NCBI GenBank assembly: GCA_945881915.1
Contig: CAMCVW010000012.1
Span: forward strand, 1 to 64,000
Direction of reading: 5' to 3'
DNA from: Thermoflexus hugenholtzii JAD2
GTDB taxonomy: Bacteria; Chloroflexota; Chloroflexia; Chloroflexales; Roseiflexaceae
DNA length: 64,000 nt
Shown here: positions 1 through 64,000 of the stretch, in pieces
Numbering within the stretch: the first letter of the stretch is position 1
Layout: every line of letters starts with the position of its first letter
Position numbers and translations under genes: made by a program
The notes under the pieces: generated by a model
What the model saw: only the letters and a program-made list of their open reading frames with translations
What the model was told of the DNA's origin: nothing
The model's database searches: none

Positions 1-87
1 GAAATCGTAGAACTTGACAGAGATTGGAGTCTGAAGCGCGGTTACTTCACCAAAAAGTCCATGGATGAAGCCCGCGAATCCAGTTAA
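1..87 (+). CDS. 3' end of an unidentified gene (28 codons, 5' truncated)
   Basis: Frame 1 is open from the window edge to a TAA at 85-87 and encodes 28 residues ending in DEARESS. The residues are charged and look like the amphipathic tail of a soluble protein. I do not recognise the family from so short a piece. No Met start is needed because the gene enters from outside the window. It could be a chance open frame; the only support is that it is open and has protein-like composition. Confidence 0.35.
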   Translation, partial: EIVELDRDWSLKRGYFTKKSMDEARESS

Positions 88-150
88 CGCCGGTACAATC
101 GCCGCTTCAACGAACCCACGAATTTACACCACTTGACAAGACGCAACCAT

Positions 151-239
151 GAGGAATTATGAATGAGGAATTATGAATGAGGAATTATGAATGAGGAATT
201 ATGAATGAGGAATTATGAATGAGGAATTATGAATGAGGT
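151..239. repeat. 14-bp tandem repeat array, about 6.3 copies
   Basis: The unit GAGGAATTATGAAT is repeated without change six times (151-164, 165-178, 179-192, 193-206, 207-220, 221-234), followed by a partial copy GAGGT. It lies just past the stop codon of purE, which is transcribed toward it. A one-base variant of the same unit (GAGAAATTATGAAT) forms a second array near 6140-6185, so this is a dispersed short tandem repeat of the genome. Any role is unknown. Confidence 0.9.
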
Positions 240-240
240 G

Positions 241-738
241 TCAGTTTGGGTTGCGCGGATCGGGGTTATCGATGACCAGTGCGGCAGCGCGTGCGCGCCG
301 GGAGGCTAGAGCCGATGCGATAGCGGGATACTCGTGGGCAAGTGTTGCTGCAGCCAAAAGCGCTGCGTTGATGGCGCCGGGTTTTCCGATCGCCAATGTG
401 CCAACGGGTACCCCTGCGGGCATCTGCAAAATTGACCAAACGGCATCGACGCCATTCATTGCGCCGTTGGGCACCGGCACGCCGAAGACCGGGACGAGTG
501 TTTTGGCGGCAATCATGCCGGGGAGGTGCGCTGCACCGCCAGCACCGGCAATGATGACGCGCAATCCGCGCGGTGCAGCGTTTTCTGCAAAAGAAAACAA
601 CAAATCTGGGGTTCGGTGCGCTGATACGACCTGTGTCAGATAGGGGACGGTCAATTCGTCGAGGGTGGCAACACAATGTTGCATGACTTCCCAATCGGAA
701 TGCGAGCCCATGACAACGGCGACGAGTGGCTGAATCAC
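241..738 (-). CDS. purE: N5-carboxyaminoimidazole ribonucleotide mutase (PurE)
   Basis: A 165-residue protein, the usual length for class I PurE, which rearranges N5-CAIR to 4-carboxy-AIR in purine synthesis in the cytosol. The family signatures are visible: VVMGSHSDW near residue 8, the SAHRTP motif near 39 that carries the catalytic His, and the Gly-rich [11 protein letters not shown] near 64. The start is GTG at 738, preceded by a near-perfect ribosome binding site (AAAGGAGG) inside the end of glgA. The GTG overlaps the TGA of glgA, so the two are translationally coupled. No purK is visible, although it may lie outside the window. The gene ends two bases before the tandem repeat. Confidence 0.95.
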
Positions 739-2183
739 GCCGTTCCTCCTTTGTGACGCGCGATGGCGTGCTGGTACAGGGCGATGTAGGCTTTGGAAGA
801 GCGTTGCCAGCTAAAGTCCTCGCGCATATTGCGCAGTTGGATGTCATGGAATGTGGTCTGATTTGCATAGCACTGCAAGCCACGCCGAATCGCATCACTG
901 AGCGCCTCGGGTGTGTAGTCGGTGAAGCGAAAACCGTTCCCCAGTGGCCCTTCACGCACCGTGTCATTCAATCCGCCGACTGCACGCACGATGGGCAGGG
1001 CGCCGTAGCGCATCGCAATGAGTTGGCCGAGGCCGCCCGGCTCGAAGCGAGACGGCATGAGGAAGAAGTCACTCGCCGCATAGATGCGATTGGCAAGTGC
1101 TGCGTTGAATCCAATGTGGACTGCCATCCGGGTGGGGAAGCGGGCAGCAAGTTCTCGCATGCGTTCCTCCCAGTGCGGTTCGCCGCTCCCCAAAACGACG
1201 AGTTGCAGATTGGTCGTAGCGAAGATACCGGGCAACCCTGCATCGAGCAGGTCAACGCCCTTTTGAGATGCAAGCCGTGACACGATGGCAGCGATGGGTG
1301 CGGCCGGTGCAATCGGGAGGTCGAAGTGCTGTTGGATATCGGCTTTGCAACGGGCTTTGCCACTCATATCGTCTGCGGAGTAGGTCGCAGCCAAATTCGG
1401 GTCGGTCGCGGGGTCGAACATGACGGTGTCTATACCATTCAAGATGCCACTGTGACGGTCGCGCAGGCTGCGGATGACCCCGTCGAGGCGTTCGCCGTAG
1501 GCGGGCGACATTATCTCGTTGGCATAGGTCGGACTGACCGTATTTATCATATCGGCAGCCAAGAGACCGCGGGCCAAGAAGTTAAAGGTGTCGCCGGGGA
1601 GTCCAGCGTGGTGTTCGACACCTCCCCATTCGTCCAGACCGGCCAAATGGCGTGACCAACCACCATATTCGCCTTGGTAAGCGAGATTATGGATGGTAAA
1701 GACCGTGGCAATGTGTCCGAACGTGTAGTTGTAGCGTGTGCGCATGAAAGCCAGTACTAAAGCGGTATGCCAGTCGTTCGCGTGCACGACTTCGGTGTTC
1801 CACCCCTGCACTTCACGCAAAAATTGAATCAAGTGCATGACACCGCGTGCAAACAAGATGAATCGAGCGTCATCGTCAAACTCGCCGTAGACGGCGTCAC
1901 GTTCGAATGCTGCGGGGATGTCGAGCAGGTACCGTTTGGTACCATCGGCATCAGGGAGCAGGTAGATCCGACATTCTTCTTGGCGCTCACCGAGCGCCAA
2001 GAATGTGGTGGTCACGGGCAGCGAGGTGGTAATCAAATGGCGATTTTTTTTGTAGAGGGGCATGACCAACGCCGCATCGACGCCGTCACGCACGAGTTGA
2101 TTGGGCAGAGCGCCGGCGACGTCTGCGAGACCGCCGACCTTCATGAGTGGAGCTGCCTCTGCCGCAATAAATAACACGTTCAT
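735..2183 (-). CDS. glgA: Glycogen synthase (ADP-glucose type)
   Basis: A 482-residue GT5-family glycosyltransferase that adds glucose from ADP-glucose to glycogen chains. The N terminus [20 protein letters not shown] carries the K-x-G-G-L substrate loop at residues 15-19. The second Rossmann domain shows [10 protein letters not shown] and, near the C terminus, [12 protein letters not shown] with the conserved catalytic Glu of the family. I chose the ATG at 2183 because AGAGGAGAG sits just upstream; a frame extending 32 residues further has no such site. It overlaps purE by the stop/start bases, an unusual pairing of carbon storage with purine synthesis. Confidence 0.95.
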
Positions 2184-2223
2184 GGAACTCTCCTCTGGCG
2201 GCCATGCCAAATGATGACGAGCG

Positions 2224-3153
2224 TCATTGCTCGGTAGCGGTAATGAGGTGGTCGGTGACCGCTTTTTGGCTGGTGACAAACCAGACTCCCAAGAGAGTCA
2301 ATGCAGACCCGACGAAAAACACATAAGTTGGTTGCTCATGGAGCCATACCCAGGCGACTGCGACGCCAGCAATGGGTTGGAAGTACATCATCGCCGACAC
2401 TTTGCCAGAAGTCGCCCGCTGGAGTGCCCAAAACAATGCCAAATAGCCGACCACAGTTACCAACAGACCCGTATAGAGAATACCAGAAACGGTCGCTACT
2501 GTGACATGAGTCACCATACCGAACGCATACTCCCCTGCTGCAAACGGGAGGAGGCAAATCACGCCGTAGAAGGTGGCAGCAGCCGTTGCAGGTACTGGTG
2601 GGTGGGTCTGCATCAGCGTGCGCCCCATCACGTTATACATGCCCCAGCAGAAGGCACTCACGAGATAGATTGCATACCCGATGATGGCTCCCCATCCCAC
2701 GGCGTCGCTACTCTGCGGATTGAGCACCAAAAACATCCCACAGACGGCGATAAAAATGCCCAAGAGCATGCGCTTTGTGATGTGTTCGCCCAACAAGTAG
2801 TGGGCCAGCACAGCGACCCACAACGGTGTTGTCGCCGATAGCAAGGCAATGTGCGTGGCAGGACTGAGGACCAGTGCCTCCACTTGTGTGATCTGGGTAA
2901 CGCAGAAGCCAATTAGGCCCATCACAAAAAACCGCTTCCGTTCAGGGCCTGTGATGAGCGCCCAGGTTGCCCGTGGTGCGAGAGGAATCAGGATTAGCAG
3001 TGCGACGACAAACCGCCAGAATGCAAACGACATCGGCGGCATGTCGAGGAGGGCTGGTTTGGTTATCGGGTAGGCTGCACCCCAGATGATATTGATGAAG
3101 GCCATTACGACCAATGCCCATAGACTGGTCTGCGTCAGGGATCGGGAGCTCAT
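2224..3153 (-). CDS. EamA/DMT-family transporter
   Basis: About 309 residues with roughly ten hydrophobic segments arranged as two similar halves, as in drug/metabolite transporters of the EamA type. The first helix contains IIWGAAYPITKPAL, typical of the first repeat. These are inner-membrane exporters of amino acids, metabolites or drugs; the substrate cannot be read from sequence. The ATG at 3153 is preceded by an AGG at a good distance; a GTG six bases upstream (3159) is the alternative. Only 40 bases separate its stop from the glgA start, so it may be the first gene of a transporter-glgA-purE operon. Confidence 0.85.
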   Translation of the reverse strand: MSSRSLTQTSLWALVVMAFINIIWGAAYPITKPALLDMPPMSFAFWRFVVALLILIPLAPRATWALITGPERKRFFVMGLIGFCVTQITQVEALVLSPATHIALLSATTPLWVAVLAHYLLGEHITKRMLLGIFIAVCGMFLVLNPQSSDAVGWGAIIGYAIYLVSAFCWGMYNVMGRTLMQTHPPVPATAAATFYGVICLLPFAAGEYAFGMVTHVTVATVSGILYTGLLVTVVGYLALFWALQRATSGKVSAMMYFQPIAGVAVAWVWLHEQPTYVFFVGSALTLLGVWFVTSQKAVTDHLITATEQ

Positions 3154-3288
3154 ATACACCTGCTGTTCTTTGTCTGCCTATTATACGCAATCGGCTCTCC
3201 TCCGTTGTCGGGATTGGCATCTGCCCAACGCCACTGCGATGGTGTGCGTGCTATAGTAAAAACACGATGAATGGAACAGGAGCACTCC

Positions 3289-4854
3289 ATGCCACACACT
3301 ACCGACTCGGGTATTCCCATCAAACCACTCTACCGTGCCGATGAAGTCACTGCCCCGCAGACAGACCCCGGCCAGTACCCCTATACGCGCGGTGTCTACC
3401 CCGAAATGTACCGTAGCCGATTCTGGACCATGCGCCAATACGCCGGCTACGCCTCGGCACGTGCGAGTAATGAACGTTACCGCTATTTGCTCGAACAAGG
3501 CCAGACAGGTTTGTCGGTGGCATTCGACTTGCCCACACAGCTCGGCCTTGACTCAGACGACGAACGGGTAGACGGCGAAGTCGGCAAAGTGGGTGTGGCC
3601 ATCGACTGTCTCGATGACATGCTGACGCTTTTTGATCAAATCCCGCTCGACAAAGTGACGACATCGATGACCATCAACGCACCGGCAGCGGTGTTGTTGC
3701 TCTTGTACGAGTTGGCTGCCGAGCGGCAGGGGGTACCGGCTTCTGCATTGGGCGGGACTATTCAAAACGATATTTTGAAGGAGTATTCGGCACGCGGGAC
3801 GTATATTTATCCACCGCGACCGTCGATGCGCCTCGTGACCGATACGTTTGCGTATTGTGCTGAGCGCATCCCGAAGTGGAATACCATTTCGATATCGGGC
3901 TATCACATGCGCGAAGCAGGCTGCACCGCGGTCCAAGAGATTGCGTTTACCTTGGCAAATGGCATCGCATATGTCGCTGCTGCGCAGGCCGCAGGATTAG
4001 ATGTGGATCGATTTGCGCCACGGTTGAGCTTCTTTTTTGCGTGTCACAATAATTTTCTCGAAGAAATCGCCAAATTCCGGGCTGCCCGACGTTTGTGGGC
4101 AACTATCATGAAGGAACGCTTTGGTGCGCAAAAAGAACAGAGCCTGATGCTGCGCTTCCATACGCAGACCGCAGGCTCGAGCCTCATGGCGCAGCAACCA
4201 CTCAACAACGTGGTGCGCACCACCATGCAAGGGTTGGCAGCAGTCCTCGGCGGCACCCAGAGTTTGCACACCAACAGTTACGACGAGGCAATTGGCTTGC
4301 CCACCGAACAAGCTGCCACCTTGGCCTTGCGCACACAGCAAATCATCGCCTACGAAAGTGGTGTTGCCAGCAGTGCTGACCCACTCGCCGGTTCGTACCT
4401 TATCGAGTCGTTGACCGATGAACTCGAGGCACAGGCCAAAACCCTCATTGCCGAGATTGATGGGATGGGTGGTGCCGTCCCTGCCATCGAGGCTGGCTGG
4501 ATCCAAGCCGCCATTGCCGACGCAGCGTATGCATATCAACGCAACATCGAATCGCACGAGCAGGTAATTGTCGGGTTGAATAAATTCACGGATAGCAGCA
4601 ATACACCCATCCCGGTCTTTCGCCCTGACGAAGGGGTGGGCGCGGAACAGATCGCCACACTCAAACGGGTGCGCAATAATCGTGACGAAGCTGCAGTTCA
4701 AGCTGCACTAGCCGAGATTGGCCGCGTCGCCCATGGCACCGAAAATCTGCTCCACCCCATGCGCACCGCACTGGCACTGAATGCAACCGTGGGCGAAGTC
4801 TGTGGTGTGCTGCGTGGCGTGTGGGGCGAGTATCGTCCGACGGTGAAGGTGTAG
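3289..4854 (+). CDS. mcmA: Methylmalonyl-CoA mutase, large catalytic chain without B12 domain
   Basis: A 521-residue TIM-barrel protein that interconverts methylmalonyl-CoA and succinyl-CoA. The family block around TMRQYAG and the following [14 protein letters not shown] are intact, as are NDILKEY and [14 protein letters not shown]. The chain ends after the substrate-binding barrel and lacks the DxHxxG cobalamin domain found in fused mutases. That domain is encoded separately at 61901-62326. The start is the ATG at 3289 because AGGAG lies seven bases upstream; an ATG 18 bases earlier has no good site. It is transcribed divergently from the EamA gene and stands alone. It could be an ethylmalonyl- or isobutyryl-CoA mutase chain, but methylmalonyl is most likely. 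Confidence 0.92.
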
Positions 4855-5217
4855 AAAGCGATTCAGGGTATTAATCAAGGGTCAAAGGTTCGGCGAATCG
4901 GTAGCACATGAAGGGCGTTCGTTGTAATTCGTGCTGCGGACGCCTTGGTTTCTTCACGTCGTGGGGACTAGGGTTGTTTCAACAGATGCAATCGCAAATA
5001 CGGGAGTGGCTGCTGTTTACTGCTTCCTGTGTGCACTTTTGGCTGTGCACCATTCGCCACCCGAGGGTACAATCGCGCTGGTAGGGACGCCGCCGTCAAG
5101 GATGTTCGAATTGACAACCGTTCTTCGATTGTTTCGAAGGGTCATGAGGACCATACGGTATAAAGCGATGTGTACGATTCCCACGAAAGAGAATCTGGTT
5201 CTGCCAACGAACCGCGG
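4855..5217. other. Intergenic stretch, no gene recognised
   Basis: About 360 bases between the mutase gene and the GNAT gene. Open frames here have no ribosome binding site and no protein-like conservation that I recognise. A TTGACA at 5111-5116 is not followed by a good -10 at the right distance. I see no tRNA and no strong hairpin. Confidence 0.5.
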
Positions 5218-5223
5218 TATAAT
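5218..5223 (+). promoter_or_regulatory. Probable -10 box of the GNAT gene promoter
   Basis: A perfect TATAAT lies 30 bases before the ATG at 5254. The -35 region (around 5195-5204, TCTGGTTCTG) is a poor match, so only the -10 is convincing. The transcript would have a leader of about 20-25 bases. Confidence 0.45.
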
Positions 5224-5253
5224 ATCCAAAACTGCTAAGAAGTGAGACGTGTC

Positions 5254-6126
5254 ATGATTCAATACCGCACCGCTACCGCTGCCGACATCCTGGCCATTCA
5301 CGAATGTTGGTTGGCTACCGATTACCCTGATGACGCCCAGCGGGCTGCACTGCCGTTGGTCGGCGTTGCACCGTGGTTTGCACATCTGATTGCACACGGG
5401 ACGATGCTGGTGGCGACGGTCGACGACCAGGTGATTGGTTTTGCGGCGACGATAACACGTGGAACAGTACGCTTTTTGGCGGAGTGCTTCATTCTGCCAG
5501 CATACCAATCCCAAGGGATTTCACGCGAGCTATTGCGGCAGTTGTATGACGATTGGACGGGCGTGCGTTGCACACTGGCTGCGGGCGATCGCCGTGCCGT
5601 GTCGCGCTATGTACGTGCCGGCATGACGCCACGCTGGACGCGCTATATATTGTCCGTTTCGCACCCTGAGAACCTCGGTACCGCTGCTTTGCATGTGCAG
5701 CCCTGTACCAACATCACCAACTGGCTGGTCAACGACCGGCGGGTGATGGGGTATGACCGGAGTGTGGATGTGCGTGAGTACTTCCTCGCCAAAACCGATG
5801 CGCAACTGCTCGAAGTCTATACCGGTGGCGATCTCGTCGCCCAAGCAATCGTCGAGCGAGCGCATTACAGTCCGACGCGGATTGGCGCACTCAATATCGC
5901 GGGAGTCATGGCGTTTGGCCCAACTCACGCCGCCAACGCTGTCCACTCCGTCGTGCATTGGGCCGTCCGGGCGGGCTGGGCTACGGTATACGTGCATGTC
6001 CCCGGGGCACATCCGGCGCTGCCGTTGTTGCTCGACCGTGGCATGGAAATTGTCGACAGCGAAACATTCTGTGCCTCCAAAGAATGGTTCGATCCGACGG
6101 TCTATACACCAACAGGAATGTTGTAA
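5254..6126 (+). CDS. GNAT-family N-acetyltransferase
   Basis: A 290-residue protein. Residues 1-130 look like a GNAT fold: the opening IQYRTATAADILAIHECW, the strand VIGFAA, and ECFILPAYQSQGISRELLRQ, which matches motif A (acetyl-CoA pyrophosphate loop, Q-x-x-G-I/A). A second half of similar size (residues about 130-290) may be a degenerate second GNAT domain, as in two-domain acetyltransferases. The substrate is unknown. The ATG at 5254 begins the fold exactly; an in-frame GTG lies 12 bases upstream. The gene is monocistronic and ends against a repeat array shared with the convergent gene. Confidence 0.75.
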   Translation: MIQYRTATAADILAIHECWLATDYPDDAQRAALPLVGVAPWFAHLIAHGTMLVATVDDQVIGFAATITRGTVRFLAECFILPAYQSQGISRELLRQLYDDWTGVRCTLAAGDRRAVSRYVRAGMTPRWTRYILSVSHPENLGTAALHVQPCTNITNWLVNDRRVMGYDRSVDVREYFLAKTDAQLLEVYTGGDLVAQAIVERAHYSPTRIGALNIAGVMAFGPTHAANAVHSVVHWAVRAGWATVYVHVPGAHPALPLLLDRGMEIVDSETFCASKEWFDPTVYTPTGML

Positions 6127-6228
6127 ATTATGAATGATGAATGAGAAATTATGAATGAGAAATTATGAATGAGAAATTATGAATAATCGCAAAAGCACCC
6201 CTAATTCATAATTCATAATTCATAATTA
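6127..6228. repeat. Second 14-bp repeat array with inverted copies
   Basis: Copies of the unit GAGAAATTATGAAT run from about 6128 to 6185, and the opposite orientation (ATTCATAATT repeated with a 10-bp period) occupies about 6203-6228. The two blocks are perfect complements over stretches of ten or more bases and would form an AT-rich stem around a short spacer at 6186-6202. The array separates two convergent genes and supplies the last codons and stop of the gene at 6213-6941. It may serve as a bidirectional terminator. It is one base per unit different from the array at 151-239. Confidence 0.85.
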
Positions 6229-6941
6229 ATCAGCTTCAGTTCTCGAATTTCCAACGTCGTCTGCGAAGGCCCCACACCCCATCCAAACCCGCTCCGCGGG
6301 CCTGCGACCAACCACTGATTATCCACCCAAATACACAGCCCCAACGGGGCATTGGGTGTGTTCGACGTTTGATGCACCACGGTACCATCGACGAGCCATG
6401 TCGTTCCATCGGTGCGCCACTGCAATTCGTAGTGATGCCAGGCACCATCCTGTGACAGCATGCGTTCGCTCAGTCCCAGCCAACGGGTGAGCCCCGGCCA
6501 GAGGGTGCGATAGATAGACGCACTGCGCATCAGCAGCAAAAGCAGCGGGCCACATGGCGCAAGCAGGCGGGCACGTAGACGGCGCGTATCGAGCGTCGCC
6601 GCTTTGAAACCAGTCGGTGCACTGTCGATGTCCCATGCCAAATTACCGTTGCCATTGCCGAAAAACCACGCCGTCGCGGGCAGGGCAGGCCAGCGGTTGG
6701 CCAACGGCGAGTACGGTGCGTTCCAGAAGCCGAATCCCCATGTTCCCTTGGCATCACCGGTCAGCCGAGCATCGAGGGACAGTCTGAGTGGAGCTTGCCA
6801 CGGGTATGACGCGCGCGCCAGGTGATGATAATCATCGAGCTGCGCATTGCAGTACGTCGATCCATCTGCATCGATAGAGAGGACATAGTGCCCTGTGGCA
6901 CGTTCAACAATTGTAGCCGCGCCTTGGCAAACCTGATTCAT
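6213..6941 (-). CDS. Hypothetical protein with lectin/glucanase-like beta-sandwich features
   Basis: A 242-residue protein of no family I can name with confidence. It is rich in Trp, Gly and aromatic residues, with GTWGFGFWNAPY near residue 68, GAWHHYELQWRTDGTTW near 166, and a tail ending LEIRELKLI. That pattern resembles concanavalin-A-like (LamG or GH16-like) beta-sandwich domains that bind sugars. No signal peptide is visible at the N terminus; a hydrophobic stretch (LLLLLMRSAS) lies mid-protein. Its ATG overlaps the TGA of mutS (ATGA), so it is translated by coupling from the mutS message. The last five codons are made from the AT-rich repeat. Confidence 0.55.
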   Translation of the reverse strand: MNQVCQGAATIVERATGHYVLSIDADGSTYCNAQLDDYHHLARASYPWQAPLRLSLDARLTGDAKGTWGFGFWNAPYSPLANRWPALPATAWFFGNGNGNLAWDIDSAPTGFKAATLDTRRLRARLLAPCGPLLLLLMRSASIYRTLWPGLTRWLGLSERMLSQDGAWHHYELQWRTDGTTWLVDGTVVHQTSNTPNAPLGLCIWVDNQWLVAGPRSGFGWGVGPSQTTLEIRELKLINYEL

Positions 6942-9826
6942 TCCTGTAATGCCTGCTGGATCAGTCCATAGAGTGTATTGAGTGCTGCAATCGGTGTGAG
7001 TTCGTTGGGGTTGATTGCTTGCAGGGCTTCGATGACGGGGTGCACGCGTAGCGCTGCTGCGGGTTCAGCGAGGGTGAACAAAGTTGGTTGTTCGTGGATG
7101 GGGCGTTTGGTGCCGGCATCGGCTTCGAACTGCCGCAGGAGCTCTTCGGCACGTCGGGTCACCACACGTGGCACGCCCGCGATTTGGGCTACGTGGATGC
7201 CGTACGAACGGTCTGCGGTGCCGGGGCGCAACTCATGCAAAAACACCACTGCGCCGTTGTGTTCCATCGCTGCCATGTGCAGATTGGTCAGGCGTGGCAG
7301 CGCGTCGGTCAAACGGGTCAATTCATGGTAATGGGTGGCAAACAGCGTCCGGCAGCGCAGACGCGGGTCATTGTGGATGTATTCGATCAACGCCTGCGCG
7401 ATGGCCATCCCGTCGTAGGTACTCGTGCCTCTGCCGACTTCGTCCAAAATGAGGAGGCTGCGAGCTGTGGATTGGGCCAGAATGGCGGCGGTTTCGGTCA
7501 TTTCGACCATGAAGGTACTCTGCCCGGTGGCGATGTCGTCTTGGGCACCGATCCGTGTGAAGATCCGATCGACTAGGCCTATCTCGGCACTGTCGGCCGG
7601 CACAAAAGAGCCGATTTGTGCCATCAGCACAATCAACGCCACCTGGCGCATCACGGTGCTTTTGCCAGTCATATTGGCACCCGTGATAATGGCAATCTGG
7701 GTTGTGGTACTGTCGAGTGCAATTGAATTCGCGATGTAGCGACCAGCGCGGTGCAATTCGACCACCGGGTGTCTCCCGTTCTTGATGTGAATGGCAGTGC
7801 CGGTAGTGAAGGTCGGTCGTACGTAGCGATTGCGTACTGCCACGTCGGCCAGCGTGGTGGTCACATCGAGCAGCGCCAATTGCCGTGCCAGGGCAATCAA
7901 GCGGGCGCCGTGGCTGGCGATATGCGTGACGATGCCAGCAAATGCTGCTCGTTCGAGCTCGTTGAGGCGCTCTTGGGCGTTGATGACGATGTCTTCGTAC
8001 GTTTTGAGCTCGTCGGTGTAGTAACGCTCGCCGCTCGACAACGTCTGTTTGCGGATGTAGTGCTCGGGTACCACCGCTGCATGCGCCTTGCTGACTTCGA
8101 TGTAGTACCCAAAGACTTTGTTGTAGTCGACTTTGAGTCCCTTGATGCCAGTGCGCTGTTGTTCGACGCGTTCGAGGGTACTAATCCAGTGCTGGGCGTC
8201 ACGACTCGCATCGATGATGGCGTCCATCTGCGCAACATAGCCTGGTCGGATGACGCGCCGCGGCACATCGTCGTCACTGCGGAGGTAATTCGAGGCGCTC
8301 AATAACGCGGGCGGATCGTCGTCGATGGCGTTTTCGATGAAAACCAGCACATCTGCTGCCTGTGCGTCGTCATGGGCGGCGTCAGCCACGGGCGTCGTAC
8401 TGTCAAACAGGGCTACTGATGCAACTGGGTCTGGACTGCGAAAACCGCGCGCGCCGAAGATTGCCGGTACATGGCGCAGTGCATCGCGCAGCCGCACCAC
8501 ATCACGTGGGGTGGTCACACTCACGCCTTGGAGCATACGGTTGACGGTGCGTTCCATGTCTCCTACGTGCTTGAGTACGTCGCGGAGAGCATGGCGTGCG
8601 ACCGGGTCATTGGTATAGCGCTCAATTCCATCGAGGCGCTCATTAATGGGGTCGCTAGCGAGCAGCGGTTGGGCGACCCAACGCCTGAGGAGACGCGCAC
8701 CCATCGGGGTACGGGTCTGGTCGAGGATACCCACGAGTGAACCGGCACTCCCGTTCATACCATCGAGTAACTCGAGATTTCTGCGCGTCTGAGGGTCGAG
8801 GAACATGACCGATCCCGGAGTGTACGGATGGATACTGGATAACTGCGATACCGCAGTTTGTTGCGTTTCTTGGGCATATTGGAGCAGTGCACCAGCAGCC
8901 TGGACGGCGAATCCGCGGTCTTGGAGTCCCAATCCGGCCAATGCCGTGACACCGAAGTGCCGTTGCAGTGCCTCGGATGCAGTTTTGTGCTCCCAGCGCC
9001 AGCCAGGCACATTGGTGATGTGCCCATTCGTCCAGCGGGCAGTGTTTTGGCCGTCGACCTTGCGAGCGACGCGCTCCGATGGCAACAAGACATCGCGTTC
9101 TTGTTTTGTCATGAATGCGAGATCTTGGCTCAAGCTGCTCTGCTGGGCATCGAGTCCCGGCAAACGGTGGGCAGCGTCGGCACAGACCAGGATTTCGGCG
9201 GGGACGAGTCGGGCCAATTCCCCGTGCGCTTGTTGGAGCGCGGTAGCACCACGGAGTTCACAAGTGTAGAATTCCCCGGTACTCACGTCGGCATAGGCGA
9301 GCCCGACGTGCTGGTCGTGGGCATAGACCGCCGCGATATAGTTATTTGTGGACGCGTCTAGGATAGTGCCGTCGATGACCGTCCCCGGCGTGATGACACG
9401 GACAATTTGCCGTTCGACCATGCCTTTGCCGGCAGCGGTTTGGGCAATGCCGCCTGCAAACACGGAACGAGGGCGGGTGTCGCTTTTGTTGGCGGCAGTT
9501 TCGACGATTTGCTCGGCAATTGCGATACGGTACCCTGCTGCGACGAGTTTGGCCACGTACGATTCGATTGCATGGTAGGGCATACCAGCCATTGGACAGC
9601 GCTGTTTGACGCCACGGAACTCACTTGCAAAGTCTTTGTAGGTCAAGGTTACATCGAGCAGTGCGGCAATGAGTTTCGCGTCGTCGTCAAAGCACTCGTA
9701 GAAGTCTCCAAGCCGGTAGAACAGCACCGCATCGGGCTGGCTGGCTTTGAGTTCACGGAACTGGGTGTACCATTTGTGCAACGACAATCCAGGGAATTCG
9801 TTGCCGAGTTGTGTGTGGAGATTCAT
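6938..9826 (-). CDS. mutS: DNA mismatch repair ATPase MutS
   Basis: A 962-residue MutS, slightly longer than the usual 850-900. Domain I carries the mismatch-reading F-x-E motif in GDFYECFDDDA (Phe42, Glu44). The ATPase domain has a Walker A loop GANMTGKST at about residue 716 (most bacteria have GPN, so Pro is replaced by Ala), Walker B LLILDEVGRGTST, and the FATHYHEL switch. Extra length comes partly from an insertion near residues 113-135. The start has GGAGG six bases upstream. The end overlaps the lectin-like gene. No mutL is adjacent. Confidence 0.97.
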   Translation of the reverse strand: MNLHTQLGNEFPGLSLHKWYTQFRELKASQPDAVLFYRLGDFYECFDDDAKLIAALLDVTLTYKDFASEFRGVKQRCPMAGMPYHAIESYVAKLVAAGYRIAIAEQIVETAANKSDTRPRSVFAGGIAQTAAGKGMVERQIVRVITPGTVIDGTILDASTNNYIAAVYAHDQHVGLAYADVSTGEFYTCELRGATALQQAHGELARLVPAEILVCADAAHRLPGLDAQQSSLSQDLAFMTKQERDVLLPSERVARKVDGQNTARWTNGHITNVPGWRWEHKTASEALQRHFGVTALAGLGLQDRGFAVQAAGALLQYAQETQQTAVSQLSSIHPYTPGSVMFLDPQTRRNLELLDGMNGSAGSLVGILDQTRTPMGARLLRRWVAQPLLASDPINERLDGIERYTNDPVARHALRDVLKHVGDMERTVNRMLQGVSVTTPRDVVRLRDALRHVPAIFGARGFRSPDPVASVALFDSTTPVADAAHDDAQAADVLVFIENAIDDDPPALLSASNYLRSDDDVPRRVIRPGYVAQMDAIIDASRDAQHWISTLERVEQQRTGIKGLKVDYNKVFGYYIEVSKAHAAVVPEHYIRKQTLSSGERYYTDELKTYEDIVINAQERLNELERAAFAGIVTHIASHGARLIALARQLALLDVTTTLADVAVRNRYVRPTFTTGTAIHIKNGRHPVVELHRAGRYIANSIALDSTTTQIAIITGANMTGKSTVMRQVALIVLMAQIGSFVPADSAEIGLVDRIFTRIGAQDDIATGQSTFMVEMTETAAILAQSTARSLLILDEVGRGTSTYDGMAIAQALIEYIHNDPRLRCRTLFATHYHELTRLTDALPRLTNLHMAAMEHNGAVVFLHELRPGTADRSYGIHVAQIAGVPRVVTRRAEELLRQFEADAGTKRPIHEQPTLFTLAEPAAALRVHPVIEALQAINPNELTPIAALNTLYGLIQQALQE

Positions 9827-9853
9827 GGCGCCTCCAGGTGGTGATATGAAGCA

Positions 9854-9883
9854 AGCGACGCACAGTTGTGGCTGTGCGTCGCT
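9854..9883 (-). terminator. Hairpin after phoU, probable terminator
   Basis: A perfect 12-bp inverted repeat (AGCGACGCACAG and its complement) around a 6-base loop, between the phoU stop and the mutS start. On the minus strand a T-rich run precedes rather than follows the stem, so it is a weak intrinsic terminator or an mRNA-stabilising hairpin. Confidence 0.5.
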
Positions 9884-9908
9884 GAGAAAAACGTATCGCT
9901 TGCGGATG

Positions 9909-10565
9909 TTATGTGTTCAGCTCTTCGTTCTCACTGTTAATCATAAATATAACACGCTCGCCGATATTGGTGGTGCGGTCAGCAAGCCGTTCGAGCATAT
10001 AGGTTATTTCGATGAGGATGAGACCGCTATCGAGGGTAGAGACATTGTTGGAAATCATGGCACGAATCTGTTCGTTGGCTTCGTCTTCGAGTGCGTCGAC
10101 GAGTGCATCGTTGTCAGATAGTCCACGTGCAATGGTTACATCGCGCTTCACATAGGCGTCCAGGCATTGTAACAACATTTGGTGCGAGAGCTCGCCCATG
10201 CGGATAATTGTGGCAGGAACAGGGACGATTGGGGCTTGGGCCAGCAAACGAGATACGCGTTTTGCTATTCCTTTGGCGTAGTCGCCGGCGCGTTCGAGTT
10301 CACTGGCAATTGCCGACGTGGCGAGGAGTGTACGCAGATCACTGGCGACAGGCTGTTGGGTAGCAATGAGTTCAAACACGTGTTCATCGATAATTTGGTG
10401 GGTACGATCTATCTCGCGGTCACCGGCCACGACATTGCTGGCGAGATTAGCGTCAGCATTCGCAAGTGCTTGGAGTGCATCCGATAGACCGAGTTCGACC
10501 CTACTGCCGATACGCAAGAGGTCGTCGTGAATGTTTTGGAGCTGTCGTGCATATCGTTGCCGCAT
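9909..10565 (-). CDS. phoU: PhoU-family phosphate regulator
   Basis: A 218-residue all-helical protein with the two repeats of the PhoU family. The metal-binding E-x-x-x-D motifs are visible as ELERAGDYAKGIA near residue 89 and LERLADRTTNIGERV near 191. PhoU restrains the Pst phosphate transporter and the PhoR kinase. Here no pst or phoBR genes are next to it, so it stands apart from its usual partners. The start has AGGAGA eight bases upstream. It is divergent from lepA. Confidence 0.93.
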   Translation of the reverse strand: MRQRYARQLQNIHDDLLRIGSRVELGLSDALQALANADANLASNVVAGDREIDRTHQIIDEHVFELIATQQPVASDLRTLLATSAIASELERAGDYAKGIAKRVSRLLAQAPIVPVPATIIRMGELSHQMLLQCLDAYVKRDVTIARGLSDNDALVDALEDEANEQIRAMISNNVSTLDSGLILIEITYMLERLADRTTNIGERVIFMINSENEELNT

Positions 10566-10640
10566 GGAGTTCTCCTCAAACGACTCTCACCCTATGGCAG
10601 AGGTCTCTGTGATATACTGTACAAATATCGGTCTACTGCA

Positions 10641-10670
10641 TTGTATTCCGTTGCTAATGGGCATTATACA
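10641..10670 (+). promoter_or_regulatory. Possible lepA promoter
   Basis: TTGTAT at 10641-10646 and TATACA at 10665-10670 are separated by 18 bases. Both are partial matches to the sigma-70 consensus. The position, about 70 bases before the lepA ATG, is reasonable. Confidence 0.35.
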
Positions 10671-10737
10671 TGTTTTTTCATAAGCTGTTGTTAACCTCCT
10701 GTAAAGGAATGTTGGCATTGGCAATGAGGGTATTTGC

Positions 10738-12555
10738 ATGCGTGACCGCAGTCTCATCCGCAATTTCAGTATCATTGCGCATATCGATCATGGCAAAACG
10801 ACGCTTTCGGACCGTTTTCTGGAGGTCACCGGCACTGTCTCGTCGCGTGATCGCCGTGACCAGCTCCTCGACGGGATGGACTTGGAACGCGAAAAAGGCA
10901 TCACCATCAAAGCCAAATCCGTACGGATGGAATATACCGCCAAAAACGGAAAAACCTATGAGCTCAATCTGATTGACTGTCCTGGTCACGTCGACTTCAC
11001 CTACGAAGTATCGCGGGCACTCGCTGCTTGCGAAGGAGCGATCCTCGTCGTCGATGCCTCACAAGGCGTCGAAGCACAGACACTAGCCAATGTCTATCTC
11101 GCCCTCGAACACAACCTCGAGATTGTGCCCGTGCTCAACAAAATCGATCTGCCAGGCGCACACCCGGATTTTGTCGCCCAAGAGGTCGAAAAAGTTCTGG
11201 GCGTCCCCGCAGAGGACGTGTTGCGCGCTTCGGCGAAGCAAGGGATCGGCATTCTCGAAATCCTCGAAGCCGTTGTCGAACGCGTTCCACCGCCGAGTGG
11301 TGAGATAAATGTCCCGTTGCGCGCGTTGATTTTCGATTCCCACTATGACGTCTACAAGGGTGTCATTGCCTACGTGCGTATCATGGAGGGGATGATCAAC
11401 AATTCCACCAATGTGCGCTTCATGCGTTCTGGTGTGGAATGTGCTGCGCTCGAAATTGGCTACTTCCACCCGACGATGATCCCCGTCGACTCGCTCGGAC
11501 CTGGTTCGGTGGGGTATATTGCCACCGGCCTCAAGCAAATCGGCGACGTGCAGGTGGGTGATACCGTGACGCTCGCCAACGACCCCGCGAGCGAGCCATT
11601 GCCTGGCTACCGCTTAGCCAAACCAGTGGTGTTTGCTGGTCTATACCCGGTGGAATCGAATGCTTACGTCGAGTTGCGCGAAGCACTCGAAAAACTCTCA
11701 CTCAACGATGCTGCACTCACCTATGCGCCCGAAAAGTCAGCTGCGTTGGGCTTCGGGTTCCGCTGTGGCTTTTTGGGCTTGCTCCATATGGAGATTGTCC
11801 GTGAGCGGCTCGAGCGAGAATACAATCTGACACTCTTGATTACCGCGCCGAGCGTGGAATACAATGTCATGCTCGATACCGGTGAGATTATTGCCGTCGC
11901 CAATCCATCCGACATGCCGGATGTCGCCCACATCTCTGCCATCGAAGAACCAGTGATGGCCATTACCGTCATCGTCCCGACCAAGTACATAGGTACGGTC
12001 ATGGAATTGGTCACGGGGAAGCGTGGTGCGTTTGTGGCGATGGACCACCTCGACCCGCAACGCGTCTCGCTCAAGTACAAAATCCCGCTCAACGAAATTG
12101 TCATCGACTTCTATGACCAGCTCAAGTCACGCACACAGGGGTATGCATCGCTCGACTACACGTTAGCCGGGTACCAAGAGTCTGAGTTGGTCAAGCTGGA
12201 TATTTTGGTCAATCACGTTCCCGTCGACGCTTTGTCGCTGATCGTGCACAAAGACAGCGCGTACAATTTGGGGCGGCAGCTCGTTGATCGTTTGCGTCGA
12301 TTGATTCCGCGCCAGATGTTTGAAGTACCCGTCCAAGCGGCAGTGGGAAGCCGCGTGATTGCCCGCGAATCCATCCGGGCCATGCGCAAAGACGTCTTGG
12401 CAAAGTGTTATGGTGGCGACATTAGCCGTAAGCGCAAATTGCTCGAAAAGCAAAAAGAAGGCAAGAAGCGCATGAAGATGGTCGGCAATGTCGAAATTCC
12501 GCAAGAAGCATTTATGGCTGTATTGTCGCTCGATGACGACGGCGATAACGATTAA
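10738..12555 (+). CDS. lepA: Elongation factor 4 (LepA)
   Basis: A 605-residue ribosomal GTPase, standard length, that back-translocates or remodels stalled ribosomes. The N terminus shows the P-loop AHIDHGKTT (residues 14-22), the G2 region [17 protein letters not shown] and NKIDLPGA. The C-terminal LepA-specific domain contains [20 protein letters not shown]. The start is preceded by GAGGG. It is intact and appears to be first in a run of plus-strand genes down to 16.9 kb. Confidence 0.97.
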
Positions 12556-12616
12556 TACAACAGGCGCTGTGGTGGCGACCTGCGTACATCCCCAGGGATG
12601 AAGGAAGGAAGAGTTC

Positions 12617-13660
12617 ATGCGTCTGTTTGTTCGCGCGAGTGTCATCACGTTGTTTGCAGTGGTCCTCGCGGCCTGTTCAAACCCCATCAGTGATTTGATT
12701 GATCCACCACTCGCCAAAGTCGGCAGTGACGTTTTGCGCAAAAGCGAAGCGAATCTGCGCATCGATCGCCTCGAAGTGGGCATGCGCAAAAACCCAGACG
12801 TGACCACGATGCCTTCACGTGGTGAACTGGGCGCCATGGTGACCGAGCAATACGTCGTCCAACATATATTGATGGGTGTCGCAAAAGAGGCCGGTATCAC
12901 CGCGACTGATGCCCAGATTGATGCGCAGGTCGAAGAATTCCGGGCTGCAGTCAAGCAGAGTGGTGCGGGCGAACTTGATGTGGTCATTCGTGATCAATTG
13001 GGCTATGAAGGCGAAAAAGACGTAGCGTTCCGCGATTTTTGCACGTACTTCTTGGTACAGAAGCAACTCGCTGTGAGCCTAGTAACGACCGATACGGTCA
13101 GAGCAGAATTGACCACTTCGTTGACGGAACAGTCAAAATCAACCGAACTCAAAGCGCGTGCGTCACACATCCTCGTCACGAGTGAAGTCACAGCGACAAC
13201 GGTCATGACTCGCCTCAATGCAGGAGAAGACTTCGCTACCCTTGCGAAGGAATTCTCGCAGGATCCCGGCAGCAAGGAAACGGGCGGTGAGTTGGGTTGG
13301 GCAGGGAAAGGGCAGTTCGTTCCCGAATTCGAAAAAGCAATTTTTGATGATCTCAAGGTTGGCGAAGTCACCGCGGTGCCCGTCAAAACGCAGTACGGCT
13401 TCCACATTATCAAATTGTTTGAGCGCAGTGAACAGCCACTCATCGATCCAGCCAAAATCCCCGAGATGGTTGATGAGCAATTGGGCAGTACCCTCGATCA
13501 GAAACGATACGACGCGGTCACTGCAAAAATCGAAGAAGCACGTACCAAAGGCATCGAAGCAAAATCCATCGTGATTGCACCGACCGAAGTCGTCGCCACG
13601 GCGACCCCAGCCGTTGACGCCGCTCCGGCAGAGGCACCGACCGCCACCGCTGCCCCGTAG
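12617..13660 (+). CDS. Parvulin-type peptidyl-prolyl isomerase lipoprotein (PrsA/SurA-like)
   Basis: A 347-residue exported chaperone. The N terminus is a lipoprotein signal peptide with lipobox LAAC (Cys20). A SurA-like helical N domain follows, then a rotamase domain from about residue 180 (ASHILVTSE, then GGELGWAGKGQFVPEFEKAIF and YGFHIIKL). The tail is Ala/Pro/Thr-rich, a typical cell-surface spacer. It should sit on the outer face of the membrane and help fold secreted proteins. The ribosome binding site AAGGAAGG precedes the ATG. It lies 61 bases after lepA. Confidence 0.93.
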   Translation: MRLFVRASVITLFAVVLAACSNPISDLIDPPLAKVGSDVLRKSEANLRIDRLEVGMRKNPDVTTMPSRGELGAMVTEQYVVQHILMGVAKEAGITATDAQIDAQVEEFRAAVKQSGAGELDVVIRDQLGYEGEKDVAFRDFCTYFLVQKQLAVSLVTTDTVRAELTTSLTEQSKSTELKARASHILVTSEVTATTVMTRLNAGEDFATLAKEFSQDPGSKETGGELGWAGKGQFVPEFEKAIFDDLKVGEVTAVPVKTQYGFHIIKLFERSEQPLIDPAKIPEMVDEQLGSTLDQKRYDAVTAKIEEARTKGIEAKSIVIAPTEVVATATPAVDAAPAEAPTATAAP

Positions 13661-13687
13661 TATCTCAGAAACCAGACAGAGGGACCG

Positions 13688-15070
13688 ATGATTACGATCG
13701 CAGGCCTCGGTTTTAGTTCAGAACTCCCCGTTGGCGTCGCTGCACTCGTGCGAGCGACGCCAATGGTCTATGTACGCACCGTGGCGCATCCCGCTCTCCA
13801 CACAATGGGCGATGTGCTCATTCAGGGATGTGACGACCTCCTCGAAGTTCCAGACGCTGCTGCGCACATCGCAACACTGCTCTTGGCACATACAGAGGAT
13901 GTGCTCTACCTGGTCCCCGGTCATCCGCGCATCGCCGATGCAACCGTGGCGGCGCTGGTAGCAAAAGCGCCACAGCGATGCCGCATCATCGGGGGCGAAC
14001 ATCCTATTGATGCCTACGCAGACGAATTGGGCATCCATGGAGCTGCATCGAATGCTCAGTGGTGTGATGCGCTCGCATTTGTACCGGTCACTGACGCACG
14101 TGCTTCGTGGAGCACATTCCATGCCCACACCCCGTATCCACCTCTCGTCACTCCCTGCCCTGTGCGTGCGCATACAGAGGCATGGATATGCAACGTTTCG
14201 AGCGATATACTCTACCAACACAGCACTGCTCATCTGCGTAGCCATTATCCTGCCGAGGCCCGGTGTGCACTGCTGCGCGGGCATGGTTCGGTCGAATGGA
14301 CGACCGTCGGGGGAATGACATCCCCGCAGAAATTCCCACTGACGATATACCTGCCCGCCGTGGTGGCACTCGAAAACATCCGCAGTGTGGATGGGATTGT
14401 CTCTGTCGTCGAACGCCTCCTTGGACCGGGGGGCTGCCCCTGGGACCATGCACAGACGCCCGCATCGCTGCGACGAACCCTCCTCGAAGAGACCTACGAA
14501 GCCATCGATGCAATCGATCGCGGTGATGATCAGAGCCTTGCCGAAGAACTCGGCGATGTCCTTTTGAATATATTGATGCAAACCGAAATGGCGCGTCAAT
14601 CGGGCAGATTTACCCTCGAGGACGTCTACGCTGCGGTCACCACAAAATTTATTCGCCGGCATCCGCATGTCTTTGGAGATGTCGCTGCTCATGACGCAGA
14701 AGACGTCCTGAAACACTGGTATCGCATCAAAGCGACGGAGGGCGATGGTGCAACGACGCCCAAAAGTCCCCTGGCAGGCGTACCGTTGGCTTTGCCGGCG
14801 TTGACGGCAACGGCGGCGCTCATCAACAAATCGAAGCGCTATGGGATGCAGTTACAGGGTATGAGCATCGCTCCAATAGATGAAGGTCGCATGGGCGAGC
14901 AGTTGTTTGCCATAGCCGTCGCAGCGGCTCACCATAATCTCGATGCCGAGTCGGCCTTGCGGGCTATCAATGCGCAGTATCGGCGCCGCGTGGATGCACT
15001 GTATGGGCGTGACCAGCATCTGAATGGGCAATCACAGGAGTTGTGGCGCGATGCCGATAGCGATGCATGA
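13688..15070 (+). CDS. mazG: Tetrapyrrole-methylase-like domain fused to MazG pyrophosphohydrolase (YabN type)
   Basis: A 460-residue two-domain protein. Residues 1 to about 220 resemble a TP-methylase fold, opening MITIAGLGFSSELPVG and with VPGHPRIAD near residue 75. Residues about 230-460 are MazG, with LLGPGGCPWDHAQT, the metal-binding EETYEAIDAID (E-x-x-E type) and EELGDVLLN. MazG hydrolyses nucleoside triphosphates to monophosphates, cleaning the pool of damaged nucleotides. The fusion matches the Bacillus YabN arrangement. GAGGGA precedes the ATG. Its 3' end overlaps the next gene in another frame. Confidence 0.92.
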   Translation: MITIAGLGFSSELPVGVAALVRATPMVYVRTVAHPALHTMGDVLIQGCDDLLEVPDAAAHIATLLLAHTEDVLYLVPGHPRIADATVAALVAKAPQRCRIIGGEHPIDAYADELGIHGAASNAQWCDALAFVPVTDARASWSTFHAHTPYPPLVTPCPVRAHTEAWICNVSSDILYQHSTAHLRSHYPAEARCALLRGHGSVEWTTVGGMTSPQKFPLTIYLPAVVALENIRSVDGIVSVVERLLGPGGCPWDHAQTPASLRRTLLEETYEAIDAIDRGDDQSLAEELGDVLLNILMQTEMARQSGRFTLEDVYAAVTTKFIRRHPHVFGDVAAHDAEDVLKHWYRIKATEGDGATTPKSPLAGVPLALPALTATAALINKSKRYGMQLQGMSIAPIDEGRMGEQLFAIAVAAAHHNLDAESALRAINAQYRRRVDALYGRDQHLNGQSQELWRDADSDA

Positions 15071-15287
15071 GGTTCAACTCGATTTGGTGGTGATGCTCCG
15101 CAAGCCACACGCGTGTGGCGGCAATGCATGGCGGGTGGTACGCCTCGGTGCCGATGTGGGCGTGCGTTGCGAACAGTGCCAGCACCGCATTTTGTTACCG
15201 CGCAGCGACTTTGAACGGCGGGTCAGCAAAATCCTCGCACGCCCCACCCCACCACAAGGCCCCGAGCAACAGAGCGAAACCCCCTGA
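15051..15287 (+). CDS. DUF951 family small protein
   Basis: A 78-residue protein matching the DUF951 pattern: MLRKPHACGGNAWRVVRLGA, then CEQCQHRILLPRSDFERRV. The Cys residues (CGG, CEQC) suggest a zinc-binding site. Its function is not established; in many Gram-positive bacteria it neighbours translation or replication genes. I chose the ATG at 15051 because AGGAG lies ten bases upstream. It starts 20 bases inside the mazG end in another frame, so the two are probably coupled. Confidence 0.85.
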   Translation: MPIAMHEVQLDLVVMLRKPHACGGNAWRVVRLGADVGVRCEQCQHRILLPRSDFERRVSKILARPTPPQGPEQQSETP

Positions 15288-15338
15288 TCGTCGATTCACC
15301 CATTGCCCCAGTCTTGTTTTCTCAGAATATCAGAGTAT

Positions 15339-16247
15339 ATGCAGCAAAAACCCCGCGTGTTGTTCATTGTTGGTCAGACAGCAGTCGGAAAAAGCGCGTT
15401 GGCGCTCGCGGCAGCGCAGCATTATGGCGGTGAGATTATATCTGCCGACTCGCGGCAAATATACCGCCAGATGGATATCGGGACGGCCAAACCGACACGA
15501 TTGGAACGCGAACTCGTCCCGCATCATCTCATCGATGTTGTTGAACCAGATGGCAAGTACAGCCTTTCTATGTTTCGTAATGACGCCTTACGGGCGATAC
15601 ACGACTGTGTCGGGCGAGGTATCGTGCCGATTGTCGCTGGTGGAACGGGGCAGTATTTGGCTGCCTTGCTCGAAGGTTGGACGGTACCGGAGTTGCCGCC
15701 GAACGATGCGCTGCGTGCAGAGCTCGAGGAAGCAGCGGTCCGAGATGGTGCTGCAGTGCTGCATGCCCGGTTGGCAGTACTCGACCCCGTTGCTGCAGCC
15801 AGCATTCTGGCGACGAATGCGCGCCGGATTATTCGTGCGCTCGAAGTCTGCATTGGTACAGGGGAGCGGTTTTCGGCCCTGCAAAAGAAGGAACCATTGA
15901 CCTTTGCGCCCACCGTGGTATGGCTGCAAATGCCCACCGAGGCATTGTATGCACGCATCGATGCACGGGTCGACACCATGCTGAACAACGGGTTACTCGC
16001 TGAGGTCGAGGTGCTCCTTGCTGCTGGGTATCGATGGGGGTTGCCTGCCCTGTCGGGGATCGGCTACCATGAATTTAAGCCATATTTGGCACAAGAATGT
16101 ACGTTGGCTGATGCAGTGCAGCGGGTGAAATTCGATACACATGCATTCGCCCGTGGCCAGTCGAATTGGTTCAGACGCTTTAATACAATCATACATACTA
16201 AGCCGATGCAAATAGAGCAACTGTCATCTGTTTTTCACCCGGACTGA
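15339..16247 (+). CDS. miaA: tRNA dimethylallyltransferase (MiaA)
   Basis: A 302-residue enzyme that prenylates A37 of tRNAs reading UNN codons. The P-loop GQTAVGKS, the ISADSRQIYRQMDIGTAKP block and VAGGTGQY are all present, as is the GIGYHE motif in the C-terminal part. The ATG at 15339 starts directly at the family N terminus; a TTG 36 bases upstream is possible, but neither has a strong ribosome binding site. It follows the DUF951 gene closely. Confidence 0.95.
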   Translation: MQQKPRVLFIVGQTAVGKSALALAAAQHYGGEIISADSRQIYRQMDIGTAKPTRLERELVPHHLIDVVEPDGKYSLSMFRNDALRAIHDCVGRGIVPIVAGGTGQYLAALLEGWTVPELPPNDALRAELEEAAVRDGAAVLHARLAVLDPVAAASILATNARRIIRALEVCIGTGERFSALQKKEPLTFAPTVVWLQMPTEALYARIDARVDTMLNNGLLAEVEVLLAAGYRWGLPALSGIGYHEFKPYLAQECTLADAVQRVKFDTHAFARGQSNWFRRFNTIIHTKPMQIEQLSSVFHPD

Positions 16248-16289
16248 GGGTTGCACTGGTACAACGCAGGGGACAGAAGAGAGGTCAGT

Positions 16290-16916
16290 ATGAAATCTGT
16301 AACGTTGCGAATCAAGCCTATGCTTGCGATATTGTGCGTCGTCGTGATTGCAGTAGGAGCGTTGTTCATATCCCCGACGCCGCCAACGACTGCAACTGGT
16401 CGCGCATTCGAACCCGCGAAAGGGTGTTTATGGCGCGAGGCAAATGGGCGGGCTCATCGTTACGAAATCGTTACGTATTATGAAGATTTGACCTGGAATC
16501 AAGCAGACATGTTAGCATCACAGCGCACCTTCCGCGGCGTTAAGGGCCATTTGGCCACCATCACAAATGGTTCGGAGGATTGGTGTGTACGCACTGCGAT
16601 CCTCAATTTGTCAGGTCTACGTTGGGCCGATGCAACCGGTGCCTGGATCGGGGCGAATAGCTATGCGGTGGCAGGCAGGTTCCACTGGGCTGGCGGTCCA
16701 GAAAAAGGAATTCTGGTCAATCGCTGCGCCTTCTTGTGGTTCACGAACCAACCGGACAATCCCAACGTCGAACGGTGCGTCGCCTACATGTATCGTGATG
16801 GGTGGGTTGCTGGGAATAACTTTCCCTTTGATTCAGTGGTAACTAATTCGTTCTTCAAAGACAAAATGAAGCGCTTTGTGGTTGAGTACAGCGCGGCGGG
16901 AACGGTACTGAATTAA
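16290..16916 (+). CDS. Exported C-type-lectin-fold protein
   Basis: A 208-residue protein with a hydrophobic N-terminal segment (residues about 9-26) that is a signal peptide or membrane anchor. After it comes a single domain with the layout of C-type lectin folds: HRYEIVTYYEDLTWNQA, then GHLATITNGSEDWCV, GAWIGA, and near the end LWFTNQPDN with C-V-A-Y-M. The Cys pairs and the WIG-type core match that fold; a sugar ligand cannot be inferred. The ATG at 16290 has GAGG upstream. It is the last gene of the plus-strand run. Confidence 0.7.
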   Translation: MKSVTLRIKPMLAILCVVVIAVGALFISPTPPTTATGRAFEPAKGCLWREANGRAHRYEIVTYYEDLTWNQADMLASQRTFRGVKGHLATITNGSEDWCVRTAILNLSGLRWADATGAWIGANSYAVAGRFHWAGGPEKGILVNRCAFLWFTNQPDNPNVERCVAYMYRDGWVAGNNFPFDSVVTNSFFKDKMKRFVVEYSAAGTVLN

Positions 16917-17022
16917 TCCCGGGAACATTTTCCCCGGTCGTGCGTGCTCGAAAGGGGAATTTTCGTATTGGCAACCCTACCGGAACCTCGACTCATGACG
17001 AATCGAGGCATTCGTATAGTAA

Positions 17023-17527
17023 TTAGTACGTGTAGTAACCTGCGTCGTTGATATATTGCTTGTAGACGATCTGGACGACGGTGTCTGTGGCGGTGCCCTG
17101 CATTGGTTCCCATTCGTTCGTGAACTCGCAGCCAACGGAGTAGAAAGCGTTCATGAAGGTCAAATCACGGCCATTACGTGAGATCACCCATGCTTCGTTG
17201 ATCAAATTAGACATCGATTGGGTCTGCCGATTATTGGGATTGGTGCAAAACCCTTCGCTTTGAGAAGGGCGTTGATGGCGATGATTGATTCTTCAGGGGT
17301 TTTCTTGGTGTAATAGGTTACGTTACAGGCGTCATTCAGACCGACTTCAACCGCATCGTCGAGGATGGGAATTGCGCCTTGCACGAGTGGCGCCTTTGGT
17401 ACGACCGATGTCGGCTGTTTCAGATCAATTTGGGTAACTGCATCTGCACCCGGTTTGCTTCGAGAGCACGCACTCAGCAAAAATGCCAACGTCGGGATAG
17501 TAACAGGAGGAAACGTCCACGAATCAT
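17023..17527 (-). pseudogene. Small lipoprotein gene broken by two frameshifts
   Basis: Three overlapping pieces on the minus strand make one plausible protein of about 165 residues. The first, from ATG at 17527, encodes MIRGRFLLLLS, a charged start and hydrophobic core. A frame change near 17490-17495 joins it to TLAFLLSAC, completing a lipoprotein signal with lipobox LSAC. That frame continues to a stop at 17202, where a second shift (about 17215-17235) joins it to the segment starting SNLINEAWV and ending at 17023. The second segments overlap by 13 bases in different frames. The family is not recognised. It may be a true pseudogene or carry assembly errors. Confidence 0.65.
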
Positions 17528-17564
17528 AATCTTTCTTTCATGCAATACTCGTTGGTCAAAATCT

Positions 17565-17591
17565 CGCAGTCCACTCTAGCAGTGGACTGCG
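17565..17591 (-). terminator. Terminator after crtI
   Basis: A perfect 11-bp stem (CGCAGTCCACT and its complement) with a 5-base loop lies 13 bases past the crtI stop. TTTT follows within a few bases on the minus strand, and TTTT also follows on the plus strand, so it may work in both directions. Confidence 0.75.
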
Positions 17592-17604
17592 TTTTCGCGG
17601 ACAA

Positions 17605-19104
17605 TCACACGCCCACTGGATGGTCTTGGGTGATGAAGTGGACGGAGCTTTTGGCAGACTCGAGAATGGTGAGCAGCCCGCTGCCGGGGTGGACTGCACC
17701 GCCGACGAAGTACAAACCTGGCAGCCAGTCTGCCCGGATGTGCGGACGTAATGGACCCAGTTGGCCCCAATCGTGGCCGAGGTTAAACACGGCGCCGTTA
17801 TGAGTGCGGAAATCATCCTGCCACGTTTCGGCGACGAAGCATGTTTCACTGACAATATGCTCTGACACATCTGCATAGCCCAGTTCGTGCAGCCGCGACA
17901 CGATGTAGTCGCGGTATGATTGCTTATTGGCGTCCCAATCGACATTGTAGGTTGTGTTGGGAATCGGCACGAGCACAAAGATGGTGCTGTGGGAGTCGGG
18001 CGCGTTGCTCGGATCGAGGAGTGTTGGATTACACACGTAGAACGACGGGTCAGTGGTGTCGAGGGCAGAATCGTCGACGTATGGCGGCTCGATGCTCCGG
18101 ATGTGCTCTGACAGGTAGAGTTGATGATGCGGTGCATCAGCATAGACTTTGTCGAGTCCGAGGTAGAGCATGAACGTAGAGCACGAAAAGCGCATCGAAT
18201 CGAGCTTCTTGACGGTGTACGGACCGCGTTGCGCAGGGGTCAGGATGTGGTTGAGGGCATAGCCAAAATCTGCATTGGTGACGACGATATTGGCGGCTAC
18301 TTCGCTGCCATTCTCGAGCAACACACCGCGCACACGATTCTGAGAGGTGAGCACCCGGGCGACCGGTTTGCTGTAGTGAATGGTCACACCGAGATCCGAG
18401 GCTGCTTTGGCGAGACCACGGGCCAATGCAGAAAATCCACCTTTCGGATGCCAAATGCCGTCTTCGAATTCGAGCCACGAGACAAGGCTGAAGACGCTGG
18501 CTGACATTTTTGGATGCATGCCGAGGTATTTGGACGGGTATGCCATTGCATAGCAAAGTTGCTCGTCTTGGAAGTAGTTGAAGTAGTGGTCGTAGAGTGA
18601 CTCCCATGGGCGAAAACTGAGCGCGGTGATGACTTCACGTGGGTTGAGGTATCCGAGTATGGAACGTACAGGGGTACCCAAGTAGGGACCGTAGCCGGCA
18701 TCGTTTTTGCGAATGTGCTCTGTGTACCATTTATCAAACTTCTCGGGCAAATCGGCGCGCCGGGCAGCTAATTGTTCTTTGAATGCATCGAGGTCAGAGG
18801 TCAAATCGATGATTGATTTGTCCCAAAACTTGAGGCGCGTGTTGGGGCTGACACGTAGCAATGTGACATAATCATCAAACTGCAGCCCACAAGCATTGAA
18901 TAACTCGTGGTAGACGCGTGGGACCTGCAGAATGGACGGGCCAGTGTCAAAGTTGTAGCCGTCTTTTGAAAAGCCGCGCATACGCCCACCAGGGATGGCT
19001 TCGGCTTCGTAGATATGAACGTCGTAGCCAGTCTTGGCGAGACGCATGGCTGTGGCGAGTCCGCCAGGACCTGCGCCGATGATGACAACCTTCTGTTTGG
19101 CCAT
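17605..19104 (-). CDS. crtI: CrtI-type phytoene desaturase/carotenoid oxidoreductase
   Basis: A 499-residue FAD enzyme of the CrtI family. The dinucleotide motif GAGPGGLATAMRLAK is at residues 9-23, followed by GGRMRGF and DTGPSIL, and the C-terminal family signature GLYFVGGAVHPGSGL is present. CrtI enzymes introduce double bonds into phytoene and related carotenes. CrtD- or ketolase-type relatives share this fold, so the exact substrate is open. The ATG at 19104 is chosen because GAGAGG lies upstream. It is 46 bases after the pseudokinase gene, in what looks like one transcription unit. Confidence 0.88.
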   Translation of the reverse strand: MAKQKVVIIGAGPGGLATAMRLAKTGYDVHIYEAEAIPGGRMRGFSKDGYNFDTGPSILQVPRVYHELFNACGLQFDDYVTLLRVSPNTRLKFWDKSIIDLTSDLDAFKEQLAARRADLPEKFDKWYTEHIRKNDAGYGPYLGTPVRSILGYLNPREVITALSFRPWESLYDHYFNYFQDEQLCYAMAYPSKYLGMHPKMSASVFSLVSWLEFEDGIWHPKGGFSALARGLAKAASDLGVTIHYSKPVARVLTSQNRVRGVLLENGSEVAANIVVTNADFGYALNHILTPAQRGPYTVKKLDSMRFSCSTFMLYLGLDKVYADAPHHQLYLSEHIRSIEPPYVDDSALDTTDPSFYVCNPTLLDPSNAPDSHSTIFVLVPIPNTTYNVDWDANKQSYRDYIVSRLHELGYADVSEHIVSETCFVAETWQDDFRTHNGAVFNLGHDWGQLGPLRPHIRADWLPGLYFVGGAVHPGSGLLTILESAKSSVHFITQDHPVGV

Positions 19105-19150
19105 AACAGTGCCTCTCGTGTGTGATTGTGACTCCACTGAAGGGAGTTCG

Positions 19151-22129
19151 TTACGGGATTGCATAGCGCGTAATGGTGCCATCGCGGTGACCCACACCGA
19201 GTTCACTGCCAGTGGGATTCACTGCCAATACGGTGATGCCATCGCCTTGTGGGAGTGTGGAGAGCAACGTGCCATTGGTTGCGTACAAATGGACATCGCC
19301 GGCATAGTCTGCTGCGACGATAATATCACTGTTTGGCAAGGTGGTCATCTGCATGAATCCTTCTGCCGGGACTGCGGTGATAGTCAGGGTGGCTGCGACA
19401 CTGTCGAGGGTACGGAGTTCGATGGTGTTTTGTTGTGTGAGGACCGCAATCTGTGTGCCCGATGACAAGAATTCGACGCGGTATACCGATTGTGCAGCAG
19501 AAAACAGAACACGACGTGCGGTTAAGTCCCAGAGCTCATAGCCTGGTTTGTCGCCACCGCCACGGATTGCCATTTTGATGCCATCAGGGCTAAATCGAAT
19601 GCTCGTTATCGTGCGCAGGTTGGTCTGAAGCGACACCGGTGAACCAAAGCTATTGGTACGCCAGAGCTGGATACCGTCAACTCCCCCGACGACGAGCGTC
19701 GACCCATCGGGCGTGCTTGCCACTGAGAGAGGTACGCCGATAATGTCACCGAGGGGCTGGGGAGTGGTCGATTCGGGCGTGTACAGGTTGACCCCGTTTT
19801 GACCATCGATGAGTGCGAACGTATCATTGCCGATGAATGCAAACGACTGCGCGCCAGACATTGTGCCCGAGAGGTATGTGTTTTGGGTTTTGGATGTGGC
19901 GTGCAGGCGCACCAGCCCATTGAATCCAGAGATAGCGAGGACCTCCCCTGAGGGGGTTTTGGAGGTTGCTTTGGGGCTGTAGGTTAGTTCGAGTGGGATC
20001 CCGGTGCCGACGCGCAATGTCGAAACTTTTTCGGTGCGCAAGTCCCACACCAGCATTTTGCCCTCTTGGTCGCTGGTGGTGACGAGGCGGTCACCGTTTG
20101 GCTCGAGCGACATCCCGAAAATACCCAGTGCATGTTCGTTGTATTGTGCTTTTTGGGTGCCGCTGGCCATATCCCATACCGTCAGCAGACCATCAAGGCC
20201 AGAACTATACAGGAGCGAGTTATCTGCGGTGAGTGCCAACCCACGAATCGTGATCCAACCCGTGTGCGCTTTGAGGGTGCGTATCGACGTCCCGGTTTCG
20301 GCATTGATAATCGAAACACTACCATCCGTAGCGCCGACGATGAGTTGCGACCCGTCAACGGTCCACACCAGCGCAGTTGCCCAATACCGGCTTCCATCGC
20401 CGGCCGCGGTGTTGACGGCGGTCTGATAGGCGAATCCTGGGATTTGCGTGCCGGTCTCGATGTCCCAGCGGCGAACGCTACCATCGCGGGAAGCGCTAGC
20501 GAGTGCTTTGCCGTCAGCAGACCAGACCATGCCGCCGATGAGGTCGGTGTGACCGGTGAGTGTCCTGATTGTTTGGGCATTACGGACATCCCAGACACGG
20601 ATGCTGAGGTCAGTGCTTCCGGACGCAAGGAGCGTACCATCGGGGCTGAACACGACGTTCCGAATCCACCCCTCGTGCCCGCGGAGGGCCATGGCTTCGG
20701 TGCCTGTGTTGATATCGTATATATGAACAACGGGATCATTGCTCGCACCGCTCGCGAGGAATCGACTATCGGGAGACCAACTGAGCGTGGTGATGTCGCC
20801 GACATGACCATCGAGGCGTTGGATGACATTGAGTTGGCTTGATTCGTGAATCGAGACGCTATTGCCTGCAGCGACGGCTAGTTTACTGCCATCCGGTGAC
20901 CACGCGACTGGACCGAAGGTGGTATTGGTAATGACGCCTGTCGATTGGAGTGTTGCGGCATTCTGGGCAGTGATTGGCGTATCATTGGATTGGATCGATG
21001 GAATAGGCGTCGGAGTCGCTGCCACAATAGCTTTGCTGACGCTGGGCAAGGCCGTTGGAGTCGTGGCAGCGAAGTTAAAAGACGAGAACAAATCCCCACT
21101 ATAGAGCGAACGGAGCGGGCTACCGGGCATCACAAGCAGAAGAATGACGCATAGCATGATTGCCAAAACGGTCAGTGTCGCAGCAAGGGCAACGATGCAC
21201 CCGAGGCGCATATTTGGGCCACTGGCTGGAGACGTCGCAAGAGAAGGTGCCGGGACGACATTGCTTGGAAGCATCGTGATGAGACTCGAATCCGTCGCCA
21301 TTGGCGCAGCACTACTGACAGGTAGCGTCTGCTCCGTTGAAGTGGTACTCGACCCGAGAATGGCCATGGTGTGTATGGCGGCTTGCATTTCGGCTGCATG
21401 TTGATAGCGATTGGATGGTTTTTCTTGGAGACCGCGGGTGAGTACTGCTTCCCACATATCGCTCATAGATGGCATGTGGGCACGTGGCGAAATGAAGCGT
21501 GCACCGAGGGAGATTTGCTCACTCGTGAGTGGCGCGACTCCGGTGGATGCATGATACGCAATCGCACAGAGCGCATATACGTCGCTTGCGGGCGTCGCAC
21601 TACCCGTTTGGGCAAGTTCAGGTGCACGATATGGCGATGCTTCGCAAGCGATACTCCGCAGAACCACAAAAGGCAGAAGCAGCCACTGCCCATCGTCTGG
21701 AACAATGATGTCGGTGAGTGTCGGCACATGCAACAACAGTACTGGTTTGGCAGTATGGAGTGATTGTGTGGTCGTCAAGAGCCGGTTGATCTGACTGACA
21801 ACTTCTGTCTCGGTCATTGCACCGTTGCGCATGCGCAACATCTGTGCAAGAGTATGGGCATTTGGCGCTTGTGCAACGGCTGCGAAAGATGTCTCGTCGT
21901 TGATGATGTCGACAATGGGACAGAGTCCAGTGATAGTCATCTGCTGGAGTTGGCGTGCAACCGTTGTCATATGGTCTCGTTGTTCGATGGTCGGATTCTG
22001 CCATTCAGCAACAAAGACGAGTGCGGCGGTCTGGTCGTCGCGACAACAAGACACAACGACACCGGCGGTGTCATCGACTGCATATATCACACGGTAGCGA
22101 CCGTGGATGATGCGCTCTGGTACAGTCAT
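19151..22129 (-). CDS. Membrane protein: degenerate kinase domain, TM helix, WD40 repeats
   Basis: A 992-residue three-part protein. Residues 1 to about 255 look like a Ser/Thr kinase: YRAPEL at 167-172 and SDVYALCAIAYHASTG fit the C-lobe. The beta-3 Lys, the HRD catalytic loop and DFG are absent; the equivalent stretch reads LLLHVPTLTDIIVPDDG then LLPFVV. It is therefore a pseudokinase. A single TM helix lies at about 308-334. From about 405 to the end are WD40-type repeats (WSPDGS, FSPDGTLLASGS, IRVWDV), enough for two propellers outside the membrane. GAGAGG precedes the ATG. It sits between two carotenoid desaturase genes with gaps of 15 and 46 bases. Confidence 0.85.
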   Translation of the reverse strand: MTVPERIIHGRYRVIYAVDDTAGVVVSCCRDDQTAALVFVAEWQNPTIEQRDHMTTVARQLQQMTITGLCPIVDIINDETSFAAVAQAPNAHTLAQMLRMRNGAMTETEVVSQINRLLTTTQSLHTAKPVLLLHVPTLTDIIVPDDGQWLLLPFVVLRSIACEASPYRAPELAQTGSATPASDVYALCAIAYHASTGVAPLTSEQISLGARFISPRAHMPSMSDMWEAVLTRGLQEKPSNRYQHAAEMQAAIHTMAILGSSTTSTEQTLPVSSAAPMATDSSLITMLPSNVVPAPSLATSPASGPNMRLGCIVALAATLTVLAIMLCVILLLVMPGSPLRSLYSGDLFSSFNFAATTPTALPSVSKAIVAATPTPIPSIQSNDTPITAQNAATLQSTGVITNTTFGPVAWSPDGSKLAVAAGNSVSIHESSQLNVIQRLDGHVGDITTLSWSPDSRFLASGASNDPVVHIYDINTGTEAMALRGHEGWIRNVVFSPDGTLLASGSTDLSIRVWDVRNAQTIRTLTGHTDLIGGMVWSADGKALASASRDGSVRRWDIETGTQIPGFAYQTAVNTAAGDGSRYWATALVWTVDGSQLIVGATDGSVSIINAETGTSIRTLKAHTGWITIRGLALTADNSLLYSSGLDGLLTVWDMASGTQKAQYNEHALGIFGMSLEPNGDRLVTTSDQEGKMLVWDLRTEKVSTLRVGTGIPLELTYSPKATSKTPSGEVLAISGFNGLVRLHATSKTQNTYLSGTMSGAQSFAFIGNDTFALIDGQNGVNLYTPESTTPQPLGDIIGVPLSVASTPDGSTLVVGGVDGIQLWRTNSFGSPVSLQTNLRTITSIRFSPDGIKMAIRGGGDKPGYELWDLTARRVLFSAAQSVYRVEFLSSGTQIAVLTQQNTIELRTLDSVAATLTITAVPAEGFMQMTTLPNSDIIVAADYAGDVHLYATNGTLLSTLPQGDGITVLAVNPTGSELGVGHRDGTITRYAIP

Positions 22130-22144
22130 CGAATTCCTCTCGAC

Positions 22145-23521
22145 TTAATCTGTGAGTTGTGTGTGGATGGTACCGTTATGTTCGGCGGCGATGACACGGT
22201 CAACGACACGACGGGCACTGCGAATGGATCCTTCGATCGAAGCCATGAATTCTTGGTTAGTGTAGTCACCAGTCAAGAAGAAGTTTGGAATGGGAGTTGC
22301 CTGATCAGGACGGTACTGTTCGACACCGGGACGGGCTGCATAGACCGAATTTGGAATGCGTACGATGTGTGATTTGACCAGCGTGGCGCTCGTTGCTTCG
22401 GGATGGAGGACGCAAAACTCTTTGACTACGAGTGCCAGAATTTCTTCATCACTGAGCATAAACAGTTTTTCTGCAGGAGCTACCACGAGTTCGATAATCG
22501 AGCCTGTTCCTTTGTGATAATCCGGCGACACTGTGGCAAGATCCGCATAGACGCTGATGTGCGTTCCTGAAGAAAAAATCAAGTTGTTGATGTTCGTCAC
22601 AACCCGATCGTAATAGAGTTGTGCGGTGATAACTGGGATACCGCGCAAATGTTTGAGGTTATCGAGTACTGCGTGCGTACGCATGCTGTCGCTCATGACC
22701 TTGCGCAGACTATGGACTGGCATCGCAGAAATATATGCGTCTGCCATGAGAATTTGTCCGTCGGCAAGGCGTACTCCGGTGACGAGATTCGTGGCTGGGT
22801 CGTGCTGAATTTCTTCGACTTTGGCGTCGAAGCGGATGTGCACACCACGCTCCCGCAGCTGGGTGATCAATGGTATCCATAGGCGTTCGTGTGGCGATCC
22901 CTTGACGAGACCCATTTTCGGAGCGTCGGTTTCTTTGGCGAAATGCAGCAGAGCGGTCAATACAAGCTTGGCCGAGACTTGGTCTGCCTTCTGGAAGTTG
23001 AGTGCCAGGGCCATTGCATCCATCACCTTGTCGATGGTACTTTGTCCCATCCCGTTTGCGAGGTGCCACTCCTGATACGTGATATCGGCTTGTTTGTCGA
23101 TATATGCTTGTGATCCAAATATTGGTTTGAGAAGTCCTCGACCCATGGCGAGTTTTTCGCTGAAAGTCATGAGTTTGCTTTTGGCAACACCGAGTAGCCC
23201 ATTCAACGGTGCAGGCCAGCCTTGGACGAACTCAATCGAAGCGTACCCGCCTCCTGGTTGCGCAAAAATCATTTCAGCTGGCTTCCAGTCGAAGCTGTCT
23301 TCGAGACCCACTTCACCGAGGAATCCCAAGAGGTTATGGTAGGCTCCAAAGAAGACATGGAGCCCGCTTTCGACCCAGTCACCATCGGGGTCTTGCCATG
23401 CAGATACTTTGCCACCCGGGATGGAGCGTTTCTCGAGCAGCGTGACCGTGTGCCCGAGTTTGGTGAGCCAATGCGCTGTTGCGAATCCGGCCGGACCTGC
23501 ACCTGCGATGATGATCCGCAT
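22145..23521 (-). CDS. Plant/cyanobacterial-type phytoene desaturase-like FAD enzyme
   Basis: A 458-residue FAD enzyme. The N terminus IIIAGAGPAGFATAHWL is the Rossmann motif; ESGLHVFFGAYHN and LQ/FDWKPAEMIFAQP follow the pattern of CrtP/PDS desaturases rather than CrtI. GLVKGSPHERL and the C-terminal FFLTGDYTNQEFMASIEGS agree. CrtP/PDS enzymes carry out two desaturations of 15-cis-phytoene using a quinone. It could also be a zeta-carotene desaturase or another squalene/carotene oxidoreductase. AGAGGTAAAG precedes the ATG. It is followed after 15 bases by the pseudokinase gene. Confidence 0.8.
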   Translation of the reverse strand: MRIIIAGAGPAGFATAHWLTKLGHTVTLLEKRSIPGGKVSAWQDPDGDWVESGLHVFFGAYHNLLGFLGEVGLEDSFDWKPAEMIFAQPGGGYASIEFVQGWPAPLNGLLGVAKSKLMTFSEKLAMGRGLLKPIFGSQAYIDKQADITYQEWHLANGMGQSTIDKVMDAMALALNFQKADQVSAKLVLTALLHFAKETDAPKMGLVKGSPHERLWIPLITQLRERGVHIRFDAKVEEIQHDPATNLVTGVRLADGQILMADAYISAMPVHSLRKVMSDSMRTHAVLDNLKHLRGIPVITAQLYYDRVVTNINNLIFSSGTHISVYADLATVSPDYHKGTGSIIELVVAPAEKLFMLSDEEILALVVKEFCVLHPEATSATLVKSHIVRIPNSVYAARPGVEQYRPDQATPIPNFFLTGDYTNQEFMASIEGSIRSARRVVDRVIAAEHNGTIHTQLTD

Positions 23522-23586
23522 ACTTTACCTCTTGACTGACTGAAAAGATGACTCTATAGAGATACGCCGTACACACACAAAGAGAT

Positions 23587-24873
23587 TCACGCCGCGTTGC
23601 TGAGGAGTACCTTGTCTATGCGAAGCCCGTCCATATCGATGACCTCGAGCTTCCATCCATGAGCGACGACGTGCTCCCCGGCTGTGGGAATATGCCCCAG
23701 CAGACTGAGGATATAGCCTGCAATGGTGTCGAACTGGGCATTTTCGTTTGTATGAACGATGAGCTGTGTGCGAGCAACCACTTCGTCGATGGCAGTCGTG
23801 CCGTCCACGAGGAACGTGCCGTCTTCGCGGCGTACGATGTGGGGTGATGCTGCGTCGTCGTGCTCATCCGCAATATCGCCGACGATTTCTTCGAGGACGT
23901 CTTCGAGGGTGATTATGCCTTCGACGGTACCCAATTCGCCGACCACCACGGCGAGGTGTTGTTGGGTCTTCTTGAAGAGGGCCAGCGTGTCACCAGCGCG
24001 GCTTTGTTCGGGAACAAACATGGGAGGACGCATGGCCGAGCGAACGAGGTTGTGTGTTTCGTTGCTCCGGACCAGACGGAGTATATCGCGAGCGTGGACA
24101 ACCCCGACAACGTGATCGAGGTCCTTTTCGTAGACGGGAGCGCGAGAAAAGCCCGAATCGAGAAGATTGTCTACGACTGATTCAATGGTTGCATCAGCAT
24201 CGAGGCTATAGACATCGGTACGTGGGGTCATCACTTGACGTACGGTCATATCGCCCAAACTAAAGACGTTTTCGAAGATTTCACGTTCGTGCGCATCGAG
24301 GGCGCCGCCCTCGGCCCCCTCACGGACAAGCTGGCGAATGTCTTCTTCCGTGACCGCAGCACTGTTGTTGGCACTTTGCCCAAACAGACGCAAGAGCAGC
24401 TCGGTCGAGGCGGTCAACAGCCACACCAGTGGGCGAGAGATTGCCGCAATGATGTTCATCGGGGCTGCCATATGAATGGCGATTGACTCTGCGTGCATCA
24501 TCGCCAAGCGTTTGGGGACGAGTTCCGAGACGATGAGGGATAAATACGTCAACAAAACAACGACTGCGGACAACGCCACAACGCTTGCATATTCACCAAT
24601 GTATGGCAACAGAACGGGGGTGATTTTTTCGGCAATGCTGGCACCACCGTAGACGCCGATGAGTGTGCCAATCAGTGTGATGCCAATCTGAACCGTCGAC
24701 AGGAGGCGGTTGGGATCATCTTGGAGGGCTAGTGCGACTTTTGCGCCAGGAACCCCGTCATCGGCTTTTTGTTGCAGGCGACCTCGCCGTGCCGATACCA
24801 TGGCCAGTTCGGTTCCCGAAAAAATACCGTTGGCCAACAACAAGATCATAATCAAGATTAGTTCGCTACCCAT
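23587..24873 (-). CDS. CNNM/CorC-family membrane protein (HlyC/TlyC type)
   Basis: A 428-residue protein with four hydrophobic segments in residues 1-150 (DUF21/CNNM domain), a pair of CBS domains at about 190-320 (VMTPRTDVYSLDADATI, then the second repeat ending at GIITLEDVLEEIVGDI) and a C-terminal CorC_HlyC domain (residues about 345-425). The family takes part in magnesium or cobalt transport or resistance. GAGGCAGGG precedes the ATG. It lies 65 bases upstream of the phytoene desaturase gene on the same strand and may share a transcript with it. Confidence 0.9.
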   Translation of the reverse strand: MGSELILIMILLLANGIFSGTELAMVSARRGRLQQKADDGVPGAKVALALQDDPNRLLSTVQIGITLIGTLIGVYGGASIAEKITPVLLPYIGEYASVVALSAVVVLLTYLSLIVSELVPKRLAMMHAESIAIHMAAPMNIIAAISRPLVWLLTASTELLLRLFGQSANNSAAVTEEDIRQLVREGAEGGALDAHEREIFENVFSLGDMTVRQVMTPRTDVYSLDADATIESVVDNLLDSGFSRAPVYEKDLDHVVGVVHARDILRLVRSNETHNLVRSAMRPPMFVPEQSRAGDTLALFKKTQQHLAVVVGELGTVEGIITLEDVLEEIVGDIADEHDDAASPHIVRREDGTFLVDGTTAIDEVVARTQLIVHTNENAQFDTIAGYILSLLGHIPTAGEHVVAHGWKLEVIDMDGLRIDKVLLSNAA

Positions 24874-24950
24874 TACCCTGCCTCTTAATTGAATGACTCA
24901 CATAGTATCAGTTTTTCATGAGAAATTCATTATTTGTGCGTGTTGCATAC

Positions 24951-24976
24951 GCGCGCACAGGTGCATCTGTGCGTGC
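24951..24976 (-). terminator. Hairpin after the ABC permease genes
   Basis: A 10-bp stem (GCGCGCACAG with CTGTGCGTGC, one G-T pair) around a 6-base loop lies just past the stop at 24987. There is no clear T run on the minus strand, so termination is only possible. Confidence 0.4.
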
Positions 24977-24986
24977 GTTGTCGGGC

Positions 24987-26231
24987 TTAGGGTTCGTAGG
25001 TTTTGCCGGATGCCGCAGGCGGCCGCGCGCGACCAATGACACCGGCGAGTACGACAACTGTAATGACATACGGGAGCATTTGGACGAATTGGGATGGGAG
25101 TGCAAAATCAAAACCTTGAATTTTGATTTGGAGGGCATCCGCAGCGCTAAACAGGAGCGCCCCGGTGAGTGCACCATACGGGGTCCAATTGCCAAAAATC
25201 ATTGCTGCCAACGATATAAAGCCACGACCGTTGGTCATCACATCGTCGAAGTTATAACTCGCTTCAATCGAAAACCAGGCACCCGCGAGGCCCGCTAAAA
25301 ATCCAGACACCCAGACATTGAAGTAACGCAGACGATTGACATTGATGCCCATCGTATCAGCAGCGCGGGGGTGCTCACCGATGGCGCGTGTACGTAATCC
25401 CCACGACGTCCGGAACAACATAAAGCTCGTGACGGGGACGAGGATGAGCATGAGATAGGTAATCGGTCGATGTTGAAAAAACATGGGACCGAGCACGGGA
25501 ATGTGTGACAGAATCGGAATATTAAACTGTGGAAGGGCTGCACCGGCGTAGCCTGTTGTCTGTAATGGCAAAATCACGCTGGTGCGTAAATATCCGGTGA
25601 CACCGACTGCCAAGATGTTGATGACCGTTCCCGAGATAATCTGGTCGGTTTTGTAGTGGAGGGACAACACCGCATGAATCATCACGATGCCGCTGCCTGC
25701 GAGCATTGCAACGACCAAGCCCACGACGGCACTGCCGGTACTGAGCGAGACGATGTAGGCGACGCACGCTGCAAAGAGCATGGTGCCTTCGATAGCGATA
25801 TTGACCACTCCAGAGCGTTCACACAGAATGCCTGCTAGCGCTCCGAGCGCGATTGGTGTCGCTAGGCGAATCATGCGACCGAGCATGTCGACGATATCGG
25901 TGCGATCATTGACAATGGCAGTCAACAGAATGCTCATAATCGTGACACCGATGACCGCCCCCATGTACGCAGGTGCGAGGTCGATTCTTTTTCGGGCCAT
26001 CATGGCAAAGGCTGCTCCGATTAACAGGGTAGCCATCAGATAGATACTCAACGCTGTCGGCAGTGCGATATCGACGAGTGGTGCATCGCTCGGTGCCGCC
26101 AGGGCATAGGGGATGCGGAGCGTCGATATTGCACCGTTCGGGACTGATTGTTGCACCAAAAAGAACAAGGCAATGGCGGTGAATATGCCGATGATGCCGA
26201 TGACGCGTTCACGGGTGAAAAAAGTGTTCAT
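24987..26231 (-). CDS. ABC transporter permease, BMP-type nucleoside uptake (NupQ/YufQ-like)
   Basis: A 414-residue protein with about ten membrane segments of the branched-chain/ribose permease family. The blocks LGALAGILCERSGVVNIAIEG and WGLRTRAIGEHPRAADTMGI are characteristic of the second permease of BMP-family nucleoside importers. The ATG at 26231 has TAGGAG upstream. It follows the partner permease by 11 bases. The set of two permeases and a double ATPase fits purine nucleoside uptake; the exact ligand is inference. Confidence 0.92.
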   Translation of the reverse strand: MNTFFTRERVIGIIGIFTAIALFFLVQQSVPNGAISTLRIPYALAAPSDAPLVDIALPTALSIYLMATLLIGAAFAMMARKRIDLAPAYMGAVIGVTIMSILLTAIVNDRTDIVDMLGRMIRLATPIALGALAGILCERSGVVNIAIEGTMLFAACVAYIVSLSTGSAVVGLVVAMLAGSGIVMIHAVLSLHYKTDQIISGTVINILAVGVTGYLRTSVILPLQTTGYAGAALPQFNIPILSHIPVLGPMFFQHRPITYLMLILVPVTSFMLFRTSWGLRTRAIGEHPRAADTMGINVNRLRYFNVWVSGFLAGLAGAWFSIEASYNFDDVMTNGRGFISLAAMIFGNWTPYGALTGALLFSAADALQIKIQGFDFALPSQFVQMLPYVITVVVLAGVIGRARPPAASGKTYEP

Positions 26232-26242
26232 CTGATACGCTC

Positions 26243-27343
26243 CTATCGGCCCCAACCACGGGTCAGTTTGACACCACTGGACTTGGCACTGCGAATGCGG
26301 TAAATCTGTCTGACAATCTGGTCTGCCGCAACAAATGCGATGACCAGCGCTTGGACGATGTTGATGAGATTAATCGATATCCCTGAGTTGAGTTGCATGA
26401 GGCCTGCCCCGTTGCGCAACGCCCCCCAAAAAATCGCAGCCGGGAGTACACCAATAGGATTGCTGGCTGCGAGCAGCGCAATGGCAATGCTGTCGAAGCC
26501 GTATCCTGCCGAGAACGATGCTTTGAGATTGTGTTCAAGCCCCAGCACCTGGATTGCGCCGGCCATTCCTGCAAGCAACCCGCTGAAGGCCATGGTTGTT
26601 ACCAAGGAGCGCGATACATTCATCCCGGCGTAGTCAGCGGCATCGGGGTTGGCACCGACAGTGCGGATTTCGAACCCTATGATCGTACGATTAAGCAGCC
26701 AGTTGGTAAAGAAAACCATGATGATGGCAATCAAAAAGCCCAAATGGAGCCGGTAGTCTGGCCCAAATAGGTAGGGGAGTTCTGCCCCGGGTGCAATGAA
26801 CGGCGTTCGTTGGGCAGTCGATTCCGGGTCACGGAAGGGTACTTTAATGAGATAGTCTGTTGCGCGTATAGCAATGTAATTGAACATGATGGTCGTGATG
26901 ACTTCGTGTGCTCCGGTGCGTGCGCGGAGCCATCCGGGAATTGCACCCCATACTGCTCCACCGAGGGCCCCCGCGAGAAAAGCCACGACGGCGTGGATTC
27001 CAAATGGTAGATCGACGAACGATCCGACAATGGCAGCGCACATCGAGCCGACAGCGATTTGGCCTTCGACACCGATGTTGAATAAGCCTCCTCTAAAGCC
27101 AACCAGGACCGCGAGACCACCAAAAATGTACGGTGTCGCTTCGACCAACGTATATGCAATAGAGCGTGGGCTACCGATTGCGCCCATGAAAAGACCACTA
27201 TACGCCGAGAGCACATCTGCACCCGTCGCGAGGATTACAACAGCGCCTATCAAGAGTGCGGTGAATATTGCTAAGCTTGGAACGAGCAAGGGAGTGAGCA
27301 CGTCCCGCCATGAGCGTGCTGCACGAGGGGATGTATTGGTCAT
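26243..27343 (-). CDS. ABC transporter permease, BMP-type nucleoside uptake (NupP/YufP-like)
   Basis: A 366-residue inner-membrane protein with about nine hydrophobic segments. The motif GFRGGLFNIGVEGQIAVG and the later IIGFEIRTVGANPDAADYAG are typical of the first permease of this transporter class. Its ATG overlaps the TGA of the ATPase gene (ATGA), so translation is coupled. It pairs with the permease at 24987-26231 to form the membrane channel. Confidence 0.92.
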   Translation of the reverse strand: MTNTSPRAARSWRDVLTPLLVPSLAIFTALLIGAVVILATGADVLSAYSGLFMGAIGSPRSIAYTLVEATPYIFGGLAVLVGFRGGLFNIGVEGQIAVGSMCAAIVGSFVDLPFGIHAVVAFLAGALGGAVWGAIPGWLRARTGAHEVITTIMFNYIAIRATDYLIKVPFRDPESTAQRTPFIAPGAELPYLFGPDYRLHLGFLIAIIMVFFTNWLLNRTIIGFEIRTVGANPDAADYAGMNVSRSLVTTMAFSGLLAGMAGAIQVLGLEHNLKASFSAGYGFDSIAIALLAASNPIGVLPAAIFWGALRNGAGLMQLNSGISINLINIVQALVIAFVAADQIVRQIYRIRSAKSSGVKLTRGWGR

Positions 27344-28866
27344 GCTTTTGCCTCTTGAGGAGTGGTCACGCCGGCCATCAGCAAGCCGATTGCGTTACGT
27401 TGGGCGGCACTGCTGTGTATGTCGGCGATGATTCTGCCGTGGAACATCACCAGGATACGGTCTGCGAGTGATAAAATTTCGTCGAGTTCTGCCGATACGA
27501 GCAATACCGCACTGCCCCCATCGCGTTGGGCGATGATGCGTGTGTGAATAAATTCTATAGAACCGACGTCTAAACCACGGGTCGGTTGGGCGGCTACCAA
27601 GAGTTTGAGCGGGCGTGCGAGTTCCCGTGCCACGACGACTTTTTGTTGGTTGCCTCCAGACAGTGTTGATGCGAGTGCGTCGATGCTCGGAGTTCGTACG
27701 TCGAAGTTTTCGACCAGCACTGTCGCTTGTGCGGCAATGGCTGCTTGGTCGATGACGTAGTTTTTTGAAAAAGGCGGTTTGTCATATGACGAGAGAACCA
27801 TGTTGTCTGCAACCGAATAGCTCAAAACGAGGCCATGGTGGTGACGGTCTTCTGGGATGTGACCCATCCCAGCGGCGATGGCGACATTCGTGCCGCGGCC
27901 AGCGAGCGCTTCTTGGTGGAGGGTTATTGTTCCTGTATGGGGTGTTTTTAGGCCAGTGATTGCTTCAACGAGTTCGGTTTGCCCGTTCCCCTGGACGCCG
28001 GCGATACCGACAATTTCGCCTGCACGCACCATGAACGACACATCATTGACTGCGACGCTGCCGCGCTCGTCATAGACGGTTAGGTGCTCAACGACGAGCA
28101 TGGCATCGCCCGGTGTCGCAGGTTCTTTATCGATCTGCAGGACCACGTCACGCCCGACCATCATGCCTGCGAGGGTTGCCTCGGTGGCCTGTGCTGGGGT
28201 TGTCGATCCGACCAATTTGCCGCGGCGCAGGACGCTAATCCGGTCTGCCAGGGCGAGTACTTCGCGTAATTTATGACTGATAAAGATAATGGATTTGCCT
28301 TGAGCCTTCAGCTTTCGAATGACGACAAACAAATCATCTGCTTCTTGTGGGGTGAGAACTGCGGTTGGTTCATCGAGGATGAGGATTTCTGCACCGCGAT
28401 GGAGTGCTTTGACGATTTCGACCCGTTGTTGGACGCCTACCGGGAGGTCTTGGATGAGCACGTCTACAGGGATGTCGAGTCCGAAGCTACGCGCGAGTTC
28501 AGCAATTGTTGCACCTGCTCCTTTGAGGTCGAGGGCGCCGTTGTGCGTGACTTCGTTGCCGAGAATGATGTTTTCGGTGACCGTCAAAGTAGGCACTAGC
28601 ATGAAGTGCTGGTGAACCATCCCAAGGCCTAGACGAATCGCGTCGTTGGCACCTCTGAGGTGGACGGCTTGGCCATTGAGCAGGATTTCGCCTTCATCAG
28701 GACGATACATCCCATACAGCATATTCATGAGCGTCGATTTGCCGGCACCGTTTTCGCCGAGGAATGCGTGGATTTCGCCGGCTTCGAGCGTGAAGCTGAC
28801 CGAGTCATTGGCGATGATTTCGGGGAATCGCTTGGTCAGATTACGTACTTCGAGTACTGGTGTCAT
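27340..28866 (-). CDS. Duplicated ABC ATPase of the nucleoside importer (NupO/YufO-like)
   Basis: A 508-residue protein with two ABC domains. The first has Walker A GENGAGKST (residues about 38-46), VHQHFMLVPTLTV and Walker B ILILDEPTAVLTP. The second, from about residue 255, has a looser P-loop GVQGNGQTEL, signature LSGGNQQKVV and LVAAQPTRGLDVG; this split of strict and degenerate sites is normal for sugar/nucleoside importers. The start is the ATG at 28866, with TGGAG upstream; longer in-frame extensions run back through a terminator and are unlikely. It is first of three coupled genes. Confidence 0.93.
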   Translation of the reverse strand: MTPVLEVRNLTKRFPEIIANDSVSFTLEAGEIHAFLGENGAGKSTLMNMLYGMYRPDEGEILLNGQAVHLRGANDAIRLGLGMVHQHFMLVPTLTVTENIILGNEVTHNGALDLKGAGATIAELARSFGLDIPVDVLIQDLPVGVQQRVEIVKALHRGAEILILDEPTAVLTPQEADDLFVVIRKLKAQGKSIIFISHKLREVLALADRISVLRRGKLVGSTTPAQATEATLAGMMVGRDVVLQIDKEPATPGDAMLVVEHLTVYDERGSVAVNDVSFMVRAGEIVGIAGVQGNGQTELVEAITGLKTPHTGTITLHQEALAGRGTNVAIAAGMGHIPEDRHHHGLVLSYSVADNMVLSSYDKPPFSKNYVIDQAAIAAQATVLVENFDVRTPSIDALASTLSGGNQQKVVVARELARPLKLLVAAQPTRGLDVGSIEFIHTRIIAQRDGGSAVLLVSAELDEILSLADRILVMFHGRIIADIHSSAAQRNAIGLLMAGVTTPQEAKA

Positions 28867-28927
28867 AGACAACTCCATTGATGCCGATGTGGCTAGCATA
28901 CCACACAGACAGTTGTTGCTGCGAAGA

Positions 28928-28970
28928 AAAAGAGCGCAGTCATACATCGTGCACGATGTGTGACTGCGCT
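28928..28970 (-). terminator. Strong intrinsic terminator upstream of the ABC ATPase
   Basis: An 18-bp nearly perfect inverted repeat at 28933-28970 (AGCGCAGTCA closing arm, one G-T pair) is followed on the minus strand by CTTTTTCTTC. It ends transcripts coming from the decayed gene at 28982-29298 and lies 62 bases before the ATPase start. It could also attenuate the transporter operon. Confidence 0.8.
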
Positions 28971-28981
28971 GATACAGGCAG

Positions 28982-29298
28982 CTATGGGGATGGGTAGCTG
29001 GTAGGGACACTGGTCACCGTTGGCGGGAGTGGGTAGGGGATAGTCGGCGTGGCAGTGTATGCTGCTACCGCTGTAGCGGTAAGCGCTTGTGCGGTCTTTG
29101 TCAACGCAACGATGAGGCGGATAGCAGTTAATGTTTGAGCGAAGTAGGTAGTACTACGTCACGCCAACATTGTCCTGGTTTTGCGGAGTGGGTGCGTGTT
29201 GACGAATTAGTCCGCGTTGGGCTTCGGAATGGTGTATTCGTTGGTAAAGTCGGAGTCAACGTGAGTGTTTCGGTCCGTGTAGAAGTGCTGGTTGACAT
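28982..29298 (-). pseudogene. Remnant of a Thr/Pro-rich surface protein gene
   Basis: Two frames on the minus strand each have a strongly biased composition. One, from ATG at 29298, reads MSTSTSTRTETLTLTPTLPT and continues Thr/Ser-rich to a stop at 29128. The other, open from a stop near 29261 to the TAG at 28982, ends in TATPTIPYPLPPTVTSVPTS after a repeated Ala/Thr/Gln segment. Together they look like the spacer of one exported protein broken by a frame change near 29150-29200. A terminator follows directly. No ribosome binding site is visible, so the 5' part is missing. Tentative. Confidence 0.4.
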
Positions 29299-29333
29299 TT
29301 CTAACCGAAGACTTCCTGATTGGTTGGAGAGTT

Positions 29334-29352
29334 TTCGTCGTTTAACGACGAA
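29334..29352. promoter_or_regulatory. Palindrome upstream of the STAND gene promoter
   Basis: TTCGTCGTT-T-AACGACGAA is a perfect 9-bp inverted repeat with a single central base. It lies about 30 bases before the TATAAT box of the STAND ATPase gene, a position suited to a dimeric regulator. Confidence 0.5.
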
Positions 29353-29379
29353 AGTAAAGCACATCTCCGATTTGGCATA

Positions 29380-29385
29380 TATAAT
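29380..29385 (+). promoter_or_regulatory. Probable -10 box of the STAND ATPase gene
   Basis: A perfect TATAAT inside an AT-rich stretch, 64 bases before the GTG start. No good -35 is seen at 17 bases upstream, which suggests that an activator may be needed. Confidence 0.45.
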
Positions 29386-29448
29386 ATCTATCAACTTATG
29401 TGTATGGCGACACGTATTTCTGCATTGTTCACTGTGGGATGACATATC

Positions 29449-31950
29449 GTGCAAGACAAGCAGAACATACAACTGAATACAGTCACCGTATTTGAGAAAA
29501 AACGCATCAACGAGCTGATGCGGAAGGTACTCACACGGCTCAGAAAAAACAAAATAGGGGTCACGGATATCGTTTCTGCGCTTACCCAGCGCGGGATACA
29601 AATCAGTCGGGCACAATTTGATGATTTGATGACCACACGCCCAGAGCGTGATTCAACGCTTTCTTTGCCTGTATTCCAACAGTTTATCGACATCATATAC
29701 ACATTTGATGCAAAAGTACTGTCTGGGGAAGACCTTTTAGACTTTATCAACGTGATGCGTGTTCCCGTGAGTGCACTGGCGAATTTTCGGTCGTACGTCA
29801 GCCAAACCGAATGGGCAGATGCGTTGACGAGTTATGGGTTGAGTGCAAAAGTTTGGACCGAGTCGATCATTGGCCGTGATGAAGTCGTCGCAAAACTCCT
29901 GCGATACATGGATACCGGATCTTCCGTCGTGTTGATTGGACCGACAGGGGTGGGGAAAACTGCAGTTGCGACTGAGGTTGTTCGGCGTTCCTCGCTGGAA
30001 CTCGGAGAACAGACATTCTATATCGATGGTCGTTTGATTACGTCTTTGACAGCACTCAGCGATCAGTTGTGCGAGGCGTTTCAGCTTTTGATGCAAGACA
30101 ATTTAGTCAGTGCGATTCGGTTGAACCAGTATCTCCACAACCGCAGGGTGCGCGTTGTTATTGATGACTTCCATAATGTACCGAACTTTACGCTGAGAAC
30201 ACTGGTGCGTTACCTCGTGAATGAACTCCCCCAGCTCATTTGCATCATCACAACACCAATGAAGCTTCTGAGTGCCGATTGCGCTCCGATGATGCCGATA
30301 CAGCTTGACGCACTATCGTATGAAAATGATGATTCCGGTGCTGCAATTCTCATTCAGCGTACCGTCGTCGAGTCTGGCGCAGCGATGTTGAGCCTCACCG
30401 ATAATCGCAAGATTCGCACACTGACGCGTGGAAGCCCGCTGGATATTCGGATGGCAACGATTCACTATCTACAGACACAACGACATCACCAGAAGTTCCT
30501 CCTCCGTGATGTGAGTAGCGCTACATTAGAACACATGAATGCTCCTGCGCGCGCATTATTTGATCTGTTGGTGTTTTTGGATATGTACATGCCAATCCAT
30601 GTCCTCAAAGCATTCAGTGAGCAGTTGGTCGGTCAGAGTACCAAAGAACTCACAGTCTCTTTACAGGAATTGCAAGCGGCAGGATTTTTATCTGTGACAC
30701 AAGGAATAGGTGAGTTTGTTCTGCTCCAAAATTCGGTGCGCGATGCACTTGGAGATTATCAACGCCCTGACCGAAGTGCAACGCTCATTCTGCAATTAGG
30801 AAAGGCGATGAGCGAGGGACGTGGTCCGTACAACCTCCTCACCGACGCACAATCAGATCATTTGGATTTACAGTTGGATATTCCAACGATTTTGGCGATT
30901 ATTGATGTCATCCTCAAAAACAATCAAGCAGAGATCGCAGCGAACGTCATTCTGCGCTGGAGCGTCTATTGCATGCGTCATGGGCACCTTGCCAAAGCAA
31001 TTGTGACCGTCGAAAAGTGTATCGAATTGCTGCCCGAAGAGCATGAACAAGTTGGTAGCTTGCACCGGTTTCTTGGGGAGCTATATGGTATACGCGGACT
31101 GATGCCGCAGTCGAGGGTGCACTTTCATGCAGCCATGAGCGTTGCCATGCGCCGTGAAGATGCAACGGCGATTGCAGAATTACGGGTCGTAGTCGTAGGA
31201 GCTACATTTAATCAGATTCAAAGAGGAGGTGACACGCAGTATGTGTTGGCACTGCAACATCTCGACGAGGCAGAAGCTCATTTTGCGCGCATCGATGCAC
31301 CAGATTGGGTTGGCCGTACGCGTATGCAACGGGCAGAGGTGTTGACCTACGGGGGCGAACAGACAGAAGCGCTCAAGGCAATCAACGAAAGCATCGTAGT
31401 GTTCGAGCAGTTAGACTTGTCAGAGTTTCAAGCCGATGCACTCCGTCTGCGCGGTACGATCTCGCTGGCAATTGGTGACTACGTTGCGGCTAGACAAGAC
31501 ATGCAACGTGCGCTTGAGTATTATGAGGAATCAAATCAAATCATCGAACGGCTCAAATGCAACTTGAGACTATCAATGTTGCTCTTTGTTCTCGATGATG
31601 CCCCCGCGGCGCTGGTGCAACTCGAACGTGGGATGCAGTTGATGACGTTTGTTGGCGGGTATCGATATATGTTCTCTGCATTTGATATATTTGGGGGAAT
31701 CCTACAGAGGTACGGTGATGCGAACAGCGCAGCGACGTTGCGCAAGCGCACCGATGTATTCCGTGACGAGTTACAAATGTACCGGAGTCCTGTACTCGAC
31801 CAAATAATCGATGCCTACTTTATCCGCATCCCTCCGCCCGCGCCAATAGCTGACGGAGCAGATGTGTTCTCGGATGCGCACACAATGCAGGAAGTCACCG
31901 CACAGGTCTTGCGGTCCACAGACCAGTTGCGCGGGAACCGAGGGGTATAG
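29449..31950 (+). CDS. STAND-type ATPase with C-terminal TPR repeats
   Basis: An 833-residue protein. The first 130 residues are predicted helical and may include a helix-turn-helix (VTDIVSALTQRGIQISRAQF). An AAA/NB-ARC-like ATPase follows: Walker A GPTGVGKTA at 164-172, Walker B VVIDDFHN at about 236-243, and a winged-helix-like region to about 480. The C-terminal third has TPR-like repeats (KAIVTVEKCIELLPEEHEQ, EALKAINESIVVFEQLDL, ARQDMQRALEYYEESNQ). Such proteins act as signal switches, often transcription regulators or defence sensors. No catalytic effector domain is seen. Start is GTG with GGGAT upstream. It lies opposite to, and between, parts of the nucleoside transporter locus. Confidence 0.75.
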   Translation: MQDKQNIQLNTVTVFEKKRINELMRKVLTRLRKNKIGVTDIVSALTQRGIQISRAQFDDLMTTRPERDSTLSLPVFQQFIDIIYTFDAKVLSGEDLLDFINVMRVPVSALANFRSYVSQTEWADALTSYGLSAKVWTESIIGRDEVVAKLLRYMDTGSSVVLIGPTGVGKTAVATEVVRRSSLELGEQTFYIDGRLITSLTALSDQLCEAFQLLMQDNLVSAIRLNQYLHNRRVRVVIDDFHNVPNFTLRTLVRYLVNELPQLICIITTPMKLLSADCAPMMPIQLDALSYENDDSGAAILIQRTVVESGAAMLSLTDNRKIRTLTRGSPLDIRMATIHYLQTQRHHQKFLLRDVSSATLEHMNAPARALFDLLVFLDMYMPIHVLKAFSEQLVGQSTKELTVSLQELQAAGFLSVTQGIGEFVLLQNSVRDALGDYQRPDRSATLILQLGKAMSEGRGPYNLLTDAQSDHLDLQLDIPTILAIIDVILKNNQAEIAANVILRWSVYCMRHGHLAKAIVTVEKCIELLPEEHEQVGSLHRFLGELYGIRGLMPQSRVHFHAAMSVAMRREDATAIAELRVVVVGATFNQIQRGGDTQYVLALQHLDEAEAHFARIDAPDWVGRTRMQRAEVLTYGGEQTEALKAINESIVVFEQLDLSEFQADALRLRGTISLAIGDYVAARQDMQRALEYYEESNQIIERLKCNLRLSMLLFVLDDAPAALVQLERGMQLMTFVGGYRYMFSAFDIFGGILQRYGDANSAATLRKRTDVFRDELQMYRSPVLDQIIDAYFIRIPPPAPIADGADVFSDAHTMQEVTAQVLRSTDQLRGNRGV

Positions 31951-31954
31951 AAAA

Positions 31955-31988
31955 CCCGCGTGTGCTCTCAAAAAGAGCCACACGCGGG
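31955..31988 (-). terminator. Terminator between the STAND gene and the BMP lipoprotein gene
   Basis: A 10-bp GC-rich stem (CCCGCGTGTG with CACACGCGGG) extended by four pairs after a one-base bulge. TTTT follows on the minus strand, so it mainly ends the BMP transcript; it also follows the plus-strand STAND gene directly. Confidence 0.8.
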
Positions 31989-31999
31989 AGTGGTACAGA

Positions 32000-33016
32000 C
32001 TAGTTCAGTGTGACGCCGGTCGTCACTGAGCCATCTGACAAGCCCTTGAGGATTTCTTCCATTTTGGCCTTGACTTCAGCAGGGATCGAACCGTCGGCCT
32101 TGTTGAACGAAGCCAAACCGATGCCGCCGTTTGATGCGTCATAGACCGAAACGCCCGCGGTGAACTTACCATCGACAACGTCTTTGATGGTCAAGAACAC
32201 AGCCTGGTCGACACGCTTCATGGCGCTCGAGATGATCTTGTCTGCGCCTGGTGCAGCACCATTCTGGAAGGTCGTGACAAATTCGTCCTGGTCGACGCCA
32301 ATGACGAATGCGCCTGCCTCTGCAGCAGCTGCGATACCACCGGAACCGGTTTGGCCACCGGCACCGAAGATGACGTCTGCACCCTCAGCCATGAAGCTCT
32401 TGGCAGCTTCGGAACCACGTGCACGGTCAGTGAAGGAATCGATATAGACCGTCTTGACGGCGATATCGGCCTTGATCGACTTTGCACCGGCCTCGTAGCC
32501 TTTGAGGAACTTCTGGACTGGTGGGATTTCCATACCACCGACTGCAGCAATCGTGCCGCTGGCGCTCATGGAAGCTGCCAACGCACCGGCCATGTAGCCA
32601 GCCTGGTCTTCGGCGAAGACCAAACCACGCACGTTGGCGATGGTTGGATCATACGCGAAGTCGACGATGGCAAACTTGGTGTCGGGGTACTTGGCTGATG
32701 CTTCTTTGATCGCATCGCCCATCATAAAGCCGACTGCAACAATGACTTCGCACTTCTGGTCGACCAGTGCTTGAATGTTTTTGCCGTAGTCTGTCTGTGC
32801 CTGGGTTTCGATGTACTTGGTGCCAATGCCCAAGTCTTTCTCGGCCTTCTTCAAGCCATCGAAGGCATACTGATTGAAGGTACCGTCGTTGATTTTACCA
32901 ACATCGGTGACCAATCCTGCCTTACAGGCTGCTGCGGTGGGAGCACCACCACATGCTGGCAAAATCATGGCTGCAATGACCATGACGACCAGCGTGTACA
33001 CTGTGGATTTGCGCAT
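32000..33016 (-). CDS. BMP-family nucleoside-binding lipoprotein
   Basis: A 338-residue basic membrane protein (PnrA/Med family). The signal peptide ends in a lipobox LPAC near residue 22. The mature part shows GLVTDVGKINDGTFNQYAF, VAVGFMMGDAI and GGMEIPPVQKFLKGYEAGA, all standard for the family, which captures purine nucleosides for an ABC importer. The ATG at 33016 has GGAGAA upstream. Its partner permeases and ATPase lie at 24987-28866, separated by a gene on the other strand. A TATACT box lies about 65 bases upstream. Confidence 0.93.
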   Translation of the reverse strand: MRKSTVYTLVVMVIAAMILPACGGAPTAAACKAGLVTDVGKINDGTFNQYAFDGLKKAEKDLGIGTKYIETQAQTDYGKNIQALVDQKCEVIVAVGFMMGDAIKEASAKYPDTKFAIVDFAYDPTIANVRGLVFAEDQAGYMAGALAASMSASGTIAAVGGMEIPPVQKFLKGYEAGAKSIKADIAVKTVYIDSFTDRARGSEAAKSFMAEGADVIFGAGGQTGSGGIAAAAEAGAFVIGVDQDEFVTTFQNGAAPGADKIISSAMKRVDQAVFLTIKDVVDGKFTAGVSVYDASNGGIGLASFNKADGSIPAEVKAKMEEILKGLSDGSVTTGVTLN

Positions 33017-33080
33017 GTTATTCTCCGTGCGACTAAAGAAATCTGTAATCCAGGTGCGAATGCACTTGAATCTCACACAA

Positions 33081-33089
33081 AGTATACCA
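33081..33089 (-). promoter_or_regulatory. Extended -10 promoter element of the BMP gene
   Basis: On the minus strand TGGTATACT combines the TG extension with a TATACT -10 box, 65 bases before the ATG. The -35 region is a poor match, which is common for extended -10 promoters. Confidence 0.45.
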
Positions 33090-33167
33090 CTGTGTGTGCC
33101 GTCTCACATTGCATTTTGATGGTATTGTATTGAGCATATAGAAGATATTTTACGATAGCGAGTAGTA

Positions 33168-34289
33168 ATGGCGACACACGTAGAACCGTTGACCCCACCG
33201 AATCTCGAGCAGCTCTGCGAAGGAATTTGCACCGTCCATTGGACTCGGAATGATACGGCGCAGTATGTCATAAACGCCACCCCAAAAGGTCCCTCACAGC
33301 AGTTTTTTTCACTCCTGCAAGCGCGGGCCAGAACAGCAGGGTACACCATTTGGATGCGTGCAGATACACGTAATCCCGCTTCTGTCGAAGTCGTATTTGT
33401 TGCTGGTGTACCGCCCGACGCGGCGACGCGTTGGCTGCTCGCATCCGTTCTGTTATTCGCAACAATTCTTTCTTGTTTAGCCTGTGGGGCGCTCTATCGC
33501 GGGGTAGACGTGTTCGCTCACCCGACGCATATCCTCGAGGGGTGGCCGTTTGCAGCGACGTTGTTGGGAATTCTGGCCACGCACGAAATGGGGCATTACA
33601 TCGTCGGTCGCTGGCGCGGAGCACCGGTCAGCTTGCCGTACTTTATTCCGCTGCCGCCGCCACTGAGCTTCACCGGGACGCTCGGTGCCGTCATTGTGCA
33701 GCGTGAGCCGATGCGTGACCGGCGTATGCTATTGGATGTCGGTCTTGCTGGACCATTTGCGGGGCTACTGGTTGCGGTACCGCTACTCATATATGGCTTG
33801 GTCAATTCCCCCGTCGGGCCAGTGCCGACTTCGGGCTATATACAGGAGGGGAATTCTGCGTTTTACCTCCTCTCCAAGTTTTTGGTTTTCGGCAAAATGC
33901 TGCCATACAACGGCATGGATGTCCAGTTAAATGACGTCGCGTTTGCGGCGTGGATTGGACTGTTAGTCACGATGTTTAATCTACTGCCCATAGGCCAACT
34001 TGACGGCGGTCATGCAGCATATGCAGTATTTGGCGCAAAATCGATATATCTGGCGTATGGTGCTATTGCGTTTTGTCTTTTGTTAGGGATTTTCGTAGAC
34101 AATACGTGGCTGGTGTGGGGCATGATTGCTACCCTGTCTAACCCGCGGCATCCAGCACCGTTCGACGATGTCACCACCATCGGATGGCGTCGTACCGTGT
34201 TGGCGATTCTGGCGTTGCTCGTATTGCTTTTTTTACTCACACCTGCACCAATGCAACCCGTGCCCGCAATTCCCGGTATCAGCGGGTGA
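33168..34289 (+). CDS. M50-family intramembrane zinc metalloprotease
   Basis: A 373-residue membrane protein. An N-terminal soluble part of about 90 residues is followed by at least six hydrophobic segments. The zinc site is complete: HEMGH at residues 139-143 and the third ligand in NLLPIGQLDGGH near residue 280. The layout, with GTLGAVIVQREPMRDRRMLLDVGLAGPFAG between, resembles the plant EGY-like branch of site-2 proteases. It probably cleaves a membrane-bound substrate within the bilayer. The 3' end overlaps the convergent PHP gene by 11 bases. Confidence 0.9.
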   Translation: MATHVEPLTPPNLEQLCEGICTVHWTRNDTAQYVINATPKGPSQQFFSLLQARARTAGYTIWMRADTRNPASVEVVFVAGVPPDAATRWLLASVLLFATILSCLACGALYRGVDVFAHPTHILEGWPFAATLLGILATHEMGHYIVGRWRGAPVSLPYFIPLPPPLSFTGTLGAVIVQREPMRDRRMLLDVGLAGPFAGLLVAVPLLIYGLVNSPVGPVPTSGYIQEGNSAFYLLSKFLVFGKMLPYNGMDVQLNDVAFAAWIGLLVTMFNLLPIGQLDGGHAAYAVFGAKSIYLAYGAIAFCLLLGIFVDNTWLVWGMIATLSNPRHPAPFDDVTTIGWRRTVLAILALLVLLFLLTPAPMQPVPAIPGISG

Positions 34290-35316
34290 TATAGATGGGG
34301 TTCGTCATGACCCACGGAGTGAGCGATTTGGTTGACTCCATACGATAGACTCCGCTTGTATTCACCGTTGTCAAGAGCGAAGTTTTCCCACTCAGGGCTT
34401 CTTTGCCATTATGCACGAGCCGCACCGGAGCGTCACTGCCAACGTTCACCTTGAGCGTGATGGGGCCGTCGCGAAGCGATGCAATGTCCCCTGCATACCA
34501 GCGCTCTGCACCTCGGAATGCAAAAAACTCCAAGTTGGCACATTCACCTTCGAGTCTGTTCACCATGTAGCTGCGCCCCTGCGCCAATGCGCCGTAGACC
34601 ATCCGCATCGCAGCATGAAAGCCCCCGGGGAGTTTCTCTGGGAGCCACAGATAGTTCGTCAACGTTTTGAATGACCACTCATACGAAAACACTTGCAGCC
34701 TGCCGAACGGAGACGGACGCAGAAATGCATGCGCATCGAGTCCCCAGATGCCGAATGTACGTTTGCCAGCAATATTCAGCGCATCCCACCATTCGAGTGT
34801 GGCCTTGGAAGGTCCACTCAGGCCACGATGCGGGAACGCATACAGAAATTCCTTGTTGTTTGGGGTCAAATGCTCCCCCCAATCACTCATGAAGTTCCAG
34901 AGTTCGATGCCCATGCTCCGCCCTGCGAGGTTGGTCGGGCTATTGATGTTCCAATCATCCCAACGGAATAATCCTTTGAATTCGTTGTATAACTGTTCAT
35001 CAGGGTGCGCGATGATGCCAAACCCACCCGCATCGTACGTCGCGTCAATGAATTGTTGTGGGGCGAGTGTGTTCGAAATGACGCGATCGACATTGAGCCC
35101 TAAAAAATGATTGTGAAACGGCGTTATTTCTTGATCGACGAGGGTCAATACATCGTGGTTATAGCCCTGTTCGATTCTCCCGTCGAGGGTGTCATGGTCG
35201 GTGATAATCATCCATTCGATGCCTGCCTGCCGTGCTGCCCGCGCGATGTGCGAAATGCTGCCGCTGCCATCTGAATGTTGTGAATGGATGTGAATTGCTC
35301 CTGGGCTGACATGCAT
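34279..35316 (-). CDS. PHP-domain metal-dependent phosphoesterase
   Basis: A 345-residue protein. The N-terminal PHP domain has the metal-binding signature HIHSQHSDGSGS (residues 8-19), ITDHDTL near 38 and GIIAHPDEQ near 100, with a later HAF motif (GLDAHAF). Residues about 250-345 form an extra beta-rich domain. PHP proteins hydrolyse phosphoesters such as nucleotides or histidinol phosphate; this long version is often annotated as PHP phosphoesterase without known substrate. AGGATG precedes the ATG. It follows the ICMT-like gene by 8 bases. Confidence 0.85.
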   Translation of the reverse strand: MHVSPGAIHIHSQHSDGSGSISHIARAARQAGIEWMIITDHDTLDGRIEQGYNHDVLTLVDQEITPFHNHFLGLNVDRVISNTLAPQQFIDATYDAGGFGIIAHPDEQLYNEFKGLFRWDDWNINSPTNLAGRSMGIELWNFMSDWGEHLTPNNKEFLYAFPHRGLSGPSKATLEWWDALNIAGKRTFGIWGLDAHAFLRPSPFGRLQVFSYEWSFKTLTNYLWLPEKLPGGFHAAMRMVYGALAQGRSYMVNRLEGECANLEFFAFRGAERWYAGDIASLRDGPITLKVNVGSDAPVRLVHNGKEALSGKTSLLTTVNTSGVYRMESTKSLTPWVMTNPIYITR

Positions 35317-35324
35317 AAATCATC

Positions 35325-35795
35325 CTAAAAAATATAGGGAATGAACTTCTTTGTGGATTGTGCATAGGCTGCATAGGCGGGGAATCGTGCATGCAGAAAG
35401 CGCTCTTCGACACGACTCTTGAACGTAAACCAACCGCACAATACCAGCGTCACAATACCGGCAACCCAACTCCCACTCAACAATACATACCCAAAACACC
35501 CGCTCAATACTGACGTGTAGATGGGATGGCGTACAATAGCATACACACCAGTGGTGACGAGTTGCCCGTCGTCCAGCGGTTTGGGGAACGCAGTGAGGTT
35601 TTTGCCCAAATGCACAAACCCGCGCCAGCCAAACGCCAGGGATACGACACACAGCAGCGCGCCAACTATCATCGTCAATCCGCTCGTAGTAAAATGACCG
35701 ACAGCGAGTTGCCCGACTGCCACAATGATTGTCAGCAGGATGAACTGTCCGACCACCCAGAATCCTCCACGCGATGATTGCTTGATATCCACCAT
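35325..35795 (-). CDS. ICMT/PEMT-like membrane methyltransferase
   Basis: A 156-residue protein with four hydrophobic segments. The SAM-binding motif of the isoprenylcysteine carboxyl methyltransferase family is visible as GVYAIVRHPIYTS (residues about 83-95), and the later EERFL plus F-P-A-Y-A-A-Y matches the family C terminus. In bacteria the substrate is generally unknown (lipids or small isoprenoids). It is first of a two-gene unit with the PHP gene. Confidence 0.85.
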   Translation of the reverse strand: MVDIKQSSRGGFWVVGQFILLTIIVAVGQLAVGHFTTSGLTMIVGALLCVVSLAFGWRGFVHLGKNLTAFPKPLDDGQLVTTGVYAIVRHPIYTSVLSGCFGYVLLSGSWVAGIVTLVLCGWFTFKSRVEERFLHARFPAYAAYAQSTKKFIPYIF

Positions 35796-35831
35796 ATAAC
35801 TCTTTCACTAGGGTAGTAGGACCATCATACC

Positions 35832-36770
35832 ATGGAACCTTTTTTTCCTCAGATACCCCATCCGATGCATTGGTATGACGAAAACAGCTATGGCCGCATG
35901 CGCATGGCGGGCGCCGATGCCCTCGCCCTGCTCCATAGGCTCAGTACCAATCACATGACACAATTGACCGCACAATCCGGCTGTCAAACCGTGGTGACAA
36001 CCCCGATCGGGCGATCGATTGACATATTGCACGTTGTGAATAACGATCCGGATGTCTGGGTTATCACCAGTGACGGGCAAGGGCCAACGGTATACAGTCA
36101 CCTCAAAAAGAATATCTTCTTTAACGACAAAGTCACGCTCGCCCCTGCTGGCCAGAGCCATCGTCAATATGCCCTCTATGGGGACGGGACGACGGCATGG
36201 CTGTCGGCACAGACAGCTACTGATTGCATGCGCGTACCGATGTGGGGTCTGATGCGCTGGCATGATACCCTGCTCATGCGCGTGGCGGCGCTCGGCGGTG
36301 ATGGATGGCGTATTCTCGAACCGAACGATGCAGTTGCCGGCAAACTGATGAGTGATTCGTTCCCGCAGTTGGATAAAGCGACGCTATCATTGTGGCAGCT
36401 CGAAGCAGGAGTTCCCGCATACGGGAGTGAAATCAGCACCGACTTCATCCCCCTCGAGACCGGCCTCGAATCTGCCATCCACTCAGCCAAAGGGTGCTAT
36501 GTCGGTCAAGAAATCATTGCGCGTATGGAAAGTCGCGGCCGCCGCGCCAAGACACTCGAGCGCATTACCCTCGAACAGAACGTTCCTGCACCGGCTCCCC
36601 TCACTGCAGTTGATGGTCGCGAGGTCGGTCTCGTTACCCGTGTGGCACACAGTGCAGCAATGGGATGGATTGGGTACGCCTACATTAGCTCCAAAATCGA
36701 CAGCACCGAAGCACTGAGCTGTGCAGGTGTGTCGGTACAGCGTATGCTCAAGGCAGTAACGCAACACTAA
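35832..36770 (+). CDS. ygfZ: YgfZ/GcvT-like folate-binding protein
   Basis: A 312-residue member of the COG0354 family, which helps maintain iron-sulfur enzymes using folate. The diagnostic motif KGCYVGQE is at residues 220-227 with Cys222. The N-terminal part matches the GcvT fold. No strong ribosome binding site is visible before the ATG at 35832. A zinc-ribbon gene follows after ten bases. Confidence 0.9.
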   Translation: MEPFFPQIPHPMHWYDENSYGRMRMAGADALALLHRLSTNHMTQLTAQSGCQTVVTTPIGRSIDILHVVNNDPDVWVITSDGQGPTVYSHLKKNIFFNDKVTLAPAGQSHRQYALYGDGTTAWLSAQTATDCMRVPMWGLMRWHDTLLMRVAALGGDGWRILEPNDAVAGKLMSDSFPQLDKATLSLWQLEAGVPAYGSEISTDFIPLETGLESAIHSAKGCYVGQEIIARMESRGRRAKTLERITLEQNVPAPAPLTAVDGREVGLVTRVAHSAAMGWIGYAYISSKIDSTEALSCAGVSVQRMLKAVTQH

Positions 36771-36780
36771 AGAGGGAACT

Positions 36781-37176
36781 ATGAGTCAGACAGTCGAACG
36801 CATCTGCCCAAATTGTCGCGCCAGCCAAGCACTCGAGGCTACCTTTTGCAACGCCTGCGGGGCTCCTATCGAACGTGTCTTGGCACCGACACTCAATCGG
36901 CTACTCCCCGCCGCGTTGCGACAACAGCTCGCCCACCCCGTGGTACGGAGTGTCGCCATGGGTGCCCTCGTGATGGTTGCACAGGTGCTCATCAGGGTCG
37001 TCCAACAAAACTTGGCGCAGTCTGCCTCACATGCGTTGACGAAAAAAACGTCTTCGACGAGCACTCCGGGTTCACAGACCACCGTGACTGCCCGCCGTAC
37101 GTTCTGGCAAAAGACGAACCGCAACGGCACTATTCGATCCGAAGAGCAGGTCAGCTGGCAGCGCACTGAAAAATAG
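36781..37176 (+). CDS. Zinc-ribbon protein with one membrane segment
   Basis: A 131-residue protein. Residues 9-26 hold a zinc ribbon, C-P-N-C then C-N-A-C. A hydrophobic stretch at about residues 57-75 (SVAMGALVMVAQVLIRVV) is a likely membrane helix, followed by a Ser/Thr-rich linker and a basic tail. The family is not recognised beyond the zinc ribbon. It follows the YgfZ-like gene closely and faces the ribokinase gene, with only three bases between stops. Confidence 0.75.
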   Translation: MSQTVERICPNCRASQALEATFCNACGAPIERVLAPTLNRLLPAALRQQLAHPVVRSVAMGALVMVAQVLIRVVQQNLAQSASHALTKKTSSTSTPGSQTTVTARRTFWQKTNRNGTIRSEEQVSWQRTEK

Positions 37177-37179
37177 CAT

Positions 37180-38103
37180 TTATGCGGTATGTGCATGTAA
37201 AAACGCATCGACGTCAGCCCGGCTTGGGATAGAGGGTTGTGCTCCTGATTTGGTCACCGACAGTGCAGCACTTGCCGTTGCAAAGCGCAATGCGGTTGGC
37301 ATGTCGAGCCGCTCTGAAAGCGCTACCGCCAACGCACCGTTAAAGCAATCCCCTGCTGCAACGGTGTCTACGACCGGCACAGAAAATCCCGGAATGGCAA
37401 TTCCCTGACCATTACGGCTCCAAAACACGCCTTGACTCCCTCGCTTGATAATGACCTGGACACTGCCGCGCTGATGCAAGACATCCGCGGCCTTTTGGCA
37501 TTGCGCAATGTCGACCGGGTCGATGCCGGTCAATAGCGCAGTTTCTGTTTCGTTGGGTGTGATTATGTCACAGGCACGGTACAGCTCTGCTGGAAGTTCA
37601 GCAGCGGGAGCAGGTGCCGGATCGAGAATGACCATTACGCCCCGCACACGTGCAAGGTGCGCTGCAGCCAGCACGAGTTCGAGGGGAATTTCGAGTTGCA
37701 ATAATAGATGGGTTGCCCCGTCTAGGAATGGCATGACGGTATCGAGATAGTCAGATTGTAAACGCATATTTGCACCAGAAATCACCGTGATGCTGTTTTC
37801 ACCATGTGCATCGAGCATTATCAATGCAACTCCTGATGCCCCCGGACTGCACACAATCGCCTGTGTATCGACGCTGTACGATTGCAGGCTGCCACGCAAT
37901 TCACTCCCGAACATATCGTCACCAACAGCACCGAGCATGTGTGCCTGACCGCCGAGGCGCGCAACAGCGACTGCTTGGTTGGCACCCTTCCCTCCTGGTA
38001 CCGTCTTGAAATCATTCCCGAAAAGTGTTTCGCCGGGACGTGCGATCCGTGGGGCATGGGCCACGAGGTCCATATTGATACTGCCAAATACCACGATACT
38101 CAT
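37180..38103 (-). CDS. rbsK: Ribokinase (PfkB family)
   Basis: A 307-residue sugar kinase that phosphorylates ribose at O-5. It has FGSINMDLV at the N terminus, the first PfkB signature GGKGANQAVAVARLGG near residue 37, and the second signature with catalytic Asp, DTVAAGDCFNGALA, near residue 247. GAGGAG precedes the ATG. It may act with the nucleoside importer nearby, but it is not in that operon. Other PfkB sugars remain possible. Confidence 0.92.
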   Translation of the reverse strand: MSIVVFGSINMDLVAHAPRIARPGETLFGNDFKTVPGGKGANQAVAVARLGGQAHMLGAVGDDMFGSELRGSLQSYSVDTQAIVCSPGASGVALIMLDAHGENSITVISGANMRLQSDYLDTVMPFLDGATHLLLQLEIPLELVLAAAHLARVRGVMVILDPAPAPAAELPAELYRACDIITPNETETALLTGIDPVDIAQCQKAADVLHQRGSVQVIIKRGSQGVFWSRNGQGIAIPGFSVPVVDTVAAGDCFNGALAVALSERLDMPTALRFATASAALSVTKSGAQPSIPSRADVDAFLHAHTA

Positions 38104-38125
38104 GTGTACTCCTCACACCAGTTAC

Positions 38126-38824
38126 TTATTCGAAGGAGGGAATCAAGTCTCCGCCCATCTCCCATGACTTCAGGTATGGATATGGCGATATCTGGCCGCG
38201 TCGCGCTTCCCAATCATCGGGTGTGCTTGGCCGTGAAATCCCGAAGTGCAGATGCGGCGGGGTGAATCGTGCGTTCCCTGATTTGCCAGTCGACCCTAAG
38301 ACTTGTCCTGCTTGGACCGTTTGACCCACGTGCAACCCGTCGGCAATGGTCGCTAAGTGCGACCCATAGTAGCGCACCCCGTCGCTCCCAATAATTGCGA
38401 CAGCTAATCCGCTCCGGTCAGCGGGTACATCCGTCGCTGGATCCCAGAGGTCTTCGGGAACGATCGCATCTACAATCCCATCCGTCACCGCGACGAATGC
38501 GCTCCCCGAATCACAAAATATGTCCGTCGCCGGGTAGTCATGATGCTCTGCACCGTACGACACAGGTGCATGAGGTACCGGGAATACATACACCGCAACC
38601 GGGAGCGGGGTACTGCTCGGTATCGCTGTGTGTTGCGGCTCTGGTGCAGTCGTCCGCGTGGCCGAGTTGTGTGTAACTTCGGTGCGTTTTATTGGCACTG
38701 TGGTTGTCTGTTGCTTCTGTGGGAATGGGGTTTCGCCTATTTGCTGCGGGAGTTCGTCGGTGATTTGTGCACACGCACAGATCATCGTTGCACAGCTCAG
38801 GATGCAGAGAATATAGAGCCGCAT
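38126..38824 (-). CDS. M23 (LytM-like) peptidase lipoprotein
   Basis: A 232-residue exported protein. The start at 38824 gives a signal peptide (MRLYILCILSCATMICAC) with a lipobox-like end; a Thr/Pro-rich spacer follows. The peptidase domain shows HHDYPATDIF, where the first His and Asp bind zinc, and PPHLHFGIS with the last His ligands. These enzymes cut peptidoglycan cross-bridges. It lies 22 bases upstream of rbsK on the same strand. Confidence 0.88.
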   Translation of the reverse strand: MRLYILCILSCATMICACAQITDELPQQIGETPFPQKQQTTTVPIKRTEVTHNSATRTTAPEPQHTAIPSSTPLPVAVYVFPVPHAPVSYGAEHHDYPATDIFCDSGSAFVAVTDGIVDAIVPEDLWDPATDVPADRSGLAVAIIGSDGVRYYGSHLATIADGLHVGQTVQAGQVLGSTGKSGNARFTPPHLHFGISRPSTPDDWEARRGQISPYPYLKSWEMGGDLIPSFE

Positions 38825-38966
38825 GGCACCGCCAACCTTCGTAAAATAATAGCGTAAGCATAGCACACAACGTCTTTCAATCCGTTCAAAACCGTGCTGC
38901 AAGAAAACATGAAATATTGGCATTCATATGCCGAAAACAAAGTATCGATTATAAGGTCTTTCGCAC

Positions 38967-38994
38967 TTGACTTTTGCTGAATATCTACTATAAT
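38967..38994 (+). promoter_or_regulatory. Strong sigma-70 promoter of the decarboxylase leader
   Basis: TTGACT at 38967-38972 and a perfect TATAAT at 38989-38994 are separated by 16 bases. It is the best promoter in the window and predicts a start near 39001, giving an unusually long leader of several hundred bases. Confidence 0.75.
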
Positions 38995-39107
38995 ATCGTC
39001 CGGTAGCAAAACTACTGAGATTCTTGCCCCCGGCAGGAGCAACGCTTCTGAACGGTCATGGTGCACAATGGTGTCAGATGACTTCCGGTCGGCTTACGAG
39101 AGGGTAT

Positions 39108-39224
39108 ATGGACGCTAACGCAAACAAACGAATGGGTGGCTATGTCTCGCTAGCTCCTGTCTGTGACTGTGTGGTGTTCGTTGCTCATGCAATAGGGACA
39201 TATCAAGCTCCTCCACAGGTCTAA
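39108..39224 (+). CDS. Possible 38-residue leader peptide
   Basis: An ATG at 39108 preceded by GAGAGGG, encoding MDANANKRMGGYVSLAPVCD and 18 more residues, then TAA at 39222. It covers the 5' arm of the proposed antiterminator stem (39130-39141), so ribosomes on it would influence folding. The peptide resembles no family I know. The ribosome binding site is the main support. Confidence 0.4.
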   Translation: MDANANKRMGGYVSLAPVCDCVVFVAHAIGTYQAPPQV

Positions 39225-39254
39225 GCGCAAGTACCAAACTTTTGCGTCGCAGAG

Positions 39255-39287
39255 CCACCCGTTCATCTGAGATGAGCTGGTTTTTTT
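39255..39287 (+). terminator. Putative leader terminator
   Basis: CCA and TTCAT pair with ATGAG and TGG around an internal loop, followed by TTTTTTT at 39281-39287. The stem is weak but the T run is long. It lies after the proposed promoter and before the decarboxylase gene, so it would act as a regulated stop. Confidence 0.45.
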
Positions 39288-39306
39288 GTGCGTAAAGGAT
39301 GAACGA

Positions 39307-39426
39307 ATGATCAAGCAATGGCTTGTAATGGTGTCACGGGACACTGTCCGCGCTCATACGTCGTGCTGGTTGACGAGTCGTCATGCCAGTCTGCTCGTGG
39401 TTCGGGTTCGTCTGCGTGGGCTCTAG
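39307..39426 (+). CDS. Possible Arg-rich 39-residue upstream frame
   Basis: An ATG at 39307 with AAGGA seven bases upstream, encoding 39 residues with six Arg, three of them in the run RVRLRG just before the stop TAG at 39424. It ends 50 bases before the preferred start of the decarboxylase gene. An Arg-rich peptide before an arginine-consuming enzyme suggests translational sensing, but this is inference. It overlaps a longer alternative N terminus of the decarboxylase in another frame. Confidence 0.35.
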   Translation: MIKQWLVMVSRDTVRAHTSCWLTSRHASLLVVRVRLRGL

Positions 39427-39476
39427 CCCACGAATCGGTTTTTCTGCGTTTTGCTGTGGAAGGAGCATTCACTGAA

Positions 39477-41009
39477 TTGAACGGTACCACCTATATCGAA
39501 CACCTCGCACATCGTTATGGTGTGCAACCTGAAGGTGCATTGAACGCATTTATCAGTCGTCATGATGGCCAACTCTACCTCGATGAGCGTGTCTGCCTCA
39601 ACACTTTGGCAGAACAATACGGTGCTCCACTCGAAGTGTCGTTCTTGCCATTGATCACCAAACAAATCGTGCAGATGCACACCTATGCCGAAGCAGCGCG
39701 TTTGGCAGCAGGGTATCAGGGTTCATTCGTGTATGCCTACGCGACGAAAGCAAATTTCGCCGAAGAAGTAGTGCGAACCGCATTGCAGTCAGGTGCCCAC
39801 TACGAAACATCCTCCGCAGCTGACATCATCATCGCCCACCAACTGTGGCGTCAAGGTGTTCTACGTGCAAATCAGTATATGTTCTGTAACGGTTCGAAAG
39901 ACCTTGGCTACCGCAAAGCTATTCTTGCGCTTCGTGAAGCGGGTCATGAACAGCTCATTCCCATCGTTGACGACCTCGATGAGTTGGCGTACCTCAGCAG
40001 TCATTGTCAGGTACCGATGCAATTTGGGGTACGTGTTCGCTTCGACATTGGCGATGTCGATCCCGACCACCCCGGTGGCGAACGTTTTGGTCTGACACAC
40101 AGCGAAATAGATAGTGCCGTCGCGATGTTGGTGGGCACACCACATTCCATCGTCATGTACCATGCCATGGTGGGCAGCCAAATCGAAGACGCCCATGTAT
40201 GGAAGATTCAACTTTCTTCCGCGGTTGACCGATATGCAGCGTTAGCCCATCGCATTCCCACATTGCGCATGTTCAATTTCGGCGGCGGTATGCCGACGGA
40301 TAGTTATCAACTCGATTTTCAATTCGATTGTCAAGCGTTCTTACAGACACTCATGTCGGCACTCGTGGATGCATGCGCACAATACGGCACTCCCCATCCA
40401 GAGCTCGTCGGAGAATTCGGTCGATACACCGTCGGTTCGCATACGGTCTATTTGATGGAAGTCGGTGCGGTCAAACCCGGCCGCGGAGGCGCGCCCGATT
40501 GGTATCTGCTCAACGGCAGCCTCATGGTGTCGCTCCCCGATATGCTCATTGTCGAGGGGCAGCAATTCATCGTTCTGCCGCTCAATGAATGGCATCTGCC
40601 GGCCCGCCCGGTGCGCTTGGCAGGACGCTATACCTGTGACACCGATGACTTCTATCCACGCCCTGGTCAACCGCCACTGTTACTTCCGAACGGGGGCGAA
40701 GGAACGATTCTGGCGTTCTTCGGGGTCGGTGCGTATCAGCAGATGTTATCGGGACGCGGTGGTGCGCATCATTGTCTCACTCCCGAAATGCGCCGTATCA
40801 CCATCGAAGCAGATGGTGATGAGCTTGTCGTCCGTGAGACACCGCCGCAACATCTCAGTGATATCATGAGCTTGCTGGGTTACAACAATGCCACACTCGA
40901 ATTGGGGATTCGTCGCGGCGAGCAAAACGCCGAACGCTCCATCGTTCGTTCGTTCCGAATGCCCGTCAAGCGGAGCGCCCGGATGTGGAAGCGAGCCCGC
41001 CCGGTCTGA
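39477..41009 (+). CDS. Arginine-decarboxylase-like PLP enzyme (fold type III)
   Basis: About 510 residues. The PLP-binding Lys lies in YAYATKANF, and VMYHAMVGSQIEDA, FNFGGGMPTD and GEFGRYTVG match the barrel of SpeA/LysA-type decarboxylases. Features such as MFCNGSKDLGYRKAIL and the C-terminal extension favour the biosynthetic arginine decarboxylase branch, which makes agmatine for polyamines. Diaminopimelate or other amino-acid decarboxylases are alternatives. Start choice is open: TTG at 39477 has GGAAGGAG 11 bases upstream and opens the conserved region; an in-frame ATG at 39318 would add 53 unconserved residues without a site. A terminator follows. Confidence 0.75.
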   Translation: MNGTTYIEHLAHRYGVQPEGALNAFISRHDGQLYLDERVCLNTLAEQYGAPLEVSFLPLITKQIVQMHTYAEAARLAAGYQGSFVYAYATKANFAEEVVRTALQSGAHYETSSAADIIIAHQLWRQGVLRANQYMFCNGSKDLGYRKAILALREAGHEQLIPIVDDLDELAYLSSHCQVPMQFGVRVRFDIGDVDPDHPGGERFGLTHSEIDSAVAMLVGTPHSIVMYHAMVGSQIEDAHVWKIQLSSAVDRYAALAHRIPTLRMFNFGGGMPTDSYQLDFQFDCQAFLQTLMSALVDACAQYGTPHPELVGEFGRYTVGSHTVYLMEVGAVKPGRGGAPDWYLLNGSLMVSLPDMLIVEGQQFIVLPLNEWHLPARPVRLAGRYTCDTDDFYPRPGQPPLLLPNGGEGTILAFFGVGAYQQMLSGRGGAHHCLTPEMRRITIEADGDELVVRETPPQHLSDIMSLLGYNNATLELGIRRGEQNAERSIVRSFRMPVKRSARMWKRARPV

Positions 41010-41024
41010 TTTATCTATTTGCAG

Positions 41025-41053
41025 CCGGGGTGTGCATTGCACGCCTCGGTTTT
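41025..41053 (+). terminator. Terminator of the decarboxylase gene
   Basis: A GC-rich stem of 11 pairs (CCGGGGTGTGC with GCACGCCTCGG, two G-T pairs), a short loop and then TTTT, 15 bases after the stop codon. Confidence 0.85.
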
Positions 41054-41098
41054 CTCTGTGGCACACACCCATGTAATAGAGCAATGGGATGAAGGCGC

Positions 41099-42724
41099 AT
41101 GGGCCAACCACGGCGCTGAATTGGTGTCATCAGCAGCGGTTCACTCACCGAAGGGTTGACCGCTCGTGTCGATGCGGCACATCAGGTCGAGGCACTTCGC
41201 TTCGGGCAGTTCCTGTTCGTGGCGGGCCGTCAACATGAATTTTTTGCAATGTTGACCGATGTCGAGCTCGCTGCAACTGCAGCTGCTGTCCTGGCAGACC
41301 AGCCAGCAGACGACCCATTCCTCCAAGAAGTCTTTGCAGGGACGTCGACCTATGCAACCATTGAACTCCGGCCTTCGTTGATGCTGCCCCGTGACGTTGC
41401 ACAAGGAATGCGCCCGGTCAAAACAATTCCTGCGCATTTTGCTCCGGTCTATCAAGCCGAAGAAGCGGATTTCAGCCGTGTGTTTGGCAGCGAAGACGCA
41501 ACCCACTTCGAAATAGGCCGCCCGCTCGACATGGACGTGCCCTTGTGTATTGATCTGACTCGATTCGTCGAACGATCTAATGGTGTTTGGCAAGAGCGGC
41601 ACCGGAAAAAGCTTCTTGACACGGTTACTGTGGTCAGGAACGATGCGAGCCGGTGTCGCGACATATCTTATCTTCGTCATGCACTCCGAATAAGGAAGCG
41701 ATGCCACATCAGAGGAAGGCGGGTTCGTCAAAGGACTCCGCAAAATTTTCGGGCCGAGCGTGCGCATCTACACCCTCGATCCTGAGTCGACTCGTCGTCG
41801 TGGTGGGCAATATAATCACGACATACGGATTGGCATGAACGAAATTGACGTCGATGACATTCTGCGTATCTCGGACGAATAAATCTGACTGCTACCGCTG
41901 CAGAATCAGCTTATCGCCTTGTTGACCACTATAAATCAGATTGGCTGCGCACACTCCTCGATATGACGCCAGAGGCACTCGACGACTTTGCCGTCAAAAC
42001 AGGTACGCATGCCGGTTCGCTCAGTGCACTCAAGCGCAAGCTCGAAGCCCTGCGCCGGCGTGCCTACGTCGATGATGCTTCCAAAAGCTCGGTCTTGACC
42101 ACACTGAATGATGCGCTCATGGCGCGTCAGCATGTCGTTCTAGAATTTGGGAAGTATGATCATTCGATTGATTACATGCTCGTCGCAAACATCATCACAC
42201 GAAAAATCCACCAACGGTGGCGTGAACGCACAGAAACATACCTGACCAGCAAAAACCCTCCTGACAAGCCGCCACAACTTGTCATAACAATTGAAGAAGC
42301 GCACAAGTTTCTGAATCCACATGCTGCCAAGCAGACAATTTTTGGGACCATCGCGCGTGAAATGCGGAAGTACAGTGTGACCCTCCTTGTAGTAGATCAG
42401 CGTCCTTCATCCATCGACAGTGACGTGATGAGTCAGCTCGGCAGCCGCATGACTGCACTGCTCAATGACGAAAAAGATATCGATGCGGTCTTTACGGGGG
42501 TAAGCGGTTCGGGAGCGTTGCGGACGGTCTTAGCTACGCTTGATTCACGTCAGCAGTGCCTCATTCTCGGTCACGCCGTACCAATGCCTGTTGTCGTACG
42601 CACTCGCCCATACGACGAGGCGTTCTATGCTGCGATGGCAACGGTACAGCCTGCAGTTATACAACCGGATACGTCTGGGGCGACGCAACCGGCAGCGAGT
42701 ATCGATGATTTGTTTGGGGATTAA
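41099..42724 (+). pseudogene. HerA-like (DUF87) ATPase pseudogene
   Basis: The pieces form one HerA/FtsK-type ATPase of about 535 residues. From 41120 one frame reads IGVISSGSLTEGL and runs to FVERSNGV; an in-frame TGA at 41117 lies between this and the only upstream ATG (41099). At about 41585 the frame changes, and the Walker A FGKSGTGKSF continues in the next frame. TAA at 41691 interrupts MHSE-GSD, where homologues have Tyr. Near 41879 a base appears lost from an A run, returning to the first frame (NLTATAAESAYRLVDHY). The rest to 42724 is intact, with Walker B VITIEEAHKF and VVDQRPSS. At least four lesions argue for real decay. Confidence 0.85.
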
Positions 42725-43614
42725 GGTACTTTGGTGGAAGTTGCTTCGATGCCATAACGCATGAGACCGCCCATTCGAATGCGAATGAGCGCGACCATTT
42801 CTTGTCGGTTGGCAGCATCAGCTGCTTGACTGGCTTTTTCGAAGCCAGCAATTGCTTCACGAACGTTCCCTTGTGCTTCGGCTATTGCAGCCTTCAGAAA
42901 GAGGCCTTCGGGGACTGTTTTGTCGGTGGCCAGGAGCTCTTCCACACTGGTCTGCGCAGCTGGGATGTTTTTGGCGAGCAACCGAATATTCCCACGTTCA
43001 TACGGTAACGAACTGGAATTTTCGCTAGCAGCACGAGTTTTTTGCCAATATTTGTCTGCCGCTGCGGTGTCGCCGGTCGTTTCTGCCAAGACAGACAACC
43101 ACAAGAGCAATTCCGGATCATTCGGGAATGTCCGCACTTCGCGTTGCGCGACGGTATATGCATATGCGGGATCACCATCGATGGCTGCGGTAGTGATTGC
43201 TGGGATATCTGCACTTGGCGGCGCAGTAATCACGATATATGCAAACCCAGCCATCACTATAGCAATCAGCGTACCAAAGAAGGTCCGTTGCCGTGCACGT
43301 GCCCACCGGCGCTGCTGTGCAAGTTCGGCTAATTGTGGTGCGTACCCATGTTCTGCAGGGATGCGCGTGGAGCCGAGTGCGTGCATGATACGTTCAGCTT
43401 CTTTGCGCGCACGTCCGTCGAGCGCTGCAATGCGCACACGTTCAGCGTCTATGTCTAAACCTGCTAATGTACACGCTGCTTCGAGTGTCGCAATAGCATC
43501 TAAGTATCCGACGAATGTCTGCGCTCCATCTGTATGTTGCGTATAGACGAGCGCAAAGGGTTCCGCTTTATCGAGTATGGCACGCAGCTGTGGCATCAGT
43601 GGTAGGGTAGTCAT
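42721..43614 (-). CDS. Membrane-anchored TPR-like protein
   Basis: A 297-residue protein. Residues 1 to about 105 are soluble (possibly DNA- or protein-binding helices), one membrane helix lies at about 112-132 (FFGTLIAIVMAGFAYIVI), and the rest is helical repeats of TPR type (AYAYTVAQREVRTFPNDPELLLWLS, then EGLFLKAAIAEAQGNVREA). The function is unknown; such proteins often scaffold envelope complexes. The ATG at 43614 has GAGG upstream; an ATG nine bases earlier overlaps that site. The gene ends four bases inside the HerA pseudogene on the other strand. Confidence 0.7.
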   Translation of the reverse strand: MTTLPLMPQLRAILDKAEPFALVYTQHTDGAQTFVGYLDAIATLEAACTLAGLDIDAERVRIAALDGRARKEAERIMHALGSTRIPAEHGYAPQLAELAQQRRWARARQRTFFGTLIAIVMAGFAYIVITAPPSADIPAITTAAIDGDPAYAYTVAQREVRTFPNDPELLLWLSVLAETTGDTAAADKYWQKTRAASENSSSLPYERGNIRLLAKNIPAAQTSVEELLATDKTVPEGLFLKAAIAEAQGNVREAIAGFEKASQAADAANRQEMVALIRIRMGGLMRYGIEATSTKVP

Positions 43615-43666
43615 GTGGTACATCCTCGGGGTTGGTGCGTCACTGCGGGACGTGACCGGTGTCGTG

Positions 43667-43672
43667 TATAAT
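43667..43672 (+). promoter_or_regulatory. Probable -10 box of the phosphatase gene
   Basis: A perfect TATAAT lies 37 bases before the ATG at 43709, in the divergent region. The -35 is not clear. Confidence 0.45.
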
Positions 43673-43708
43673 GCATGTAGAACGCATTGTATAGAGGTAG
43701 CATACCAT

Positions 43709-44341
43709 ATGCGATTAGTAATTGTTCGTCACGGCGAAAGCGAATGGAACAGAATTGGTCGGTATCAGGGGCAGTTCGACGCCCCCTTATCCGAAATGGG
43801 CGTCAAACAAGCTGTAGCACTTGCGGAGCGCTTGAGTACAGAATCGTTTCAAGCAATATATGCAAGTCCGCTGCAGCGTGCGCGACTCACAGCTGAGCAT
43901 GTCGGAAAATTTCATCCCGATACGCCAATGATTATCGACCCCGCTATCATCGAAATTGATCATGGTGAGTGGGCTGGACTGATGGTCGATGAAGTCATTG
44001 CAAAATACGGCAACGGCCTGCGTGAATGGCGCTTGACCCCGACCCGTTCCCAAATGCCAGGGGGCGAAAGCTTCAGCAATATCCTCAAGCGCGTTCTTGA
44101 CTTCAAAGAGATGCTCCAAAAAAAGCATGTCGATCAGACAGTCTTGGTTTCGACACACGATGTAGTCGTCAAAATCTTGGCTGCTGATGCTTTAGGTATG
44201 CACATGGATGGAATAAACCGTATTTGGGTGACCAATGCAAGTATCTCGGTCATCGAGTACGGCAATGATTTGACATACTTGGCGAGTTTGAGCGAAGCGT
44301 CACATCTCAGCAAACTCGAGGTGGTGCGGGGCGCCTGGTAA
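43709..44341 (+). CDS. Histidine phosphatase (phosphoglycerate-mutase-like)
   Basis: A 210-residue enzyme. The catalytic RHGESEWN motif is at residues 7-14, the conserved SPLQRARLTAE near 55, the acid EIDHGEWAG near 82 and the second His in STHDVVVKI near 150. Members hydrolyse phosphate monoesters; GpmB-, CobC- and phosphatase-type functions look alike. I chose the ATG at 43709 because the fold begins there and GAGG lies ten bases upstream; longer starts add 44 unconserved residues. Confidence 0.92.
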   Translation: MRLVIVRHGESEWNRIGRYQGQFDAPLSEMGVKQAVALAERLSTESFQAIYASPLQRARLTAEHVGKFHPDTPMIIDPAIIEIDHGEWAGLMVDEVIAKYGNGLREWRLTPTRSQMPGGESFSNILKRVLDFKEMLQKKHVDQTVLVSTHDVVVKILAADALGMHMDGINRIWVTNASISVIEYGNDLTYLASLSEASHLSKLEVVRGAW

Positions 44342-44408
44342 CTCCTGTTCTAGAATCGAGGCACACTTGTCATCGTCGATCGGTGTCGGTAGGCTGAGCT
44401 ACTTTGTG

Positions 44409-44428
44409 ATATAGTGAACACACTATAT
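44409..44428. promoter_or_regulatory. Perfect inverted repeat before the polyprenyl synthetase gene
   Basis: ATATAGTG-AACA-CACTATAT is a perfect 8-bp inverted repeat ending 15 bases before the chosen start. The AT-rich arms could include the -10 of the promoter, so it may be an operator. Confidence 0.5.
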
Positions 44429-44442
44429 TGATGGTGAAGACG

Positions 44443-45459
44443 ATGACACAGTTTCCGGCAGCAGCGTCTGAGAACACGATTCAGTCGCGCGGTCGCGTAT
44501 CCGATATCTTGGAGCAGACTGGCCTGCGTGATGATTTTATGGCCGTCGAGCGCGAAATGCTCGACCGTATATCGTCACGTAGCAACGTGCTGCATGATGC
44601 GGGCGTCTACACCGTTCGTGCCGGCGGCAAGCGACTCCGGGTATTGTTGGTGCTTTTGGCTGCACGACTGGGTACGTACGATTTTCATCGTGCCGTCCAT
44701 CCCGCAGTGGCGATAGAGCTGTTACATGCAGCTTCTCTCATTCATGACGATTTGGTTGATCACGCGGCTTCACGACGTGGTCGGGCAACGATTCATCACA
44801 CGTGGGACCGGAATGTCGCTCTGGCATTAGGCGATTTCTTGTTCGGATTAGCCGCGCGTGAGCTTGCCGATGAACCCGATCCACGAATTATTGGGTTCTA
44901 TGTGCATGCTGCCCAGCGCATGGTCGAAGGCGAACTGCATCCCGTGACGCAGATTGCACCGTTTGACCAGGCATGTGCGCAGTACTTTCGCAAAATTTCT
45001 GCAAAAACTGCCGTATTGTTCGAGGCAGCGTGCAAGTCAGGGATTGCCGTATGTGGTGGTGCTGCTGACCGCATCGACGCCATGGGGGTATTTGGTCACG
45101 AGCTGGGGATGGCCTTCCAGATTGTCGACGACATTCTGGATATGACCGAAGCAGCGGTCGTTCTCGGCAAGCCGGCCGGCAACGATTTGCGCGAAGGGAC
45201 GATTACCTTGCCACTCCTCCATGCAGCGAATCGCAATCCTGACCCACGGTTACTCGCGGTTGTCAATGGTCCGGTAGAAGCAGACCAAGTCACATCACTC
45301 ATCGAACTCATCCAAACCGCGGGGGGAATTGAAGCATCCTATGTGACCGCTCGTGAGTGTATCGCACGTGCTCTGGCAGCGATACAACCATATGCCGATC
45401 CACTCACTTTTCAAGCACTGCGCAACGTGACGGCAATAGTCATCCAACGCAGATCGTAA
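44443..45459 (+). CDS. Polyprenyl diphosphate synthase (trans-isoprenyl)
   Basis: A 338-residue all-helical prenyltransferase that chains isopentenyl diphosphate onto an allylic primer. The first Asp-rich motif is [15 protein letters not shown], the second [10 protein letters not shown], with [10 protein letters not shown] as the substrate-binding block. The likely product is a long-chain polyprenyl for quinones, or a C20 for carotenoids; chain length cannot be read by eye. The ATG at 44443 has GGTGA upstream; ATG at 44431 is possible. Confidence 0.92.
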
Positions 45460-45480
45460 ATCGATTCGCAATCCCTGCCA

Positions 45481-45513
45481 AAACACTCCCTGCGCGTTGC
45501 AGGGAGTGTTTTG
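45481..45513 (+). terminator. Terminator of the polyprenyl synthase gene
   Basis: A perfect 14-bp stem (AAAACACTCCCTGC and its complement) with a 5-base loop and a TTTT end, 22 bases after the stop. The A and T ends let it work in both directions. Confidence 0.9.
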
Positions 45514-45586
45514 CGTGATACATCCAATCATACCCACGTATCGTACGTATCTGTATGACTCAAATATGGTGTGGAAGGTGTGCAGT

Positions 45587-46978
45587 ATGAGCACAGATCT
45601 CCAATTTGGTGCTGACGTTGAACACATCAGTGAACCCGATGCACAATGGACCGATGAAGCTGCAGAGGTGTACGTGAATGATGCACACACCAAGACTGCA
45701 GCCGTTGAAGATTCTGTGCAAATCTATCTGCGTGAGATTGGCCAAGTCAAACTGTTGACTGCGGCCCAAGAAGTCGCGTTGGCTATGCGACTCGAGGCGG
45801 GTGTGTACGCTCGTGAAGTGCTCGCAACCCGTGTAACGTACACACCCATACCAGACTCCTTTTCACATATCGTGCAGCTCGTTGCGAGCATTTCTGCGCC
45901 GCATGAGGTAGCACACGTCGCGGCGCTCTGGCAAAAACGCGGTGGGCCATGGCATGATTTACCCTGGGTGCTCGCCGCTGTGCAACGAGAAGGTTTGTTA
46001 CTGCGCACAACATCTGCAGACACCTCCTATGATGAGCAGCACGATGTCCTCCGCAATCGCGAACGAATGCTTACCACTGCCACAATGACTGGATTACTCT
46101 GCGTGGTGCCAGTCTTTCATCGCATGTTGGCTGCAGGTCACGATGCAAGCAACGCGATGTGTTGGCTCCTTGGAACAATGACAGAGGGTCGCATCATTGC
46201 GGAGTGTGGCGATCGTGAACGACGTCAGATGACGCGACGCATCGATGATGCAGATGAGGCCCGTCAGAGCCTCATTCAAGCTAATTTACGATTGGTCGTG
46301 AGCGTCGCTAAAAAGTATATTGGGGGACCACTCACCTTTATGGACCTCGTCCAAGAAGGGAACATTGGCCTGATGCGTGCAGTCGAAAAATTTGATTACA
46401 TGCGGAAAAATCGATTTTCGACCTATGCCACATGGTGGATACGCCAGGCCGTCTCGCGCGCTATTGCCGAACAGAGTCGTATCATTCGACTGCCAGTCCA
46501 CCTCAGCGATGCAATCGGGCAAATGCGGCGTGTGACCCGCACCCTGGAACAAGGGCTGTCACGAGAACCGACGCCAGACGAAATTGCCAGAGAAATGGGA
46601 ATTTCGGACCAAAAAGTGCGCCGATTGCTTCACGCTTCGACACAACCAATGTCACTCGAACAACCGATCAACAGCGATGGTGATGGACGTATCGGTGAAT
46701 TGTTGGCTGACGAACACAGTGACTCACCCGATGATATTGCAACGTTTCATATGCTGCAAGCGGATATTTCTGCAGCACTAGCTGCTCTCCCAGAGCGAGA
46801 ACGCTCGATTGTGATGCTCCGGTACGGCTTGAGTGATGGGCGTAGACGAACGCTCGAAGAGGTCGGCGTGGCGTTCGGAATCACGCGTGAACGCACAAGG
46901 CAGATCGAAGCAGATGCGTTGCGACTCCTGCGTTCTCCGCAAGTTGGCGCACATTTGATTGGGTATTTAGAGGCATAA
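45587..46978 (+). CDS. RNA polymerase sigma-70-family factor
   Basis: A 463-residue factor of group 1/2. Region 1.2 is [20 protein letters not shown] near residue 44. A poorly conserved stretch of roughly 150 residues follows, then region 2 ([49 protein letters not shown]), region 3 and region 4 with the helix-turn-helix [20 protein letters not shown]. It is either a main sigma or a close stationary/stress type. The ATG at 45587 has GGAAGG upstream. No anti-sigma gene is adjacent. A terminator follows. Confidence 0.93.
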
Positions 46979-46990
46979 GCAAAAAGTTCG

Positions 46991-47022
46991 CCCGCTCTGC
47001 ATCTGCAGGGCGGGTCCTTTTG
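46991..47022 (+). terminator. Terminator of the sigma factor gene
   Basis: An 11-bp GC-rich stem (CCCGCTCTGCA with TGCAGGGCGGG) and a two-base centre, then TCCTTTTG, 13 bases past the stop. Confidence 0.85.
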
Positions 47023-47023
47023 T

Positions 47024-47470
47024 TTATGGGCGCCTTTTGACCATCATGGTCATCGTGCCTTTTTGGACGAGTACAGCGTGTTGATTATGCACTGCTACCG
47101 AAAATGAAATGATACCGCGGTCTGGGCTTTTGGTTTCACGCATGGCCGCCACTTGGATGCGTGCATGAATCGTGTCATTGAAGCGTATCGGGGCGCTGAA
47201 TACCCACTCTAAGCCCAAGAATGCAATGATTGCGTCGGGGTCCATATCGGTACGGTATTTGAGGCCGTTGACTATGGATAGCCCGAGTAACCCGTGTGCG
47301 ATGCGCTCACCAAAAACGGATTCTTTCATATACTCGGCATCAGTATGGAGGCGATTAAAATCGCCAGTCAACATTGCAAACATGCTGACCTCTGTTTCGC
47401 CGATTGTTCGGGCAGGGGTCACAAAGGATGTTCCGATTGCGTAATCTTCGTACCACTGATAGATCGACAT
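47024..47470 (-). CDS. MaoC-like acyl dehydratase (hot-dog fold)
   Basis: A 148-residue protein matching R-specific enoyl-CoA hydratase/MaoC domains: the catalytic segment FAMLTGDFNRLHTDAEYM holds the Asp and His, and RIAHGLLGLSIVNGL follows. It probably hydrates or dehydrates an acyl-CoA. The ATG at 47470 has GGGGG upstream; a longer frame runs back into a terminator. It is downstream of sucD. Confidence 0.88.
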   Translation of the reverse strand: MSIYQWYEDYAIGTSFVTPARTIGETEVSMFAMLTGDFNRLHTDAEYMKESVFGERIAHGLLGLSIVNGLKYRTDMDPDAIIAFLGLEWVFSAPIRFNDTIHARIQVAAMRETKSPDRGIISFSVAVHNQHAVLVQKGTMTMMVKRRP

Positions 47471-47482
47471 GATTCCCCCCAC

Positions 47483-47517
47483 AAAAAAGCGGCAATACGT
47501 ATCACACGTACTGCCGC
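47483..47517 (-). terminator. Terminator between sucD and the MaoC-like gene
   Basis: GCGGCA pairs with TGCCGC and TACGT with ACGTA around a short loop, followed on the minus strand by six Ts. It ends sucD transcripts or lowers expression of the MaoC-like gene. Confidence 0.75.
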
Positions 47518-47533
47518 AGACGAACATTGCTGG

Positions 47534-48412
47534 TTACTTTGACAGTGCTTCTTTGACCAGACGAGCAATGTCTGTCGGTAACTCTGCCACAGTCACACCG
47601 ACAGCCTGCAGTGCTTCGATTTTCTCTTGAGCAGTACCTTCACCACCTGAAATAATCGCACCTGCGTGGCCCATCCGCTTTCCTTCCGGCGCAGTCCGAC
47701 CAGCGATGAAGCCGACGACGGGTTTTGTGACATGTTTGCCAATGTATTTTGCTGCATCTTGCTCGGCGTTGCCACCGATTTCACCAATGAGCACAATGGC
47801 TTTTGTTTCGGGGTCTGCTTGGAACAGTTCGAGAGCGTCGATGTAATTGGTGCCAATGATTGGGTCACCACCAATGCCGACAATAGAACTCTGACCCAAG
47901 CCAATGCGCGTCAACGCATCCACCGCTTCGTAGGTCAACGTACCAGACTTTGATACGACACCGACGGGACCAGGAGTGGCAATGTTGCCTGGGATAATAC
48001 CGACTTTTGCTTGGCCTGGAGTAAGTAATCCAGGACAATTGGGGCCAATCAAACGCGCACCGCATTCTTTGACGAACGCGTACGTCGCCACCATGTCGTT
48101 TGCAGGAATACCTTCGGTGATACAGACAATGAGTTTGATCCCTGCAGAAGCGGCTTCACGCACTGCATCGGGCGCAAAAGCAGCAGGAACATAAATAATC
48201 GATGTGTTTGCATTTGTGGCTTTGACCGCATCAGCAACCGAATTGAAAATCGGTACTTTACCGTCAATTGCTGTCTGACCAGCTCGGCCGGGAGTGACTC
48301 CTGCAACCACATTGGTACCATACAGAACCATTTGGCGCGTATGAAATTCACCTTCGCGGCCGGTAATACCCTGCACCACGAGACGGGTGTTCTTGTCGAC
48401 GAGAATGCTCAT
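47534..48412 (-). CDS. sucD: Succinyl-CoA ligase, alpha subunit
   Basis: A 292-residue subunit, standard length. [12 protein letters not shown] is the CoA-binding start, [11 protein letters not shown] and the phospho-His site [14 protein letters not shown] near the C terminus are intact. With a beta subunit it makes ATP or GTP from succinyl-CoA in the TCA cycle. No sucC is adjacent, which is unusual since the pair is normally side by side. GGAG precedes the ATG. Confidence 0.95.
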
Positions 48413-48724
48413 TTGTGTTTCTCCGGATCGTAACTTTTGCTTTGCTATCCTACCACTTCACACGTGATTCGGCAAATCAGGCTGCGCAAACGGTGGCCCA
48501 GGCACTCCCCTATGGTACCTGACGCACGGTTCTTTATTGGGAACAATTCCGCTGTGAGTAATTGGTGCATGTTGTCGTGAAGCGACATGCACGTTGTTAT
48601 CGGTTGGCTTGTTCTCTTTGGCGATGGAGCGCTTATCGGCTACGTTTGGATTGCTTTTGCTGATAATCTTCGCGATGAATGGAAAATAGCTGTGAATTTG
48701 TACATTTTGCACAAATACTACTGC
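48413..48724. other. Intergenic stretch without a recognised gene
   Basis: About 310 bases between the divergent sucD and the small His-rich gene. Frames here have no ribosome binding site, and no known RNA is recognised. Confidence 0.45.
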
Positions 48725-48753
48725 TTGCGTTCATATGAAATGCACAATATACT
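48725..48753 (+). promoter_or_regulatory. Promoter of the small His-rich gene
   Basis: TTGCGT at 48725-48730 and TATACT at 48748-48753 with a 17-base spacer, 40 bases before the ATG. Confidence 0.55.
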
Positions 48754-48792
48754 CTGTATGTGGATATTTTGCATTGGCAAGGAGGCCAACAT

Positions 48793-49011
48793 ATGGACCA
48801 TGTACATGTGGAACAGTCGTTCAGCGATGACATATTGAGAGAAATGCCGGAAGTTCACGAAATGTTTTCTGCATTGCATATTGAGGCAAGTCACAATCGG
48901 TTGCATATTCAAGCAGAAGCTGCAGGGCTCGACATGGATGTCGTACTCGCTGCGATGGAAATGAAAATGCGACGTATGCTCTCCCGACCAATGGGTGATA
49001 GCCTCAACTAG
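48793..49011 (+). CDS. Small His/Met-rich hypothetical protein
   Basis: A 72-residue protein beginning MDHVHVEQSFSDDILREMPE. The translation signal AAGGAGG is near perfect, so it is very likely real. The section LHIEASHNRLHIQAEAAGLD then VLAAMEMKMRRML is helical and loosely recalls DUF1858/ScdA-N helical domains, but without their Cys residues. Seven His and ten Met suggest metal or redox interaction, but this is inference. It is monocistronic with its own promoter and terminator. Confidence 0.6.
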   Translation: MDHVHVEQSFSDDILREMPEVHEMFSALHIEASHNRLHIQAEAAGLDMDVVLAAMEMKMRRMLSRPMGDSLN

Positions 49012-49028
49012 GAAAATTGTTGGTACAC

Positions 49029-49058
49029 AAACCCGATGCATCATATGCAGCGGGTTTT
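49029..49058 (+). terminator. Terminator of the small His-rich gene
   Basis: AACCCG pairs with CGGGTT, with an inner TGCA/TGCA pairing across one mismatch, then TTTT, 18 bases after the stop. Confidence 0.75.
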
Positions 49059-49256
49059 CAGAGTGAACACAAGATTCGCTCCGTTCCCGAAGAGTCTCCC
49101 GGCGAGTCTGTGTCCCGTACGGGCAAGGCATAAGCTTTTGGGTATCGTAGCGAACTGTTCGAGACGAATATGTTTCTCTACGGAACGTATACGTGCTGGC
49201 ACATTTTTGAGTTGGATTTCCGTGTGCGCTGTTGGGTGGTCTGATGCGTACACAAA

Positions 49257-49285
49257 ATCCCCTGCATCACACTGATGCAGGGGAT
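49257..49285 (-). terminator. Terminator after the unknown membrane protein gene
   Basis: A perfect 13-bp stem (ATCCCCTGCATCA and its complement) with a 3-base loop, 15 bases past the minus-strand stop, followed by TTTG. The 200 bases to its left (49059-49256) hold no recognised gene. Confidence 0.75.
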
Positions 49286-49300
49286 GCTGTCTTGGAGGAG

Positions 49301-50479
49301 CTATTGAGCTGAGCCGCGCAAGCGTTTGCTGACGGTCATTTCGAGCATTGGATTGACATGGCCTTTACGCACGCGCTGGAGCATAAAGCGGAAGCTGAGG
49401 ACGATATGAGCGGCAATGAATCCCCAGTTTATCACATAGGTAATCATGTGTATGGGCTCGACGCCAATAAGCGACTGACTGACCATGGTAAAGATGAATA
49501 CACCATAGCCAATGTACACGTGGGCGGTGCGGATGTGCGCATGGAGTTTGGGAATGCCATAGAAGTATAAACTCGCGACAGCGTGCACAAAAAAGAACAT
49601 CAAATAGATATTCGATGCGTAGATGTGTGTCAAATAGGCAGACGACATCGCGGCTTTGGCAGCCGCATAGATTTCTTTGTTGTCGAATCCTGCGCCGTAA
49701 TAACAGATGGTATCCACGGTCAGTGTGACAAAGATTACCCAAGCAAGGCCGCGATTCCAGATGGCTGATTTACGTTTGCGTGCGCGTTGTTCTTCGGCGA
49801 GCGCAGCATGTTCGGTGTCGCTGAGGGATGTCTGATTGGCTTGATACGTCGCAAAGGAAATCTTGGGGAAGGAGCGAGAGGTCGATAACAGACTACCCAA
49901 CAAAAGAACTTCTCCCAGGTTGGCAATGAGACCCAATTGCATTGACGCGGCCATGAACATGACTAACGCGCCAGCAAGGAGCCACCAAGATTTTTGTGTG
50001 ATATAGAGAGCAATACCAAAAGCAATCATAAAGGTCATGGTGGTGATTGCGGCTAATGGCGGGCCGGATTGTTCGGACAGGACGTAGCGCAGCGCACCTT
50101 CGGTGCTGACAATGTATTGTGCACCGCCAAAGTATTCGTAGATCCCGTAGAAGATACAGCTCACGACGCCGATATAGGTCAATACGGTCATCCCAGAGCG
50201 CCATGCCCAGGCGACACTCCCATTCCGTGCGAGCGTGATACCGGCAATCATCAGCAACGGGGTACCGACAGCGTGGAATGCGTACCGAACCATGTTCAGC
50301 GAAAGTAACGTATCGCCAATTCCAATCATTGCGCCGAGGCCCAGGATCGCGTTATCAAATCCCAGACCGATGCCACTGAGTGCCAAGAGCCAGAGTGCGA
50401 CACTCTTTTGTTTTGCAGCCGCTTGGCTGATGAGTGCCGTAATGACGAAGTGTACTGCTGCAAATCCAAGGTAGGCCAC
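49301..50479 (-). CDS. Polytopic membrane protein of unknown family beside ACIII
   Basis: A 392-residue protein with about nine or ten hydrophobic segments and one cytoplasmic loop near residues 220-245 (AALAEEQRARKRKS). His residues occur in several helices (YAFHAVGTPLL, YLTHIYASNIYLM, FFVHAVASLYFYG, AAHIVLSF), a pattern compatible with a haem- or metal-binding membrane protein, but no known motif is complete. I do not recognise the family. The start is GTG at 50479 without a close ribosome binding site, so the N terminus is uncertain. It follows the ACIII operon after a strong terminator. Confidence 0.7.
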   Translation of the reverse strand: MAYLGFAAVHFVITALISQAAAKQKSVALWLLALSGIGLGFDNAILGLGAMIGIGDTLLSLNMVRYAFHAVGTPLLMIAGITLARNGSVAWAWRSGMTVLTYIGVVSCIFYGIYEYFGGAQYIVSTEGALRYVLSEQSGPPLAAITTMTFMIAFGIALYITQKSWWLLAGALVMFMAASMQLGLIANLGEVLLLGSLLSTSRSFPKISFATYQANQTSLSDTEHAALAEEQRARKRKSAIWNRGLAWVIFVTLTVDTICYYGAGFDNKEIYAAAKAAMSSAYLTHIYASNIYLMFFFVHAVASLYFYGIPKLHAHIRTAHVYIGYGVFIFTMVSQSLIGVEPIHMITYVINWGFIAAHIVLSFRFMLQRVRKGHVNPMLEMTVSKRLRGSAQ

Positions 50480-50884
50480 GATGTCTATAGTAGTCCCTTC
50501 TCTCCACCCGAAGGTGGTAACGCGTGAGCCGGTAGAGGCCGGTCGACGAAGAATGACGAATCATTTTCATTCGTTATCAGAGTGTAGCAACTTCTTTGAA
50601 AGACACAAGAGTAAAAAACGATATACAGAAATGAAGAATATGTTGTGTATTTATTGTGTAGTATTATCGAGTAACTACGTTTTGCAGCTCATGAACAAAG
50701 CATTTCATGCAAGCACAGAGGAGCTCCATCAATCACGAGCGCCGAATCGTGATTGATGGAGCAGAGGAATACCGGGGGGGAATGAGGATGAAGAGGGTTT
50801 GTGGCGCTTGGTGATGATTGCTCATCGCTATAGGCATACTATGCACGGGAGAGATGAACGACGAATGAGCAATCCTTGAGAAAA
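50480..50884. other. Intergenic stretch between actF and the membrane protein gene
   Basis: About 400 bases without a recognised gene. It contains an AT-rich region, the large inverted repeat at 50723-50762 and a G-rich run near 50776. It should hold the promoter of the membrane protein gene; no convincing -35/-10 pair was found. Confidence 0.5.
50723..50762. repeat. Perfect 16-bp inverted repeat with 8-base loop
   Basis: GCTCCATCAATCACGA and its exact complement flank GCGCCGAA. No T run follows on either strand, so it is not a standard terminator. It may be a protein-binding site, a processed RNA hairpin or a mobile-element end. Confidence 0.7.
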
Positions 50885-50919
50885 ACAAGAGAGCCCACCC
50901 GTTACGGGTGGGCTCTCTT
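50880..50919 (-). terminator. Terminator of the ACIII operon
   Basis: A perfect 16-bp GC-rich stem at 50885-50919 with a 3-base loop, followed on the minus strand by TTTTT, 14 bases past the actF stop. Confidence 0.92.
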
Positions 50920-50933
50920 GGTAGGTACGTGAG

Positions 50934-52160
50934 TTAGTGATTTACTGGAGCGTGATTCCCGTGACCATGACCTGCTAGTTGCGCTTCGAGCTCGGGGATT
51001 CGATGGTCGTGTGGGGGCAATATGGGCAGTTGCTTGAGATAGCGAATGACCATTGCCACCCAGAGGCCGCCGATACCGATGAATGCGGAAACGTGTGTCC
51101 AGTGAATTTGGAATGCACCCTTGTGGAACGCGGGATTAATCAGCCAGAATACATAGACCACTTCGATGAAGACAAGCCACATCGAAATACGTGCGACTAC
51201 CTTGAAGTTGCGCTTGGTGTGACGCGACAGCAAAAGGAAGAACGGCAAGAAGAAGTGGCCAAAAATCAACGCAATTGCGAGGTACTGCCAACCATAGTTG
51301 GTACGTTCGTAGAACCAGGGTGTTTCTTCTGGGATGTTACCGGACCAGATGATGAGGTATTGCGAGTAATTCAGGTAGGTCCAAAGCACGGTGAAGGCAA
51401 AGGTGAATTTGCCGAGGTCGTGCAAGCGATCTACGGGAATTTCGTAACCGAGCAGATTATTCTTGGACAACAGCCAGAGAACAATGATCATCAGGGCGAA
51501 TACGGTCAGCACTTGTCCAATCATCCACCCTACGGGGTACATGGAGGAGAACCACAGGGGCTCAAGTGACATGCCCCAGTCGGTTGCTGCAAATGTCCAG
51601 AGCATGACGTGTGCAACGAGGCCTGGTCCGCCGACATTGGCGAGTTTGTCGCGAAACGTTTCGGTCTCGCTCATCGGGGCGTTTTCTTGTTGAATCGAGA
51701 GGGAGCGTAAGCGCCGAGCGAGCAACCCCCAAGCGACAAAATAGAGAACGGCGCGAATGATAAAAAACGGAATGTTGAGGAAATGCACTTTGGCGGAAAT
51801 AGCGTGCTCTTCGGCGATACGGACCGGATCGGTCCATTCGTAGAGAACGGTGATTCCCAGCAAAATAGGGATAAACAGAATGCCCATCCATGGAATAACT
51901 AGTGCAGCCGCCTCGACGAAGCGCCGAATAATCAGACCCCAGACGCCGCTGGTGATGTGCTGGAGCGTGAGCAGGAACATACTTCCTGCAGACAAGCCAA
52001 AGAAAAACAAAAACGCAAACAGGTACGATTGGAGTACCTGGCTCGTCGAGCTGACCGCTATCCCCACCACAGTGAGTGCGAGTGCAGCGCCGCCGACGAT
52101 ATAGGCACGCTTTTGCAGATTATCAAAAGTCGTGCGTAATTGATCAGTCTGTTCTGCCAC
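50934..52160 (-). CDS. actF: ACIII subunit ActF, integral membrane protein
   Basis: A 408-residue polytopic protein with about ten helices, the expected size of ActF, which is a short relative of the quinol-binding ActC. The segment TFAATDWGMSLEPLWFSSMY and YLIIWSGNIPEETPWF are typical. The C terminus is His-rich (GHGHGNH). The start is GTG at 52160 with AAGGAT upstream. It is the last gene of the operon. Confidence 0.9.
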   Translation of the reverse strand: MAEQTDQLRTTFDNLQKRAYIVGGAALALTVVGIAVSSTSQVLQSYLFAFLFFFGLSAGSMFLLTLQHITSGVWGLIIRRFVEAAALVIPWMGILFIPILLGITVLYEWTDPVRIAEEHAISAKVHFLNIPFFIIRAVLYFVAWGLLARRLRSLSIQQENAPMSETETFRDKLANVGGPGLVAHVMLWTFAATDWGMSLEPLWFSSMYPVGWMIGQVLTVFALMIIVLWLLSKNNLLGYEIPVDRLHDLGKFTFAFTVLWTYLNYSQYLIIWSGNIPEETPWFYERTNYGWQYLAIALIFGHFFLPFFLLLSRHTKRNFKVVARISMWLVFIEVVYVFWLINPAFHKGAFQIHWTHVSAFIGIGGLWVAMVIRYLKQLPILPPHDHRIPELEAQLAGHGHGNHAPVNH

Positions 52161-52179
52161 GGTTCTATCCTTGCAGTAG

Positions 52180-52206
52180 GCACGACTGAGGTTTGCTCAG
52201 TCGTGC
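52180..52206 (-). other. Intercistronic hairpin between actE and actF
   Basis: A perfect 11-bp stem (GCACGACTGAG and complement) with a 5-base loop in the 54-base gap. No T run follows, so it is more likely an mRNA stability or processing element than a terminator. Confidence 0.6.
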
Positions 52207-52214
52207 ACGCGCAC

Positions 52215-52886
52215 TTACTTCTGTGCTGGTGGGTTATTTTGCATCTCGCGGATGTACGCGATGATTGCCCAGCGATCGTCGATGTTTTGGATGCGGAATG
52301 CAGCCGGAAACATAGTGTACTTCGGATTGTCAGCAGTCTGTGGCTTGGTGGGGTCATACTTCGTATTTGGCACCCCGTGGGTGATTGTAGAGAAGTAGTA
52401 CCCATCAGGTGCCTGGTCGAGAGTGAACGTCTCGTTTGTGACTGCTTTGCCGGTCAGTTGGTCGACATAGAACAGCGCAGGGACCTTGAGTCCTAGACCA
52501 CCCTTCGAGATAGGCCCGGCTGCAGGACCTTTGCCATTGCCTTTTTCGCCATGGCACGAAGCGCAGTAGATTTTGTAGCGTGCTTGGCCACGAGCCATCA
52601 CCGCCTCGTCGATGGTAATTGGGTTAGTGGTGACGTACGCTGCGATTGGGTCGCCGTTTTCGCGGCCTGTCGTGCGGGCATCGATTTTGAGGCCGGTGCG
52701 CGAGACCGTGCCGTCGATGAGCGGACGTGCAGAAGACCCGTTGGAAAAGAAATCACTAGCGGTCAGAGCGTTGTTCTTGGGCTGATCGTACATCTCGAGA
52801 TGACATGCCGAAAAGATAATCGCGAACAAGCCAAGTACCATGATTCTGGCGACCATTCGCCGAAGTGACGTTTTGGTTACTTGCAT
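52215..52886 (-). CDS. actE: ACIII subunit ActE, monohaem cytochrome c lipoprotein
   Basis: A 223-residue protein. The signal peptide ends in lipobox FSAC, so it is a lipid-anchored periplasmic cytochrome. The haem site is CASCH, with Met ligands available in YTMFPAAF near the C terminus. It is the electron exit subunit of ACIII. The ATG at 52886 is preferred; a GTG at 52901 overlapping actD is possible. The start lies just past the actD stop. Confidence 0.9.
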   Translation of the reverse strand: MQVTKTSLRRMVARIMVLGLFAIIFSACHLEMYDQPKNNALTASDFFSNGSSARPLIDGTVSRTGLKIDARTTGRENGDPIAAYVTTNPITIDEAVMARGQARYKIYCASCHGEKGNGKGPAAGPISKGGLGLKVPALFYVDQLTGKAVTNETFTLDQAPDGYYFSTITHGVPNTKYDPTKPQTADNPKYTMFPAAFRIQNIDDRWAIIAYIREMQNNPPAQK

Positions 52887-52893
52887 GTGCGGC

Positions 52894-53457
52894 TCACTCA
52901 CTGAACTCGTTCACTGCATGTGCACCGAGCCCGATGAGGGTGCTCTTGGCCTTCGCAGCGTCGTATAAAGGATCACTTGATTCAATACACAGGAAGAACC
53001 CGTCTGTGGAAGCGCGCTCGAACCCTGGTGCATTGAAGACAGGGTGGTAGTGGCTTGGGAATCCACAGATCAGGAATAGCCCAAATACCGCAGCGAATGC
53101 GGAAAAAAGCACCATTCCTTCGAATGTGATAGGGACAAACGCTGGCCAACTGAAGTGTGGGCGACCGCCAATGTTCATTGGATAGTCAACCAGATTGACC
53201 CAGGTCATGAATCCGAAAAGGCCAATTGATCCCGTCAACCCACCTGCCAAGACGAGCCATGGGAGGCGAGATGCTTTGTGTCCAATAGCCTCATCGAGGC
53301 CGTGGACGGGAATGGGCGTGAATGCTTCGACCTTGGTATAGCCGGCATCTCGGATATGGCTTGCTGCATGGATGAGTGCAGACGAATCTGCGAACTCCGC
53401 CATGATTCCGTATGTGCCGGGCGATTGCGTTGCTGTTTTTGACAGTGCTTTAGACAT
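52894..53457 (-). CDS. actD: ACIII subunit ActD (DUF3341)
   Basis: A 187-residue protein with two membrane helices in the middle (WLVLAGGLTGSIGLFGFMTW and a second near residue 115) and a soluble N-terminal part GIMAEFADSSALIHAASHIR. This is the ActD/DUF3341 layout, which bridges the peripheral and membrane arms of ACIII. GAGAGG precedes the ATG. Confidence 0.92.
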   Translation of the reverse strand: MSKALSKTATQSPGTYGIMAEFADSSALIHAASHIRDAGYTKVEAFTPIPVHGLDEAIGHKASRLPWLVLAGGLTGSIGLFGFMTWVNLVDYPMNIGGRPHFSWPAFVPITFEGMVLFSAFAAVFGLFLICGFPSHYHPVFNAPGFERASTDGFFLCIESSDPLYDAAKAKSTLIGLGAHAVNEFSE

Positions 53458-53501
53458 GCATACCTCTCATAGAGTGGGAAAGGAACACGTGAACCGTACC
53501 T

Positions 53502-54920
53502 TTACGCACCCGTGTGATTTGATTCTTCGTGTTTTGCCGGATGTGCGGTTGTCTTGTGCACCAAGTCGCGTACTTCGAAGATGGCAATCATCGGAATAAA
53601 GCGGATGAACAGCAAGAACAAGACGAAGAATAAGCCAAATGAGCCGATAAACGTTGACCAGTCATAAAAGGTTGGGGTATACGCAGCCCACGAAGACGGC
53701 AAAAAGTCACGATGCAAGCTCATCACAATGATGACCCAACGTTCGAACCACATACCGATGTTGATGGCAATCGACACGAAGAACAGAACGGGGAGGTTCT
53801 GGCGAAGCTTCTTCGACCAGAGGGCCTGTGGAATCAACACGTTGAACAGAATCAGTGCCCAGTATGACCACGCATATGGCCCCGTGAATCGGTTAACGAT
53901 GAGGTAATACTCATAGATGCTGGAAGAATACCACGCGTAGAAGATTTCGCCGAAGTAGCCGTAGGTCACAATCATGCCGGAGGCCAACATGACCTTGCTC
54001 ATGACGTCGAAGTGCTTCATCGTAATCAGGCCTTCGAGGCCGAACCACTTGCGGATCGGAATCATCAGCACGATGACCATTGCAAAGCCGCAGTAGACTG
54101 CGCCAGCGACGAAGTACGGTGGGAACACGGTCACATGCCACCCAGGCAATTGCGCAACAGCAAAGTCGAACGAGATGATGGAGTGAACCGATAGCACCAG
54201 TGGTGTCGACAGACCTGCCAACAGCAATGAAGCAACTTCATAGCGCTGCCAGTGCTTGGCAGCACCACGCCAACCGAGCGCGAACAACCCGTACAATTTT
54301 TTAGCTATTGGGCTGGTGGAACGGTCACGCAGGGTTGCTAAGTCAGGAACCAAGCCGACGAACCAGAACAAAACTGATACCGTTGCATAGGTCGAAATAG
54401 CGAATACGTCCCATTCCAATGGGCTACGGAACTGTGGCCACATGCCCAGCGTGCTTGGGTATGGCAAGAACCAATAATCCAACCACGGACGACCCGTGTG
54501 AATCAGTGGGTAAATGCCGGCGCAGGCCACCGCGAAAATTGTCATTGCTTCGGCAGCACGGTTAATCGATGTACGCCAGTCCTGACGGAACAGCAACAAA
54601 ATTGCTGAAATCAATGTGCCGGCGTGACCGATACCAATCCACCACACGAAGTTGATGATATCGAAGCCCCAGGCAACCGGGATGTTAATACCCCAGATAC
54701 CGATACCGTACGTGAACAGTGCCGCCAAGGAGTACAGGTACAGCATGAGCAGCAGGCCAGCGGCTACGAAGCCAACGATCCATCCTACAGGTGTCTTGAG
54801 TACGGGGAAGAGGATGAGATCGCTGATTTTGGTCGTTACGGAGTTGAGCGATTGCCCTGGTGCCAAAAGGCTATCATACGTTTCGGTAACCGGGGGTTTG
54901 AGTTGCTTGGATGATTGCAT
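53502..54920 (-). CDS. actC: ACIII subunit ActC, NrfD-like quinol-oxidising membrane protein
   Basis: A 472-residue polytopic protein of the NrfD/PsrC family. Conserved stretches include NFVWWIGIGHAGTLISAIL, AEAMTIFAVACAGIYPLIHTG and PLVLSVHSIISFDFAV. It holds the quinol site of ACIII. The ribosome binding site GGAG lies in the last codons of actB; only three bases separate the genes, so they are coupled. Confidence 0.95.
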   Translation of the reverse strand: MQSSKQLKPPVTETYDSLLAPGQSLNSVTTKISDLILFPVLKTPVGWIVGFVAAGLLLMLYLYSLAALFTYGIGIWGINIPVAWGFDIINFVWWIGIGHAGTLISAILLLFRQDWRTSINRAAEAMTIFAVACAGIYPLIHTGRPWLDYWFLPYPSTLGMWPQFRSPLEWDVFAISTYATVSVLFWFVGLVPDLATLRDRSTSPIAKKLYGLFALGWRGAAKHWQRYEVASLLLAGLSTPLVLSVHSIISFDFAVAQLPGWHVTVFPPYFVAGAVYCGFAMVIVLMIPIRKWFGLEGLITMKHFDVMSKVMLASGMIVTYGYFGEIFYAWYSSSIYEYYLIVNRFTGPYAWSYWALILFNVLIPQALWSKKLRQNLPVLFFVSIAINIGMWFERWVIIVMSLHRDFLPSSWAAYTPTFYDWSTFIGSFGLFFVLFLLFIRFIPMIAIFEVRDLVHKTTAHPAKHEESNHTGA

Positions 54921-54923
54921 CTG

Positions 54924-57875
54924 CTACTCCGTCTTTCCACTGAACTCGGGGTTCGGATTCGTCAGCCTGGTCATGTAGCTCGTCCGTGGTTTGTTGTTGA
55001 GCGGATCAAGCATGGTGAACTTTGCCTCGAGGGCTTTGAGTTGGCTGACTCGTGATGAGGCGTCGTTGATATTGCCGAACACGATTGCTTGTGATGGGCA
55101 GGCCTGCTGACAGGCACTGACGACTTGACCATCCGTGATTTGGCGGTTTTCACGGTCTGCATCGATGCGGGCTTCGTTGATACGTTGCACGCAGTATGTG
55201 CATTTTTCCATCACACCACGTACACGCACGGTCACATCTGGGTTGCGTTGCAACTTGAGTGATGGTGTTTCTTCGTCGACGTACTGGAAGAAGTTGAAGC
55301 GACGGACCTTGTACGGGCAGTTGTTTGAACAGTACTTTGTTCCGACGCAACGATTATAGACCATCGAATTGAGGCCTTCGTCGTCGTGGACGGTCGCGGC
55401 TACTGGGCAAACAATCTCGCACGGGGCGTGTTCACAGTGCATACACGCGACCGGGATTTGATAGATGGACGGACTTTCGGGATCGCCTGAGAAGTACGTG
55501 TCGATACGAATCCAGTGCATTTCGCGACCAACCAAGACTTGCTCTTTGCCCACAATTGGGATGTTGTTTTCTGCTTGACAAGCGACGACACAGGCATTAC
55601 AGCCGTTGCAGGCGTTCAAGTCGATTTGCATGCCCCATTGATAGCCTTTTGAGTAATCAAACTCGGGGAAGAGTGAAATGATTTCGTGCTTCTTGTGGCC
55701 TTCGTGGTGCTCTGGGTGCAAGAAGTCTGCCAACGTCTTGGTACGATAAATGTCCTCATCGCGGCCTTCGAGATTTGTGTGCTCTTGGGTCGTGGCAAGC
55801 TTGTAGGTTTCGGTGGTTTTTTTGACGACGAGTCCGTTCCCGTGCCACAGGTTGTCTGAACCACGGAGGGTGTATGCGTTGAATCCGACGCCGTCGCCGA
55901 CTTTGCCTGCTTTCGTACGACCGAAGCCGAGGTGGACGACAACGGTGTTGTCTGCCTGACCCGGAACGATCCACACAGGGGCTTTAACGCTTCGACCTTG
56001 ATACGAGAGTTCGACTACGTCACCTGATATGACGCCAATGGTTTTGGCAGTAGCTGGACTGACTTGGGCTGCGTTGTCCCAGACAAGTTTGGTGATTGGT
56101 TTGGGCACTTCCTGGAGCCAGCCGTTATTGGCGGCTGAGCCGTCGCGCAGAGATGAATCGGCGCGGAAGACGATTTCGAGCCCTTCGCTGGCTGGTGTTG
56201 CTGTTGCGTTTACCGTACCGCTCATAGCGACAGTAACTGCTGCAGCGGCAGTGTTTTTGACCGTGCCGTCATGCAGAGAGATTTGCCACTCTTTGTCAAA
56301 TGCGTAGCCCTGCGTGCCGGCTACGGACTTCCAGTATGCCTTGAGAAGGTCATGCCCAGTTGACGTGCTGTCCCCACTGAGTGCTGCGACGACTTCGAGC
56401 AGTGTTTTGCCGTCGTAGAGTGGTGCAATCAATGGTTGCTGGATGGCTGCGGTACCGTCAAAGGCACGGCTGTCGCCCCAGCTTTCGAGGTAGTGAGCTC
56501 CGTTGATGTGCCAAGCTGCACCGACAGAGGTCTCGTCGGCATAGAGACCATGATGTACCACTGTCGATACCTTGGCCAACGCAGCCTTGACACCGATATC
56601 GCCGGGTGTGTTGTAGAGGATGTTTGCATCGCTCAAGAGGAGCAGTTTGACTGCACCGGCGTTTATCTCGGCGACGAGTTCCTTCAAACCGGTAGCACTC
56701 GTCGATGCGGTGCTGATTGGGGCAGTGAATGTGATTGTTTTGCTGAAGTTGCCCAGTGCGTTGTTGATGGCCAAGACCAGAGCGTGTTGAGCAGCGGACT
56801 GCGTTTCGCCGGTGATGACAATCGATTTACCTGCATTGGCTTTGAGGTCTGCCACTGCAGATTTGACCCATGCAGCTGTTTTGCCGTCTAGTGTGGGAGC
56901 GGTGATTCCGGCAACGCCGACGGCTGCAGCGATGGCATCGGTCAGCGTGGCGACGTCGGCGGAGCGAACAGCCAGCCGATGATCTGCCATGGTGCCGGTG
57001 TGACTTGGCGTAGGCTCAGCGACGTAGAGGCGACTCATGGTGGGTTTGGCAGTCGTGATGCGGCGCTTTTCTGCGAAGTCGCGGCTATAGCGAATCGCGG
57101 TTGGTCCGCTATGCGTGAAGTCGCTATCCAGCGCGACGACCACGTCTGCTTTGTTGAAGGAGTAAACGACGTTCGTTGCTGCACCGATAGCAATTGCAGC
57201 GCCTGCAGAGGCATTGTCAGCGCTGATGGGATCGTATTGAACCCACTTCGCACCTGGGTATTTGCTCGTGAGTGCGCCTATCGCTGCATTCAGAGTAGGT
57301 GAGGCATTCGGTTCGCTGATAATGCGAATCCCTGCGCCTGCACCGGCAGCGGCGGCAGCGAGTGCTGCTGATGCGTCAGCCCATGTCGAGGCAACGCCAG
57401 CTTTGAGCACCTGTTGTGAGCGATCGGGGTCGTACATCGTCAAGATGGATGCTTGAATCCACGCATCCGACGAACCGAGGCTGGCACCGTGATCCGGGTT
57501 ACCTTCGACTTTGGTTGGGCGGCCTTCGTGGCTTTCGGCCAAGAGACCTATACCGTAGCCTTGTACCGTCATCGAGGTGGCGTAGAACAACGACCGACCT
57601 GGGATGACTTCTTCGGGCTGACGGACGTAGGGAACAATTACTTCTTGGGGTTGCTTGATGGCGAACTGACAGCCTGCCAGTGTCGACAGGGCCATTGAGG
57701 CACCCATTAACTTGAGGAAGGACCGGCGGGTCACGGGATCGCGCAATTCGGCTGCTTCACGGGGGAATTCCCGATCAAGGCGAGCCTGGAATTCGGACGA
57801 CTGGGCGAGGTCATCGAGGCTACGCCAGTAGCCTCGCCCGCTGGTCGACTGAATGTCGAGTGTTTCTTTGCTCAT
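54924..57875 (-). CDS. actB: ACIII subunit ActB, molybdopterin-like plus iron-sulfur protein
   Basis: A 983-residue protein. A Tat signal [11 protein letters not shown] lies at residues 50-60, with LAGC close behind, so the mature protein may be lipid-anchored. The central region resembles molybdopterin oxidoreductases but is not expected to bind Mo. The C-terminal 250 residues carry four Cys clusters: [35 protein letters not shown] and CTYC with CQQAC, for one 3Fe-4S and three 4Fe-4S centres in known ACIII. It passes electrons from ActC toward the cytochromes. Confidence 0.96.
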
Positions 57876-57893
57876 TGTCTGCTTCGTCTCGCT

Positions 57894-58583
57894 CTATCGG
57901 TGGCAGATCGAACAGTTGGTCAACTGTGACGATGTACGAATGTTGAGGTCGTTCTTCAACTGCAAGCCTTTAGCAATCTGGTCGGCTGGCGGCGTCCACG
58001 CCGTGTTGAAGATTTCCGATTGTGGGCGAAGGAACTTCTCAGGAGCGCGGTGGCAATTGAGACACCAGCTCATGTAGAGTGCTTCGGTTTTGTATACCAC
58101 TGCCATGGAAGCTATATTCCCGTGACAGGTAGAACAGCCGACGCCTTTGGCCACGTGGATGCTGTGATTGAAGTAGACAAATTTTGGCAGGTCGTTTACT
58201 TTGTTCCACTGCACGGGCTCGTCTTTGGCATAACTGTCGCGGATGTATTCAAGCTTGGTGCTCTTGGGCAGAATCTGCGAGTGACATCCCATACAGGTCT
58301 CGGTAGGCGGGATGTTTGCATTGCTCGAAATCTCGACACCCGTGTGGCAATAACGACAATCCATCTTCAACCCGCCCACATGCAATTGGTGACTGTAGCC
58401 ACCTGCACCGGGGATGTTGCCTGCTGGCTGGACCTTCGCATGGGCTACACCGACATCCCGAACCCAGTCGGAACGCGTGTAATACCACCACGTTGCGGTG
58501 AGCAACGCGAGGATCACTGGGATCCCTACGAAGATACCTAACCTGACGATGGTGTTCGTTCGTCGATTAAATACCTGTGCCAT
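57894..58583 (-). CDS. actA: ACIII subunit ActA, pentahaem cytochrome c
   Basis: A 229-residue protein with one N-terminal membrane anchor (residues about 13-33) and five CxxCH haem motifs: CRYCH, CMGCH, CSTCH, CLNCH and CSICH, the last at the very C terminus. This is exactly the ActA pattern. The ATG at 58583 has GAAAGG upstream; the frame extends 24 residues further without support. It is the first gene of the operon and lies 18 bases before actB. Confidence 0.95.
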   Translation of the reverse strand: MAQVFNRRTNTIVRLGIFVGIPVILALLTATWWYYTRSDWVRDVGVAHAKVQPAGNIPGAGGYSHQLHVGGLKMDCRYCHTGVEISSNANIPPTETCMGCHSQILPKSTKLEYIRDSYAKDEPVQWNKVNDLPKFVYFNHSIHVAKGVGCSTCHGNIASMAVVYKTEALYMSWCLNCHRAPEKFLRPQSEIFNTAWTPPADQIAKGLQLKNDLNIRTSSQLTNCSICHR

Positions 58584-58943
58584 CTGGTACCTTTCTACAG
58601 TGATTAGACAGCAAACATCGTCAGGAGCAACTGGTGCTGCTTCTTCGACATTCATGTCTCTGCCCGCTCATACGCATCCGGCATATGAGTTAGATCTCCA
58701 TGTGTGCTAACTACTCAATGATAGAGTGCGTCGAGCCATGCGAGATCAATCCATACGTCTTCGTTTATTTTATCACAATACTTTGTCCTTATGGGTGTTT
58801 CTCATAATTTGTTTTCCGCTATACCTCACTCTAACGATGCATTTTACTATTTAACACAGGAAAAAACGACTTTTCTCATAATTGATAGGGTGGCAAAAAA
58901 TGACGCGATACCGCACCCATCCGGCTTTTTTGTATATGTGCAG
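58584..58943. other. Upstream region of the ACIII operon
   Basis: About 360 AT-rich bases between actA and the terminator of the oxidoreductase gene. It must contain the operon promoter; several AT-rich -10-like words occur on the minus strand but none has a clear -35. No gene is recognised. Confidence 0.45.
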
Positions 58944-58989
58944 CATAAAAAAGTCGAGCGCTCCTCTCGTCAGCCGAAAGGAGCGCTCG
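58944..58989 (-). terminator. Terminator of the Gfo/Idh/MocA gene
   Basis: A perfect 11-bp stem (CGAGCGCTCCT and complement, 58955-58989) with a 13-base loop, followed on the minus strand by ACTTTTTTATG. Confidence 0.9.
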
Positions 58990-58999
58990 TGTTGGCAAC

Positions 59000-60124
59000 T
59001 CAGAACGAAGATGTCAAGAGTTGCGTATTACCGGTTTCGGCCGCACGGAGCCCTGCTTCGATGAGTTCAATGACATGCGCGGCATGCTGGGCGCTGGCGA
59101 CCGGCGTGCTACCGGTCAAGACTGCATCCACCAGCTGCATAATGTCGGCGTAGACGTGGTGTTCGTCGATGTCGCGGTGGGTCACGCTGACGCCGGGCAA
59201 AATCCATTGGTTGCCAGCCCATCGACCATCGGGATGTGAGTCTGCAATGTCACTGCCCGGGTATGATATGGGTTCACCATTTAATGAGAGACCGACGATA
59301 GACCCTTTTGTGCCGAAGTAGCTGCCACTGAAGCCTTCACTGATGCTCCCTGCCGGGGTGCCATGTGCCATTGCAAAGACATTGTTACCAAAGTCGATGA
59401 GGATGAGCGTATTGTCATCGGCGTCACAATCCACCATGACCCCACGGAATTCGCGCTGCGGGATGCGCACACCCGACATTGCGGTCACCCGTTTGGCGGG
59501 GCCGAGAATGCCGGTCAATCCATGAAGTGCATACACGGTCATGTCGTAGAGTGGTCCGCCGCCTGGTTTCCGGTAATACCATGAAGGGTCGACACTGGTG
59601 AGAGGATCGTTGCCGAGTCGGAATTCTTCGTTTTCGTGATACCGACCAAACGATGCCCCACAGACTGCCCAACACAAATCGCCAATTGCGCCGGCTTGGA
59701 TGAGGGTGCGGATTGCTTGATTGTGCGGTCGGTTCATTTCACCTGGGGAAGCCGCCAGGGTGACGTTGTGCGCTTTTGCCAATGCAATCAGTTCGTTTGC
59801 TTCGGCGAGGGTGGTTGTCATTGATTTGTTGAAGTGGACGTGTTTTCCTGCCAAAATCGCCTGTTTGCCTTGTTCGTAGTGCATGCCAATAGGAGTAGCC
59901 AATGTAATGGCATCGACACCGCTCTCGCGCAGGAATGTGGCATAGTCGGTATACGCATGCGGAATCGAGAATTTCTCGGCGGCAGCATCTGCACGACCAA
60001 GAGCAGGATCACAGACAGCGCTGAGCACGACGCGGTCCTTGACATCGGGCAGACTGAGGTGCGGCATGATGCCACGTTGGGCAACACTGCCAGCGCCAAC
60101 GACCCCAAATCGGAGAGGTTTCAT
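59000..60124 (-). CDS. Gfo/Idh/MocA-family oxidoreductase
   Basis: A 374-residue NAD(P)-dependent dehydrogenase. The Rossmann motif FGVVGAGSVAQRGIMPHL is at residues 5-22; HVHFNKSMTTTLAEANELI replaces the usual catalytic EKP by NKS, and KPGGGPLYDMTVYALHGL holds the conserved sugar-binding His region. The N-for-E and S-for-P change is worth noting. Substrate is unknown, probably a sugar or inositol. AAGGAG precedes the ATG at 60124. It stands alone. Confidence 0.88.
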   Translation of the reverse strand: MKPLRFGVVGAGSVAQRGIMPHLSLPDVKDRVVLSAVCDPALGRADAAAEKFSIPHAYTDYATFLRESGVDAITLATPIGMHYEQGKQAILAGKHVHFNKSMTTTLAEANELIALAKAHNVTLAASPGEMNRPHNQAIRTLIQAGAIGDLCWAVCGASFGRYHENEEFRLGNDPLTSVDPSWYYRKPGGGPLYDMTVYALHGLTGILGPAKRVTAMSGVRIPQREFRGVMVDCDADDNTLILIDFGNNVFAMAHGTPAGSISEGFSGSYFGTKGSIVGLSLNGEPISYPGSDIADSHPDGRWAGNQWILPGVSVTHRDIDEHHVYADIMQLVDAVLTGSTPVASAQHAAHVIELIEAGLRAAETGNTQLLTSSF

Positions 60125-60225
60125 CGGTGACTCCTTATCGGTATGGTAGACGGACGGTGAGGCTATTGTACGCACAAAAACAGTATGTGTGAACGGTTCA
60201 TAGCCGCTGTGTATTGCGTGTTGCA

Positions 60226-60255
60226 TTGCCGAGCGCGACAGAAATACAGTACAAT
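60226..60255 (+). promoter_or_regulatory. Possible promoter of the tyrA-mutase operon
   Basis: TTGCCG at 60226-60231 and TACAAT at 60250-60255, spacer 18, 27 bases before the first ATG. Confidence 0.4.
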
Positions 60256-60281
60256 CGACACAGCTGAAGAGTGAGGTAGCC

Positions 60282-60914
60282 ATGCAGAACGCACGAACCA
60301 CAGAGACTCGTCAACGACGCAAAACCGATGTACCGAGCGGTGGTGTGCCACGCACGAGGCTGTTATTGTGGATTTCGTTTGTGGGCTTCGGCTGGTTAGC
60401 ACTTATGGGACTCGTGGTGCTTTTTCCGTGGATCAGCACGGACCGGATGCATCATTGGGGTCTTATTGCTTTTTCTGCTGCCGTCGCATTTGGGACATTT
60501 GCACCGGTCGAGTCGACGCTGCGCGTCAACGGGTTGACCGTGCGTGGCATGTTTGGCGCAATTGTGCTCACGCACATCATTGTGTATATGCCGGTGCCGA
60601 CACAATCGATGCTGACGCTTGCCGAAATTCCGATCTATATCATCGTCGGGACTGCCCTCTTTTATACCATTGCCTCACTGGGCATGCCCGTGTTGTACGC
60701 AATGGGTAAACGGGTATTTCGCCGCAGATCTCGGCGTCATGATGTCCGGCGGGCATGGCGTCAATCGACTGAACTCGGCGCACTCATATTTGGTTGCGTG
60801 GTGCTCCTCGGGTTGCGTGCATTCACACCGATGCTCGTGGGGCTTTGGGTATTAATGGTTGTCTTTGCAGAGTATATTTTTCTCTCGTATATCGAACCTC
60901 CGATAGAACGATAG
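60282..60914 (+). CDS. Multi-spanning membrane protein, unknown function
   Basis: A 210-residue protein with a basic N-terminal tail and about five or six hydrophobic segments; a strongly basic loop (KRVFRRRSRRHDVRR) lies near residues 143-157. No family is recognised. GAGG precedes the ATG. It is 15 bases upstream of tyrA and may be its operon partner. Confidence 0.7.
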   Translation: MQNARTTETRQRRKTDVPSGGVPRTRLLLWISFVGFGWLALMGLVVLFPWISTDRMHHWGLIAFSAAVAFGTFAPVESTLRVNGLTVRGMFGAIVLTHIIVYMPVPTQSMLTLAEIPIYIIVGTALFYTIASLGMPVLYAMGKRVFRRRSRRHDVRRAWRQSTELGALIFGCVVLLGLRAFTPMLVGLWVLMVVFAEYIFLSYIEPPIER

Positions 60915-60929
60915 GGTGGAGGAGTAGCC

Positions 60930-61904
60930 ATGATCCGGATTGCAATTGTTGGTATGGGACTCATCGGAACGTCGTTGGGAATGGCACTCCGCGCAGGGAA
61001 TAGTGCGACAGACCCACTCGGGCAGATTCAAGTCATCGGCTATGATCGTGACCGTGCAAACACCAAAGAAGCACGTGGACGATTGGCAATCGATGTTGTC
61101 GCAGATTCGCTCCAGCAAGCAATAACAGGAACGCATTTGGTTGTTCTCGCGGTACCTGCACAAGCCGTGCCTGCAGTCTTGCGCGAGATCGTGCCGTACC
61201 TCGAAGTGGGTGCTGTGATTACCGATGTCTGTAGCACAAAGGCACAGATTGCAGCCTGGGCAGACGAAATTTTGCCCAACGCAAATCCATTCATTGGTGG
61301 CCACCCCATGGCGGGGCGTGATGCATCAGGCCCGAAGGCTGCGACGCCAGAATTGTTCAAGGGATCGGTGTATTGCCTCTGCCCCGGATTGTCGTCCCCT
61401 CCCGAAGCAATCGCCTTGTGTGAAGCAATGGTAGATAGAGTCGGCGCGAAAACATATTTCATCGAGCCGGTAGAGCACGATGCCTATGTTGCCGGCATAT
61501 CGCACTTGCCGTTCATTCTTGCCGCAAGTCTGGTGAACATGACAGCGAGCGAATCGTCCTGGCGTGAGATGAGCGCCCTGGCTGCGACGGGATTCCGTGA
61601 CACGACACGCCTTGCGTCTGGTGATATCATCATGCACCGAGACATCGTGATGACCAATCGCATTGCCCTCGAGCGTTGGTTGACACAGGCAGTGAGCCAA
61701 CTCGAATCATTCAAAGATGTCGTTGTACGTGGTGACGAAGCTGCGATTTCGACGTTTTTTGAGCAGGCGAAAACTACCCGTGCATCGTGGCTCGAACAAA
61801 AGCCTGGGATGCGGCCGGGCGAAGCAGAGTACGAAGACACCGGGATGGATTTGGTCCAGAAGCCATCCCTCTTTGGGCGCATGGGGGGAGGGAAAAGACC
61901 ATGA
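60930..61904 (+). CDS. tyrA: Prephenate/arogenate dehydrogenase (TyrA)
   Basis: A 324-residue enzyme of tyrosine synthesis. The nucleotide motif IVGMGLIGTSLGMAL is at residues 5-19, then TDVCSTKAQI, the catalytic-region GGHPMAG and the ISHLPFILAASL helix. It has no chorismate mutase or ACT domain. GGAGGAG precedes the ATG. The stop overlaps the B12-subunit start (ATGA). Confidence 0.92.
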   Translation: MIRIAIVGMGLIGTSLGMALRAGNSATDPLGQIQVIGYDRDRANTKEARGRLAIDVVADSLQQAITGTHLVVLAVPAQAVPAVLREIVPYLEVGAVITDVCSTKAQIAAWADEILPNANPFIGGHPMAGRDASGPKAATPELFKGSVYCLCPGLSSPPEAIALCEAMVDRVGAKTYFIEPVEHDAYVAGISHLPFILAASLVNMTASESSWREMSALAATGFRDTTRLASGDIIMHRDIVMTNRIALERWLTQAVSQLESFKDVVVRGDEAAISTFFEQAKTTRASWLEQKPGMRPGEAEYEDTGMDLVQKPSLFGRMGGGKRP

Positions 61905-62326
61905 ACGATGCCTCCGCACCGATTCGTGTCCTCGTCGCGAAACCCGGGCTTGACGGTCATGACCGTGGCGCCAAAGTCATCGCACGTGCACTCCGCGACG
62001 CTGGAATGGATGTCATCTACACGGGTCTCGGATTGACCCCGCACATGATTGTCGAAGCTGCGCTGCAAGAAGATGTTGATGTGGTGGGATTATCGATTTT
62101 GTCTGGTGCGCACATGACCCTGTTGCCACGCGTCACGCAGGCATTAGATGCCGCCGGCTTGGCGGACTGTGTGGTCGTCGCGGGGGGAATTATCCCCGTC
62201 GATGATGCCGAAATTCTCAAAACTACCCATGGCGTCGACGCGGTATTTGGCCCAGGTACAACCACTGACGAGATTATTACCTTTATTCGCTCTGCCGTAG
62301 CTGCAGTACGAGCCGGCCGCGCATGA
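61901..62326 (+). CDS. mcmB: Methylmalonyl-CoA mutase, B12-binding subunit
   Basis: A 141-residue cobalamin domain. The base-off motif D-x-H-x-x-G is in KPGLDGHDRGAKV, with GLSILSGAHMTL and GGIIPVDDAEIL completing the fold. It is the small chain missing from the large subunit at 3289-4854. The start ATG at 61901 has GGGAGGG upstream and overlaps the tyrA stop; its own stop overlaps the MeaB-like gene start. Confidence 0.95.
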   Translation: MNDASAPIRVLVAKPGLDGHDRGAKVIARALRDAGMDVIYTGLGLTPHMIVEAALQEDVDVVGLSILSGAHMTLLPRVTQALDAAGLADCVVVAGGIIPVDDAEILKTTHGVDAVFGPGTTTDEIITFIRSAVAAVRAGRA

Positions 62327-63273
62327 GCGATGGCAGCGCACGCGCGCAGGCCATTCATGCGGGTGATCGCCGCGCACTGGCGCAGGCGCTGACGCTGATT
62401 GAACGAGGTGGTCCCGCTGCAAAAGCGCTGCGCCGCAGCCTCGTGCCGCGCGCACAGACCCGAGTCATTGGGATTACCGGTGCACCAGGAGCGGGTAAAT
62501 CGACGTTGACCACCGCTCTGGCGTTGCACATACGCACACGAGGATTGACCATCGGCATACTTGCAATAGACCCCTCCTCACCGCTGAGTGGCGGGGCTAT
62601 CTTGGGTGACCGGATCCGTATGTATGACTTGGCTGGTGACAGCGGGGTGTTCATTCGGAGTATGGCAAATCGAGGGCGGTATGGTGGGATTGCAGGTGCC
62701 ACTGCAGATGCTATTCGGGCGTTGAGTGCCGCTGGATATGACATTATCATGCTCGAGACAGTCGGCGCAGGTCAGAGTGATGTCGCAGTGGCAGATGTCG
62801 CAGACACGGTGTTGCTTGTTGAATCACCAGGGATGGGCGACGAAGTGCAATCGATAAAGGCTGGTTTGTTGGAGGTCGCCGATGTCATTGCCGTGAGCAA
62901 GAGCGACCGACAAGATGCCAATGCCACGCTCCAGCAACTGCGCGCACTCGTGCAGATGCAGCACGCTGATTCCGATGCATGGACTGTGCCCGTCTGTGGG
63001 GTATCGGCCATTGCCAACACGGGTATCACTGCGTTGGCAGATGCAGTCTTGGCACACGGTGAATGGCTTGCAATGCACCCAGCAGGTCCACGCCAACGGC
63101 GCCGTCGGATTGTGGCGTTGCAGCGTGCCCTCGAAATTCTCCTCCTCGAATCGCTCAGTCTCAGCCCCGTATGGCAAGACGCATTGGCAACACTCGACCA
63201 GCCAAATTGCGATATCGAAGCTCTCGCCGAACAGCTATTGACCAATTGGCGCGCCACTCCACAGCCGAATTAA
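62323..63273 (+). CDS. meaB: MeaB/ArgK-type GTPase, mutase chaperone
   Basis: A 316-residue G3E-family GTPase that loads and protects the cofactor of methylmalonyl-CoA mutase. The P-loop GAPGAGKST is at residues about 53-61; AIDPSSPLSGGAILGDR and ETVGAGQSDVAV are the family switches. The guanine-specificity motif NKxD appears as SKSD, an unusual change. It is coupled to the B12 subunit by ATGA. Confidence 0.94.
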   Translation: MSDGSARAQAIHAGDRRALAQALTLIERGGPAAKALRRSLVPRAQTRVIGITGAPGAGKSTLTTALALHIRTRGLTIGILAIDPSSPLSGGAILGDRIRMYDLAGDSGVFIRSMANRGRYGGIAGATADAIRALSAAGYDIIMLETVGAGQSDVAVADVADTVLLVESPGMGDEVQSIKAGLLEVADVIAVSKSDRQDANATLQQLRALVQMQHADSDAWTVPVCGVSAIANTGITALADAVLAHGEWLAMHPAGPRQRRRRIVALQRALEILLLESLSLSPVWQDALATLDQPNCDIEALAEQLLTNWRATPQPN

Positions 63274-63293
63274 CGTGCAATCAGAGGTGTGTC

Positions 63294-64000
63294 ATGCATG
63301 ATGTTGTAATCGTTGGCGCAGGAATTGCCGGCTTAGCCGCTGCGCGGGCACTGCATGATGCGGGTCTCCGTGTGCGGGTCATCGAAGCACGAGACCGCAT
63401 CGGCGGGCGGATTTGGACAGATGATTCGGCAGCAGATGGTCCTATCGAACGTGGTGCCGAGTTTATCCATGGCGATTCAGTGGCAAGTTGGGAATATGTA
63501 CGCCTGCTCGGATTGACTGCACAAAAAGCTGCCTTGTGGGACGGACGACGGATCTATTGGAACGGCACCGTATCGACCGCACAGCAGCTCGAATCAAACT
63601 CAGATATCGCCAGGCTCACGACACTTGATGCCCAGATTATGGCGTATCGCGGCCCGGATGTCTCGTTTGCGACATGGCTCGATGCACACGGATACGAAGG
63701 AATTGCCCGACACCTCGCTGACATGCGATACGCCCACGCAAGTGCGACCACTCCCGAACGTGCGAGTGTCTACGCAATGCAGTCAGAATTTGCTGCCCAA
63801 GTAATCCAGGGCGGCGATGACTATCACATCCGCAATGGCTACGCCCGCATCGTCGAGTGGTTTGCCAGTGGGCTATCAATAGAGTTGTCTCGTCCGGTGA
63901 AGTCGATACATCAGGATGAAAACCATGTCACTGTGCACTGTGCAGATGGAACATCATATCAGGCGCGGCGTGCAATCATCACGTTACCCCTTGCACTGCT
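63294..64000 (+). CDS. Flavin amine oxidase-like protein, 3' truncated
   Basis: From ATG at 63294 (GAGG upstream) the frame stays open to the window end, 235 codons. It begins MHDVVIVGAGIAGLAAARAL, then ARDRIGGRIWTDD and ERGAEFIHG, the N-terminal FAD pattern of monoamine oxidases and related enzymes; NGYARIVEWFASGL fits the conserved substrate-loop position. The C-terminal FAD part lies outside. It follows the GTPase gene by 20 bases. Confidence 0.88.
   Translation, partial: MHDVVIVGAGIAGLAAARALHDAGLRVRVIEARDRIGGRIWTDDSAADGPIERGAEFIHGDSVASWEYVRLLGLTAQKAALWDGRRIYWNGTVSTAQQLESNSDIARLTTLDAQIMAYRGPDVSFATWLDAHGYEGIARHLADMRYAHASATTPERASVYAMQSEFAAQVIQGGDDYHIRNGYARIVEWFASGLSIELSRPVKSIHQDENHVTVHCADGTSYQARRAIITLPLAL

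Follow-up and report, generated by a model that had tools for sequence, protein, structure and literature searches.

From the sequences of the window, the 64,000-nt stretch of DNA analysed here, and of its relatives, we conclude that the leader of an arginine-decarboxylase-type gene represents a real, order-wide and previously uncatalogued attenuator-type regulatory RNA. In the reading that we consider moderately probable, the leader is a two-stage transcription attenuator controlling the decarboxylase gene, composed of a sensor-like 5' domain and a terminator controlled by a short upstream open reading frame (uORF).

Architecture and conservation of the decarboxylase leader

The leader extends over ~475 nt from the predicted transcript start to the preferred TTG start codon at 39477. 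Its elements, together with the gene that they precede, are the following:

38967..38994 (+), sigma-70 promoter TTGACT-16-TATAAT; consensus scan, 11 of 12 consensus bases, also upstream of orthologues
about 39000 (+), predicted transcript start, placed from the promoter
39002..39016 (+), P1, hairpin at the 5' end (39002-39006 with 39012-39016); partner-swap test
39026..39033 (+), P2, 5' strand (GCCCCCGG), pairing with 39085-39093; partner swap and pair counting
39085..39093 (+), P2, 3' strand (CCGGTCGGC), ending just before the uORF1 ribosome-binding site; covariation
39098..39104 (+), Shine-Dalgarno sequence GAGAGGG of uORF1; read from the sequence, with a Shine-Dalgarno sequence before the uORF in most relatives
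39108..39224 (+), uORF1, 38 codons and TAA (MDANANKRMGGYVSLAPVCDCVVFVAHAIGTYQAPPQV); start and open frame kept in 71 of 71 leaders
39130..39141 (+), putative antiterminator strand inside uORF1, the first arm of the stem in the initial annotation; shuffles and genus conservation
39253..39264 (+), partner of 39130-39141, overlapping the base and 5' arm of terminator 1; duplex and fold
39255..39287 (+), predicted terminator 1: hairpin 39261-39277, basal CCA/TGG pairs 39255-39257/39278-39280, T7 39281-39287
39307..39426 (+), uORF2, 39 codons and TAG (MIKQWLVMVSRDTVRAHTSCWLTSRHASLLVVRVRLRGL); best start ATG 39307, Shine-Dalgarno sequence AAAGGA
39415..39432 (+), hairpin 2, enclosing the uORF2 stop codon and followed by GGTTTTT; possible second terminator, covarying versions
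39460..39465 (+), Shine-Dalgarno sequence AAGGAG of the decarboxylase; conserved in orthologues
39477..41009 (+), arginine-decarboxylase-type PLP enzyme with alanine-racemase fold and TTG start; PF02784 at 1.6e-14, SpeA best below its cutoff, PDB neighbours

SpeA models are the best-scoring family for the enzyme, yet the curated model stays below its cutoff (139.6 bits vs 369), and the nearest solved chains in the PDB are biosynthetic arginine decarboxylases. As the SpeA cutoff is not reached while SpeA is still nearest, we use the label 'arginine-decarboxylase-type'; arginine is the presumed substrate. Nearly all orthologues keep the TTG start; a few have GTG instead. This rare start codon persists throughout the order and often reads TTGA, in which the stop codon of another frame overlaps the start; translational coupling at this overlap is possible. 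The in-frame ATG at 39318 was considered as the true start and rejected: the frame is open, but changes by codon position (38/25/24) have no third-position excess, compared with 2/2/21 in the gene itself. The leader of about 475 bases proposed in the initial annotation is therefore right, and the near-consensus promoter described there is likewise kept in relatives. The intergenic region with the leader promoter is common to a divergent gene (38126-38923, -) that resembles an M23-type peptidoglycan peptidase.

Orthologues were identified by protein searches, and their leaders were then fetched and read. The decarboxylase is present in 25 of the 26 family genomes and in 81 of the 158 class genomes. 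Every Chloroflexales leader of sufficient length (71 of 71, from four families) has a sigma-70 promoter, P1, P2 and a uORF of 22-42 codons in identical order. In the genomes examined these elements and the decarboxylase stay linked, normally with a single copy of each. More distant homologues in other families of the class (L106-L109) have leaders without a uORF. The conservation of uORF and terminator across the order bears out the attenuator layout first proposed, and excludes that neither stem nor small frame is conserved among relatives. As to the second objection foreseen there, a transcript start close to 39477, the conserved promoter and 5' domain favour the predicted start near 39000. 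An occurrence of the P1/P2 element before other genes was rejected with model R1, which covers the excised domain and is sequence-only because MAFFT misplaced the helices in a first alignment-based covariance model (A1/R1). R1 matched only decarboxylase leaders and, via the uORF start, M-box leaders; the remaining matches are at about chance level for 158 genomes.

A covarying 5' domain

The strongest structural evidence comes from P1 and P2, two helices absent from the initial annotation, which had recognized the 39130/39253 stem but missed P1, P2, the hairpin at 39415-39432 and the order-wide conservation. In a partner-swap test, which takes no account of phylogeny, P1 reaches z=-8.0 across 33 lineages (0 of 20000 permutations); P2, with lineages swapped in the same manner, also gives z=-8.0 (0 of 20000), and a neighbouring control window gives no signal. 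Within each of two clades taken separately, P1 has a p of about 0.008 and P2 is significant. This, together with the many distinct helices, argues against inheritance alone. Examples of P2 variants are GCTCATCTGG/CCAGATGAGC, ACCCACTCGA/TCGAGTGGGT and GCTTTCCTGG/CCAGGGAAGC. A blind scan of 2127 window pairs ranked P2 first; second came the pairing of the late uORF with the terminator, the uORF segment and the terminator 5' arm reaching a z of about -5. The outer P2 pairs were counted on a registered P2 alignment, used because MAFFT misplaced the helices and leaning towards structure: 97% of cells are paired, vs 87% for shuffles and no more than 65% after sliding; changes are two-sided in 4 of 4, and 0 of 500 shuffles are as good. 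Partner swapping used fixed windows and has no such lean. The fold of the whole leader is also stronger than that of shuffles (z -2.8; 2 of 100 as good).

P2 stops 13-15 nt short of the uORF start codon and adjoins the uORF ribosome-binding site. We postulate that P1 and P2 together act as a sensor-like domain, which would set how well or when uORF1 is translated. Two other pairings were rejected. The P2 5' strand as an anti-Shine-Dalgarno sequence has no covariation and does no better than shuffles. Some Roseiflexaceae folds pair the start of uORF1 with its positions +60 to +125, a pairing that has no order-wide covariation.

Inside P2 lies an 83-nt block that Chloroflexaceae genera share at 86-95% identity, with one copy per genome (L072, L075, L095, L101; G032:C1:1536035-1536117); other clades have a different sequence in its place. 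The block is a possible clade-specific aptamer core.

These features bear on a simpler explanation, a riboswitch alone, in which P1/P2 would bind a small molecule or cation and directly govern termination or access to uORF1, uORF1 being a passenger or an independent small protein gene. The covariation of P1/P2, the strongest of all, agrees with it, as do the 83-nt block and the placement of P1/P2 where sister leaders have the M-box aptamer. The interior of P2, the expected site of an aptamer core, nevertheless differs between clades, most families lack a U tract after P2, and the start of the uORF, the length of its frame and its distance to the terminator are all conserved. We consider the riboswitch alone unlikely and prefer an attenuator in which the 5' domain works through uORF1.

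uORFs, predicted terminator and proposed switching

uORF1 opens with ATG at 39108 behind a good ribosome-binding site and covers the first arm of the stem, in agreement with the initial annotation. Its counterparts start with ATG[G/A]AC (M-D/N) in 71 of 71 Chloroflexales leaders, most of which have a purine-rich ribosome-binding site before it. With frame, start and Shine-Dalgarno sequence conserved order-wide, it appears to be a short translated-type leader ORF. We located the uORFs by searching for the pattern TATG[AG]AC. Every leader gave a match in the expected position behind P2, so the invariance of codon 2, always GAC or AAC and never GAT or AAT, is not a product of the pattern. Given a GAC:GAT usage of 43:42 at gene starts, this invariance indicates a constraint at the nucleotide level as well. 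The N-terminus M-D/N-G/V-x-x-N-L/I/V recurs throughout the order while its codons 3, 6 and 7 vary synonymously, and the peptide overall is weakly constrained, with synonymous changes at only about 1.3 times the expected number. Most of the peptide thus seems less important than the start region as RNA and translation as such.

A nascent-peptide sensor like SpeFL/Orf34 would place more weight on the peptide: uORF1 would stall the ribosome upon a polyamine-pathway metabolite, and the stall position would set termination. The location before a polyamine-pathway decarboxylase fits this model, as does the order-wide N-terminus with its synonymous variation, and the uORFs of M-box leaders have a common N-terminus of their own. 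The barely constrained remainder of the peptide and the nucleotide constraint at codon 2 stand against it, and only ~7 N-terminal residues are shared, short of a conserved metabolite-sensing peptide of the SpeFL/Orf34 kind. On balance, such a sensor appears improbable.

Soon after the uORF stop, most leaders have a predicted intrinsic terminator; the scan detected none in a few. Sequence prediction thereby places an intrinsic terminator between the short ORF and the gene, as in an attenuator. The T tract of terminator 1 (CTGGTTTTTTTGT) is identical in 8 of 8 genus members. Often the U tract is followed by a TGCCC motif (TTTTTTNTGCCC; e.g. L010, L040, L046, L048), which also stands after the second terminator of Herpetosiphon, where leaders L046 and L047 have two tandem terminators between uORF and decarboxylase.

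The pairing of 39130-39141 with 39253-39264, claimed in the initial annotation, is well founded as a duplex: its energy is -23.8 kcal/mol vs a shuffle mean of -12.2, and 0 of 100 shuffles are as good. The overlap with the seven-T hairpin, claimed alongside it, is present at 39255-39264 but only partial, and in the minimum-energy fold most of the stem coexists with the upper terminator hairpin. Both strands are kept in the genus, with changes that are one-sided or absent, so the covariation suggested as a check on this stem is absent in the genus itself; it appears in the equivalent pairing of Roseiflexaceae and two allied families (f3 and f4). There, covariation links the uORF segment lying 45-20 nt ahead of the stop to the 5' arm of the terminator (p=0.0004) and not to the 3' arm (p=0.6), as an antiterminator predicts; the counterpart of this pairing in the window is the 39130/39253 stem. 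Chloroflexaceae give no such signal (p about 0.2), and the switching step may therefore differ between families, or be wrong. An antiterminator exclusive of the terminator is supported in the covarying families, only partly exclusive in the window and unsupported in Chloroflexaceae. In the proposed mechanism, the progress of the ribosome on uORF1 would select either terminator 1, turning the gene off, or the pairing of the uORF1 segment with the 5' side of the terminator, turning the gene on, a direction that we infer.

The same arrangement of a good start followed by a terminator could belong to a small protein gene with its own terminator that lies upstream by chance, the decarboxylase having another, unseen promoter; an M-box uORF of Mycobacterium is suspected of a function of its own (PMC12810186). 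Against this reading, which we regard as very improbable, constraint on the uORF1 peptide is weak, the decarboxylase remains linked to promoter, P1, P2 and uORF in the genomes examined, normally with one copy of each, and the terminator overlaps the alternative pairing in Roseiflexaceae.

The second small frame of the initial annotation is confirmed as uORF2 (7 Arg of 39 residues), which is found only in the window genus, where 7 of 8 members have the frame. Between the closest three members, 15/14/30 changes fall on the three codon positions; 18 are synonymous, vs 9.2 expected. Hairpin 2 occurs in at least five covarying versions (CGTGGGCT/AGCCCACG, CGTGGT/ACCACG, GTGGTG/CACCAC, GCGTGG/CCACGC and GCGTGAA/TTCGCGC), and intact uORF2 frames have their stop codon within it, followed by a T-rich stretch, an arrangement that resembles pyrBI. 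In the window genus, a ribosome finishing uORF2 would keep hairpin 2 open, providing a second step.

In the window genus, uORF2 has the C-terminus RVRLRGL or RIRQRG, adjoining hairpin 2. These endings recall a classical attenuator in which scarce charged Arg-tRNA stalls ribosomes at Arg codons, and consecutive Arg codons are used by Orf34 of Salmonella speF (PMC6386406). In uORF1, by contrast, Arg is not enriched across 35 lineages (12.2% in frame vs 12.8 and 10.6% off frame) and one uORF1 is Arg-free, on which ground Arg-codon attenuation through uORF1 was rejected; uORF2 itself is confined to the window genus. Such an attenuator is highly unlikely as an account of the leader. Of the amino-acid sensing first suggested, the part resting on Arg codons is unsupported for uORF1 and possible only for uORF2 of the window genus.

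Magnesium riboswitch leaders and comparison with known systems

Three R1 matches outside the decarboxylase leaders are M-box Mg2+ riboswitches, scoring 112-113 bits, within the 105-127 bits of genuine M-boxes of the order. Behind the aptamer, 24 of 25 M-box leaders of the order, including 11 of 11 in Roseiflexaceae, have a uORF starting with M[D/E]; one of the 24 starts with TTG, and the 25th leader has a different short frame. Examples are MDEGGHRSQRR, MDDGSHRSQRRR, MEEGGSHRWRWR and MDVSSHSRRRG, and these uORFs have a shared N-terminus of their own, M[DE][DE]x[GS]H. Where read, the M-box leaders have the order aptamer, hairpin, MD/ME-uORF and terminator-like hairpins, the hairpins judged by eye and unscored. 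These 25 M-box leaders (L128-L152, e.g. L133, L130, L140) precede genes for Mg2+ transport or hydrolases, and the start of their uORFs is mostly acidic, extended as M[DE][DE]x[GS]H...RR. Such an acidic N-terminus recalls MgtL of enterobacteria, a Mg2+-sensing leader peptide. The window's own genus has no M-box. As a general companion of riboswitches the MD-uORF was rejected: it is absent behind 13 cobalamin riboswitches in six of these genomes.

In the decarboxylase leaders, P1/P2 is positioned where the M-box aptamer stands in the sister leaders. Because an MD-type uORF and a terminator-like hairpin also follow M-box riboswitches in the order, our best guess for the signal is a polyamine or Mg2+. 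The common uORF-plus-terminator design hints that Mg2+ and polyamine supply are controlled in related ways. Extending this, P1/P2 might be a new sensor feeding the uORF-terminator module also found behind the M-box, forming an undescribed order-wide class of cation- or polyamine-responsive leaders in which one translational relay tunes Mg2+ uptake and polyamine synthesis; we offer this tentatively, as a possibility against which we still lean. Bacteria coordinate polyamine synthesis with Mg2+ uptake, through mechanisms that have been described as unknown (PMC12421838), and there are few convincing cases of a leader that senses polyamines (PMC10853860). An order-wide leader class before a polyamine-pathway decarboxylase, with the uORF-terminator design of Mg2+ riboswitch leaders, is a concrete, testable candidate for this coordination.

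Rfam 15 gave no match at the gathering score, the M-box (RF00380) included, in the window or 11 relatives, upholding the initial statement that no described class matches. At E<=0.5, 18 leaders gave nothing convincing, the best sub-threshold matches being implausible and none of them an M-box; a hidden M-box or other Rfam family in the decarboxylase leaders was rejected accordingly. The published surveys searched make no mention of a decarboxylase leader in Chloroflexi, though an unindexed description may exist. We conclude that the leader belongs to a known kind of regulation and to an undescribed class.

Among described systems, the orf34/speFL leader of speF in Salmonella and E. coli (PMC6386406) likewise has a short uORF in a long leader, premature termination, alternative RNA structures and a polyamine-pathway decarboxylase. 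It differs in its Rho-dependence and consecutive Arg codons, compared with a predicted intrinsic terminator and no Arg enrichment here, and in gene, peptide and phylum. The spermidine riboswitch, a SAM-I variant (PMC10853860), is also a polyamine-gene leader acting via transcription termination; no decarboxylase leader has a SAM-I-type match, and here a uORF intervenes. The alpha-proteobacterial speF RNA motif (RF00518) is a structured leader before a polyamine-synthesis decarboxylase, whereas the leaders described here have no Rfam match. Trp-like (1:2, 2:3, 3:4) and pyrBI-like attenuators have a leader ORF, a terminator and an antiterminator pairing, as in Roseiflexaceae; in contrast to them, the decarboxylase leaders have no run of regulatory codons and have an extra covarying 5' domain before the leader ORF. 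The M-box (ykoK, RF00380) leaders of Chloroflexales are alike in their MD/ME-type uORF followed by terminator-like hairpins, and the pe20 M-box of M. tuberculosis (PMC12810186) in its structured 5' RNA, conserved uORF and premature termination before the main gene. Here, however, P1/P2 takes the place of the M-box, and the predicted terminators are intrinsic. A translated uORF combined with a structured RNA domain was reported for an M-box only recently (PMC12810186), and the decarboxylase leader would be a further case of this combination.
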